46,563 nt of DNA from Desulfovibrio sp. (GTDB taxonomy: Bacteria; Bacillota; Dethiobacteria; DTU022). The DNA lies in NCBI GenBank assembly GCA_020060545.1, contig JAGUZX010000103.1, positions 1 to 46,563 on the forward strand, in the 5' to 3' direction. The notes beneath the pieces are model-generated. The model did no database searches. It was not told the origin of the DNA and saw only the letters and a list, made by a program, of their open reading frames with translations. Made by a program: the position numbers and the translations under genes. This document shows, one piece after another, positions 1-46,563 of this stretch; position 1 is the stretch's first letter; each line of letters opens with the position of its first letter.

Positions 1-330
1 CCGGACCAGTTCCGCCACCGCGGCGCAGTCGATCGGCGGCACGGTATTGGGCATGCAGGCCAGGGAGGTGATCCCTCCGGCCGCCGCGGCGGCGGATCCG
101 CTGGCGATGGTTTCCTTGGCTTCGAAACCGGGCTCTCTCAAGTGAGCATGCAGATCGACAAACCCGGGCACGATTACTTTTCCCGCGGCATCGATTACAA
201 GCGCGTTTTCCGGGGGGTCTAGCCGCGGCTCGACGGCGGCGATAACGCCCCGCTCAACAAGGAGGTCCGCCGGCCGGTCGAGGGAGCGGGACGGGTCGAG
301 AACCCGCCCGCCTTTGAACAGAATGTGCAC
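1..330 (-). CDS. pyrC: dihydroorotase, N-terminal part (cut by window edge)
   Basis: Not in the ORF track because it runs off the left edge. Reading the minus strand from GTG at 330 gives 110 uninterrupted codons. Residues around 55-65 read [11 protein letters not shown], the HxH zinc-ligand signature of class I dihydroorotases, followed by the family's ACMPNT segment. The enzyme cyclises carbamoyl aspartate to dihydroorotate in pyrimidine synthesis. A GGAGG site lies about 9 nt before the GTG. The remaining roughly 300 residues lie outside the window. The identification is confident; allantoinase or hydantoinase are less likely alternatives. Confidence 0.9.
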
Positions 331-414
331 GGTTCCACCGCCTCCATAACCGCATCATTTCCATAACCGTTCGCGCCGGGCGGGCGCCGTAATTTTTCAG
401 GCCGCGCGACACTT

Positions 415-1164
415 TTAACCCGGCCGGTCGAGTTCGTCCAAGATCCGGCGCATCACCCGGGCGGTGCTGTCGTGAATCACTACCCGGGCCTGGCTGTCGT
501 AAAATGTCGGCTCCCGGTTTATGATCACCAGGTTTTCGCTGAAATGGGGAATCATATTGGCCGGCGAAACCTGCATGCTCGAACCGATGACCATGATGCA
601 GTCTGCCTGCCTGGCTTCCGCCAGGGCTTCCTGGTAAGCCGGGGGCATGGCCTCGCCGAAAAGGATCACGTCGGGCTTGACCGGTTCGCCGCACTCCGGG
701 CAAAGCGGGGGCAGAATCCCCGACGCCACAGCGCCGACCACTTCGGCGATGGAAACACGGGTGCGGCAAAAAACGCAGCTGGCGCTGCTCAAAGTGCCGT
801 GAATCTCCAGGACGCGGCTGGCGCCTCCTTTTTGGTGGAGCCCGTCGACATTCTGCGTGATGATCGCTTTAACCAGGCCGCGCCGCTGGAGCTCGCCCAG
901 GACAATATGGGTATCATTGGGTTGGGCCGCCGCGATCAGCTGAAAAAATTCAAGGCCCAGGTTGTAGAACTGGGCGGGATCGGCCTTGAAGCCCTGGATT
1001 GTAAACACCTCGGGATTTACCCTGGTCCAAAGGCCGCTGTCCGGGCTTCGGAAATCGGGAATACCGCTTTCCGTGGAGGCCCCGGCTCCCGTCAGGGCTA
1101 CGGCATAGCTGCTCTCCCGCAGCAGGCCGGCGGCCCGCTTGATCCGCTCGTCTACAGTTTCCAA
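415..1164 (-). CDS. cobB: Sir2-family NAD-dependent protein deacylase
   Basis: 249 aa, typical for bacterial sirtuins. Visible motifs are GAGASTESGIPDFRS (NAD-binding, residues about 26-40), TQNVDGLHQKGG with the catalytic His (about 103-114), and a zinc site formed by CVFC and CPEC (about 130-160). It removes acyl groups from lysines using NAD; in acetyl-CoA-rich anaerobes likely targets include acetyl-CoA-handling enzymes (inference). The start is TTG, chosen because AGGAGG lies 7-8 nt upstream. It lies 84 nt downstream of the next gene's end on the same strand side (pyrC), and may be read separately from it. Confidence 0.92.
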   Translation of the reverse strand: METVDERIKRAAGLLRESSYAVALTGAGASTESGIPDFRSPDSGLWTRVNPEVFTIQGFKADPAQFYNLGLEFFQLIAAAQPNDTHIVLGELQRRGLVKAIITQNVDGLHQKGGASRVLEIHGTLSSASCVFCRTRVSIAEVVGAVASGILPPLCPECGEPVKPDVILFGEAMPPAYQEALAEARQADCIMVIGSSMQVSPANMIPHFSENLVIINREPTFYDSQARVVIHDSTARVMRRILDELDRPG

Positions 1165-1210
1165 AAGTCAGCCTCCTTGATTATAAAACCTGGCACTAAA
1201 TAAACTTTTC

Positions 1211-1243
1211 AGTTCATTTGGTGCCTGGCACCGAAAATGAACT
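1211..1243. repeat. Palindromic intergenic repeat, family A (GGTGCC/GGCACC)
   Basis: AGTTCATTTGGTGCC and GGCACCGAAAATGAACT form a near-perfect inverted repeat around a single T. The same GGTGCC-N-GGCACC core recurs at 8218-8254, 40961-40997 and 46501-46539, always between genes. Here it abuts a rho-independent terminator. Confidence 0.85.
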
Positions 1244-1270
1244 AAAAGCCCCTTCTGAGCAGAAGGGGCT
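1243..1270 (-). terminator. Rho-independent terminator after the TPR/HTH gene
   Basis: On the minus strand AGCCCCTTCT and AGAAGGGGCT pair perfectly (10 bp) around a GCTC loop, followed by TTTTAGT. It lies 18 nt after the stop of the TPR gene. Confidence 0.85.
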
Positions 1271-1287
1271 GGTGGGGGTTTAGCCGT

Positions 1288-2475
1288 TCAGTTGCGTTTC
1301 CGATCCTGGTGCGCCAGGAAAGCGAGCATATTGCGGTAAGCCTTCTGGTCAATATGCAGGACCCGGTTAATGAAATTGTATTTCCGGCTGATACCACCCA
1401 GGGATACGCCGTATTGCCCGGCCAGTTCCTTCTGGGTCAGGCTTAAGAAATGAAACCGGACCAGGCAGTACTCGAGCGCCGCGGCCCAGGTTTGCGGTTT
1501 CATTATCCGCGGCATGTGCGGGTAAATCCGGTTAACAAAGTCAAGCCAGATGGCCTGGACGTCCTCAAAAAATTCTTCCCCATAGTATTCGCTTTTACGC
1601 ATATTGATGAAAGTTTGGTTTAATACTTCCTGCCACTTTTCTTTCCAGACCGGGGCCAGCAGCGGATAGTTGCACAGGTTGATTTCCACAATCCGCCCGG
1701 CGGAGTAAATCCGGCAGTTTTCCGCCGGTGACAGGTTCTTTAATTCCAGCAGCGCGATCTGGCGGAGCCGTTCCGTGATCCAGGGGCTGACCACATAATC
1801 TTTAAGCATGCCGCAGGTATCGGGGGAGTGTATTTTCCCGTAGAGGCGGATGATCTTTTCCTTTAAGCTGTCGCTGCCCTGGTAAAGCCCTCTCTGCAGG
1901 GCCTGCCTGAAGCTTTTATCCCGGAACTGTTCCTGCAGTTCTTCGCCCGACAGGAGGGAAAGTGCACGTTCCAGGGCTTCGCTTTCCTGGGCGGTCATGG
2001 CCTGGTTTAACTCGGAAGGCTCAGCCTCATCCTCTTCCATGGCCGCCAAAAGGTCCCTGGCTTCATCGACCATTTCTCCTTCCGGCGACACCTGGAGGTA
2101 TTTCAAAAGATACTGCTTGGCCTTGGGCAGATCATCCATCAACCCGCAGTTGATCGCCATAAAAAAATAGCATTCCGTCAGCTCCGGATTGAGGTTGCAC
2201 ACGACATGCTTGAAGATCTGGTTGGCTTCTTTCAACCGGCTGGTTTTGCTCAGAAGGCAGGCCAGGTGATAGTGGTTTTCGGCATTGCCGGGTTCGATTT
2301 CAATGGCCTTTTTCAAAAACAGCAGCGCCTTGGAAAGTTTGTTCTTCTGGTGGTAATAACTGCCTTTTTGAAAATAATAGTTTGAGTCCTGTTTAAAGGG
2401 AATGATCTTCGCGGACATTTCAGTTGTCTTGAGGATTCCCTTCGGCCGATCAACCCGTCCCAACCGCTTCACCAC
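1288..2475 (-). CDS. TPR protein with C-terminal helix-turn-helix
   Basis: 395 aa from a GTG start. Residues about 30-150 contain tetratricopeptide repeats (for example GSYYHQKNKLSKALLFLKKA and the following AENHYHLACLLSKTSRLKEA). The C-terminal 60 residues include LTQKELAGQYGVSLGGISRKY, which looks like a DNA-binding helix-turn-helix. The middle is acidic with no recognised domain. No function can be assigned; a TPR-sensing regulator is one possibility. The start is uncertain: GTG at 2475, GTG at 2472, TTG at 2463 and ATG at 2418 (MSAKIIPF) are all in frame and none has a good ribosome binding site. A perfect terminator follows. Confidence 0.72.
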   Translation of the reverse strand: MVKRLGRVDRPKGILKTTEMSAKIIPFKQDSNYYFQKGSYYHQKNKLSKALLFLKKAIEIEPGNAENHYHLACLLSKTSRLKEANQIFKHVVCNLNPELTECYFFMAINCGLMDDLPKAKQYLLKYLQVSPEGEMVDEARDLLAAMEEDEAEPSELNQAMTAQESEALERALSLLSGEELQEQFRDKSFRQALQRGLYQGSDSLKEKIIRLYGKIHSPDTCGMLKDYVVSPWITERLRQIALLELKNLSPAENCRIYSAGRIVEINLCNYPLLAPVWKEKWQEVLNQTFINMRKSEYYGEEFFEDVQAIWLDFVNRIYPHMPRIMKPQTWAAALEYCLVRFHFLSLTQKELAGQYGVSLGGISRKYNFINRVLHIDQKAYRNMLAFLAHQDRKRN

Positions 2476-2577
2476 CGTAGCAATAAATAATGTAGGCTGT
2501 ATTGCGCTATAAATTTCTCCAAGTGACAGAGAATATCCTGCCTTGATCCATGAAAAATAATGCGCCGCGGCGGGTTC

Positions 2578-3564
2578 TCAGGAAGGGGTTTCCTGCTCGG
2601 AAGGCCGTTTGAGGTAGATGCTGCGCTCGAGGAAACGGTCCCACTCGGTCCAGTCCCCCGCACCCGGGGGATGTTTCTCCATCAACCTGGCGAACTGGTT
2701 GAGCCTGGCGCTGACCAGGTCGGCATGGAAAAGGGTAAAGGCGTGAATCGTCTTGGGCACTTCGGGCGAACCCCATTCGCGCATGCCGTGGTGAGTCAGG
2801 ATCATGTGGTCAAGTTCCAGCTTCACCTGAGGAGGGAAGTCGGGGATTTGGACCGCTTTTTGATCGAGCATCTCTTTCCCGATGCTGATGTGCCCGACCA
2901 GCTTCCCCCGGTCGGAGAACTCGAAATTTAAGCTGGCCGGGTCGTACTCTTCAATTTTTCCGACATCATGCAGGATGGCGCCTGTAATCAGCAGGTCGAG
3001 CCGGATTTGATCCGGGTAGAGCCTGGCCAGGTCCCGGCAGAGCGAGATCACTTCCAGGGTATGCTCAAGCAGCCCGCTGATATAATTATGATGAATGGTC
3101 CGCGCCGCCGGAGCCAGGGCGAAGCGGCGCACAAATTCCTGGTCTTTGAAAAAGGAAAGGAGCAGTAGCTTCAAATAGGGGTCCTTGATCTCGACGGCCA
3201 TAATCTCCTTCAATTCCGAAAGCATTTCCTGGGGATCCCTGCTGGAAACCGGTTGAAAAAAGGCGCGGTTAACTTTTTCCGGATCCAGCTTGCGCAGGTC
3301 GCTGACGACAACCTGGGGGCCGTGATAATCGCTAACCTCGCCCCGGACGAAGACAACGTCACCTTTCTGGATCTGTTCTTTCAAAAGGGAGACGTCCCAC
3401 ATGATCCCCTTGATGCTGCCGCTGACATCACCCAGGACCAGCTTCAAAAAATATTCCCCGGACCGGTGGGGCGCCGTAAAGCTGCCCCGGCTGCATTCGA
3501 TGACCAGAGCCTGGGTCTCCACTTCGTCCCCCACCCTCAGGTTACGGATTAACTGCTTCTTCAT
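2578..3564 (-). CDS. yhaM: YhaM-family 3'-5' exoribonuclease (OB fold + HD domain)
   Basis: 328 aa from ATG at 3564, close to the usual length of about 315 for YhaM. Residues about 10-95 form a nucleic-acid-binding OB fold; a central HD domain follows with HNYISGLLEHTLEV, the metal ligands ILHDVGK (about 205) and LTHHG (about 270). Family members degrade RNA or single-stranded DNA from the 3' end in the cytoplasm. The track's longer version begins at TTG 3576, but GGGGA five bases before ATG 3564 supports the internal start. The next gene downstream (TPR/HTH) is on the same strand about 100 nt away. Confidence 0.88.
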   Translation of the reverse strand: MKKQLIRNLRVGDEVETQALVIECSRGSFTAPHRSGEYFLKLVLGDVSGSIKGIMWDVSLLKEQIQKGDVVFVRGEVSDYHGPQVVVSDLRKLDPEKVNRAFFQPVSSRDPQEMLSELKEIMAVEIKDPYLKLLLLSFFKDQEFVRRFALAPAARTIHHNYISGLLEHTLEVISLCRDLARLYPDQIRLDLLITGAILHDVGKIEEYDPASLNFEFSDRGKLVGHISIGKEMLDQKAVQIPDFPPQVKLELDHMILTHHGMREWGSPEVPKTIHAFTLFHADLVSARLNQFARLMEKHPPGAGDWTEWDRFLERSIYLKRPSEQETPS

Positions 3565-3753
3565 CACGATCCCCAATCCAATAGATTAAATGCAGTTGCC
3601 TATAACTGTAACATAAACCGGCCCGTTTTGGAAGAGCGGGTGGGAGATAAAAATTCGCCCGCCCTGGACGGGCAACACCGCGCGGGTAAGGGGTACGGCA
3701 AAAATAAGCGATCCCTCGCCCGGTTAAACCTTTAACCCGGTCACCCACGGCGG
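3565..3753. other. Intergenic region with small palindromes
   Basis: No supported gene. CCGGTTAAACCTTTAACCCGG (about 3719-3740) is a near-perfect inverted repeat just beyond the stop of the penicillin-acylase gene, and on the minus strand it is followed by GCGA-GGGA-TCGC then TTATTTTTG, so it may be a weak terminator. CAGTTGCCTATAACTG (3592-3607) is an imperfect palindrome near the start of yhaM. The 68-aa track ORF here overlaps yhaM's start and is not convincing. Confidence 0.4.
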
Positions 3754-6156
3754 TTAACGAGGCCGCGGCCGGAGGACCAGTTTTTGCCCCAGCTTGCGCA
3801 GTGCGGCGGGATCAAAAAGCATCTCCCTGTACTCGCCGTTTAGCCACAATGCCAGCTGATCGTCATAATGCGGGCTGAAAGGGTGGCCGGAACTGCCGCC
3901 GGCCAGGATCCCGGCGGCGGAATAGTCCGCCAGGTCCACGCTAAAGCGCCAGGCGGGCCCTAGGGTGACGCCGAACGGCTCGGCAAGGGGGTAGGCCATG
4001 CCGGCCGGGGCGTTCCCGCTGCCGCCCACGGGAAAAGGGCCCCGGTTCACGAAGCGTTCCAGCAACTTCCGGGTACCCAGCTGGTGCCTGAAAGTGACGG
4101 TATGAAGATCGCCCCACCGCCACCTTGAAGCGTCTTCACCCAGCTTCCCGGCCAGTTCGGCCACCGCGTCCCGGAAGGCGGCGGCGATCATTGCCGCCCC
4201 GGGTTCCGCCCCGCCGCCGCCGGAGCCGTTTAACCAGGCGGAACGTCCTTCTAGAAGGATCCGGTCAAAGGAGCCGTGCAGGCCCCGGCTGGATAAAAAG
4301 CGCCGGTAAAGCGCCTCGCCCATTGCGGAGGCAAAAGTGTGCTCCAGCATCTTCAGGTAGAGCGCGTTGTAAATCAGGGGCCCCGCCGCCCCGGGCGCTT
4401 CCACCGGAGCGTGGAGCCATTCCCGCAGCAAGTTGAAAGCCGCCTCCTCCGGCGGGGTCAGGTCAGCCGCGGCGAGGGCTTTTAGCAGGACCGGGGCGAG
4501 AAGCGCGGCCTGAGTGTTGTAGAAGCTGTTTTGGGCCCGTGTCATGTCCGCAAGAGTAAGCGCTTCCCGGCCTTCCAACTCGCGCCATATGCCCAGGGCC
4601 CGGTAAGGAGTCGTCCATTCGGCGCTGATCAGGTAAGGGTAATCGCCGCCGGCAACATTATGATTAGCCGTGACGATGATCCCTTCCGGAGGGTTGTAGC
4701 TTTGGGGGAGTTCGGGCCAGGGGATATACCCTTCCCAGTCGAAAGCTCCGGTGGAGCCCTCCGCCGGCAGAAGACCGCTGCCGCCCCGGCGGATGGGAAT
4801 ATACCCGGCGGCGCGGTAGCCGATATTCCCCCGGCGGTCGGCAAAAACAAAATACTGCGCCGGGGCCATGTAACCTTCCAGGGCCGCGCAGAAATCCGCC
4901 CAATCGGCAGCCCGGAGAAGGCCCAGGACGGCCTCAAGCTCAAGAGTCGCTTCCAGCCCCGTCCAGCGCAGGCTCAGCGGTTTTTCCAGCCCGGCCACGA
5001 TGCTGATCACCGGCCCGTGACGGGTGATAATCACCTCGACCCGGCGGGGCTCCGCTTCGCCTTTGACCGTAAACTCTTCGAAGAGCACTGTAGCATCGGC
5101 CCAGCCGTCCTGGTAACGGTACTGGTGCGGATTGTCCGGGTTGAATTCGATCAGGAAGAGATCCTGCACATCCGCCCCGATGTTGGTCATTCCCCAGGCG
5201 ATCTGCCCGGTGAAGCCGGCGACAACCCCTGGGTACCCCGGAAAAGTAACCCCGGCGGCGTTGAACTCCCCTTCCAGGATAAGGTGGTTTTCATACCAAA
5301 TCGAAGGGATACCCAGCCCCAGATGGATGTCGTTGGCCAGGAGCGCGGCTCCGCTCCGTGTTTTTGAGCCGCTGACCGCCCAGCCATTGGAGCCCAATCC
5401 GGGCAGATCAACCGCCAGGCCGCCCATCGCGGCCAGGCCGGACAGATGCAGCAAAGCGGGGATATCGCCGGGTGAAAAAACGGTCTCTTCCCGGAGGGCC
5501 GGATCCATTAAGGAGCCCGTTTCCGGAGAAACCGGAAACAGCTCCAGGGCCTTCTCTTCGCTTACTTTTTCAAGCAGCGCGCTGAAAAAGAGTTCGCCGG
5601 CCATATTGCCGCCCAGGTACCAGGCCATGTATTTGCCGACAGCCAGGGAATCAACCGGTTCCCAAGGATCCGGAAGATATCCGCAAAGGGCAAACTCCGG
5701 AGATAACCGGCCCCAGTTGTCTTCGATGTAGCCGTTTACCCCCCTGGCGTAAGCCTCCAGCGCCGCTTTGGCCTCGGGGCCCAAGGCAGCATAACCGGCC
5801 CGCGCCGCCCGGTAAAAACCGACGGTCAGGCTGAAGCGGTCGGTATCGGCATACCCTTCCCCGAAAATGGCGGAGAGCCGCCCGCTGACGCCGCGGCGCA
5901 AGAGATCCATCTGCCAGAGACGATCCTGCGCCTGCACGTACCCCTGGGCATAAAAAAGATCGTCTACGGAGCGGGCGATGATATGCGGCACCCCGAATGT
6001 GTCGCGGTAGATTTCCACTTCGGCTGAGACGGCCGCCTCGATCACTCCCCCGGTCCGGGGCAGGCCGCGGCGGGTAACCCCCCACAGCAGCAGCGATGCC
6101 GTGAGCAGAACAGCCGCCAGGACAGCAATCAAAAGAAGCAACCAGTACCGGCGCAT
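3754..6156 (-). CDS. Penicillin acylase family hydrolase (Ntn, peptidase S45)
   Basis: 800 aa from ATG 6156 (GGGGGGA about 9 nt upstream; the track's start at 6207 adds 17 unsupported residues). MRRYWLLLLIAVLAAVLLTASLL is an N-terminal membrane anchor or signal segment. The S45 order follows: an alpha chain with IYRDTFGVPHI and YAQGYVQAQDR, a spacer, then GLGSNGWAVSGSKT, whose Ser becomes the N-terminal nucleophile after self-cleavage. HNVAGGDYP and the Asn of TANHN fit the beta chain. The family hydrolyses amides such as penicillins, N-acyl-homoserine lactones or acyl-amino acids; the substrate here cannot be told. It stands alone between yhaM and the beta-oxidation genes. Confidence 0.9.
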   Translation of the reverse strand: MRRYWLLLLIAVLAAVLLTASLLLWGVTRRGLPRTGGVIEAAVSAEVEIYRDTFGVPHIIARSVDDLFYAQGYVQAQDRLWQMDLLRRGVSGRLSAIFGEGYADTDRFSLTVGFYRAARAGYAALGPEAKAALEAYARGVNGYIEDNWGRLSPEFALCGYLPDPWEPVDSLAVGKYMAWYLGGNMAGELFFSALLEKVSEEKALELFPVSPETGSLMDPALREETVFSPGDIPALLHLSGLAAMGGLAVDLPGLGSNGWAVSGSKTRSGAALLANDIHLGLGIPSIWYENHLILEGEFNAAGVTFPGYPGVVAGFTGQIAWGMTNIGADVQDLFLIEFNPDNPHQYRYQDGWADATVLFEEFTVKGEAEPRRVEVIITRHGPVISIVAGLEKPLSLRWTGLEATLELEAVLGLLRAADWADFCAALEGYMAPAQYFVFADRRGNIGYRAAGYIPIRRGGSGLLPAEGSTGAFDWEGYIPWPELPQSYNPPEGIIVTANHNVAGGDYPYLISAEWTTPYRALGIWRELEGREALTLADMTRAQNSFYNTQAALLAPVLLKALAAADLTPPEEAAFNLLREWLHAPVEAPGAAGPLIYNALYLKMLEHTFASAMGEALYRRFLSSRGLHGSFDRILLEGRSAWLNGSGGGGAEPGAAMIAAAFRDAVAELAGKLGEDASRWRWGDLHTVTFRHQLGTRKLLERFVNRGPFPVGGSGNAPAGMAYPLAEPFGVTLGPAWRFSVDLADYSAAGILAGGSSGHPFSPHYDDQLALWLNGEYREMLFDPAALRKLGQKLVLRPRPR

Positions 6157-6317
6157 CGGACAAATCCCCCCTGCTTCAGCATGAAACATGGTATAAATTC
6201 GCCGCACCCGGCGGGAAACTCTTGTCCGGATGCGGATTTTTCCGGATCTAATTTAAGCGGGGATTCAAAACCCCCGCCTGGACAGTCAAGATCACATTTT
6301 GCCGCCGCCGCTTTTTC

Positions 6318-7175
6318 TCAAACCTGGTAGTGATAAAAGCCGCGGCCGCTTTTGCGCCCCAGGTGCCCGGCCCGGACCAGCTTCCGGATCAGGGGGCAGG
6401 TGCGGTATTTGGAGTCGCCGGTTTCCTGGTACAGATTATCCATCACCATCAGGAGCACATCCAGGCCGACAAGGTCGGCCAGGGCCAAGGGGCCGATCGG
6501 GTGGTTCGCCCCGAGCATCATCCCTTTGTCGATATCTTCGGCGGTGGCGGTGCCCTCCATCAGCACAAAGGCGGCTTCGTTGATCATCGGAACAAGGATC
6601 CGGTTTACCACGAAAAGAGGCGCCTCGTTAACCGCAATCGGCTCTTTGCCCAGTGTGCGGGACAGCTCCATCACCAGGTCGAATGTTTCCGGTGCGGTGT
6701 CGCTGCCCCTTGTCACCTCGACCAGTTTCATGACCGGCACGGGGTTAAAAAAGTGCATGCCGACCACTTTGCCCGGGCGTTTGGTTGCGGAGGCCATCTC
6801 GGTAATGCTCAGCCCCGAGGTGTTGGAAGCGAAGACCGCCTCCGGTTTGCAAAGCGAGTCCAGCTGCGCATAAAGCTCTCTCTTCAAGGCCGTGTTTTCG
6901 ACGATCGCTTCGATGACCAGGTCCGCATCTTTTAAATCTTCCAATGTGACGCAGCCGCGGATACGGCCGAGGACGCCATCCGCCTCCGCCCGGCTTCTTT
7001 TGCCTTTTTCGACGGCCCGGTCCAGGTTTTTCTTGATTGTATCAAGGCCGCGCTGCACAAACCGCTCTTCCAGGTCGCGCATGATCACGTTAAACCCGGC
7101 CTCAGCCGCCACCTGGGCGATGCCGTTGCCCATGGTGCCGGCGCCGATCACGCCGATGGTCTTGATCTCCATCAT
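6318..7175 (-). CDS. hbd: 3-hydroxybutyryl-CoA dehydrogenase
   Basis: 285 aa from ATG 7175, with GGGAGG five bases upstream. The track's extra 40 residues are not supported, and family members are about 282 aa. N-terminal Rossmann motif GVIGAGTMGNGIAQVAA; catalytic region MHFFNPVPVMKLVEV (His of the His-Glu pair); C-terminal helical domain with NHPIGPLALADLVGLD. It oxidises (S)-3-hydroxybutyryl-CoA to acetoacetyl-CoA with NAD, or the reverse. Third gene after thiolase and crotonase on the same strand, so the three form a C4 module. The acyl-CoA dehydrogenase and Etf genes needed for a complete butyrate route are not in the window. Confidence 0.93.
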   Translation of the reverse strand: MMEIKTIGVIGAGTMGNGIAQVAAEAGFNVIMRDLEERFVQRGLDTIKKNLDRAVEKGKRSRAEADGVLGRIRGCVTLEDLKDADLVIEAIVENTALKRELYAQLDSLCKPEAVFASNTSGLSITEMASATKRPGKVVGMHFFNPVPVMKLVEVTRGSDTAPETFDLVMELSRTLGKEPIAVNEAPLFVVNRILVPMINEAAFVLMEGTATAEDIDKGMMLGANHPIGPLALADLVGLDVLLMVMDNLYQETGDSKYRTCPLIRKLVRAGHLGRKSGRGFYHYQV

Positions 7176-7417
7176 CAATTCCTCCCGTGCTGTATGATTT
7201 AATCTCCCCATCTCTTGTCTCCCCGGAGAATAGTCACCCCCCCAGCCGCACCTTTCAAGATGCGGGAGGCAAGAAATCGGAGTCAAGAAAAACATGCGGT
7301 ATGCGGCGCCCCTTGTACAATTCCGGGTACAAATTTTATTAAATTTCCAGCATCCAATCTCTAATCTCCAGGAGAGCGCGGTATGCCGCGACTCTACCTC
7401 TTCCCACTTCTCACTTC
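7176..7417. other. Gap between crotonase and hbd with microrepeats
   Basis: No gene. Contains a 14-mer (GAAAAACATGCGGT, about 7287-7300) that recurs in the cooC-cooS gap near 19153, a pyrimidine-rich stretch near 7350-7373, and the purine-rich stop-codon tract described separately. The hbd ribosome binding site lies at its left edge. Confidence 0.5.
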
Positions 7418-7420
7418 TTA
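7391..7420 (-). repeat. Purine-rich microrepeat starting at crotonase stop codon
   Basis: On the coding strand, TAA is followed at once by GAAGTGAGAAGTGGGAAGAGG, an imperfect 7-8 nt tandem. Similar tracts occur at the stops of the thiolase, acsD, acsC and trxB genes. Confidence 0.6.
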
Positions 7421-8194
7421 TTTGCCTTTGAAGACGGGGGGGCGCTTCTCCAGGAAGGCGCCGGCGCCTTCCTTAAGATCTTCGGTGTCGCAAAGCCGGC
7501 CCCACAGCGCGGCTTCGGTTTTCAAACCTTCCTCCAGGGTCTGTTCCAGGCCCCGGTTTACCGCCTCCTTGGCCAGGCGTACCGCGACGGGGCCGCGTTT
7601 CAGGATCCTGGCCGCAATATCCCTCGCCGCAGCCAGGGCTTCGCCGGCCGGGACAAGCCGGTCGGCCAGGCCGATGCGGTACGCTTCAGCCGCGTCGATC
7701 GGATCGCCGGTAAATATCATCTCCCTGGCCCTGCCGGGCGCAATGGTGCGGGGCAGGCGCTGGGTCCCCCCGTAGCCGGGCAGGACCGCCAGGGAAACCT
7801 CGGGAACCCCAACCTTTGCATTTTCGGCAATAACCCGGATATCGCAGGCCAGGGCCAACTCCAACCCTCCGCCCAGAGCATAACCGTTGACCGCGGCGAT
7901 GACCGGCACGGGACAATCCGCTATCCTCTGAAATATCAGCTGCCCCCTCCGGCTGAGTTTCTCCCCGCCGGCGCTGTCCAGGGCGAGAAATTCCTTGATA
8001 TCGGCGCCGGCTACAAAAGCCTTGTCACCCCCGCCGGTGACGATCACCGCGCCGAGGTCCGGATCCCCGGCCAGCATGTCGAAAGCGTTTTCCAGGGCGT
8101 CCATCACCTGTTTGTTCAGCGCGTTGACCGGCGGGTTGTTGATCGTCACCACGGCCAGGCGCCCTTCCCTGGATACCTGAACCAGGTCGCTCAT
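7418..8194 (-). CDS. crt: Enoyl-CoA hydratase (crotonase)
   Basis: 258 aa, the standard crotonase length. Oxyanion-hole segments are FVAGADIKEF (about 62-71) and ALGGGLELA (about 105-113). Both catalytic glutamates are present, in GGGLELALACD and VGVPEVSLAVLPGYGG. It hydrates crotonyl-CoA to 3-hydroxybutyryl-CoA, linking the dehydrogenase downstream with the thiolase upstream. ATG at 8194 is preceded by AAAGGAGG. It is separated from the thiolase gene by a family-A palindrome and a purine microrepeat, so cotranscription is likely but interrupted by repeats. Confidence 0.93.
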   Translation of the reverse strand: MSDLVQVSREGRLAVVTINNPPVNALNKQVMDALENAFDMLAGDPDLGAVIVTGGGDKAFVAGADIKEFLALDSAGGEKLSRRGQLIFQRIADCPVPVIAAVNGYALGGGLELALACDIRVIAENAKVGVPEVSLAVLPGYGGTQRLPRTIAPGRAREMIFTGDPIDAAEAYRIGLADRLVPAGEALAAARDIAARILKRGPVAVRLAKEAVNRGLEQTLEEGLKTEAALWGRLCDTEDLKEGAGAFLEKRPPVFKGK

Positions 8195-8217
8195 GCTACG
8201 GAAACCTCCTTTCGAAT

Positions 8218-8254
8218 AACTTAATAAATGTGGTGCCTGGCACCATTTATTAAG
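8218..8254. repeat. Palindromic intergenic repeat, family A
   Basis: AACTTAATAAATG-t-GGTGCC / GGCACC-ATTTATTAAGTT, an 18-bp inverted repeat with one extra T in the left arm. The same arms (AACTTAATAAATGGTGCC) occur at 40961-40997. Confidence 0.88.
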
Positions 8255-8290
8255 TTATTTACGATACCGTATCTTGATGCGGTGCTTTTT

Positions 8291-8322
8291 TCTCACCTCT
8301 CACCTCTCACTCTCACCTCTCA
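8291..8322 (-). repeat. Purine-rich microrepeat spanning thiolase stop codon
   Basis: On the coding strand the sequence TGAGAGGTGAGAGTGAGAGG continues as GTGAGAGGTGAG; the thiolase stop TGA lies inside it, so the tandem repeat contributes the last sense codons (GAG AGG). Confidence 0.65.
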
Positions 8323-9494
8323 ATGATCATGGCCATGCCCATGCCGCCGCCAACACAGAGGGTGGCCAGGCCCAGTTTAAGGTTACGGCGGGCCATCTCA
8401 TGGAGCAGGGTAATCACAATCCGGGCGCCGGTGCAGCCCACGGGGTGGCCCAGGCCGACCCCGCTGCCGTTGACGTTGACGATTGCCCGGTTCAGCTCCA
8501 GCAGCCTCTCGCAGGCCAGGTACTGGGCGGCAAAGGCTTCGTTCAACTCAATCAGCTCGATCTGCCCCAGAGCCAGACCGGCTTTGGCCAGCGCCTTCCG
8601 GACCGCGGGCACCGGGCCGTAACCCATCAAGTCGGGCTCCACGCCGGCCCAGGCATAGGAGACAATCCTCCCCAGGGGTTTAAGCCCCCGGGCCGCCGCC
8701 TTTTCTCCGGACATGAGCACCACCGCCGCGGCGCCGTCATTCAAACCCGAAGCGTTTCCCGCGGTGACGGTACCATCCGGGCGGAAGACGGGCTTGAGCG
8801 CGGCCAGGCTTTCCCGGGAAATATCGCGGCGCGGGTGCTCGTCAACCTGCACCTTCACTTCTCCTTTACGGCCCCTGACGGTAACCGGAATAATTTCTTC
8901 GCCAAAGCGGCCGGCATCGATGGCGGCGACGGCGTTGGCGTGGCTGCGGTAAGCCACTTCGTCCTGCTCCTCCCGGCTGATGCCGTAGCGGTCTGCCAGC
9001 CGCTCCGCCGTTTCACCCATCATGATCTTGTGCACCGGATCCGTCAGCATCTCCCAGAGGGAGTCCGTCATCTCCCCGTGCTGGAGCCGCTGTCCCCAGC
9101 GGGCCCCCTTCAGGACGTATGGAGCCGTACTCATGGATTCCACCCCCCCGGCCACCACTACGGCCGCGTCCCCTAGGGCAATCTCCTGAAAGCCCGAGAC
9201 AATCGCCTGCATCCCTGAACTGCACTGGCGCTGAATGGTGAAGCCCGTGGTTTGCACGGGAAGCCCCGCCGCCAAAGAGATGCAGCGGGCCACGTTGGGC
9301 TCATCCGACCGCTGGCTGCAGTTGCCGAAAATTACTTCGTCAATCTCCTCTTTTTGGACGCCCGCTCTCCGGATCGCCTCTTCCGCCGCCGTCCGGCCGA
9401 GTTCCAGGCCGGTGACATCTTTGAACGCGCCCCCGAAATCGCCGATCGGAGTGCGCACCCCGCTGACGATAACGACATCTTTTTGTTTGATCAC
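8313..9494 (-). CDS. thlA: Acetyl-CoA acetyltransferase (thiolase)
   Basis: 393 aa, standard for biosynthetic/degradative thiolases. The active-site Cys is in QRQCSSGMQAI (about 88), the second His in GVGLGHPVGCTGARI and the proton-donor Cys in TLCVGGGMGMAMI at the C-terminus. It condenses two acetyl-CoA to acetoacetyl-CoA or cleaves it. GTG start with GGAGGTGTGAA upstream. First gene of the thiolase-crt-hbd set, and placed directly downstream of the acetyl-CoA synthase cluster, but separated from it by a strong terminator, so it probably has its own promoter in 9495-9612. Confidence 0.94.
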   Translation of the reverse strand: MIKQKDVVIVSGVRTPIGDFGGAFKDVTGLELGRTAAEEAIRRAGVQKEEIDEVIFGNCSQRSDEPNVARCISLAAGLPVQTTGFTIQRQCSSGMQAIVSGFQEIALGDAAVVVAGGVESMSTAPYVLKGARWGQRLQHGEMTDSLWEMLTDPVHKIMMGETAERLADRYGISREEQDEVAYRSHANAVAAIDAGRFGEEIIPVTVRGRKGEVKVQVDEHPRRDISRESLAALKPVFRPDGTVTAGNASGLNDGAAAVVLMSGEKAAARGLKPLGRIVSYAWAGVEPDLMGYGPVPAVRKALAKAGLALGQIELIELNEAFAAQYLACERLLELNRAIVNVNGSGVGLGHPVGCTGARIVITLLHEMARRNLKLGLATLCVGGGMGMAMIIER

Positions 9495-9612
9495 TTCACA
9501 CCTCCATATTCAAAAAACCGGAAGCAAGATACCGGAAGCAGGAAAATCACTAACAGTGCAATCATTCTTCGCCTCTTGCTTCATGCTTCATGATTCTTGT
9601 CTCCTGGATGGC
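9495..9612. other. Thiolase upstream region with opposed purine/pyrimidine arms
   Basis: On the minus strand GAAGCATGAAGCAAGAGGCG is followed about 30 nt later by CTTCCGGTATCTTGCTTCCGG, two complementary-looking low-complexity arms that could form a long imperfect hairpin in the leader. No gene. A promoter for thlA must lie here, but no clear -35/-10 pair was recognised. Confidence 0.4.
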
Positions 9613-9640
9613 AAAACAGGCCGGGGGCGGCCTGTTTTTA
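9613..9640 (-). terminator. Bidirectional-type terminator after metF
   Basis: AACAGGCCG and CGGCCTGTT form a 9-bp stem around GGGG. It is flanked by AAAA on the left and TTTTT on the right, so it can work on either strand; on the minus strand it closes the acetyl-CoA-pathway operon. Confidence 0.85.
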
Positions 9641-9680
9641 TCGCATCGTGTTCCGCCATGTTCTTCGGTGAAGGTCCCGC

Positions 9681-10601
9681 TTATACTGGCGGGCGGGGGT
9701 AAAGGCCGGCCCGCTCGACGATCTCGGGGACGACCTCCTCCCAGGCGATGGCCATGATATGCACCCCGGCCACCCCTTCGATCTCTTTCAGCTGTTGGAT
9801 GGTCTCGATGCAGATTTTGAGGCCTTCCGCCTTTTTATTTTCCGCGCCCTGCAGGCGTGCAATCAGCTCGTCGGGAATGGTAATCCCGGAGACGTTGTTT
9901 TTCATATACCTGGCCGCCCCGAGCGACTTGATCGGGGTTACCCCGCCCAGGATGGCCACCCTTTTATGCAGACCGCGCTCCCGGACCAGCTCCATCCACT
10001 TCTTGAACCGCTCCAGGTCAAAGATGCACTGGGTCTGGATAAAATTCGCACCGGCGTTGATCTTCTTCTCCAGCCGGTCCACCCTGTAGGCAAAGGGATC
10101 GGCAAACGGGTTTTCCACCGCGCCGATGAAAACCTTCTCCAGCGGGTGCTCCAGCGCCTCGCCGCCGATAAACTTCCCCGCGTCGCGCATATCTTTAAGC
10201 GCCTTGATCAGCTGCATCGAGTCGATGTCGAAAACTCCCTTGGCGGCCGGTTCGTTGCCGAATTTCTGGTGGTCGCCGGAGAGGCAGAGCACGTTTTTCG
10301 CCCCCAGGGCTACCGCGCCGAGAAGGTCGCTCTGCAGGCAAATCCGGTTGCGATCCCGCACCGTCATCTGGATTACCGGTTCCAGCCCCATCTGGATCAA
10401 AACGGCGCCGCAGGCGATACTGGAGGTGCGCACGATCGCGGTCTGGTTGTCGGTGAGGTTGTACGCTTCGACATGGCGGCGCATCGCCTCGGCATGGTGC
10501 CTGAGCTGGGTCAAATCGGCGCTTTTCGGGGGACCGAGTTCCCCCGTTACCGCAAAATGGCCGCCGGCGATTACTTTTTCTAATTTACTCCCCGCGATCA
10601 A
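9681..10601 (-). CDS. metF: 5,10-methylenetetrahydrofolate reductase (MetF-type)
   Basis: 306 aa, one-domain MetF length. The N-terminal half shows GELGPPKSAD, and the middle carries the FAD-barrel motifs NVLCLSGDH and NAGANFIQTQCIFD, followed by ILGGVTPIKS. It reduces methylene-THF to methyl-THF, the last step of the methyl branch. The start is TTG, read from GGGAGG nine bases upstream; it overlaps the metV stop by 17 nt, indicating translational coupling. MetF and MetV form a complex in acetogens such as Moorella (known for the family). This gene ends the cluster at a strong terminator. Confidence 0.93.
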   Translation of the reverse strand: MIAGSKLEKVIAGGHFAVTGELGPPKSADLTQLRHHAEAMRRHVEAYNLTDNQTAIVRTSSIACGAVLIQMGLEPVIQMTVRDRNRICLQSDLLGAVALGAKNVLCLSGDHQKFGNEPAAKGVFDIDSMQLIKALKDMRDAGKFIGGEALEHPLEKVFIGAVENPFADPFAYRVDRLEKKINAGANFIQTQCIFDLERFKKWMELVRERGLHKRVAILGGVTPIKSLGAARYMKNNVSGITIPDELIARLQGAENKKAEGLKICIETIQQLKEIEGVAGVHIMAIAWEEVVPEIVERAGLYPRPPV

Positions 10602-11265
10602 TTTTCACATCCTCCCTTACTATGGTTCTGGGGCCTCCGTGATGCGAGGAGGACCAATCCTTCGGGGGTTGGACGGCGGCGAGGATCGCCAGCCGCCCCA
10701 GCCTGGCGAGGCGATCGTGGATCAGGTGCCAGGCGCAGTCGACCTCCTTGCCGATTTCACACTTTCCTTCCGCCGAACCGCCGCAGGGGCCGTTGAGCAG
10801 GCTCTTGGCGCAGCGGGTAATCGGGCAGATCCCCTGGGTCAGTTCCAGGACGCAGTCGCCGCAGCCCAGGCAGCGCTCGACCCATACCCCCTGCGCGACG
10901 GGGTAGCCCATGGATTTGGTATTCAACCCCGGTATAACCAGCAGCTCCGGCATGCGCTCGACCATGGTCTGCACGCCTACACCGCAGGCCAGGGATAAAA
11001 TCAGGTCGTAACTCTTGAGCCGTTCCGCGACCTGGTCGATAAATTCAAACTCGCACTGGCGCTCGATCGTAAAAGCTTCCGCCGAACCGGGCTGCTTCTC
11101 TTTTTTGCGGTAAATATTGATTAAAGCCGCCAGTTCTTCAGCTTCCTTCTGCCCCCCGGCCATGCAAACGGTGACACAGGTCCCGCAACCCAGGACGGCG
11201 ATCTTTTGATCGGGAGACAGCATCGCCAGGATCTGCTCCAGGGGTTTCCGTTCGGCGATAATCAT
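10585..11265 (-). CDS. metV: MetV, zinc/iron-sulfur partner of methylene-THF reductase
   Basis: 226 aa from ATG 11265 (the track's GTG at 11271 leaves almost no room for the ribosome binding site). Cysteine-rich: GCGTCVTVCMAGG near residue 30, CGVGVQT near 95, and a C-terminal CLGCGDCVLELTQGICPITRCAK and GPCGG cluster. This matches the MetV / methylenetetrahydrofolate reductase C-terminal family that partners MetF in acetogens and in other bacteria. Followed at once by metF (overlapping) and preceded by a 141-nt gap containing a decayed repeat. Confidence 0.9.
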   Translation of the reverse strand: MIIAERKPLEQILAMLSPDQKIAVLGCGTCVTVCMAGGQKEAEELAALINIYRKKEKQPGSAEAFTIERQCEFEFIDQVAERLKSYDLILSLACGVGVQTMVERMPELLVIPGLNTKSMGYPVAQGVWVERCLGCGDCVLELTQGICPITRCAKSLLNGPCGGSAEGKCEIGKEVDCAWHLIHDRLARLGRLAILAAVQPPKDWSSSHHGGPRTIVREDVKIDRGE

Positions 11266-11406
11266 AACCACTCACCTTCCCTTCGTTTCGCGCGTTTCTC
11301 CGGCTCGGATCATCGGCGCCGGCGTGTGGGGGATTATTACTTAAAGAAGGGAGCACCAAATCGTGGCGATATGGCACCCCCTGACCCGTCCGCTCAAAAG
11401 CAGAGC
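11266..11406. other. acsE-metV gap with decayed repeat
   Basis: No gene. GGCACCCCCTGACCCGTCC (about 11373-11391) resembles parts of the GGGGGACGG/GGCACC repeat families seen elsewhere, suggesting a degraded copy. Confidence 0.35.
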
Positions 11407-12418
<1,012 letters not shown>

Positions 12419-13396
12419 TTAGTAACTGTTGCTTTTCATTAAATCAGCGATGTTCTGTTTGACCAGTGCCAGCGCCCGGGGATGGCGCAGGATCAGGACA
12501 TTCATCCCCGCCTGCAGGTAAGCCGTTGCCGTCATCGCCTCCCACATCACGCCGCGCTCCTCCTGCTCTCCCCAGCCGGGTTCTTCCGCAACCGGCAGGT
12601 TGGCTTCCTTGGTCTTCCATACTTCCTGCCCGACGTTGCAGATCATCGGCATGGCCAGCATCTTGTCGCCCTGGAGAGCGCCGTTCCGGGCCCGCTCCAT
12701 GATCGAGTAGGAATACTCAATCCCGTAGCCCAAAGCCGCGATGGTCGGGTCGATTACAATCCGGTTCGCCATGGCGGTGCTCATTTCGGCGATCAGGATA
12801 TTCAGCTGCTTGCAAATGTTGATATCGATCGGCGACTGGGCGATCACGTTGTGCTTGTAGGCCATGCAGGCGCTGGTGATCGCCTTGTAGTTCTGCTGCT
12901 CGGCGACACCCAGGAGCAGGTTTTCGCCGGTAGCCGCCTCGGCCACCACAGGATAAAGCAGGTTGTCTTTCTCGTTGTTGCCGCAGCCGATCACGACCAG
13001 GGGCACCCCCACCGCCCCGAGAACTTTTTGCACCGTGGCGGCGCAATTCTCGGGTGAGCTTCCTTTCAAATCCGGGTCGGCACTCTTGAGGCGGACCAGG
13101 ATCAGGTCGGCCCCGTACTCGTCGACACATTTCTTGGCCCAGGCCGCCGGGTCGTTAAAAACATCGCCGTAATACTGTTTGAAGCAGTCGTTCCACTCCT
13201 CTGGCACCATGTCCCAAACCTCCAGGGCCACCACAGGACGGTTGGGTATCTCGCCCTCAAAGTGAAGGTAAGGCAGGGCGGACTCGCCGCCCACGGTGAT
13301 GGTATGGCTGCGGGTGCCGCCCTGTTCCCTGGTCGCGCCCAGGACCACCTCGCCGACTTTACTTCTATACTTTTCCTTCTGGATTTCTACGGCCAT
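12419..13396 (-). CDS. acsD: Corrinoid/iron-sulfur protein small subunit
   Basis: 325 aa from ATG 13396 ([10 protein letters not shown]) with AGGAG upstream; the track's seven extra residues are not needed. TIM-barrel protein of the CdhD/AcsD family: [33 protein letters not shown] and [15 protein letters not shown] are recognisable. With AcsC it carries the cobamide that takes methyl from AcsE and gives it to AcsB. Followed by a stop-linked purine tract. Confidence 0.94.
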
Positions 13397-13447
13397 CGTA
13401 ACTCTCCTCTCTTTCAAATTAAGGAGCCCGCTTAATCTTGTTTTTCT

Positions 13448-13479
13448 TACCTCCGGCTCTTGCCCCCTGCCTCTTGCTA
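13448..13479 (-). repeat. Purine-rich microrepeat starting at acsC stop codon
   Basis: On the coding strand TAG is followed by CAAGAGGCAGGGGGCAAGAG, then CCGGAGGTAAG. Part of the stop-codon-linked tract family. Confidence 0.5.
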
Positions 13480-14805
13480 CGCAAATTTCTCCTTGGCGAA
13501 CTTGTTAATCCCGGAAGCCTCCCGCGGGCCGACCATCACTTCCCAGCCGGACGCTTCTTCAAGCTTGCCTTTCAGCACAGCCACATGACCGGGGATGACG
13601 ATTTTGCGGTGCTTGATCTTTTCGTCAAGGCCGGCTTTTTTCATCGCCGCGGAGATGGTTTCGGCGGAGAACTTGTTGTCGGCATACGCCGTCAGCACGG
13701 AGATCCCCCCGGTATCGACAGAGAGAATATGGCTCGGAATGCGGGTGTTTTCGACTTCACCCTGGACGATGAAGTAAGTCAAAGAGAAGTTGGTGGTGCA
13801 GTAAACCGGGGCCTCCGGCCCGGCGTCGCCAATCTGGTAAAGCTTGGCTTCCACCTGGATCGGCTTCTGCGGGTCGGTATAAAGGTTCTGGCGCCAGGAA
13901 AGCAGCGGCAGCAGCTGCTGCTGCTCAAAGGCTTTCAGGACGATAATCCCGGCATACTTGCTTAAATAAACGCCGGCCTGGACGACTTCTTCCCGGGGGT
14001 CATCTTTGTCGGTGAATGCGATCGCCGGGTAGCCGAACGGGCGGAATCTCTTCCGCACTGCGAGGCGCCGGATCTGGGTCAGGTCGGCCAGGACCTTGCT
14101 CGTCTCGCGGGCTCCGCTGTCGAGGACCAGCTCCTTGTAGCCCAGGGCGGTGACCTTTTCGACCAGCGCGGCGGTCTCCTCGAGGTCTTTGCCTTTCACC
14201 GCCAGCGGGCACCCCTTGCTTTTGGCCAGTTCAACCATTTTCTCGTAGTTGCCGGCGGTGGCGGCGTAAACCAGAGGCTTGCGATCCGCGGCCGCAGCCA
14301 GCCCCGCTTCCATCACCACCGGGTCTTCGGCGATCAGGATCAGCGCTTTCTTCGTTTTTCCGGCCACCGTCTCCACCGCCGCCTTGAACTTGGCCGCGTC
14401 CCCGGAGGCGCATTTTACCGCCGCCATGTTGACCGCATAGCGCTGCCCGACACGGGTGAATTCCAGCTTCTCAAACGCATCCGCCTTTGCCGCGACGTCT
14501 TCGGTATCGCTGATCAGCACGGCAATGCCTGCGGGATGAAAGAAGCGCTTGTCGTGGCGGAACAGCTCCGTTTCATCGCCCAGCTCCACCACCCAGTCAC
14601 CCGCGCCCACCTTGACCAGCTTGATCGGGGGCGCGGAAGCGGAATCGAGGGCCGCTTTGGCCTCGTCGCTGACGTGCGGGCAAGCGTCCAGGGAGGCCTT
14701 GCCGCCGGCCAGGGCCATGGCGAAAGCAAGGCAGGTGGGCGAGCCACATTCCTTGCAGTTGGTCTTCGGCAGGTGTTTATAAATCTCTAAACCGGTTAAA
14801 CCCAT
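13477..14805 (-). CDS. acsC: Corrinoid/iron-sulfur protein large subunit
   Basis: 442 aa from ATG 14805, with AAAGGAG upstream; near the size of about 446 known in Moorella. The N-terminal domain holds the [4Fe-4S] motif [17 protein letters not shown] plus a fourth Cys in DACP (about residues 15-45). The middle is a TIM barrel, and the C-terminal cobamide-binding region includes [18 protein letters not shown] and [14 protein letters not shown]. It works with AcsD as the methyl carrier between AcsE and AcsB. A strong hairpin separates it from acsB. Confidence 0.95.
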
Positions 14806-14842
14806 TTTCTCTTCTCCTTTCTGATTCGTAATCAAGAAACAG

Positions 14843-14881
14843 CCTCCGGCTTCATCGCGATCGCTCCGCCGGAGGGTTTTT
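14843..14881. other. Intercistronic hairpin between acsB and acsC
   Basis: CCTCCGGC and GCCGGAGG (8 bp, G/C-rich) flank a 17-nt loop; TTTTT follows on the plus strand. On the minus (transcript) strand the hairpin is followed by CTGTTTCTTG, not a full U tract. It may attenuate, stabilise or mark processing of the acs mRNA. Confidence 0.6.
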
Positions 14882-14896
14882 GAAGAAAAATGCTGT

Positions 14897-17122
14897 TTAC
14901 ATTAGCGGATCCATCGTCAGGGCCGGGTGCCCCTTCTCTTCGAGGAAGGGCAGGATCTCTTCCGCCGTGGTGCCGACGCTCTCGTCGGCGATCTTGTCGA
15001 CGAAGTCGGCGCCTAAGCCTTCTTCTTCGGCGCGGCGCCGCAGCGCGTCACCGAGGGATTCTTTTAACTCCCTGGGGATCCAGACCAGGCGGGCCAGGCC
15101 GCCGTCGGCGCTGATGAATTTCCGGCTGAGCACGTAGGAGCGGCCGTGCCCCATGAAGCCGGGGGTCTGTACCCCGCCGCCGCACGTGCCGGCCAGGGTG
15201 GAGAAGGTCATCCCGCAGGGGGTTTCGCCGTTGTATTCGCGGGTGGTGATCATCACCCCGTTCGTCTCCGGCAGGATGGCCATGATGCACTCAAAGCAGC
15301 CGCAGGAGGTCATCGGCCGGTCCATGAAGCTGTACATGGAGCATTCCTCGATCGAGCGGTTGGTGTTCAGGTAAACGTATTCGTTCACCGACTGCCAGAT
15401 GCCTTTAACCTCGTCGATGAGCCCTTCTTTGGCGATCGGCCGGTTGGGTCCGGTGGGATCGATTTCATAGGAGGCCTTGGCATCGAGCCAGCTTACGGCG
15501 CCGCACAGGCCCAGGCGCTCCGGCGTGACCACGCAGCAGTGGTTGGGGGCGAACGACTGGCAGAGGATGCAGGAGTAGAACTCCTCGACCGCCTCGTCGG
15601 TAAGCCCTTTCAACCGCTCGTCGCGGGCGGCGTAGAATTCCTTGGCCCGCTTCAACTCTTCTTCCACCCTGGCCGCGTCGGTATAGAGCGTGACCTGGAC
15701 CCGGTCGACGATCGCCGGGAATTCGTCCTTGAACTTGGCTACGAGCAGTTCGCCGAAATGGTGGATCTGGAAGCCCTTGGCCGCGGCGTCCTTGCTGATG
15801 CGCATCCAGACCGTGTCGCGCTGGGCCATGTGGAAGAGCCCCTCGCCGTAGTTGATCAGGTAGTGGATGCGGCGCTCGAGCACGCCTTCAAAGTCTTTCT
15901 GCATCTTGCGGCCGAAGATTTTGACCGCAATCCCCAGCGGCATGGAGCCGCCTTCGGGCGCCTCGTCGATTTCGGGGCCGATCACTTCGATCTTCCCGTC
16001 TTCGATTTCGTCTTCGCCGACCATCTCCACCAGCTCGAAGGCGGTGGTGCGGCCGCCGCCGAACTCGACGCGCATATCGCCCTTGCGGATCACCTCGCCC
16101 TCGAAGGCGGGGCCGACGGTGATCGGGACGGGGATGTCAAGGATTTTCAGCTTGATCCCGCGGATCTCCATCGCCACCTGGAGCAGGTCGTCGTAGTTCG
16201 GATGGGAGACGTACCAATTCGGGATCTGCCCGTCTGCGGGCAGCTCCTGGTCGGTGATCACCGGAAAGCCGAGGAAGATCGCGGCAAAGTGGGCCGCCAC
16301 CTGGACCTCGTCGATCTCGCCCAGGTGGAGCACGAACGCCCGCACCCGGCGGCGCTGGTAGTCGCGCGTATCCTGGCGCTGCCCGGGGGGGATCCCGCCG
16401 AAGGCGATCCCGGCGCGCAGGGCGTAGTTGACGGCGTGAATAATCTGGGTAAAGTTCCCCAGCGGGAAAGCGATAAAGTCGATGCCCAGTTTGAGGCCGG
16501 CTTCGATGGCCTGTTCGATGACCTGGTTGCAGAGGAAGATCATGAAGCCTTTGCCCTGCAGGTCCTGGATCAGCTTGCCGACCGCCTCGGAGGACTTGCC
16601 TTTGCCCATGACCACCGCCTGGCCGGGGATGGTCCAGTCCACCAGGAGAATGCCGTACTTGCGTACGACCGGGTCGCCCAGGAAGCCGGTCCAGGGGTCG
16701 ACATGGGGCTGGGCGCCGTTCAGGTAGCGCAGCGCCTCGATAATCTCCGCCGAGTAAGCGGCGGCTTCACCGCAAAGGCGGGCATTGTAGAAATTAAGCT
16801 CCTCGTGGATCTGGTTGCGCATCCGGTTAAGGATCGGCGGCAGATCGCCGAGCTTGGTCACACCTTCGCCGCTCAAAGCCCGGATTACCGGAAGGTAATA
16901 ACCGGTGTCGGGATAAGCGACCGGGTGATTGGGGCCGAAGCGGCGGATAGCCTGGGTGAGCAGGATTTCCGCGTAACTGGTGGCGATCACGGCGCCGTCG
17001 TAAGCCTTTTCAAAAAGCTTCAACGGCGGCTTGGATTCGTCAACAGCGCCTTCATATATTTCTTCGAACGATTCCTTCCATTCCCTGGCCAGGACACCGT
17101 CAAAGCTGCTGGACTCAGTCAT
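14897..17122 (-). CDS. acsB: Acetyl-CoA synthase, alpha subunit of CODH/ACS
   Basis: 741 aa, the size of bacterial AcsB with its N-terminal CODH-docking domain (archaeal CdhC lacks this). A-cluster ligands are visible in CILCQSFAPNHCC followed by GLCGAVSWLDA, and in the Cys-Gly-Cys of TSCGCFECIMA that binds the distal nickel. It joins CO from CooS, methyl from AcsCD and CoA into acetyl-CoA. ATG at 17122 is preceded by AAAGGAGG. It lies 29 nt after cooS, in the order expected for the complex. Confidence 0.97.
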   Translation of the reverse strand: MTESSSFDGVLAREWKESFEEIYEGAVDESKPPLKLFEKAYDGAVIATSYAEILLTQAIRRFGPNHPVAYPDTGYYLPVIRALSGEGVTKLGDLPPILNRMRNQIHEELNFYNARLCGEAAAYSAEIIEALRYLNGAQPHVDPWTGFLGDPVVRKYGILLVDWTIPGQAVVMGKGKSSEAVGKLIQDLQGKGFMIFLCNQVIEQAIEAGLKLGIDFIAFPLGNFTQIIHAVNYALRAGIAFGGIPPGQRQDTRDYQRRRVRAFVLHLGEIDEVQVAAHFAAIFLGFPVITDQELPADGQIPNWYVSHPNYDDLLQVAMEIRGIKLKILDIPVPITVGPAFEGEVIRKGDMRVEFGGGRTTAFELVEMVGEDEIEDGKIEVIGPEIDEAPEGGSMPLGIAVKIFGRKMQKDFEGVLERRIHYLINYGEGLFHMAQRDTVWMRISKDAAAKGFQIHHFGELLVAKFKDEFPAIVDRVQVTLYTDAARVEEELKRAKEFYAARDERLKGLTDEAVEEFYSCILCQSFAPNHCCVVTPERLGLCGAVSWLDAKASYEIDPTGPNRPIAKEGLIDEVKGIWQSVNEYVYLNTNRSIEECSMYSFMDRPMTSCGCFECIMAILPETNGVMITTREYNGETPCGMTFSTLAGTCGGGVQTPGFMGHGRSYVLSRKFISADGGLARLVWIPRELKESLGDALRRRAEEEGLGADFVDKIADESVGTTAEEILPFLEEKGHPALTMDPLM

Positions 17123-17151
17123 TTTTCATGCCTCCTTTTAAGTGTATTAGC

Positions 17152-19122
17152 CTACCACCCCGCGGAGATGGCTGCCGTTTCATATTTTTCTTGGGCCTGC
17201 CGGTGCACCTTGAGTTTCCAGGTGCGCTCGTCAAGCGCTTCCAGGATTTTTACCGCGGCTTTTTCCGGGTCTTCTTCCCAGATGAAGTAGCCGCCGTAAA
17301 CATCGTGGGCAATCTGAAGGGCGATCCCGTCCACCAGGGCGCTGCCGGTAACTTCGGGCACAACGCCGACGTGAGTGGGAATCCCCAGGGTGACAAGCCA
17401 GCTGCCGATGGAAACGGCCTTTTCACTCATCGCTTCCGGCGCGGAGGCGACAAAGGGGACCTTGGGGATATCGACGCCCCACTGCACGGCCAGGCTGTTG
17501 GTCAGGTCGAACGCCCGGGTGTTGTCCACGCAGGAGCCCATGTGGAAGACCAGGGGCAGTTTCTTGCCGCCCAGCTTATCCTTATTCGCTTCATTGAGGG
17601 TATTGATAAATGCTTTCAACCCTTCACCGGCGTACTGCTCCACGGCGTCTTCGTTCAGCAGGCCCATTTTGGCCGCTGAGCCGGCGGCGCAGCCGGTGGC
17701 TACTAGGAGCACGTTGTTTTTGGCCAGTTCCTGGATGATCGTGGTATGGCTCTTGTCATGGAGCACGCGCAGGTTGTTGCAGCCGGCGAAGAGGACCACG
17801 CCGCGCAGCTGCCCCGCATCAACCGCGTCGGTGATCACCTTGATCGGCTGCTCCGGGTTGACCGCGCTTAAGATCTCCTCCATCGCCTCCAGGCTGAAAC
17901 CGGCGGTGACTTTATGCTTGACCTGGGGAATGTCCACCGGCTTCCCCTTGCGCTCCTTGAACGCTTCGATGGCCAGCTCGACGACCTCGCGGGCTTTCGC
18001 CATGGCATGCTCTTCCGAGAAAGCGACATGATAGGCGCCGGGAATCTTCGCATTGTCCATGGTGGTGACGATGCGGGTATGGAAGCACTCGGATACCGCT
18101 TTTAATCCGGGCATGATGCACTGCACGTCGACGACCATGAGGTCCATCGCCCCCGTCATCATCGGCAGCTCCTGGGAAAGGAAGTTGGTGAGCACCGGCA
18201 CGCCCTGCCGCATCAGCACTTCGTTGCCGGTGCAGCAGATGCCCATGCACTTGATCCCTTTCGCCCCGGCGGCTTCGGCTTCGGCTTTCATCTCCCGGGC
18301 GGTCCGGACAATCATTTCACTTAAAATCGGGTTATGGCCGTGCACGGCGATGTTGACCATCTCGGGATCCAGGACCCCGAAGTTGGCTTCGCTGGTAACA
18401 GGCTTGGGCGTCCCAAAAAGGATGTCGGAAAGGTCGGTGGCGATGTGCATCCCCATGTAGTCAGCCAGGGCGGTTTTCAACCCCTGGAAGATCAGGTTGA
18501 CGGGGTCGGCGTCCATCCCCATGTGGGTCTGGGCCATAGTTTCAGCGATAGTGGTCTGGATGCTGCGGGGTGAAATGTTGCAGTCGGTGATTTTCTGCAT
18601 GCGCCCTTCAACCACGGTGGTTTCCAGCCATTTGCACGGCTCGGTGTTCAGCTTGGTGAAGTCGCTCACCGCGATCTTCAGCACTTCACCCAGCAGCTCC
18701 TGGTCGTCTTTGCCGTCGGCGGCCACGCCGAGGCGCCGGGCAACCCGGCGCAGCTTGGCCGGATCTTCGATCGCATAATCGGAAGCATGGCCTTCCAGCA
18801 TCCCCCAAAGGGTATAAAGCATATGCCGGCCGTGGTCGGAATGGGCGCTGGTACCGCCGGTGATGGCGCGAATCAGGTTGCGGGCGACGATGGTGTAACC
18901 GTGCGCGCCGCAAATGCCCTTGGAAGATTTCTTGGTAATGCGGCAGGGACCCTGCAGGCAGATCCGGCAGCAAACACCGGTCCGGCCGAAGTTGCACTGG
19001 GGCTGCATCTTCACATAGCGGTCATAAGCAGTTTCGATCCGCCCCTCGTTCCGATCCAGAACTTTTAAAGCCGCGGGATCGATCGTCCTCATATGATCGG
19101 CTTTTTTCTTCTCCTCGGACAT
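17152..19122 (-). CDS. cooS: Ni-Fe carbon monoxide dehydrogenase, beta subunit of CODH/ACS
   Basis: 656 aa. The N-terminal D/B cluster cysteines appear in CNFGRTGVCCRICLQGPC and ICGAHGYT; HSDHGRHM and HGHNP follow, and C-cluster residues are in GICCTGNEVLMR, LFAGCNN, VATGCAAGSAAKMG and HMGSCVDNTRA. It reduces CO2 to CO or the reverse and channels CO to AcsB (acsA is another name). ATG at 19122 has AAGGAGG about 13 nt upstream. Preceded by cooC, its nickel-loading ATPase. Confidence 0.96.
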   Translation of the reverse strand: MSEEKKKADHMRTIDPAALKVLDRNEGRIETAYDRYVKMQPQCNFGRTGVCCRICLQGPCRITKKSSKGICGAHGYTIVARNLIRAITGGTSAHSDHGRHMLYTLWGMLEGHASDYAIEDPAKLRRVARRLGVAADGKDDQELLGEVLKIAVSDFTKLNTEPCKWLETTVVEGRMQKITDCNISPRSIQTTIAETMAQTHMGMDADPVNLIFQGLKTALADYMGMHIATDLSDILFGTPKPVTSEANFGVLDPEMVNIAVHGHNPILSEMIVRTAREMKAEAEAAGAKGIKCMGICCTGNEVLMRQGVPVLTNFLSQELPMMTGAMDLMVVDVQCIMPGLKAVSECFHTRIVTTMDNAKIPGAYHVAFSEEHAMAKAREVVELAIEAFKERKGKPVDIPQVKHKVTAGFSLEAMEEILSAVNPEQPIKVITDAVDAGQLRGVVLFAGCNNLRVLHDKSHTTIIQELAKNNVLLVATGCAAGSAAKMGLLNEDAVEQYAGEGLKAFINTLNEANKDKLGGKKLPLVFHMGSCVDNTRAFDLTNSLAVQWGVDIPKVPFVASAPEAMSEKAVSIGSWLVTLGIPTHVGVVPEVTGSALVDGIALQIAHDVYGGYFIWEEDPEKAAVKILEALDERTWKLKVHRQAQEKYETAAISAGW

Positions 19123-19208
19123 AATCTTGATCTAACCTCCTTATAATGTTTTGAAAAACATGCGGTGCTTTGCAGCACATCCTATGGCCGTCTGTGTCAG
19201 GCTCTGAC
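19123..19208 (-). other. cooC-cooS spacer with two small hairpins
   Basis: On the transcript strand GTGCT-GCAA-AGCAC (a stem with a GNRA tetraloop) is followed by ATGTTTT-TC-AAAACAT, just before the cooS ribosome binding site. They may affect cooS translation or mRNA stability. A 14-mer here (GAAAAACATGCGGT on plus) recurs near 7287. Confidence 0.45.
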
Positions 19209-19970
19209 TCAACCACCCCCGGTAATTTTTTGATAAATAATATCCATGCCGGGCAGGAAGTCATCCGGCCTGAAACCGGTTATATCCATCCGCTGCGCCC
19301 TTTCCAGGACCTTCTCCGAAAATGGGATCATCCCCACAACGCGCTCTTCCGGCAGCGCCGACAGCAGGAAAGCACGGTCACCGGCGGAGCGGATCTTATT
19401 GCCGATAAAAAGCGTCCGGGGCACCGCCAGATCCCCGGCCAGGCGTTCCACCGCCAGGGCGGTGGCCACACCGGAGCGGACCGGTTCCACGACAACCATC
19501 ATCAGCCCGATCCCCCGGGCCGTGCCCCTGGTCAGGTGTTCGATGCCGGCGCTCATATCCAGGACCACCGCTTCCGGGCGATCCAAAAGAATATTGGTAA
19601 GGACGGCGTTCAGGAAGGCGTTTTCTTTGCAGTAACAGGAAGAGCCGCCCTGCTTGATCCCGCCCATTTTCAAGAACCTGATCGCGCCTTCCCGGAGGAC
19701 GTAGCGCTCCAGGACATCCGCAACATCAGGGTTGAGATCCACCAGGGTCCCGCCGCCGGCGTTCTTGGCGGCGATAACCTCCTGCAGTTCGATTAAGGGC
19801 TGCAGCGCGCCCAGTTTTACCGGGTCAAGGCCCAAAACCAGGCCGAGATTGGCGTCGGGATCGGCGTCGACGGCGTATACAGGCATATTGGCGGCGGCAA
19901 AACAATGCACCAGGTTTGCGGCAATAGTAGACTTTCCGGCCCCACCCTTACCGGAAACAGCAATTTTCAA
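19209..19970 (-). CDS. cooC: CODH nickel-insertion ATPase
   Basis: 253 aa, MinD/NifH-like P-loop ATPase. Deviant Walker A KGGAGKSTIAANL at residues 7-20, DADPDANLG near 40, a Cys pair in GGSSCYCKENAF (about 112), DMSAGIEHLTRG near 140 and FIGNKI near 187. CooC uses ATP to load nickel into the C-cluster of CooS. TTG start supported by GAGGGGGAT 5-6 nt upstream; no ATG is available nearby. First gene of the cooC-cooS-acsBCDE-metVF cluster. Confidence 0.93.
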   Translation of the reverse strand: MKIAVSGKGGAGKSTIAANLVHCFAAANMPVYAVDADPDANLGLVLGLDPVKLGALQPLIELQEVIAAKNAGGGTLVDLNPDVADVLERYVLREGAIRFLKMGGIKQGGSSCYCKENAFLNAVLTNILLDRPEAVVLDMSAGIEHLTRGTARGIGLMMVVVEPVRSGVATALAVERLAGDLAVPRTLFIGNKIRSAGDRAFLLSALPEERVVGMIPFSEKVLERAQRMDITGFRPDDFLPGMDIIYQKITGGG

Positions 19971-20085
19971 TTAAATCCCCCTCTAGAAAGGCAAAAAAAT
20001 ATCCTAATAGTTCACTAAAGCTCAAGCTCTATTCGACAGGAGCATCACGAATTCCTTTGCCCGGCAAAAAGTTAGTAATTTCATA

Positions 20086-20115
20086 ATATTAATACAGATC
20101 TTTCCCAGTTGTCAT
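20086..20115 (-). promoter_or_regulatory. Candidate promoter for the CODH/ACS operon
   Basis: On the minus strand ATGACA, an 18-nt spacer and TAATAT resemble a sigma-A promoter, about 115 nt before cooC. Four or five of six bases match in each box. The -35 box is next to a repeat element (20130-20255). Confidence 0.4.
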
Positions 20116-20129
20116 CGGTGTCAGGGGGG

Positions 20130-20255
20130 TGTCAGGGGGACGGGGTTGTTGACAACTTTACACTTAGCCACACCTTCGGCCAGTTTCTTAGACTGGCGAA
20201 CTACTGATGGGCTTTTTATACCGAAAAAAGTTGTCTGCAACCCCGTCCCCCGACA
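20130..20255. repeat. Inverted-repeat element, family B (copy 1)
   Basis: Arms TGTCAGGGGGACGGGGTTGT... (20130-20159) and its imperfect reverse complement AAAGTTGTCTGCAACCCCGT... (20227-20255) flank a 67-nt core that itself contains GCCAGT...ACTGGC. It resembles a REP-like or MITE-like element. It lies between the CODH operon promoter and the EFR1 gene; the first 31 residues of the track's EFR1 ORF are largely its translation. Confidence 0.8.
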
Positions 20256-20299
20256 ACACGGATCAAGTAAAAATGGTATATAATAGATCCGGTGATGAG

Positions 20300-21172
20300 A
20301 TGCATAAGATTGCTCTTTTTTATTTCTCCGGTACGGGAAATACCTGGTGGGCGTCGGAAGAGTTAACCCGCCTGCTGCGGGAAAAAGGGGCCGCAGCAGA
20401 AGCTTTCTCGATTGAAAAGATTACCCCCGGCGAAGCCGGCATCCTGATTAAGGAAGCTTCCATAGCGGGTTTTGGCTATCCCATTTACGGTTCGGATCTG
20501 CCCCAACCGGTGAAGAACTTTATCCTGGGACTGCCGGCAGCTAAAAACAAAAAGTGCTTCGTTTTCTGCACCCAGTGGTTATGGTCGGGGGATGGGGCCA
20601 GAACCGGAGCGGGCTTTCTCAGGCCCAAGGGTTTCGATGTGCGCTGGGGAGAACACTTCCTGATGCCTCTTAACGTCTGCGTGCCGGTGCTCCCCTTTTT
20701 TCTTTTCACTAATGACCGGACGAAAATCGATGCCGTTCTGGGTAGGGCTTCTCTCCGGATCGAACGTTTTGCGGCAAAAATTGTATCCGGGCAACCTTTT
20801 CGCCGGGGCTTCAATCCCGTTTCATTTTCCCTGGGCTGCATGCAGCGGGTGCCTTACCGGATCGTTTACAGCCGCCTGCAGGATGATATCAGCGTGGACC
20901 GGGAACGCTGCACATCATGCGGCCTCTGCACCCGGCTTTGCCCTTCCGGCAACCTGGCCTTTGACGGTAAAGCCTTCTCGACGCGAGGTAACTGTTACTT
21001 GTGCCTACGCTGCTACAACTTCTGTCCCGTTTCGGCGATTAAATACATGCACCGGCAGCATAACCTCCGGCGCGGCGAGCCCTACCGGGGCCCGGTTAAA
21101 GATTTCAACCCCGGGATACTATGTGCCAGGGGGACGGAGTTGTTGACACATATGCCAGGTCAATTTTGTTGA
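20300..21172 (+). CDS. EFR1-type protein: flavodoxin-like domain plus two [4Fe-4S] clusters
   Basis: 290 aa from ATG 20300 (GGTGATGAG just upstream); earlier codons in the track come from a repeat element. The N-terminal FYFSGTGNTWWASE is a flavodoxin-type FMN loop. The C-terminal CTSCGLCTRLCP and CYLCLRCYNFCP are two bacterial-ferredoxin clusters (residues about 210-255). Such proteins shuttle electrons in anaerobes; the partner is unknown. The last 16 residues, from ILCARGTELL on, are encoded by repeat element 21123-21228, which also supplies the stop, so the native C-terminus has been replaced. The gene stands alone and faces away from the CODH operon. Confidence 0.88.
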   Translation: MHKIALFYFSGTGNTWWASEELTRLLREKGAAAEAFSIEKITPGEAGILIKEASIAGFGYPIYGSDLPQPVKNFILGLPAAKNKKCFVFCTQWLWSGDGARTGAGFLRPKGFDVRWGEHFLMPLNVCVPVLPFFLFTNDRTKIDAVLGRASLRIERFAAKIVSGQPFRRGFNPVSFSLGCMQRVPYRIVYSRLQDDISVDRERCTSCGLCTRLCPSGNLAFDGKAFSTRGNCYLCLRCYNFCPVSAIKYMHRQHNLRRGEPYRGPVKDFNPGILCARGTELLTHMPGQFC

Positions 21173-21228
21173 AAGACTTTAATAGGTCGTTGTAAAGAAA
21201 TGTGTCAACAACTCCGTCCCCCTGGCAC
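21123..21228. repeat. Inverted-repeat element, family B (copy 2), perfect 29-bp arms
   Basis: GTGCCAGGGGGACGGAGTTG... (21123-21151) and its exact reverse complement (21200-21228) flank a 48-nt core; total 106 nt. The left arm lies inside the EFR1 reading frame. A short tail CCCCTGGCACC repeats the outer end. Confidence 0.92.
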
Positions 21229-21251
21229 CCCCCTGGCACCCCAGGTAACTT

Positions 21252-23687
21252 TTACTTTTTCGCGTTGAAGACGAACTTGTCGTTTTCCACGGCTACGGCG
21301 ACGGTGTCGCCGGGCTTGATCTTGCCCTGGAGCATCTCTTCGGAGATGCCGTCCTCGAGCCGCTTCTGGATCACCCGGCGCAGAGGGCGCGCCCCGAAGG
21401 TGGGATCAAAGCCTTCCTTCACCAACTGTTCCCGGGCTTCGGGGGCGACTTCCACCTGGAGGTTGAATTCCTTGATCCGACGGTTCAACTCCTCGAGCAT
21501 GATCTCCACGATCCGCCGGATATGGTCTTCGTCCAGGGCATGGAAGACGATGGTATCGTCAACACGGTTCAAGAATTCGGGGCGGAAGGTGCGCTTCAGC
21601 TCTTCGAGGATCCGCTCTTTCATCTTTTCGTAACCGGAGTCATCGTCGCCGCCGGCGCCGAAACCGAGGGTGGACCGGCGCAGGAAGGTCGCCCCGACGT
21701 TCGAAGTCATGATCACCACCGAGTTCCGGAAATCGACCGTGCGCCCCTTGCCGTCAGTAAGGCGGCCGTCTTCCAGGATCTGCAGCAGGATATTGAAGAC
21801 GTCGGGGTGGGCCTTTTCCATCTCGTCGAAGAGGATCACCGAGTAGGGCCGGCGGCGCACTTTTTCGGTCAGCTGGCCGCCCTCCTCGTAGCCGACGTAG
21901 CCGGGCGGGGCCCCGATCAACCGCGCCGCGGTATGCTTCTCCATATACTCGGACATATCGAACCTGATCATGGCCCGCTCGTCGCCGAACATAACCTCGG
22001 CCAGGGCGCGGGCCAGTTCCGTTTTCCCGACCCCGGTGGGGCCGAGAAAGATGAAAGAGCCGACCGGGCGCTTGGGGTCTTTAAGGCCGGCCCGGCCGCG
22101 CCGGATGGCGCGGGCTACCGAACGGACAGCCTCATCCTGCCCGATCACGCGCTGGTGCAGGATCTCCTCAAGCTTCAGCAGGCGGGACGATTCCTCTTCG
22201 GCCAGCTTTTTCACCGGAACCCCGGTCCAGCTGGAAACAATATACGCGACATCCTCTTCGGTGACCAGGGAAAGGTCGGAGGTGCCGATTTTCTTCTCCC
22301 ACTCCTTCTTCAGCTCCTCCAGATCTTCTTTCATTTTGTGCTCCTGGTCCCGCAGCTTGGCCGCCTGTTCAAACTCCTGGTTGCGCACGGCGGCTTCTTT
22401 CTCGGTGCGCACGCTGTCGAGTTTTTCTTCGATCTCTTTCAAGTCCGGCGGGGCGGTATAGTTGCGGATACGCACCCGGGACGCCGCCTCGTCAATCAGG
22501 TCGATCGCCTTGTCAGGCAGGAAACGGTCCGTGATATAACGGTCGGACAGGTTGACCGCCGCATCCAACGCCTCGTCAGTGATTTTAACCTTGTGATGGG
22601 CCTCGTAACGGTCCCGCAAACCCTTCAGGATGGCCAGGCTCTCCTCCCTGGTCGGCTCGCCGACGGTAATCGGCTGGAAGCGCCTTTCCAGCGCCGGGTC
22701 TTTCTCGACGTGTTTGCGGTACTCGTCCAGAGTCGTGGCGCCGATGCACTGCAGCTCGCCGCGGGCCAGGGCCGGCTTCAGGATATTCGAAGCGTCGATG
22801 GCCCCTTCGGCGGCGCCGGCGCCGATGATCGTGTGCAGCTCGTCGATAAAGACCATCACGTTGCCGGCCTGGCGCAGCTCCAGCATCAGCTTGCGCAGTC
22901 TTTCCTCGAACTCGCCGCGGTACTTGGTGCCGGCCACCACCGCCGCCAGCTCAATCGTCACCACCCGCTTGCCGCGCAGGATCTCCGGCACGTTGCCGTC
23001 GACAATGCGCTGGGCCAGACCCTCGGCGATGGCGGTCTTGCCGACCCCCGGCTCGCCGATGAGGCAGGGGTTGTTCTTGGTCCGCCGGCTGAGGACCTGG
23101 ATCACCCGTTCGATCTCTTTCTCCCGCCCGATGACGGGATCGAGCTTTCCTTCCCGGGCCAGCTTGGTAAGATCCCGGCCAAAGGCGTCCACGGTCGGGG
23201 TCTGAGGGCCGGCTTTTTCCTCGGCGGCGGGACGGGCCGCCCCTTCTTCGCCGCCCAGCAGCTGGATTACTTCTTTCCGGGCTTTTTTAAGGTCGATCTC
23301 CATGTTGGCCAGGACCTGGGCGGCGATACCCTCTCCTTCCCGGAGCAGCCCGAGCATGAGATGCTCCGTGCCGACATAGTTGTGCCCCAGGTTCTGGCTT
23401 TCTTCGATGGCCAGCTCCACCACCCGCTTGGCCCGCGGCGTATAGCTAATCCCCTGCTGAAGCGTCTTCTCGCCTTTGGGAGTGATCCGCTCCACCTCCT
23501 GGCGCACCCTGTTCAGATCGACGCCCATATTCTGCAGCGCCCGCGCCGCGATGCCGGAACCCTCCCGGACCAGTCCCAGCAGCAGGTGCTCGGTGCCGAT
23601 AAAATTGTGGCTCAACCGTTTGGCTTCCTCCTGGGCCAGCACCAGCACCTGCTGCGCCCGTTCGGTAAACCGTCCAAACATAAACAT
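21252..23687 (-). CDS. clpC: ClpC AAA+ unfoldase
   Basis: 811 aa, standard for ClpC. Two N-terminal Clp repeats ([19 protein letters not shown] and a second copy near residue 80), Walker A GEPGVGKT (about 210), a UVR-type coiled middle with [13 protein letters not shown] (about 425), a second Walker [15 protein letters not shown] (about 545) and a C-terminal D2 domain. It unfolds proteins for ClpP and works with McsB, which marks substrates with phospho-arginine. ATG at 23687 with GAGGTGAAAG upstream. Last gene of the ctsR operon; repeats follow instead of radA. Confidence 0.97.
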
Positions 23688-23733
23688 AATCTTTCACCTC
23701 GTTTCAAAAGTTGTGATTAATTTCCCCGCCGGT

Positions 23734-24795
23734 TTAAAGCTGCTCCTTAAACTGGTTGAGGCGCCTTTTGATCTGAACGGGGCGTTCCAGGTCCCGTTCA
23801 TCGCCGTTCAACTCTTTACCGGCCAGCAACTGCAGGCTGGCCGGACGAATAATCACCAGCAGTTCATTCAAAAGCTTCCGGTCCACCCCTTTGATCAATC
23901 CCAGGTCAAAGCCCAGGCGGACATCGGAGAGAAGCTGCATCGCTTCCTGGGAACTCATGATCTGGGCGTTTTTAAGCAGGCCGAAAGCTCTCCAGGAACG
24001 GTCGGCCAGGCGGGCCCGGCTGTCGTTCAAAAGGGCCTGCCGCGCGGCCTGCTCCTGGGCGATAATCTGCCGGGTCACGCCGGAGAGGTTGCGGATGATC
24101 TCTTCCTCCGGCTGGCCCAGGGTGATCTGGTTGGACACCTGAACCAGGTTGCCGATAATCTCGGTTCCTTCGCCGTAGATGCCGCGCACAGCCAACCCGA
24201 CCTGCGACAGAGCCCCCAGGAGCCGGTTGACCTGTTTGGTCATGATCAGGGCCGGGAGATGAAACATCACCGAAACCCTTAAACCGGTACCCACGTTGGT
24301 GGGGCAGGCCGTAAGGTAACCGGTGGATTCGTCAAAGGCGTAATTGACCCCTTCTTCGAGGAGGTCGTCATAACGGTCGGCCTCCTGCCACGCTTCTTCC
24401 AGCTGCAGGCCGGGCAGGATGGCCTGGATGCGCAGGTGATCTTCCTCGTTGATCATGATGCTCACCGCTTCATCTTGCCGCAGCAGCAGCGCCCCGTGGT
24501 GAGACTCCCGGGCCAAGAAAGGGCTGATCAGGTGTTTTTCCACCAGCACCTGCTTCTCCAGGGGGGGGAGTTTTTCCATGAGCAGCAGCGTAAATTCATT
24601 GAACGCTTCTTTGCGTTCGGCCGCCGCACCGGTAATAATCTGCTGCACCTTGGCGGTCTGTTCGTCCGAAGCAAGGTATGGGAAAGGAAGGCCCCTGACA
24701 TTACGGGCCACCCTCACCCGGGAGCTGATAACCGTGTCGGCATCCGGCCCGGCGCCGTCCATCCACCGGCTCAAACGAAATAGCGCCTGCTTCAT
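23734..24795 (-). CDS. mcsB: Protein-arginine kinase
   Basis: 353 aa. Phosphagen-kinase fold: ISSRVRVARNVRG near the N-terminus (nucleotide-binding arginines), LTACPTNVGTGLRVSVM (about residue 160), and a C-terminal pArg-binding region near RLADRSWRAFG. It phosphorylates arginines on damaged proteins for ClpCP. ATG overlaps the mcsA stop by ATGA, so translation is coupled; GGAGGGGGG lies upstream. Confidence 0.96.
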   Translation of the reverse strand: MKQALFRLSRWMDGAGPDADTVISSRVRVARNVRGLPFPYLASDEQTAKVQQIITGAAAERKEAFNEFTLLLMEKLPPLEKQVLVEKHLISPFLARESHHGALLLRQDEAVSIMINEEDHLRIQAILPGLQLEEAWQEADRYDDLLEEGVNYAFDESTGYLTACPTNVGTGLRVSVMFHLPALIMTKQVNRLLGALSQVGLAVRGIYGEGTEIIGNLVQVSNQITLGQPEEEIIRNLSGVTRQIIAQEQAARQALLNDSRARLADRSWRAFGLLKNAQIMSSQEAMQLLSDVRLGFDLGLIKGVDRKLLNELLVIIRPASLQLLAGKELNGDERDLERPVQIKRRLNQFKEQL

Positions 24796-25316
24796 GATTT
24801 ACCCCCCTCCTGAAGGTCCTTTTCCAGGGCTTTGATCCGGTCCCGGAGCTCCGCCGCCTGTTCAAACTCTTCATGGCGCACTTTCTGCTGCAGTTCTTCT
24901 TTCAGCCGATCCAGTTCGCGCTTAAAGCGGACTTTGCTCTGGCTGCGGCGCGGGACTTTGCCGGTATGCCGCGCGCTGCCGTGGATGCGGCGCAGCAAAG
25001 GCTGCAGCTTATCCCCGAACGCGCCGAAGCAATCGCTGCAGCCAAGCCTGCCGATCTGGCTGAACTGGGCGAAAGTAAGCGCGCAGGTAGGGCACTGGGC
25101 TTTCGACAAGCGAAGCGATTCCCGCGAACCGCGCATACTCTCGTCAAGCATGCCGCCAAACAGGTTGTGCAGCGAGAACTGGGGCTCGAAGGAGAAATCC
25201 AGCTCTTCCTTCGCCCGGGCACACCTTTCACATAACTGAAGTTCCGTTTTTTTGCCGTTTATGATTTTGGTGATAAAAACATTGGCCTCTTCTTTCCGGC
25301 ATTCCTGACAAAGCAT
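24792..25316 (-). CDS. mcsA: McsA, zinc-binding activator of McsB
   Basis: 174 aa. Four Cys pairs typical of McsA: CQECRKEEA, CERCARA, CPTC and CSDC, followed by a C-terminal UVR motif (HEEFEQAAELRDRIKALEKDL). McsA binds and stimulates McsB and senses metal or thiol stress. ATG at 25316 with GAGGTGA upstream, 19 nt after ctsR. Confidence 0.95.
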   Translation of the reverse strand: MLCQECRKEEANVFITKIINGKKTELQLCERCARAKEELDFSFEPQFSLHNLFGGMLDESMRGSRESLRLSKAQCPTCALTFAQFSQIGRLGCSDCFGAFGDKLQPLLRRIHGSARHTGKVPRRSQSKVRFKRELDRLKEELQQKVRHEEFEQAAELRDRIKALEKDLQEGGKS

Positions 25317-25335
25317 CCCGGATCACCTCGTTAAA

Positions 25336-25812
25336 TTAATAACCGCCCTTGAGGACCGCTTCCAGGGCCGCTTTAAACAGCTTTTTTTGCAGCCTCCGGA
25401 TTTCGTCCCGGCTTGCGCCCAACCCGTCATAGTAATCATCCCTGAGCAGGCTTTCAATAATCAGCGCCTCCCGCCGGGAAACTAATTTTTCTTCACAACT
25501 GCGCTTTAGAAAATGAAGCGCCCGGAGCGGATTAAAGCTGTCCGCTGCAATCTCTTCCAGCAGCTCGGACCAGGATACCAGGTTGACCGGTTCAACCCGG
25601 TAGATCCGGATAAATCCGCTGCATCCCCGCCTGCTTTCCACCAGGTAACCCCGCTCCAGGGAAAACCGGCTGGCCAGGACATAATTGATCTGCGAAGGCA
25701 CGCAGTCGAATTTACTGGCCAGCTCATGCCGTTTAATATCAACGTAACGGCGGGAACTGATCGCCAGTAATTTTTTCAGGTACTCTTCGATAAAATCAGT
25801 CAGGTTTGGCAC
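25336..25812 (-). CDS. ctsR: CtsR heat-shock repressor
   Basis: 158 aa. N-terminal winged helix with the beta-wing signature RFSLERGYLVESRRG and FIRIYRV; the DNA-contacting PSQINYVL helix is intact. C-terminal dimerisation/McsB-responsive domain. It represses clp genes until heat or stress. GTG start (PNLTDFIEEYLK matches the family N-terminus). First gene of ctsR-mcsA-mcsB-clpC, with its own operator directly upstream. Confidence 0.96.
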   Translation of the reverse strand: MPNLTDFIEEYLKKLLAISSRRYVDIKRHELASKFDCVPSQINYVLASRFSLERGYLVESRRGCSGFIRIYRVEPVNLVSWSELLEEIAADSFNPLRALHFLKRSCEEKLVSRREALIIESLLRDDYYDGLGASRDEIRRLQKKLFKAALEAVLKGGY

Positions 25813-25883
25813 GGTCTTCCGCCTTCCAGTCGCTTCCTTTGAGACAGGTCCGGTCCGCCCATCTGCCCCCCGGCTTGTTGGAG

Positions 25884-25902
25884 TTTGACCTTTACTGACC
25901 TT
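25884..25902 (-). promoter_or_regulatory. CtsR operator
   Basis: On the minus strand AAGGTCAGTAAAGGTCAAA is a tandem heptad of the known CtsR type (GGTCARA-NNN-RGGTCAAA). It sits 8 nt downstream of the -10 box, covering the likely transcription start, and so should autorepress the operon. Confidence 0.88.
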
Positions 25903-25909
25903 TGTTGTT

Positions 25910-25940
25910 ATTATACCGCAGCAGCCCCGGGATTAATCAA
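25910..25940 (-). promoter_or_regulatory. ctsR operon promoter
   Basis: Perfect -10 TATAAT (25915-25910) with TTGATT 19 nt upstream on the minus strand. The CtsR operator follows immediately. Confidence 0.7.
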
Positions 25941-26109
25941 GTCCGGCATACTATTATTATGCCGCCTTGTAACGCTTAAACTCCTGATCTAACTGGCCTG
26001 GCTTAATTTTACTTATAATTACGCCCCGGGAGGCAGAAATGCGGGGATGGGATGAAGCGGAAGTTTGTAAGTTGCCTCGAGGTGGAGCGCCGTTTTTGAA
26101 AATCAGGAA
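25941..26109. other. Region between ctsR promoter and mgtC
   Basis: No convincing gene. GGCATA...TATGCC (25944-25962) is a small hairpin. TATAAT near 26015 and GGGAGG before ATG 26039 on the plus strand mimic an expression signal, but the ORF behind it is antisense to mgtC and not protein-like. Confidence 0.35.
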
Positions 26110-26844
26110 TCAGGAGACGAAGGAATTGTTGAAAAAGGTTTTGAGCGGTACTTCTTCGCCTTGCCACGAAATCCAGAGGATCCCCGCCTGGCAGGCCAGG
26201 CGCCGGAAAAGCTGGGCCGAGTCAAGGTTCAGCGGGACTACCAGGAGAAATTCCATGGTCGCTACTTCAGAGCGGATATCAGCCTGGTACTCCATGGTTT
26301 TTAAGTCGATCTGGCGGATATTGATGTTCAGCTCGCCGAGCACGCCGGAGATGCTGGCAATGACACCGGGTTGATCCACCGCGCGGACAACCAGCCGTTT
26401 CAGCCGCCGCTGGGCGAGAATAGCCCGGTCGATCCGGCCCAGGAGCAGCAGGCTGATTAAGACCAGAAAAGTGGCCATCGCGGCGCCGGCATAGAAACCG
26501 ATCCCGGTGGCCAGGCCGATCCCTGAAACCACCCAGATACTGGCGGCAGTGGTCAGGCCGCGGATGCTGCCCCGCTGTTGCAGGATCGTCCCCGCGCCAA
26601 GAAAACCGATCCCGGTAACCACCTGGGCGGCGATACGGCTGGGGTCGACGGCGAACTTGTCGCCGAACTCCCCGGAAAAACCGTAGGCGGAAACCATCAT
26701 GATCAGCGCGGAACCGGCGCAGACCAGGATATGGGTCCGGAAACCGGCCGGGCGGTTGTGGCTTTCCCGCTCGAAACCGACCAGCCCGCCAAAAAGCACG
26801 GCCAGGCCCAGCCTGAGCGCTATTTCCCAGTAACTGATCTCCAC
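26110..26844 (-). CDS. MgtC/SapB-family membrane protein
   Basis: 244 aa. Four to five N-terminal membrane helices with the family signature LVGFERESHNRPAGFRTHILVC, then GFLGAGTIL and GLTTAASIWVVSGIG. The C-terminal 90 residues look like an ACT-type cytoplasmic domain (VVRAVDQPGVIASISGVLGELNI). MgtC proteins modulate ATP synthase or magnesium homeostasis in some bacteria; the role here is open. GTG start with AAGGGGG upstream. Its stop lies within a pyrimidine microrepeat (TCCTGATTCCTGATT), opposite in orientation to the other tracts. Confidence 0.9.
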   Translation of the reverse strand: MEISYWEIALRLGLAVLFGGLVGFERESHNRPAGFRTHILVCAGSALIMMVSAYGFSGEFGDKFAVDPSRIAAQVVTGIGFLGAGTILQQRGSIRGLTTAASIWVVSGIGLATGIGFYAGAAMATFLVLISLLLLGRIDRAILAQRRLKRLVVRAVDQPGVIASISGVLGELNINIRQIDLKTMEYQADIRSEVATMEFLLVVPLNLDSAQLFRRLACQAGILWISWQGEEVPLKTFFNNSFVS

Positions 26845-27008
26845 ATGCAGGCCCCCTTCGTCTCTTTAGAGATATGCACCAATGCCGCCGGATGTTCTTG
26901 GATCGAAATAATTGCCCGCGCCCGCGGCATGCTTAAAGCCCCTGCCTTGCGGCATAACACTCAACCAAATGACGGTATTTTTCTGATCACCGGGCGCTGT
27001 AAGCCTTA

Positions 27009-28226
27009 TTACTTGCCGGGGCCGCGCAAGGCGCCCCGGTGGTAGTAATTGTGCGCGTTCCAGAGCAGAAATTCGTTGTATCCGAGGGCTGCTGCGGCCT
27101 CGATCTGGGCCCTCACTTCGGCGGCGCCGTAAACGTGCCGGATCGTAAAATCCTGCAGCCAGGGCCGGACCACTGTGTTCAAGCCGGACTGCTCGAGGCG
27201 GCTCCGGCCGACCTGCAAGGTGCGGTAAACCGTATCATAAGGGGCCTGGTCGGGATCAGGCAGGCCGAGATTGCCCGGGCTGTAATGAGACGGGTAGATC
27301 ATCGGGCAGATTATGTCGACTTCCGCCGCGATCGATTCCAGGTGCTGACCGATGCCCATCCCGCCCGGCTCCACGGGGACCAGGCCGAATATATCCGCCG
27401 AAACCTCCACCCCGTACTCGGCCAGGGAAGCCCGGGCGTAGCGCAGGAAAGCGGGGATCACCTGGTTGATCGGCGTATCGTCCCGGGCCGGGTAGACGGC
27501 CGCAGCCAGGTTCCCATCCGAGGGGAAGCGGACATAATCAAACTGGATTTCCCGGAAGCCGATCTCCGCCGCCTCCCGGGCCAATGCGACGACGTACTTC
27601 CAGTTTTCCTTGTTGTAGGGGTCGAGCCAATAGTTGCCGCCCCAATCGAGCCATAACCCGCCCCAGCTGTTTTGAACCGCCAGCTCGGGGCGGTGCTTGG
27701 CCATAGTTTTATCCTTAAAAACGACGATCCGGGCGATGGGGTAGATCTCTTCTTCGGCCAGCCGGGCCACGAGGGCGGCCGGATCGTCGATAAACCAGCC
27801 CAACGCGCCGGCGGCCTCAGCCCAGGGTACCATTGTCCGGGGGTAGGAAAGCTTGCCGTCATCGTATTTCATGTCGATCACCATGGCGTTAAGTTCGGTT
27901 GCTTTAACCAGCTGGACAAGCTCCTCGAAATGGGCTTTCCCCGCGGTATGCCCGGTCAGGTAAATCCCCTTGACCTGGCGAGGCCGGGTAATCAAGGGTG
28001 CTTTGGGCCAGAACGGCTCGACCGGGGCGGGGGTAACCGGCGCCGGACCGGGCGGCGGCTCCGCCTCCCCCGGTGGTTCAACCGGGTTTCCGGGAAAAGC
28101 GAAGTCGGCCCTAGCCCCAAATAAGAGGACTGTGGAAATAACGACAAGAATAATCAGAACAATCAGAGCTATCAATATTGAGGGGGTACTCAGTCTGCGC
28201 GGGTTTCTTAATTCAGGCTGGGCCAT
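27009..28226 (-). CDS. Putative glycoside hydrolase, DUF4015 family, membrane-anchored
   Basis: 405 aa from ATG 28226 (GAGAGG upstream); the track's 29 earlier residues lie in the promoter. A positively charged start, then a membrane helix (SILIALIVLIILVVISTVLLF), a Pro/Glu-rich linker, and a TIM-barrel-like DUF4015 domain starting at KGIYLTGHTAGKAHFEEL. Family motifs include MVIDMKYDDGKL, EIQFDYVRFPSDG and PMIYPSHYSPGN. Probably acts on a cell-surface polysaccharide; the substrate is unknown. Stands alone with its own promoter. Confidence 0.87.
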   Translation of the reverse strand: MAQPELRNPRRLSTPSILIALIVLIILVVISTVLLFGARADFAFPGNPVEPPGEAEPPPGPAPVTPAPVEPFWPKAPLITRPRQVKGIYLTGHTAGKAHFEELVQLVKATELNAMVIDMKYDDGKLSYPRTMVPWAEAAGALGWFIDDPAALVARLAEEEIYPIARIVVFKDKTMAKHRPELAVQNSWGGLWLDWGGNYWLDPYNKENWKYVVALAREAAEIGFREIQFDYVRFPSDGNLAAAVYPARDDTPINQVIPAFLRYARASLAEYGVEVSADIFGLVPVEPGGMGIGQHLESIAAEVDIICPMIYPSHYSPGNLGLPDPDQAPYDTVYRTLQVGRSRLEQSGLNTVVRPWLQDFTIRHVYGAAEVRAQIEAAAALGYNEFLLWNAHNYYHRGALRGPGK

Positions 28227-28260
28227 ATGATCCTCTCCCGTAGATGATGAAGCAATCATA

Positions 28261-28303
28261 CTGACGGCTATGTAGATTATAACATACTTTACAAGCCCGT
28301 CAG
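28261..28303 (-). promoter_or_regulatory. Promoter of DUF4015 gene inside an inverted repeat
   Basis: On the minus strand CTGACG, 16 nt, TATAAT (28281-28276). CTGACGG (28261-28267) and CCGTCAG (28297-28303) are 7-bp inverted arms that enclose the -10 box, which could be an operator. Confidence 0.45.
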
Positions 28304-28384
28304 TAAGAAACAAGATCGGGAATAGAGGAGGAGGGGGGTCGGTCTACTTCCGCCATGATGCCAAAGTGCAGCTAAATCAAGTAA

Positions 28385-28447
28385 ATGTTGTCAACGGCTT
28401 TGCGTGTGTCAACAATTCCGTCCCCTTGACACCCGTTCCCTTGGCAC
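28385..28447. repeat. Family B repeat, partial copy next to LigD polymerase gene
   Basis: GTGTCAACAATTCCGTCCCC (28406-28425) then TTGACACC and TTGGCAC match one arm of the 21123-21228 element; GTTGTCAAC lies upstream. The polymerase gene's stop is 2 nt from its end. Confidence 0.7.
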
Positions 28448-28448
28448 G

Positions 28449-29339
28449 TTATCCTGGCAAGCTGAGTTTCTGTTTGTCCGTAAGGGCTGGGGCGAACAAG
28501 TCGCCGGTTTTTTTCAGGCGATCCGGCGCGGTAATGATGGTGTAATCGCCGGGCCGCACGTCTCCCGCGGCCAGCTCGGCCCAGGTGAGCGGCATCGATA
28601 CCGGGGCCCCGGGAATCGGGCGGGGGCTGTAGGGGGCGGCCAGGGTCTTGCCGTAAACATTTTGCAAATAATCGAGGTATATTTTACCTTCCCGCCGTTC
28701 CACTTTTCTTTCGACGGTGGTGATCTCCGGTAGAAGCCAGTGAATTTGCCGGCAGACCTGCTCCACGAAACCGCGCGCTGCAGCGTAAGGATGGACCGGT
28801 TCAAGCGGCAGGTAAAGCTGCAGCCCGGTGGCTCCGGAAAGCTTGGGGTAACAGCGCAGGCCCAGGCGCGCCAGGTAATCCCGGATGGCCAGGGCGGCAA
28901 AGCGGACCTGATCAAAGGTGGAATTTTCCATCGGGTCGAGGTCGAAAACGGCGAAATCGGGATAATCAAGGGAGCCCAGGGAGGACAGCCAGGGGTGAAG
29001 CTCGAGGCAGGCCTGGTTCCCCAACCAGACCAGGTCTTCCACCGATTCGGCGACGAGGTAGACGGTTTCCTTCCCCTCCTGGTGCGCCACCGGGCAGGCG
29101 CGCAGCCAGGTTGGGGCCCCGGCGGGGATGTTTTTCTGGTAAAACCCTTCCCCGTCAATGCCCCCGGGAAAGCGCTGCACCACCAGCGGCCGGTTGCGCA
29201 AATGCGGGAGCAGGTAGGGCGCCGCTTCGATATAGTAACGGATCAGGTCGTGCTTGGTGTAGCCCTGCTCCGGCCAGAGCGCCCGGTCCAGGTTGGTCAG
29301 GTTGACTTTCTTGTCGTTTACGGTCAGCGTGGGCGCCAT
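28449..29339 (-). CDS. LigD-type DNA polymerase/primase domain protein (NHEJ)
   Basis: 296 aa, a stand-alone LigD polymerase domain. Characteristic segments: LTNLDRALWPEQGYTKHDLIRYY at the N-terminus, RPLVVQRFPGGIDGEGFYQKN, the catalytic metal motif FDLDPM (about residue 135), KLSGATGLQLYLPL, and LDYLQNVYGKTLAAPYS. It fills or extends broken ends for Ku and ligase. ATG with GAAGAGGG upstream. In many bacteria this is fused to the ligase; here it is a separate protein, third in the ku-ligase-polymerase order. Confidence 0.94.
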   Translation of the reverse strand: MAPTLTVNDKKVNLTNLDRALWPEQGYTKHDLIRYYIEAAPYLLPHLRNRPLVVQRFPGGIDGEGFYQKNIPAGAPTWLRACPVAHQEGKETVYLVAESVEDLVWLGNQACLELHPWLSSLGSLDYPDFAVFDLDPMENSTFDQVRFAALAIRDYLARLGLRCYPKLSGATGLQLYLPLEPVHPYAAARGFVEQVCRQIHWLLPEITTVERKVERREGKIYLDYLQNVYGKTLAAPYSPRPIPGAPVSMPLTWAELAAGDVRPGDYTIITAPDRLKKTGDLFAPALTDKQKLSLPG

Positions 29340-29598
29340 GGCAAACCCTCTTCAGGCAAACGTTGCTGGTCAAGAGCAGGCGGCGCAAGCGCCGCCCGCT
29401 GCAGAAGAACGCCCGGGACTCAAACCGGTTCCCCCTGCAATCAAGTGGCGTCCACCCCCAACACGCTTGGCGCATTGCGCCTGTTCCAGAGGGGCGGGTT
29501 ATCGGCCTGATTGGCCGCGGCGGCAGTTAACGCTTTCAACCCCGTAAGACTGGGCCAATGCGGCAGTTTTGCCAGGCGAAGCAAGCCGCGCCTTTTGC
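29340..29598. other. Gap between ligase and polymerase genes with strong hairpin
   Basis: No gene supported. GGCGGCGC-aa-GCGCCGCC (about 29381-29399) is a strong palindrome without a U tract. A T-arm-like GGTTTGAGTCCC near 29412 on the minus strand does not fold into a tRNA. Confidence 0.45.
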
Positions 29599-30582
29599 TT
29601 ACAGGCGCGCTTCTTCCGGCGGGCGGTCGCTGAAACCCGCCACTACCGGCGCCCGCAGGCGCAGATCACCCGTCCACTCGGCGTATTCGATCAACACCGT
29701 TAAACGGGGCTCCAGCCAGACATATTCCGCCCCCCGGGGCGGATTGAGAAAAGGAGGTTCCTGGACCCGGTGCGCGGCGGCAAGCTTTTGCAGCAGCAGC
29801 AGGTCCCGGCGGGAAAGCCCCGAACCGGCCCGGCCGATATAAAGCAGATCGCCGTCGCGGTAAGCGCCCAGGAGCAGCGCCCCCACGGCGCCCCCTTTTA
29901 CCGTCAAACCGCCGGCTACGCAGAGCTGGCGCCGCCGGGGCTTGATCTTTTGCCAGTACGCCGATTTCTGGCCGATCAGGTACGGGCTCGATTTTTCCTT
30001 GGCCACGATCCCTTCCAGCCCCAGTTCTTCCAACCGGCGATAGAGGGCGACCCCGTCATAGAAATTCTCGTTCAGGTAAACCGGGGGGGCCGCCTCGACC
30101 GCTTCTCCCAGCAGCCGCAGCCTCTCCTCCAGGGGGCGCCGCGTCAGATCTTCACCTGCCAGGTAGAGCAGGTCAAAAAGGCAGTAAGTAACGCTGGAAA
30201 CCCTGGCTAAAGCCTTGATCGCCCCCTCCCGCCGGCAGAAGTCCCGCTGGATCACCCGGGCGAAGCTGGGCCGCCCGTGCTCCATGACTACGACCTCCCC
30301 GTCCAGGAGGGCGTCCTCGGCCCGCACCAGCGCCGCGAGCCGCTGCAGCTCCGGGTACTGCTCCGTCCGCGGGCGCCCTTTGCGGTTCTGCAGCATTATA
30401 GATGACCCGTCTTTGAAAGCCAAGATCCTGACCCCGTCCCACTTGAGCTGGAAGAAGTGGCCGGGGCTGTCGAAAGGTTCCCGCCTGGCCTGCGGTTCCA
30501 TCGGTTTGATCAGGGTAAAGAACTGCCCGATCGGCGGCTCCAGTTTAAGTAACCCCGGCGCCCGCTTTTTTCCGCCGCCCAC
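29599..30582 (-). CDS. ATP-dependent DNA ligase, LigD ligase-domain type (NHEJ)
   Basis: 327 aa from GTG 30582, preceded by GGGGGAGAGG; the track's 44 earlier residues lie in another frame of ku and are rejected. Adenylation motif FFQLKWDGVR with the catalytic Lys (about residue 45), DGEVVVME, LFDLLYLAG, EGIVAKEKSSPYL and the OB-fold region YIGRAGSGLS. It seals double-strand breaks held by Ku. The GTG overlaps the 3' end of ku by 38 nt, so translation is coupled. Confidence 0.92.
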   Translation of the reverse strand: MGGGKKRAPGLLKLEPPIGQFFTLIKPMEPQARREPFDSPGHFFQLKWDGVRILAFKDGSSIMLQNRKGRPRTEQYPELQRLAALVRAEDALLDGEVVVMEHGRPSFARVIQRDFCRREGAIKALARVSSVTYCLFDLLYLAGEDLTRRPLEERLRLLGEAVEAAPPVYLNENFYDGVALYRRLEELGLEGIVAKEKSSPYLIGQKSAYWQKIKPRRRQLCVAGGLTVKGGAVGALLLGAYRDGDLLYIGRAGSGLSRRDLLLLQKLAAAHRVQEPPFLNPPRGAEYVWLEPRLTVLIEYAEWTGDLRLRAPVVAGFSDRPPEEARL

Positions 30583-31372
30583 GGCCGGCCTCTCCCCCCG
30601 TTGCTTTGCGGGTTGCCTCGACGCTGGCCTTGAGCGCCTCCACCAGGTCGACGACCCCGGCCCTCTCCGGGGTGGGAGCGATGTGGACTTCCTCCCCGGC
30701 GATCTTCGCTTCAATCATTTCCAAGAGCGACCGGCGGTATTCGTCGGTGTATTTTTCCGGGGCGAAAGGCGCGGTAAGGTTGCCGATCAGCTCGCGCGCC
30801 ATTTTCAGTTCGTTGTCATGGACCTTGATTTCCGTATTCCAGGCGGGCAGCTCCCCGGTGGAGCGGACCTCGTCGGGGTAAAACATGGTTTCCAGCGCCA
30901 TGGTGTGCTCGTAAACGCGGAGCACGCCGAGGGCCTGCCTGGCGCGCAGCACCACGCGCACGACGGCGACCATCCCCGCTTCCGCCATCGCCCGCTGCAG
31001 CAGCTGGAAAGCCTTCTCCCCGGTTTCGCCCGGGGCCAGGAAATAAGAGCGGTCGTAATAGACGGGATCGACCTCTTCCTGGAGCACAAAATCGACGATG
31101 GCGATGCTGCGCGTGGTTTCCGCGGGGATGCGGGCCAGTTCGCTCTCGGCGATGATCACGAAGCGGTCCTTTTCATACTCGTAGCCCTTGACGATTTCGT
31201 CAATGGACACTTCTTTTTTGCAGCTGGGACAGACCTTGCGGTACTCGACGGGGGTGCGGCAGGGTTCATGCAGGTAGCGGAAACGGACGTTTCTTTGTTC
31301 GGTGGCGGCGAACAACCGCACCGGGATGTTCACCAGGCCGAAGCTGATCGAGCCTTTCCAAAGAGGGCGCAT
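30545..31372 (-). CDS. ku: Ku DNA end-binding protein
   Basis: 275 aa, typical of bacterial Ku. MRPLWKGSISFGLVNIPVRLF is the family start; the ring domain continues with a Cys-rich CRTPVEYRKVCPSCKKEV and VDPVYYDRSYFLAP. The C-terminal lysine/glycine-rich tail (GRGRRKKAGAGV) resembles the DNA-binding extension. Binds broken ends and recruits LigD activities, useful for spores that germinate with one genome copy. Confidence 0.95.
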   Translation of the reverse strand: MRPLWKGSISFGLVNIPVRLFAATEQRNVRFRYLHEPCRTPVEYRKVCPSCKKEVSIDEIVKGYEYEKDRFVIIAESELARIPAETTRSIAIVDFVLQEEVDPVYYDRSYFLAPGETGEKAFQLLQRAMAEAGMVAVVRVVLRARQALGVLRVYEHTMALETMFYPDEVRSTGELPAWNTEIKVHDNELKMARELIGNLTAPFAPEKYTDEYRRSLLEMIEAKIAGEEVHIAPTPERAGVVDLVEALKASVEATRKATGGEAGRGRRKKAGAGVT

Positions 31373-31483
31373 CTGTAGTTCACCCCGGGATTAGCGTTTT
31401 TCTTATTATCCCAAGGAAGAGCGCCTTTATCCGGGAAACATGGAGAAACGAGCCCGGGCTACAGACGGTAGGATCAGGCTTCT

Positions 31484-31518
31484 GATTTTCAAACTGCCAA
31501 CCTCTAACTTCCAACCGC
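31484..31518 (-). repeat. Purine-rich microrepeat spanning trxB stop codon
   Basis: On the coding strand GGCGGTTGGAAGTTAGAGGT continues as TGGCAGTTTGAAAATCAGAAG; the stop TAG lies inside. The last codons of trxB come from the tract. Confidence 0.55.
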
Positions 31519-32427
31519 CAGTGAGCGGGTGGCCATAGTGGCGGCCACGGCGCCGTCGGCCGCGGCGGTAATGACCTGCCGCAGCTCCTTGCGGCGCACA
31601 TCCCCGGCGGCGTAGACGCGGGGCAGCGCGGTTTCCATCTTTTCATTGGTGATGATAAAGCCCTGTTCGTCCAGCGGAACCTCGTCCCGGAGGAACCCGG
31701 TGTTCGGCTGCCGCCCTACGTAAATAAAAATCCCCTGCAGCGCCAGGAAAAGCTCTTTCCCGTCCCGGGCCAGGCGCACGCCTTCGACCCGGCGTTCGCC
31801 CTCGATTTTTTCCACGGTGGTGTTCCAGAGGATCTCGACATTGGGCAGGGAGTAAACTTTCTCCTGCAGCGCCTTGACCCCCCGGAATGCCTCCCGGCGG
31901 TGAATCAGGTATATCTTCCCGGCCAGGCGGGAGAGAAAGATCGTTTCCTCGAGGGCGGCGTCACCCCCGCCGACTACCGCCACATCCTTGCCGCGGAAGA
32001 ACGCGGCATCGCAGGTGGCGCAGTAAGAGACACCCCGGCCGCGGAGGGACAGCTCGCCGTCCACATTAAGCAGGCGCGGCACGGTGCCGGTGGCGATCAC
32101 GACGGCGCGGCCGGTGATTTCTTCCTCCGGAGTGAACACCTTTTTTGCTTCTCCTTTGAAAGAAACTTGTTCGACCGCCGCCGCCCGCACCGCCACATGG
32201 AAGCGCTGCAACTGGCTCTCCAGGAGCAAGCCGAATGCGGCGCCGGTGATGCCGTCGGGGAAACCGGGGTAATTGTCGAGGCGGTCCGTGGAAACGATTT
32301 CGCCGCCGACAATCATTTTTTCTAGCAGGATGGCGGAAAGGCCGGCCCTGGCGCCGTAAATCGCGGCGGTAACCCCGGCGGGACCGCCGCCGAGGATGAC
32401 AAGGTCGTACAATTTATCTTGAACCAT
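31504..32427 (-). CDS. trxB: Thioredoxin-disulfide reductase
   Basis: 307 aa. FAD site LGGGPAGVTAAIYGARAG, redox centre SYCATCDAAFFRG (CxxC, about 135), NADPH site VVGGGDAALEE and the C-terminal YAAGDVRRKELRQ. Reduces thioredoxin, or a ferredoxin/NADH-linked variant. ATG with TTTGGAGG upstream. Lies 150 nt after nadC, perhaps in the same transcription unit. Confidence 0.95.
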   Translation of the reverse strand: MVQDKLYDLVILGGGPAGVTAAIYGARAGLSAILLEKMIVGGEIVSTDRLDNYPGFPDGITGAAFGLLLESQLQRFHVAVRAAAVEQVSFKGEAKKVFTPEEEITGRAVVIATGTVPRLLNVDGELSLRGRGVSYCATCDAAFFRGKDVAVVGGGDAALEETIFLSRLAGKIYLIHRREAFRGVKALQEKVYSLPNVEILWNTTVEKIEGERRVEGVRLARDGKELFLALQGIFIYVGRQPNTGFLRDEVPLDEQGFIITNEKMETALPRVYAAGDVRRKELRQVITAAADGAVAATMATRSLAVGS

Positions 32428-32577
32428 TTAAATCAGCCTCCAAAGATGATCTAACTCCGGCCATCTGCATGCGGGCATCACACCCCTTGAACACGTACGG
32501 AGGCGTGAGAGTGGAAGCTAAATAAAACACCTGATTGCGTCATTGGCCTAATGTTCGCGTTTTCCCCCGCGCACGGC

Positions 32578-33399
32578 TCACTGCTCCACCAGGAGGGTGA
32601 GGTCCAGGGAGCGGTACGAATGGGTGAGGGCGCCGCAGGATATAAAGTGCACCCCGGTGGCGGCGACTTCACGGAGGCGGCCCAGGGTCATATTGCCCGA
32701 AGCCTCCAGCAGGGCGCGCCCGCCGGCCTGCGCCACCGCCAGGCGCATCGTCTCTGTATCCATGTTGTCGAGCATGATGATATCCGCCCCCGCATCAAGG
32801 GCCTCCGCCAGTTCGCCCAGGGTGGTGACTTCCACCTCCACCCGCAGGGTAAAAGGGGCTTGAGAGCGCACGGCCGCCACCGCCGCGGTGATCCCGCCTG
32901 CGGCCCGGATGTGATTTTCTTTGATCAGGATGCCGCCGTCCAGGGCCAGGCGATGGTTGTAACCGCCGCCCATCCGGACGGCGTATTTCTCCAGCAGGCG
33001 CAGGCCGGGCGTAGTCTTCCGGGTATCGGTGAGTTTGGCCGGGTAGCCGTCGATCTCCGCCACCCAGGCTGCGGTCTGGGTGGCGATCCCAGAGAGGCGC
33101 TGTAAAAAATTCAAAGCGCTCCGCTCGCCGGTCAAAATCGGCTGCAGGCGTCCGGCCACACGCATTACAATCTGGCCGCCCCGGACCCTTTCCCCTTCGC
33201 GCACCGCAAACGCACACTGCAAAGAACTGTCCAGGGTGTGAAAAACCAGCTCCGCCAGCGGCAGGCCGGCAATGATCCCTTCCTCCCTGGCGATAATGAC
33301 GGCGCTCCCGGCGGCGCCGGGAGGCACCGTATAGCCGGTTGTCAAATCTCCCGATCCCAGGTCTTCCGCCAGCGCCCGCTCCACCGTATCACGGAACAT
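32578..33399 (-). CDS. nadC: Nicotinate-nucleotide pyrophosphorylase
   Basis: 273 aa. ALAEDLGSGDLTTGYTVP near the N-terminus, RSALNFLQRLSGIAT, DTRKTTPGLRLLEKYAVRMGGGYNHRLAL (quinolinate and PRPP site) and IKENHI are all present. It converts quinolinate and PRPP into nicotinate mononucleotide. The ribosome binding site is weak. Third gene of nadA-nadB-nadC. Confidence 0.95.
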   Translation of the reverse strand: MFRDTVERALAEDLGSGDLTTGYTVPPGAAGSAVIIAREEGIIAGLPLAELVFHTLDSSLQCAFAVREGERVRGGQIVMRVAGRLQPILTGERSALNFLQRLSGIATQTAAWVAEIDGYPAKLTDTRKTTPGLRLLEKYAVRMGGGYNHRLALDGGILIKENHIRAAGGITAAVAAVRSQAPFTLRVEVEVTTLGELAEALDAGADIIMLDNMDTETMRLAVAQAGGRALLEASGNMTLGRLREVAATGVHFISCGALTHSYRSLDLTLLVEQ

Positions 33400-33448
33400 C
33401 GAAACCGGCAGTAATATCTTGGCAACCCCCTCGTCCCGGCTGATTGAT

Positions 33449-33466
33449 CCGGCGGCGCTCCGCCGC
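33449..33466. other. Hairpin at the nadB stop
   Basis: GGCGG-AGCG-CCGCC forms a short G/C-rich stem right after the nadB stop on the minus strand. It is not followed by a U tract, so it is more likely a stabiliser than a terminator. Confidence 0.45.
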
Positions 33467-35067
33467 TAGGTTGCGGCTGGACAGGGCATCCCGCCCGATC
33501 CGGCTTCACCACCCGCTTCACGCCGGAAGATAAAGTGCTTTCCGCCTAACTCCGGGTCCTCGCCGGGGTAATCTTCCCGGTAATGGCAGCCCTTGCTCTC
33601 CTGCCGGCACAGGGCCGCTTCAGTCATCATCATCGCGGTTAAAAGCATATTTTGTGTTTCGATCAGGGTCGCACCGGAAAAACGATACTCCAAAAGCGGC
33701 AGCCACCGCTTGAGCCGATCCCTTGCCGCCAGTAAACCGTCCCGGGTGCGGATCAACCCGACATTTTCCCACATCAACTCCTGCAGCAGCGGCCTCACCG
33801 CAAGGCAGCCCTGCTCGTCAGGCGGTCCCGGTTCTTTTAGCCTTACCCAATCGACCGGCTGTTTAAGCGGCCTGCCGGAGCCGTCTGCCGCCGCCGCGGC
33901 GGCGGCGACACGGTGCCCGAAGACAAGACCTTCCAGCAGGGAATTGCTGGCGAGGCGGTTGGCCCCATGCACGCCCGTCGAGGCGGCCTCGCCGACGGCA
34001 AACAGGTTTTCCACAGCGGTGCGGCCTTCCAGGTCTACGGTAATCCCCCCGATCAGATAATGGGCGGCCGGTGAAACCGGGATCAGATCGCGCGTGATAT
34101 CAATGCCCCATTCCCGGCATCGGCTGTAGATAGTGGGAAATCGTTCCGGGATAAAGCCGGCCCCCAGGTGGCGCAGGTCCAGGAAAACCTCCTGCCCGGT
34201 GCGCGCCTTTTCAGCCAGGATTGCCCTGGAGACAATATCCCGCGGTCCCAGTTCGCCCCGGGGATGGTATCGATCCATGAACCGCTCTCCCGCACCGTTA
34301 ACCAGGCGCGCCCCTTCCCCCCGTACCGCCTCGGAGATCAAAAAGGGACTGCCGTGCGCCGGGAAGAAAACAGTGGGGTGGAACTGATAAAATTCCAGGT
34401 CGCGCAGCACCGCCCCGGCCCAGTACGCCTGGGCCAGGCCATCGCCGGTTACAGCGGGCGAGTTGGTTGTCCACTTGTATACCTGGCCGCACCCGCCGGT
34501 AGCCAGGATCACCACCCTGGCCTGGAGCAGGCAGCGGCGCCTGGCGGTAAAAAAACAAACCCCCCGGCAGCTTCCGTCTTCGACGATCAACTGCTCGACG
34601 AACGCATCTTCAATAAAAGTAACGCCCCTGTTCCGGGCCTGGAACAGCAGCGCTTCAACCAGCTCCCTGCCGGTGGCGTCGCCGCCGATATGCAGGATTC
34701 TTTTGCGTGAGTGGGCCCCTTCCTGTCCCAGGTCAATAGACCCGTCACGGTGATCGAACCTGACCCCGAGGCCGAGCAGGTCCCTGATCCGGTCCGGGGC
34801 TTCTTCAACCAGGACGCTGATCGCTTCGCGGTCGCCAAAGTAAACCCCCGCTCTCCAGGTATCCTCCAGGTGCAGCTCGGGGGAATCCTCCGCGGAAAAG
34901 GCGGCGGCGATACCCCCCTGGGCAAACCAGGTATTGCCGGCAATGAGGTCCTGCTTGCTCAATACGGTCACCCGGCCGTGTTCCGCCAGGCGGATCGCCG
35001 TATACAGGCCGGCAATACCCGAACCGACAATAATAAAATCAGTGCTTCCACCGTCTTCCGGTTGCAT
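33466..35067 (-). CDS. nadB: L-aspartate oxidase
   Basis: 533 aa. FAD-binding [17 protein letters not shown], substrate-binding region [14 protein letters not shown] and [18 protein letters not shown], then YQFHPTVFF and [25 protein letters not shown]-like sequence. Oxidises aspartate to iminoaspartate, with fumarate as likely acceptor in an anaerobe. ATG with AAGGAGG upstream; 11 nt after nadA. C-terminal helix bundle complete. Confidence 0.95.
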   Translation of the reverse strand: [533 protein letters not shown]

Positions 35068-35077
35068 CCCGGCCTCC

Positions 35078-35992
35078 TTAATGCAGCGGCACTTCCAGCA
35101 TGCGGCGGAGGGCCCGCGCAGCCCCTTCCCTCACCGCGGCGGGGACAGTAACCCGATGCTCCATATGCTCCAGGGATGAAGCCACCTTTTCCAGGGTGGT
35201 ATATTTCATGTTCGGACAAACCAGCCCCGGCGAAAGGAGATAAAACCGCAAGTCGGGGCGCTCCTTGCGCAAGCGGTACAGCATGCCCATCTCGGTGCCG
35301 ACAACAATTTCGCGGGCTTCCGTCTCCCGGACAAAACGGAGCATCCCTCCCGTCCCCAGGGCTGCGTCAGCCGCTTCCACCACCTCGGGCCGGCACTCGG
35401 GGTGAACGATAACCGCCGCATCGGGATGAGCACGCCGGGCGCGCTCGATATCGGCCGGGTAAACCCGGTGGTGGGTAACGCAGTAGCCGTGCCAGGGGAT
35501 GATTTCTTTTTGGGTCTTTTGCGACACGAAATGGGCCAGGTTGCAGTCGGGGACAAAGATGACCCGGTCCGCGTCAAGGGAGTTGATCACCTGGACGGCA
35601 TTGGCCGAGGTAACGCAGATATCGCTTTCCGCCTTTACCGCCGCCGATGAATTGATGTAGGCGGCGACCGCCGCGCCGGGGTGCTTTTGTTTGAACGCGC
35701 GGAGCGCCTCGGGGGTTACCATGTCCGCCAGCGGGCATCCCGCGGCTTTTTCCGGGAGCAGGACCGTCTTGGCGGGGGAGAGGATGGCGGCGCTTTCGGC
35801 CATGAAATGCACACCGCAAAAAACGATCACTTCCACGGCAGCTTCAGCCGCAATCCGGCTCAACTCAAACGAATCGCCGATATAATCGGCCGCATCCTGG
35901 ACTTCTTCGATCTGGTAGTTATGCGCCAGGATCACGGCATTCCTTTCGCTTTTCAGCCTGGCAACCTTTTCCTGCAGGGTCATTATGGCCAT
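35078..35992 (-). CDS. nadA: Quinolinate synthase
   Basis: 304 aa, the short type without N-terminal extension. HNYQIEEVQDAADYIGDSFELS, the [4Fe-4S] cysteines in FCGVHFMAES, HPECRPEVV and LVCPNMKYTTLEK, and SEIGM-like GTEMGMLYRLRK. Condenses iminoaspartate with dihydroxyacetone phosphate to quinolinate; oxygen-sensitive. First gene of the de novo NAD operon, downstream of a good promoter. Confidence 0.95.
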   Translation of the reverse strand: MAIMTLQEKVARLKSERNAVILAHNYQIEEVQDAADYIGDSFELSRIAAEAAVEVIVFCGVHFMAESAAILSPAKTVLLPEKAAGCPLADMVTPEALRAFKQKHPGAAVAAYINSSAAVKAESDICVTSANAVQVINSLDADRVIFVPDCNLAHFVSQKTQKEIIPWHGYCVTHHRVYPADIERARRAHPDAAVIVHPECRPEVVEAADAALGTGGMLRFVRETEAREIVVGTEMGMLYRLRKERPDLRFYLLSPGLVCPNMKYTTLEKVASSLEHMEHRVTVPAAVREGAARALRRMLEVPLH

Positions 35993-36029
35993 ATTCCCGG
36001 CATCCCCTCTGGTAAGCTTGGTTTTCTAT

Positions 36030-36059
36030 ATTATGACGGAAAAGCTAGATTGTTGTCAA
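36030..36059 (-). promoter_or_regulatory. nadABC promoter
   Basis: On the minus strand a perfect TTGACA (36059-36054), 18-nt spacer and CATAAT (36035-36030), about 40 nt before nadA. GTTGACAAC at the -35 is itself palindromic and could overlap a repressor site. Confidence 0.8.
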
Positions 36060-36252
36060 CCTAAACCCCCCGCGGCAGTCATTCCTTTGTGCCCCGCGCG
36101 CGGGATACAGCCGTCGCCGCCCGTTGCGGCGCGGTGCAGGTAGTTCTTCCGGAGACGGGCAAAATAACGGGGGAACCTTACATGGAAGCGGTGCAATATG
36201 GTATAATGCAGGCAGCAGCAAATTCGATCGCGCATTTGAAGGAGGGTAACGC
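36060..36252 (+). promoter_or_regulatory. Leader region of nfu with extended -10 promoter
   Basis: TGGTATAAT (TATAAT 36202-36207 preceded by TG-N) is an extended -10 element, with weak TTACAT 18 nt upstream. GAAGGAGG before the nfu ATG follows. The rest of the divergent region holds no gene. Confidence 0.65.
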
Positions 36253-36474
36253 ATGAAAGAACAGGTTGAACAAGCTCTGGCTAAAATTCGTCCGGCTTTG
36301 CAGCGCGACGGCGGCGACGTTGAACTGGTGGACGTCGGTGAAAACGGCGTGATCAAGGTCAGGCTGACCGGGGCCTGCGGCGGATGTCCAATGTCCGCGA
36401 TTACCCTGAAGCAGGGTATTGAGCGAATTCTGAAGCAAGAAGTGCCCGCGGTAAAAGAAGTCGTCTCGGTTTAG
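36253..36474 (+). CDS. Nfu/NifU C-terminal-domain iron-sulfur scaffold
   Basis: 73 aa, a complete single NifU-C domain. CxxC motif in [19 protein letters not shown] holds a transferable [4Fe-4S] cluster. [19 protein letters not shown] is the family start. It probably supplies clusters to the many FeS enzymes here (CODH, AcsC, NadA). Followed by a terminator and then a cysteine desulfurase on the same strand. Confidence 0.95.
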
Positions 36475-36487
36475 ATCGGCTGCGGCG

Positions 36488-36515
36488 AAAAACCCGGGAC
36501 AGCCCGGGTTTTTTG
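36488..36515 (+). terminator. Terminator after nfu
   Basis: AAACCCGGG-ACAG-CCCGGGTTTTTT, 8-bp G/C-rich stem plus T run, 14 nt after the stop. Confidence 0.9.
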
Positions 36516-36585
36516 ATTTTGATGTTTGGATCAGTAGAAGCGATGGGGAACAAAGTATCCCGCGGCAACGGAGTGGACAAAAAAG

Positions 36586-37755
36586 ATGGAAGAAATTTAT
36601 CTGGACAACAGCGCCACCACCCGCCCCTATGATGACGTAATTGAGTTGATGGGCAGGGTGCACCGCGACACATTCGGCAACCCGTCATCGCCGCACGGCC
36701 GGGGGTTGGAGGCGGAACGGCTGCTGAAAGAGGCGCGGCGCGCGGTGGCGGCGGTCCTGGGCGGCGCGGCAGACGAGCTTTATTTTACTTCCGGCGGCAC
36801 CGAGGCAAACAACCTGGCCGTTCTTGGCGCCGCTTACCGGCACCGGCGCCGGGGCAGCCACCTGGTCACTACTTCGATCGAACACCCTTCGGTGCTGAAC
36901 TGCTACCGCCGGTTGGAGGAAGAAGGCTTCCAGGTAAGCTACCTGCCCGTAGACAGCGACGGTTATATCAGCCTGGAAGAACTGCGAAACCTGATGGGAA
37001 AAGAAACAATCCTGGTCAGCGTAATCCATGTCAATAACGAGATCGGCACAGTCCAGCCGGTGGATCAAATCGGCGCCTTGATTAAAGAACGCAACCCGCA
37101 CACGCTCTATCATGTGGACGGGGTTCAATCTTTCGCCAAAATGCCGGTCAATCCGCGGCGGTGGCAGGCTGATCTTTTCAGCTGCAGCGCGCATAAAATT
37201 CACGGCCCCAAGGGGGTCGGGGCGCTCTGGGTCAAAGAGAACTCCCTGCTGCAGCCGCTGATGCGGGGCGGAGAGCAGGAAGGGGGCCTGCGCCCCGGCA
37301 CGGAAAATGTCGCCGGCATCGCCGGTTTCGGGCGGGCGGCCGGGCTGACCTTTGAGCGGCAGGAACGGGACGCCGCTCACATGCACGGCCTGAAACAGAA
37401 ACTGTATTGGGGACTCCGGGAAGCGGGCCTGAAAGTGGAGCTGAACGGACCGGCGCCGGAGCACTGCGCGCCGCACATAATCAACCTCTCTTTTCCCGGG
37501 ATCAAGGCCGAGATCCTGCTGCACGCCCTGGAAAACGACTTGATCTACACCTCTCCCGGTTCGGCCTGCCATTCCCGCCGCCCTGAGCCAAGCCATGTCT
37601 TAAAAGCGATCGGGCTTGGTGAAGAGAGGCTGTCGGGCGCGTTACGTTTCAGCTTTGCCGCTTTCAATACGGCCGAGGAGATCGACCGGGTCATCGGCCG
37701 CTGCCTGGAAGCGGTGCGCGCGTTCGGCGCCGGCAGCCTTTCCGGCCCATTTTGA
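36586..37755 (+). CDS. Cysteine desulfurase (NifS/NifZ type)
   Basis: 389 aa. YLDNSATTRPYD at the N-terminus, TSGGTEANNLAV, the PLP lysine in SCSAHKIHGPKG (about 205) and the catalytic Cys in SPGSACHSRRPEPSHV (about 325). Members with this Cys loop next to thiI usually feed sulfur to ThiI for s4U in tRNA (as B. subtilis NifZ; known for the family). thiI starts 24 nt downstream. Confidence 0.93.
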   Translation: MEEIYLDNSATTRPYDDVIELMGRVHRDTFGNPSSPHGRGLEAERLLKEARRAVAAVLGGAADELYFTSGGTEANNLAVLGAAYRHRRRGSHLVTTSIEHPSVLNCYRRLEEEGFQVSYLPVDSDGYISLEELRNLMGKETILVSVIHVNNEIGTVQPVDQIGALIKERNPHTLYHVDGVQSFAKMPVNPRRWQADLFSCSAHKIHGPKGVGALWVKENSLLQPLMRGGEQEGGLRPGTENVAGIAGFGRAAGLTFERQERDAAHMHGLKQKLYWGLREAGLKVELNGPAPEHCAPHIINLSFPGIKAEILLHALENDLIYTSPGSACHSRRPEPSHVLKAIGLGEERLSGALRFSFAAFNTAEEIDRVIGRCLEAVRAFGAGSLSGPF

Positions 37756-37778
37756 ATCCAGCACCGGGAGGTTTGCTT

Positions 37779-38945
37779 GTGCCTGTAAAAATCCTGATCC
37801 GCTACGGTGAAATCGCCCTTAAGGGAAAAAACCGCCGTTTTTTCGAGGATTTCTTGCTGCAAAACCTTAAACAAACGGTCAGGGGAAGCGCCGCGCAAAT
37901 CGTGAGGTTGCGCGGTCGTTTCCTCGCAATCGCCCCGGAGAAAGAGCGGGATAAAATCATCAGCCGCCTGAGCAGGGTTTTCGGGGTGGTCTCTTTAAGC
38001 GCGGTGCAACCCGCCGCCCTGGAACTGCCGGCCATTCAGGCGGCGGCCGCGGCGCTGGTGCAGGATCTCGCGCCTGAAGCTCCCCTTACCTTCAAGGTGG
38101 AGGCGCGCCGGTCCAACAAGAGCTTTCCGCTCACTTCTCCGGAAATCAACCGGCTGGTAGGGGCTTATATCCTGGAAATGATTCCGCACCTGCGGGTGGA
38201 CGTGCATAACCCTGCGCTGAGACTTTCGATCGAAATCGGCCAGGAAGAAGCCTTTCTTTACCACGACCGGCACTCCGGGCCGGGCGGGCTCCCCGTGGGG
38301 GTAACAGGCAAAGGGCTGCTGCTGCTTTCGGGAGGGATCGACAGCCCCGTGGCCGGTTGGATGGCCATGAAGCGGGGGCTCGCCGTGGAAGCCGTTCATT
38401 TTCACAGTTTTCCCTTCACCGGCCGGCGGTCCCAAGAGAAAGCGGCCGACCTCTGCCGCGCCCTCGCCCTTTACGCCGGGGAGATCCCGCTGCACATGGT
38501 CAGCGTCACCGCCATCCAGAAAGAGATTCGCTCCCGCTGCCCGGAAGAATTGGGGATCCTCCTGCTGCGGCGGATGATGCTGCGGGCCGCGGAAAAGATC
38601 GCCCGCCGCCGCGGCCTGGAGGCCCTGATTACGGGAGAAAGCCTGGGGCAGGTAGCCAGCCAGACCCTGGAGAGCATGGCCGTGATCGGCGGCGCTTCCG
38701 GCATGCTGATTTTGAGGCCGCTTCTGGGCCTGGACAAGCACGAAATTGTTGATCGGGCCCGGGCCGTCGGGACGTACGCCATCTCCATCCGGCCCTTTGA
38801 GGACTGCTGCACCCTTTTTGTGCCGAAGCATCCGGCTACCAGGCCGTCACCGAAGCGGGTGGAAGAAGCGGAAGCGGCCCTGGATATCGGCGGGCTGCTC
38901 GAAGAAGCCCTTGCCGGCGCGGAGCTCGAGTTCATTAAAGAGTAA
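37779..38945 (+). CDS. thiI: tRNA 4-thiouridine synthase
   Basis: 388 aa from GTG 37779 (GGGAGG 7 nt upstream); the track's start is nine codons too early. Order: N-terminal ferredoxin-like and THUMP domains (FKVEARRSNKSFPLTSPEIN), then the PP-loop LLLLSGGIDSPVAGWMAMKRG and SLGQVASQTLESM, ending without a rhodanese domain as in Gram-positives. It thiolates U8 of tRNA using sulfur from the neighbouring desulfurase. Its stop overlaps the 3' end of the opposite-strand Lgt-like gene by 11 nt. Confidence 0.95.
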   Translation: MPVKILIRYGEIALKGKNRRFFEDFLLQNLKQTVRGSAAQIVRLRGRFLAIAPEKERDKIISRLSRVFGVVSLSAVQPAALELPAIQAAAAALVQDLAPEAPLTFKVEARRSNKSFPLTSPEINRLVGAYILEMIPHLRVDVHNPALRLSIEIGQEEAFLYHDRHSGPGGLPVGVTGKGLLLLSGGIDSPVAGWMAMKRGLAVEAVHFHSFPFTGRRSQEKAADLCRALALYAGEIPLHMVSVTAIQKEIRSRCPEELGILLLRRMMLRAAEKIARRRGLEALITGESLGQVASQTLESMAVIGGASGMLILRPLLGLDKHEIVDRARAVGTYAISIRPFEDCCTLFVPKHPATRPSPKRVEEAEAALDIGGLLEEALAGAELEFIKE

Positions 38946-39798
38946 GGGGCCGGCGTGACAGGTAATATAACGCCAGCATGCCTCCCGAGAGCGCGGCAAA
39001 CCAGAGTACCTGGAACAGGGTCTGGTAGCGGGATCCCTGGTTTAAGCTTTTCCGCCTTAGATAAGGGGAAGAGGTGGCGATGATCTTGGGGCCGGCCAGA
39101 ATAAAGTAGAGGGCGAAGGAGGCGGCCGCCAGCGATATCAGCTGGCCCGGAGTGAATATCCACAACAACGGCCTTTCAGCCCTCGAAAAGTCAAGCACCA
39201 GGTTGATCAGGGAGTACCCCAGGAGAAACCAGATAAAAAGTTCGCCTTCATACACATTGATCAGGCGGCGCTTCCAGACGATGAAGAGCAGGAACATGAG
39301 CAAAACAATGGCATAGGCGCCGTCGGGGTGATAGTACACGCCGCCCACCTCAACGCTCCAGGGCAAAGCATAGGGCATCGCCGCGCCCCGCAAGGCAAAA
39401 CCGATATTGCCCAGAGCCAACGCTGTAATCAAGGCGGGAGTGGCGGCATCGAGATAGCGCTCGACAATCAAGTTCTTGCGCGCCGCCCAGATCGAAACCA
39501 CGAGCAAAGCAATCAGCAGGCCTCCCCAGAAGCACATTCCGCCGTCCTGAAGGCGAAAGAGATGGACCGGGTTTTTCAAGTAATAATCCTGGTTGAATAA
39601 GAGCGTGTAAGTAAGCCTGCTCCCGCTAATGCCGCCGGCCAGGCTCAGGATGATTAGATCGACAACCCTCAACTCGGAAAGAAACTTCCGCCGCCCCTCG
39701 GCAAAAACCATAACCAGGCCGACCACTACCGCCACAATGAAGGCCAGGCTGAAGACCGCAACACTGAAAGGGCCCCATTCCCAGACTACCGTTTCCAC
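38935..39798 (-). CDS. Divergent Lgt-like (prolipoprotein diacylglyceryl transferase family) membrane protein
   Basis: 287 aa, seven or so membrane helices. Layout and several landmarks match Lgt: GGISGSRLTYTLLFN, RLQDGGMCFWGGL, ALGNIGFALRGA, YYHPDGAYA, LDFSRAERP and TPGQLISLA. But residues essential in E. coli Lgt differ: His103 of GGMSFHGG is Trp, Arg143 before LGN is Ala, and the Glu of HPSQLYE is Ala. The Arg corresponding to Arg239 is kept. It may not transfer diacylglycerol and could have a new substrate. GTG start with GAAGGTGG upstream. It converges on thiI with 11 nt overlap and is divergent from ldh. Confidence 0.8.
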   Translation of the reverse strand: METVVWEWGPFSVAVFSLAFIVAVVVGLVMVFAEGRRKFLSELRVVDLIILSLAGGISGSRLTYTLLFNQDYYLKNPVHLFRLQDGGMCFWGGLLIALLVVSIWAARKNLIVERYLDAATPALITALALGNIGFALRGAAMPYALPWSVEVGGVYYHPDGAYAIVLLMFLLFIVWKRRLINVYEGELFIWFLLGYSLINLVLDFSRAERPLLWIFTPGQLISLAAASFALYFILAGPKIIATSSPYLRRKSLNQGSRYQTLFQVLWFAALSGGMLALYYLSRRPLTL

Positions 39799-39901
39799 TT
39801 GGCACCACCTTCACCGGTATTTTTTACCCGCCGGCCCCAGGTTTATTTGGGCTTGCGCCAGGCCATCCTAATAATAGAAAGCGCACCGGGGGGCGGCAGC
39901 A

Positions 39902-40846
39902 ATGATCCGTCATATCGCGATTATCGGCGCAGGCAACGTCGGCGCAACCACCGCTTATACCTTTGCCGCCTCCGGCCTGGCTGAAAAACTGTCACTGATA
40001 GACATCAATGAGGCCAAGGCCGAAGGAGAAGCGCTGGACCTGCGGGACGGGATATCTTTTTTGCGCCCGGTGGTCATCCGTTCCGGCGGTTATGAGCTGT
40101 GCCGCGAGGCTCAAATCGTCATCGTCACCGCGGGAGCAAACCAGGCGCCCGGGCAAAGCCGGCTGGAGCTGCTGGAGCAAAATGCGGCCGTTTTCCGGCA
40201 GGTTATTCCCGCGGTGGTGGAACATGACGGCGGCGCCATCATCATCGTGGTCACAAACCCCGTGGATGTGTTGACCTATTTAGCGCAGAAACTCTCCGGT
40301 CTCCCCCCGGGAAGTGTATTCGGCTCGGGCACGGTCCTGGATACAGCCAGGCTGCGCAACCAGATCAGCCGGCACTGCCGGATCGACGCCCGCAATGTCC
40401 ACGGCTATGTCATTGGGGAACACGGCGACACCGCCGTCCCGGTTTGGAGCGCTGTCCAGATCGCCGGTATGCGCCTGGAACAATTCTGCCGCTACTGCGG
40501 TAAGGGATGCTCCGCCCAAACAAAAATCGGCGAAAAAGTCAGGTCCGCCGCGGAACGGATCATTTCCCGCAAGGGAGCCACTTATTACTCCATCGCCCTG
40601 GCGGTAAAAAGAATCGTGCAGAGCATTCTCCGCAATGAACACTCCGTGTTGACTGTATCCACCCTGGTGGAAGATTATTACGGGATCAGCGATGTTTGCC
40701 TGAGCCTGCCGGCGATCGTCAGCGGGCGGGGCGTGCAGGAGGTGCTGCCGCTGGAGCTTGCACCCCCCGAGGCGGAAGCCCTGCGGCGCAGCGCCGCCCG
40801 GCTCAAAGAGGCTCAACTCCGCCTGTTCTCGCCGGCGGGCTGGTAG
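39902..40846 (+). CDS. ldh: L-lactate dehydrogenase
   Basis: 314 aa. Rossmann motif IGAGNVGATTAYTFA, mobile loop GANQAPGQSRLEL with Gln as in lactate (not malate) enzymes, VTNPVDVLTY, the catalytic His in GEHGDTAVPVWS and the Asp-Arg of SGTVLDTARLRNQ. Reduces pyruvate to L-lactate with NADH. ATG with GGGGGGCGG upstream. Stands alone; its 3' flank contains no terminator but a family-A palindrome 115 nt on. Confidence 0.93.
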   Translation: MIRHIAIIGAGNVGATTAYTFAASGLAEKLSLIDINEAKAEGEALDLRDGISFLRPVVIRSGGYELCREAQIVIVTAGANQAPGQSRLELLEQNAAVFRQVIPAVVEHDGGAIIIVVTNPVDVLTYLAQKLSGLPPGSVFGSGTVLDTARLRNQISRHCRIDARNVHGYVIGEHGDTAVPVWSAVQIAGMRLEQFCRYCGKGCSAQTKIGEKVRSAAERIISRKGATYYSIALAVKRIVQSILRNEHSVLTVSTLVEDYYGISDVCLSLPAIVSGRGVQEVLPLELAPPEAEALRRSAARLKEAQLRLFSPAGW

Positions 40847-40960
40847 ACTTTAAGCTCCAAGCCTCGCTTCGGTCCTCGCTGGAAGATTATTTCGCTGCCG
40901 CTTCGGAAGATCCTTTTTCATGCGCTGGCATTTGCCTAAAACGCGTACGGCAGGTGCAAT

Positions 40961-40997
40961 AACTTAATAAATGGTGCCAGGCACCGTTTATTAAGTT
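40961..40997. repeat. Palindromic intergenic repeat, family A
   Basis: AACTTAATAAATGGTGCC-A-GGCACCGTTTATTAAGTT, 18-bp arms with one mismatch; immediately after the GerM-protein stop (41000). May serve as a terminator for both neighbours. Confidence 0.9.
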
Positions 40998-40999
40998 AT

Positions 41000-42010
41000 C
41001 TAAGGGAGTAAATCCAGGTCTTGCCGGCGCAGGTGATCTTCCCAGACAAAATGGCCGTCGCTCCAGGTTTCGCCGTTCAGGGTCGCCAGAACGGCGTCCA
41101 CTTCAGGAAGCTCGGTAAAAGTGTACACCAGGGATTTAACCACCGCGCGGGAAGCTTCGTGGTTCAGGGGAGCCGTTCCGGCGAGGTCGATCGTAAGCAG
41201 GCCGTCCTTTAACGTAAAGCCGAGGGAGCGGTTATCCCCGGGCAGCACCGACAACCGCTCCCCATCGTAATCACGGGCCAGCAAGGCGATGATCTGCTTC
41301 AGCGGACAGTTATCGGCCGTCGTGCCCGCCGGAGAATCCAACTTTACCAAAAAAGGTTCCGCCAGGTTGCCCCATGCCGGCGCACCGATTTCATCGATCC
41401 CTTTTTTCCGAAAATAAAGCTTGTAAGGCAGTGAGACTCCCGGCGGGGCCAGCGGGCTGCCCCAGCCGATGGTGTCACCCTGCCACGGGCTGCCGTTCTG
41501 AAAGAGCCAGACTGAATCGATATCCGGAAAAGCGGTCAGGGAGTAGACCAGGGAAAGGTACAAGAACTGCTCCGCCTGTTGGGCAGCCCGGTCTTCAACA
41601 AGGGCAAGCGTTCCGTCCATCGAAATGTGGACCACGCAGATGCCGTTCCGGATATAGATGTCTTCCAGAATGGCGGCGCCGGCGATCACCGGCCCGGCAT
41701 CGTGCGCCGACACCTCTTCAGGCAAAGGGCCGCGTATAAGCGCATTGACGGTTGCCCGTGCGACTGCTTCAGTCCAGGGAACGGGCCTGATCACCGGTAT
41801 GACCGGTGTGCCGGCCGGGCTGCCGGGCTCTAATTTTTCATTCCGGAAATAAAGGGTTAAGTAGATCGTATATTCGTCTTCGTAATCACGGGAGGGGCCG
41901 GGCTGCAGGCCGGCCGAATCATGGCCGGTAATAACGCAGGACGCCGCCGTCAACCCGGCAGCAGTACATCCCAGGACCAGCAGAAATAGAACCAGTCGCC
42001 TGTAAGCCAC
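41000..42010 (-). CDS. GerMN-domain protein (two copies), probable lipoprotein
   Basis: 336 aa. N-terminal membrane segment ending LTAASC, an imperfect lipobox. Two GerMN domains: residues about 45-190 (TEAVARATVNALIRGP, FPDIDSVWLFQNGSPW) and about 225-330 (CPLKQIIALLARD, LPEVDAVLATLNGETWSD). GerM-type proteins act in spore formation or germination. GTG with GGGGAGG upstream. A hairpin terminator of the LRR gene lies before it, so it is read separately. Confidence 0.85.
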   Translation of the reverse strand: MAYRRLVLFLLVLGCTAAGLTAASCVITGHDSAGLQPGPSRDYEDEYTIYLTLYFRNEKLEPGSPAGTPVIPVIRPVPWTEAVARATVNALIRGPLPEEVSAHDAGPVIAGAAILEDIYIRNGICVVHISMDGTLALVEDRAAQQAEQFLYLSLVYSLTAFPDIDSVWLFQNGSPWQGDTIGWGSPLAPPGVSLPYKLYFRKKGIDEIGAPAWGNLAEPFLVKLDSPAGTTADNCPLKQIIALLARDYDGERLSVLPGDNRSLGFTLKDGLLTIDLAGTAPLNHEASRAVVKSLVYTFTELPEVDAVLATLNGETWSDGHFVWEDHLRRQDLDLLP

Positions 42011-42084
42011 GGCGGGGGCCTCCCCTTAAGGTATTACTCTGCCAATTCGACATTATACGTCAAATTCCTACGGTTGTAAGGCAG

Positions 42085-42120
42085 AAAAATTGCGGTAGCC
42101 CGGTCGAAGCCCACTACCGC
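42085..42120 (-). terminator. Terminator after the LRR gene
   Basis: On the minus strand GCGGTAG and CTACCGC (7 bp) flank a 15-nt loop and are followed by AATTTTTC. About 70 nt after the LRR stop. Confidence 0.7.
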
Positions 42121-42188
42121 AAGGTTTTTCCCAACTGTAAATTAACTTCACACCGTTCACGGCGTACCCGGGAATACTGTTGGCAGTC

Positions 42189-43058
42189 CTATTGGCCGGC
42201 GCAATCTGCACAAAACTGCTCATCGGTTACCACGTCCGTCCCCGACGCCCGGAGAAATTCGACGATCTTGCCGCCAGGCGAGCCCGGCGCCAGGTCAAGC
42301 CGGTTATGGTGCAGGCGAAGTTCCCTCAGTCCTGATAAGCCGTGCAAGGCGGAAATGTTCTCGATTTGATTCCGGCCGAGGTTTAGTTCTTGCAGGTTGG
42401 CCAGTCCACCCAGAGCGGCGATATCCTGAATGCGGTTCGATTCCAGGCATAGCCGCTGCAGCCAGGCCATATTCTTGACGGCGGAAATGTCGCTGACTTC
42501 GTTCCCGGTCAGGACAAGCTCTTGCAGGTTGACCAGGGTCTCCAGCGGGGAGAGCTCTCTGATCCGGTTTGACCAGAGATAAAGGCTGTTCAGGTCGGAA
42601 AGGCCGCGCAGGGGGGAGATGTCGGCAATCTCGTTCCCGCCCAGGTTTAGGTAAATCAAACCGGTCAAACCGCGCAGGGGAGAGATATCGCTAATCCGGT
42701 TTGACCACAGGTGAAGCCATTTTAATCTGTTCAAGCCGGCGAGAGGAGAAATATCGGCGATCCGGTTCCAGCTTAAATCAAGATAGGTCAGGTTGACGGC
42801 ATGTTCCAGGCCCCTCACAGCCGTGATCTCCCTGCCGATAGCTTCCAGGCGGGTTAGTTGCGCCAGATCTTGCCGGGTGATCTTTGTCTCCGCGGGCAAC
42901 TCAAGCATTTCACGGACGGCAATCTCCAGCCCGGGATCGGCGAAATAAACACTCGCCTCCCGTGTTTCCAGTCCGCAGCCGGCAGCGGCTGAAGCGCTTA
43001 AAAGCAGGGCCACAACCGCCACCCACCGGCGGCATACCTTTGGTCGATAAAACCGCAT
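42189..43058 (-). CDS. Leucine-rich-repeat lipoprotein
   Basis: 289 aa. Signal sequence with lipobox SAAAGC (Cys about 28). Then about eight 22-residue repeats of the internalin type (LNxLYLWSNRIRELSPLETLV pattern, with N at the turn and DISPL). The C-terminal cap holds two Cys (FCADCAGQ). Probably outside the membrane, binding proteins or polysaccharide. Several repeats are almost identical in DNA (ATCCGGTTTGACCA twice), indicating expansion by duplication. ATG with GGAGGTAG upstream. Confidence 0.9.
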   Translation of the reverse strand: MRFYRPKVCRRWVAVVALLLSASAAAGCGLETREASVYFADPGLEIAVREMLELPAETKITRQDLAQLTRLEAIGREITAVRGLEHAVNLTYLDLSWNRIADISPLAGLNRLKWLHLWSNRISDISPLRGLTGLIYLNLGGNEIADISPLRGLSDLNSLYLWSNRIRELSPLETLVNLQELVLTGNEVSDISAVKNMAWLQRLCLESNRIQDIAALGGLANLQELNLGRNQIENISALHGLSGLRELRLHHNRLDLAPGSPGGKIVEFLRASGTDVVTDEQFCADCAGQ

Positions 43059-43283
43059 TTACTACCTCCATATTGCCGGATCGTTTTTGCCGGTTCAGGC
43101 CGGATTTGCAGACTTAAATTTCCGATCCGCTTTAATCTATCATATTACCCGTCTTTTTTACAATAAAAAACTAGCCCGGGGTACGCCGCGTAATCGATTT
43201 GCTCCTTTTCTCTTAACAGCCAGGAAGTCCCCCGCCATCTTGAGCCGCCTTGCAGGCTTCAGGGGGGGTGCCTGAAGTTTCCC
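43059..43283. other. Gap upstream of the LRR gene
   Basis: No supported gene. CTTCAGG (43257-43263) and CCTGAAG (43271-43277) form a hairpin right after the crotonase stop, without a clear U tract. The short ORFs on either strand lack ribosome binding sites. Confidence 0.45.
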
Positions 43284-44063
43284 TTACCGGCCCTTCCACC
43301 GGGGTTCTCTCTTCTCTATAAACGCGCTGATTCCCTCCTGGAAGTCTTCCGTCTGCATCAGGAATCCCAAAGCCTCCCGCTCCAGCTCAAGGCCTGACTG
43401 CAAGTCGGTGTCAATACCCTTGTTCATCGCATATTTAATCCTGCGCAGCCCCAGGGGCGGCTTGGCCGCCAGCTTTCCGGCGAGCGCCATCACCGCTTCT
43501 TCAAGCTTGTCCATGGGAACGACTTCATCAGCCAGGCCGATCTCTTTCGCCTGTTTACCGTTAACGGGCTCACCGGTAAGGATCATCTTCTTCGCCAGGG
43601 GGAGGCCGATCCGCCGGGGCAGGCGCTGCGTGCCCCCCCAACCGGGCAGCAGGCCCCGGTTGATTTCAGGCAGCCCCATCTCTGAGTTTTCCGATACAAC
43701 AATAAAGTCGCAGGCCAGGGTGATTTCACAGCCGCCGCCCAGGGCAAACCCGTTTACCATGGCGATAACCGGTTTTTCGTAATTGGCAATCATTTCTACT
43801 ACCGGTTCCACGGCGGCAGTTTCCGAGAGATCCCACCCGGCGGAAAAGCAGTACCTGGTCTCCTTCCGGCCGTCCTTCTCCCTGATCGCGGGGCTGCCGG
43901 TAATCACGAGAACCCTGATTTCGTCATCAGCACCGATATCTGCCAAAGCCTCTTTCATCTCCAACCCCAGGGCGGCGTTGATGGCGTTAAACCTCTGCGG
44001 CCTGTTCAAGGTAATCCTGGCCACATGCCCCTCCTTTGCCACGATAATCGTTTCAAAGCTCAT
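43284..44063 (-). CDS. Second enoyl-CoA hydratase/isomerase (crotonase family)
   Basis: 259 aa. Both catalytic Glu positions are filled, in ALGGGCEITLACD and LPEINRGLLPGWGG. The first oxyanion segment reads CFSAGWDLSE instead of the usual AGADI, and about six residues are inserted before it (REKDGRKETR), so the substrate may differ from that of crt at 7418. ATG with AAAGGAGG upstream. Stands alone; context does not reveal the pathway. Confidence 0.85.
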   Translation of the reverse strand: MSFETIIVAKEGHVARITLNRPQRFNAINAALGLEMKEALADIGADDEIRVLVITGSPAIREKDGRKETRYCFSAGWDLSETAAVEPVVEMIANYEKPVIAMVNGFALGGGCEITLACDFIVVSENSEMGLPEINRGLLPGWGGTQRLPRRIGLPLAKKMILTGEPVNGKQAKEIGLADEVVPMDKLEEAVMALAGKLAAKPPLGLRRIKYAMNKGIDTDLQSGLELEREALGFLMQTEDFQEGISAFIEKREPRWKGR

Positions 44064-44100
44064 TTACAAACAAACCTCCTTTAAGTTAATAATGAATAAT

Positions 44101-44180
44101 GGGGGTCAGACCTCGAATAGTGAATTTAAATAGTAAAACCTGCTACTAACTCACTTTTCAAGGTCTGACCCCCCTTTTTT
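44101..44180. repeat. Inverted-repeat element, family C (GGGGGTCAGACCT)
   Basis: GGGGGTCAGACCTCGAATAG... pairs with ...CTTTTCAAGGTCTGACCCCC, arms of about 25 bp with three mismatches, core of about 24 nt; TTTTTT follows on the plus strand. It lies between the second crotonase and the MerT-like gene's stop. Confidence 0.85.
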
Positions 44181-44189
44181 ACTGTTCCG

Positions 44190-44468
44190 TTAGTAGAAGA
44201 TGAGGATAAGCGCCACCGCCGCCGTGGAAACCCACAAAATAGCTTGATCAAGCTTTTTGGGATTGGCTTTCTTGTACATTAAAAAGTGTGAGAGGGCCAG
44301 AAAGAGCACGGCCAAAACGGTAAAATGAATCCTGTATCTGCCTAAAACCGCCAATCCGCTCAGTAAACCGCTGAGACCCAGCGGAATAAAAATGGCCGGC
44401 CCCAGTCAGCAGATTGTCGCCAGCACCGACGAGAGCACCGAACCCAGGCTCGCCAGCTTCTCTTTCAT
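44190..44468 (-). CDS. MerT-like membrane transporter, probable selenoprotein (in-frame TGA at codon 21)
   Basis: Absent from the ORF track because of an in-frame TGA. From ATG 44468 (AAGGGGA about 9 nt upstream; another in-frame ATG at 44504) the minus strand codes 92 residues with one TGA (44408-44406) and ends TAC TAA at 44190. Before it: MKEKLASLGSVLSSVLATIC; after it: LGPAIFIPLGLSGLLSGLAV. Mercuric transporter MerT has CCLGP followed by LGFSG at this place, so TGA replaces the second Cys of the metal-binding pair in helix 1. Three membrane helices are predicted by eye (about 8-38, 50-68, 78-92), as in MerT. The frame stays open and protein-like on both sides, and a SECIS-like hairpin follows. 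A plain nonsense pseudogene is the alternative. It is divergent from a ModE-like regulator. Confidence 0.82.
44368..44384 (-). promoter_or_regulatory. Candidate bacterial SECIS hairpin
   Basis: On the transcript strand CCGCUG-GGUCU-CAGCGG, a perfect 6-bp stem with a five-base loop, starts its loop 27 nt after the UGA. Bacterial SECIS elements lie inside the coding region with a G/GG-containing loop about 16-37 nt from the UGA; from memory the E. coli fdhF element also has a GGUCU loop. Confidence 0.8.
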
Positions 44469-44528
44469 CGACAGTAATCCCCTTTCCAGTTGATGTACAT
44501 CCATGATGCTTGCTGCTTCTCTTATTAC

Positions 44529-44559
44529 ATTATACAATATTTCAGCGGGTTTAGCCGCT
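44529..44559 (-). promoter_or_regulatory. Promoter region of the MerT-like gene with palindrome
   Basis: Perfect TATAAT (44534-44529) on the minus strand, about 60 nt before ATG 44468. No good -35 box. AGCGG-GTTTAG-CCGCT (44544-44559) lies in the -35/-10 spacer and could be a binding site for a regulator. Confidence 0.5.
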
Positions 44560-44703
44560 CAAATAGCCGTCTCTAGCCGCCAACCCCCGCACAATTTGGA
44601 AGGAATAACTTGGAACACCGAGAATCTAGGCTGTTGGTTTGGATAGTTATCCTCAATTCACCTGTATGATCACAACCGGAATAATTCTTGGAGGTGCAAG
44701 GGT

Positions 44704-45057
44704 TTGACTATGAAATTAAGGGCCAAGATCTGGTTTGAGAACGACGGCCGCAAAGCCTTCGGCGACGGGCCGTGGGATATCCTGCAGCGGGTGGAGCGGA
44801 CAGGTTCTTTAAGGCAGGCCGCCGCCGAAATTAATATGTCCTACAGCCAGGTCTGGAGGCTGATCCGGATGCTGGAACACAACCTGGGCTTCCCCCTGCT
44901 GGAGAAAAAGACCGGCGGCCCCGGCGGCGGCCACTCATTATTAACTCCTGCAGCGGTCTGCTTAAACGCGGCATACAGCCATTTCCGCCGCGAAGCAAAA
45001 CAAAACCTCGACGGCCTTTTCAAGAAATATTTCCCGCCGGGCTTGTTTATGCCTTAA
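44704..45057 (+). CDS. Single-domain ModE/LysR-type winged-helix regulator
   Basis: 117 aa, ModE N-terminal DNA-binding domain only. RVERTGSLRQAAAEINMSYSQVWRLIRMLE is the helix-turn-helix, and EKKTGGPGGGHSLLTP the wing. The C-terminal molybdate-binding (MOP/TOBE) domains are missing, so it must sense metal or oxyanion differently or through a partner. TTG start chosen because GGAGGTG lies 7 nt upstream; ATG 44710 is the alternative. Divergent from the MerT-like gene, and a candidate regulator of it (inference). Confidence 0.87.
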   Translation: MTMKLRAKIWFENDGRKAFGDGPWDILQRVERTGSLRQAAAEINMSYSQVWRLIRMLEHNLGFPLLEKKTGGPGGGHSLLTPAAVCLNAAYSHFRREAKQNLDGLFKKYFPPGLFMP

Positions 45058-45128
45058 AAGCCGGAGGGTAGACGTGACATTGTGACATTAAATGGTTATA
45101 TTTAGGGATAATGGCATCATATATCCAT
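45058..45128. other. Convergent gap with A/T-rich inverted repeat
   Basis: TAAATGG...CCATTTA (about 45088-45130) forms an A/T-rich inverted repeat between convergent genes, preceded by a direct repeat GTGACATTGTGACATT. It may be a two-way terminator. Confidence 0.45.
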
Positions 45129-46205
45129 TTAATTACGCCTTGGCCACGTAAGCAGAAAAATCCCGGCGGCCACCGCCGTCAAGGCGCCCAAACAGGTAAA
45201 GCCTAAAGGCAGTCCTGAACGCGATGAAGTATCTACCAGGGAGGAGTCATATGAGGAAAAATATATTTTACTACTACCTAAATAATTATTTAAATAATAA
45301 GATAAAATAACAAAGCGGCCGCCACCCCATGCTACCCCAAGTAACGTCTCACCTTCAATTATGGCAGCCTTCGACCACTTTCCCCCGTCCGGCGAGATAA
45401 GGATGGTTCCTTCGTGGGCCACAGCGATGAACAGGCCATCGCCAAAAGCAACATCATCTAATTGCTTATCTGAAACTGCAATAACCTGTGATGACCATGT
45501 CTTCCCATCCGGTGAAGTAAGAATAAAATTTGAAGTATGCTCGGTGAATAAAGAACCGACGGCAACAAAGAGACTGTCACCCCAAACCACCCCGGTTAAA
45601 ACCAAATCCGTAGCAATCTCTGACCATATCTTTCCATCCGGCGAGGTAAGGATAATGTTGGATAATCCTTCGGTGGCGAAACAACCAACAGCAACAAAAA
45701 GACCGTCACCCCAGGCCACGTCACTGAACCATGGCTTTTTGGTGACTGTATCAACACTTGACCATGTCTTCCCGTCCGGTGAGGTGAGGATAACGCCGCC
45801 AACACCTACAGCAACAAAAAGACCGTCACCCCAGGCCACGCCTTCTAAGCACGCATCTGTAACTGCAGCAATCCTTGACCAGTCCCTTCCGTCCGGTGAA
45901 GTAAGAATAACGCCTTCATTTCCTACAGCGACAAACAGGTCCTCCCCCCAGGTTACGCCCTCCAAGCGCTTATCTGTAACGGGCGTGGCTTTGATCCACG
46001 TCTCCCCATCTGGGGAATGAAGGATTATTCCCTTATCTCCCACAGCAACAAACAAACCTTCGCCATAGGTAACTGCATTTAAAGGTGGGGAAATGGCCTC
46101 TACGCTTACAGTCCATGCTAATTGATGAGCCGATACTACCGAAGACAGAAACAGCAAAAACAAAACCAGTACCGAAAAAACCGCCTTTTTCAAAGAGTGG
46201 GTCAT
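45129..46205 (-). CDS. Secreted SPDG-repeat (beta-propeller-like) protein with C-terminal membrane anchor
   Basis: 358 aa. Signal peptide ending VVSA (about residue 26), about seven repeats of about 40 residues of the type VAWGDGLFVAVG...ILTSPDGKTWS, then a C-terminal hydrophobic segment (LGFTCLGALTAVAAGIFLLTW) and Arg-Arg tail that anchor it outside the cell. The SPDG-TW pattern resembles Asp-box/BNR or YCF48-like blades; no enzyme site seen. Visibly more A/T-rich than neighbouring genes. ATG with GGGAGG upstream. Confidence 0.82.
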   Translation of the reverse strand: MTHSLKKAVFSVLVLFLLFLSSVVSAHQLAWTVSVEAISPPLNAVTYGEGLFVAVGDKGIILHSPDGETWIKATPVTDKRLEGVTWGEDLFVAVGNEGVILTSPDGRDWSRIAAVTDACLEGVAWGDGLFVAVGVGGVILTSPDGKTWSSVDTVTKKPWFSDVAWGDGLFVAVGCFATEGLSNIILTSPDGKIWSEIATDLVLTGVVWGDSLFVAVGSLFTEHTSNFILTSPDGKTWSSQVIAVSDKQLDDVAFGDGLFIAVAHEGTILISPDGGKWSKAAIIEGETLLGVAWGGGRFVILSYYLNNYLGSSKIYFSSYDSSLVDTSSRSGLPLGFTCLGALTAVAAGIFLLTWPRRN

Positions 46206-46389
46206 TTTTCAACCTCCCGGGTAAGATAACTCATCTCTATGAGTTCAATAATTTATTTGGGGAGATCCGCCACACAACAGGCCTATCCTTCGTATACAAG
46301 CCTGCAATCGTCTAGATGCCAGGCAAGCGGATTTAGAGGATTTTAGTTCTTGGGGTGCAGATTGCCGTGTTTTTAAGAGGCGCCTGAAC
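46206..46389. other. Upstream region of the SPDG-repeat gene
   Basis: No supported gene. AACTCAT-CTCT-ATGAGTT (46228-46245) is a perfect 7-bp inverted repeat just before the ribosome binding site of the SPDG-repeat gene; it may be an operator or leader hairpin. Confidence 0.5.
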
Positions 46390-46418
46390 TTGCGATGTCC
46401 TGTAGTGGTTGCTATAAT
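46390..46418 (+). promoter_or_regulatory. Candidate plus-strand promoter near the right edge
   Basis: TTGCGA, 17-nt spacer, TATAAT. It points at a gene-free stretch that ends in the palindrome at 46501-46539. Confidence 0.5.
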
Positions 46419-46500
46419 TTAAATATATTATTTATGTTTATAATTCACTGTTTTTGGTATAACTCCTGCTTAGGGGGAGACCGTCCGGGGTTAAAATCCA

Positions 46501-46539
46501 AAAAAGTTCATTCGGTGCCAGGCACCGAATGAACTTTTT
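46501..46539. repeat. Palindromic intergenic repeat, family A, perfect
   Basis: AAAAAGTTCATTCGGTGCC-A-GGCACCGAATGAACTTTTT: perfect 19-bp arms around one A, with A and T runs at the ends, so it can act as a terminator on both strands. Confidence 0.93.
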
Positions 46540-46563
46540 AATAATTTTCCTGGCGGGGACCTA

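Follow-up and report, generated by a model that had tools for sequence, protein, structure and literature searches.

A new member of the predicted MerT selenoprotein family, with a predicted Cys-Sec pair at an in-frame TGA

A short reading frame on the minus strand of the window (the whole 46,563-nucleotide stretch of DNA analysed here) contains a single in-frame TGA, which raises the question of whether this codon is a stop that has broken a gene for a small membrane protein or a codon for selenocysteine (Sec). The second reading is favored: judged by sequence comparison, the locus is very probably a true MerT-family selenoprotein gene, with a probability of roughly 0.93. The relevant features are as follows.

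44190..44468, minus strand: Sec-MerT gene, ATG start, 92 codons and a TAA stop (read from the sequence, profile matches)
44406..44408, minus strand: in-frame TGA, codon 21, predicted selenocysteine, with Cys20 directly before it (sequence, alignment)
44368..44384, minus strand: bacterial SECIS-like hairpin CCGCUG-GGUCU-CAGCGG, within the coding region, 21 nt 3' of the UGA (covariation)
44478..44487, minus strand: ribosome-binding sequence GGAAAGGGGA (read from the sequence)
44529..44534, minus strand: TATAAT, possible -10 box (sequence, promoter scan)

The frame runs from ATG at 44468 through TGA at 44408..44406 to TAA at 44192..44190, and translation of minus 44468..44190 confirmed the 92-codon gene with one in-frame TGA that had been proposed in a first-pass annotation. 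The position given there (44190-44468) was right, and the strand, which had been left unstated, is minus; several stops are present on the plus strand of this segment. Of the start signals that had been assigned to the gene, the ATG and the ribosome-binding sequence held. The -10 box is present without a convincing -35, as a promoter scan of the minus strand found no -35 matching the perfect TATAAT at 44534..44529, and the promoter evidence is therefore weak.

With Cys put at the TGA, the product matches the NCBIfam model merT_RC607 (E 1.9e-20, residues 2-91) at 73 bits, where the model cut-off is 130, and Pfam MerT (E 1.2e-7) at 32.2 bits, where the gathering score is 32.9. Each of the 17 members in the alignment also reaches E <= 0.001 against merT_RC607. 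This model (NF033560) represents the MerT of Gram-positive mer operons, to which the window protein aligns over 91 of 97 model positions, with the same CC/CU-LGP site and loop; unlike the window gene, which stays under the model cut-off, the mer-operon form has Cys-Cys, lies beside merR/merP/merA and has no stable hairpin. The predicted fold of the window protein comprises three helices at low confidence (pLDDT 60). In the alignment, the vicinal Cys pair of MerT helix 1 (the helix being taken from that low-confidence model) is present as Cys-Sec, and the local motif is TICU-LGP, compared with CCLGP in Cys homologues. Segment 44468..44190 (minus) is a real gene for a small MerT-family membrane protein.

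The TGA recurs in homologues. When 399 genomes of the phylum were searched with a profile, 36 matches were obtained (the window's own match extended beyond its TAA), and exactly one in-frame TGA occurs in 32 of them, including the 32 strongest; of the 23 matches from an earlier protein search covering 200 relatives, 20 had exactly one in-frame TGA. The position, equivalent to codon 21, is identical in all homologues read out. Since the TGA is retained at the same codon by homologues from many genera, the frame is beyond chance. Relatives without the TGA carry Cys at the aligned position, and the sequence is CCLGP in the MerT proteins of annotated mer operons on Bacillota plasmids. Hosts found in a related-loci search with a close subset of the alignment include Carboxydocella thermautotrophica; the same kind of search with the single window protein gave no match. 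The gene was not found in same-family genomes in the protein search of 200 relatives, and no plasmid record matched the DNA of the region. In the nearest relative found, from the same order (L038 / L111, G060:C15), the TGA and hairpin are kept, and the frame stops at about 49 codons and looks degraded.

The neighborhoods of these genes bear on what the protein does. At the window locus, the neighbors are a following enoyl-CoA hydratase gene and a divergent HTH_1 (LysR-type) gene; no metal gene adjoins, and merR, merP and merA, a setting customary for MerT genes though not required to define them, are not found around it. No MerA match above cut-off and no zf_CopZ protein were found in the source genome, so that, together with the lack of an adjoining metal gene, the case for a mercury role is weak here. 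Elsewhere, the genome encodes a small HMA protein and has an 839-codon frame containing two HMA domains. Two other features of the window were recorded: an imperfect 39-nt inverted repeat around GGGGTCAGACCT (44088-44186), between the Sec-MerT and enoyl-CoA hydratase genes, and a 358-codon ORF of approximately 40-residue repeats (VAVGxxGVILTSPDGxxW; 45129-46205, minus).

Two motif types were distinguished among 24 distinct Sec-MerT loci, which are related in sequence and hence do not count as independent events. In the CxxU type (Cys three before Sec; L105, L106, L107, L051, L112, L113, L114, L115 and L118), a rhodanese-domain lipoprotein gene comes next on the same strand within about 200 nt at 9/9 loci, while the CU type (Cys directly before Sec), to which the window gene belongs, has a downstream rhodanese lipoprotein at 0/15. 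No paper on the CxxU/rhodanese association was found in the literature searched, and the association may be new. Genes for ArsR, MerR, CopZ-like (zf_CopZ) proteins or HMA P-type ATPases occur close to several of the CU-type relatives. Tentatively, the family might be split into two functional types, a CU type often accompanied by metal-handling neighbors and a CxxU type with a rhodanese lipoprotein, the latter possibly acting on sulfur or selenium species instead of mercury. Directly 3' of one Sec-MerT gene (L034 / L108, G142:C24), a MerP/HMA-like ORF has an in-frame TGA of its own (TUQSNC); with Cys put at that TGA, its HMA match (E 1e-4) is just under cut-off.

As metal genes are absent beside the window copy, a soft-metal role has to be drawn from the family and from relatives, and on this basis such a role appears fairly probable. 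The gene could also encode a true selenoprotein that is no metal transporter, its Sec site acting at the membrane in redox or sulfur/selenium chemistry. The rhodanese lipoprotein of the CxxU homologues and the lack of a MerA match above cut-off would suit this possibility; however, the window gene is of the CU type, in which the rhodanese gene does not follow and metal-related neighbors recur, and its best family match is a mer-operon MerT, so that a non-transporter function is rather unlikely for this gene.

The hairpin at 44384..44368 (minus) sits in the codons for Pro-Leu-Gly-Leu-Ser-Gly. Over 24 sequences, 88.9% of its cells are paired, with 20 double-change cells, and 0 of 500 shuffles were as good; in slid-window controls, pairing falls to 36-62%. 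Because the hairpin arms are coding sites, a codon-preserving null was applied, in which synonymous codons were randomised by usage in the same genes (26 genes, 1000 randomisations). Paired cells numbered 140 of 156, compared with 86.7±6.2 after randomisation (maximum 106 in 1000), and the summed hairpin energy was -137 versus -39±8 kcal/mol. Moreover, a Watson-Crick pair between two Leu third bases was seen in 22 of the 26 genes, versus 4.5±2.0 in the randomised sets. Complementary arms are retained in more divergent members despite changed loop codons. In TGC/TGT-coded genes (n=12, one probably a stray match), a mean of 3.75 of the 6 pairs can form, compared with 5.38 in TGA-coded ones, and most of the former fold more weakly. 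The minimum-energy fold begun just 5' of the UGA favors a different pairing, and the case for the hairpin therefore rests on covariation; an Rfam scan of the window gave no element at gathering threshold. Bacterial SECIS elements generally lie a short distance after the UGA and have a loop starting with G, and the window hairpin agrees in position and in the loop G. By these comparisons, this putative element fits a bacterial SECIS element.

The Sec machinery of the source genome was also surveyed. One contig carries selB (391 bits) and selD (374 bits), the latter containing an in-frame TGA, and each of two formate dehydrogenase (fdhA) genes has one in-frame TGA. These further TGA-containing genes of the same genome (selD, L021 7140-8222; formate dehydrogenases L155 and L156, G000:C37) are, given their single in-frame TGA, likely to encode selenoproteins too. 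Only a C-terminal fragment of selA was recovered, which lies at the beginning of a contig and directly follows an in-frame stop. The tRNA-Sec gene (selC) was found neither in the 135-contig draft (95% complete), where the eight best RF01852 matches are ordinary tRNAs, nor on the contig carrying selB and selD; the latter absence says little, because tRNA-Sec does not adjoin selA or selB in relatives. In the same search, tRNA-Sec was above cut-off in 27 of 40 genomes, the source genome being among the 40. The gaps in selA and tRNA-Sec are read as putative assembly loss.

The missing tRNA-Sec and incomplete selA, the isolated position of the gene and its absence from closer relatives would be in keeping with a sequencing error or decay, in which the TGC/TGT of an ordinary Cys-Cys MerT became a stop. 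Against this stand the same TGA codon in homologues of many genera, a hairpin maintained through compensating synonymous changes and a frame conserved 3' of the TGA to its end, which make such an origin very improbable. A changed genetic code, with TGA read as, for example, Trp or Gly, would leave the frame looking identical, but it is hardly credible, since TGA terminates long frames in the window, giving no sign of genome-wide recoding, Cys is aligned there in relatives without TGA, and selB occurs with TGA-containing selD and fdhA.

The first-pass annotation proposed a Cys-Sec pair in a MerT-like selenoprotein, and this is borne out in most respects; the tighter metal binding suggested there for such a pair is a prediction. 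As aligned plasmid mer-operon proteins indicate, the TGA occupies the codon of the second Cys in the MerT pair; homologues with Cys at position 21 and others with TGA plus the conserved hairpin, both of which the annotation had anticipated, were found. Of the sel genes that it had listed, selB and selD were present, and selA (a fragment) and selC fell short in the draft. By comparison of sequences, the TGA almost certainly encodes Sec beside Cys. In the MerT selenoprotein reading, UGA codon 21 would be read as Sec during translation through SelB binding to the mRNA hairpin 21 nt downstream, as conservation and covariation support. Three helices are predicted in the small product, and Cys20-Sec21 of helix 1 stands in for the Cys-Cys pair of MerT. 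The most likely ligand of this pair would be a soft metal, either Hg(II) or perhaps Cu(I) or a similar ion, which might then be moved through the membrane or handed to a partner in the cytosol.

Among published selenoprotein families is a putative mercuric transport protein, pfam02411 MerT (PMC9312934), and a putative mercuric transport protein is likewise listed for marine metagenomes (PMC2398784). Another paper gives the motif C/SxxU, crediting Zhang & Gladyshev 2007, with ABB16073.1 as an example (PMC13188914). As with the window gene, Sec is predicted at an in-frame TGA in the MerT proteins of this PF02411 family; the family differs in motif, as the window sequence TICU has Thr three before Sec (ABB16073.1 was set beside it by description only). 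Another predicted selenoprotein, the MerT/CopZ fusion-like heavy metal transport protein (NF045683), matches the window protein in its MerT part (E 2.1e-7), whereas a CopZ part is missing from the window protein, which scores far under the 375-bit cut-off. No experimental characterisation of a MerT-family selenoprotein was found in the literature searched. As the predicted family is already published, the window gene adds a new, well-supported member to a known kind.

Read with the standard code, the frame would end at the TGA and the gene would be truncated; the analysis recovers it, and provides strong comparative evidence for the SECIS element of the window Sec-MerT. The split between CU and CxxU motifs and their partners offers a concrete hypothesis on function. 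Sec-containing transporters have been predicted, with more work on what they do called for (PMC13188914); a compact Cys-Sec site in a membrane protein, open to testing, would therefore be a useful model.
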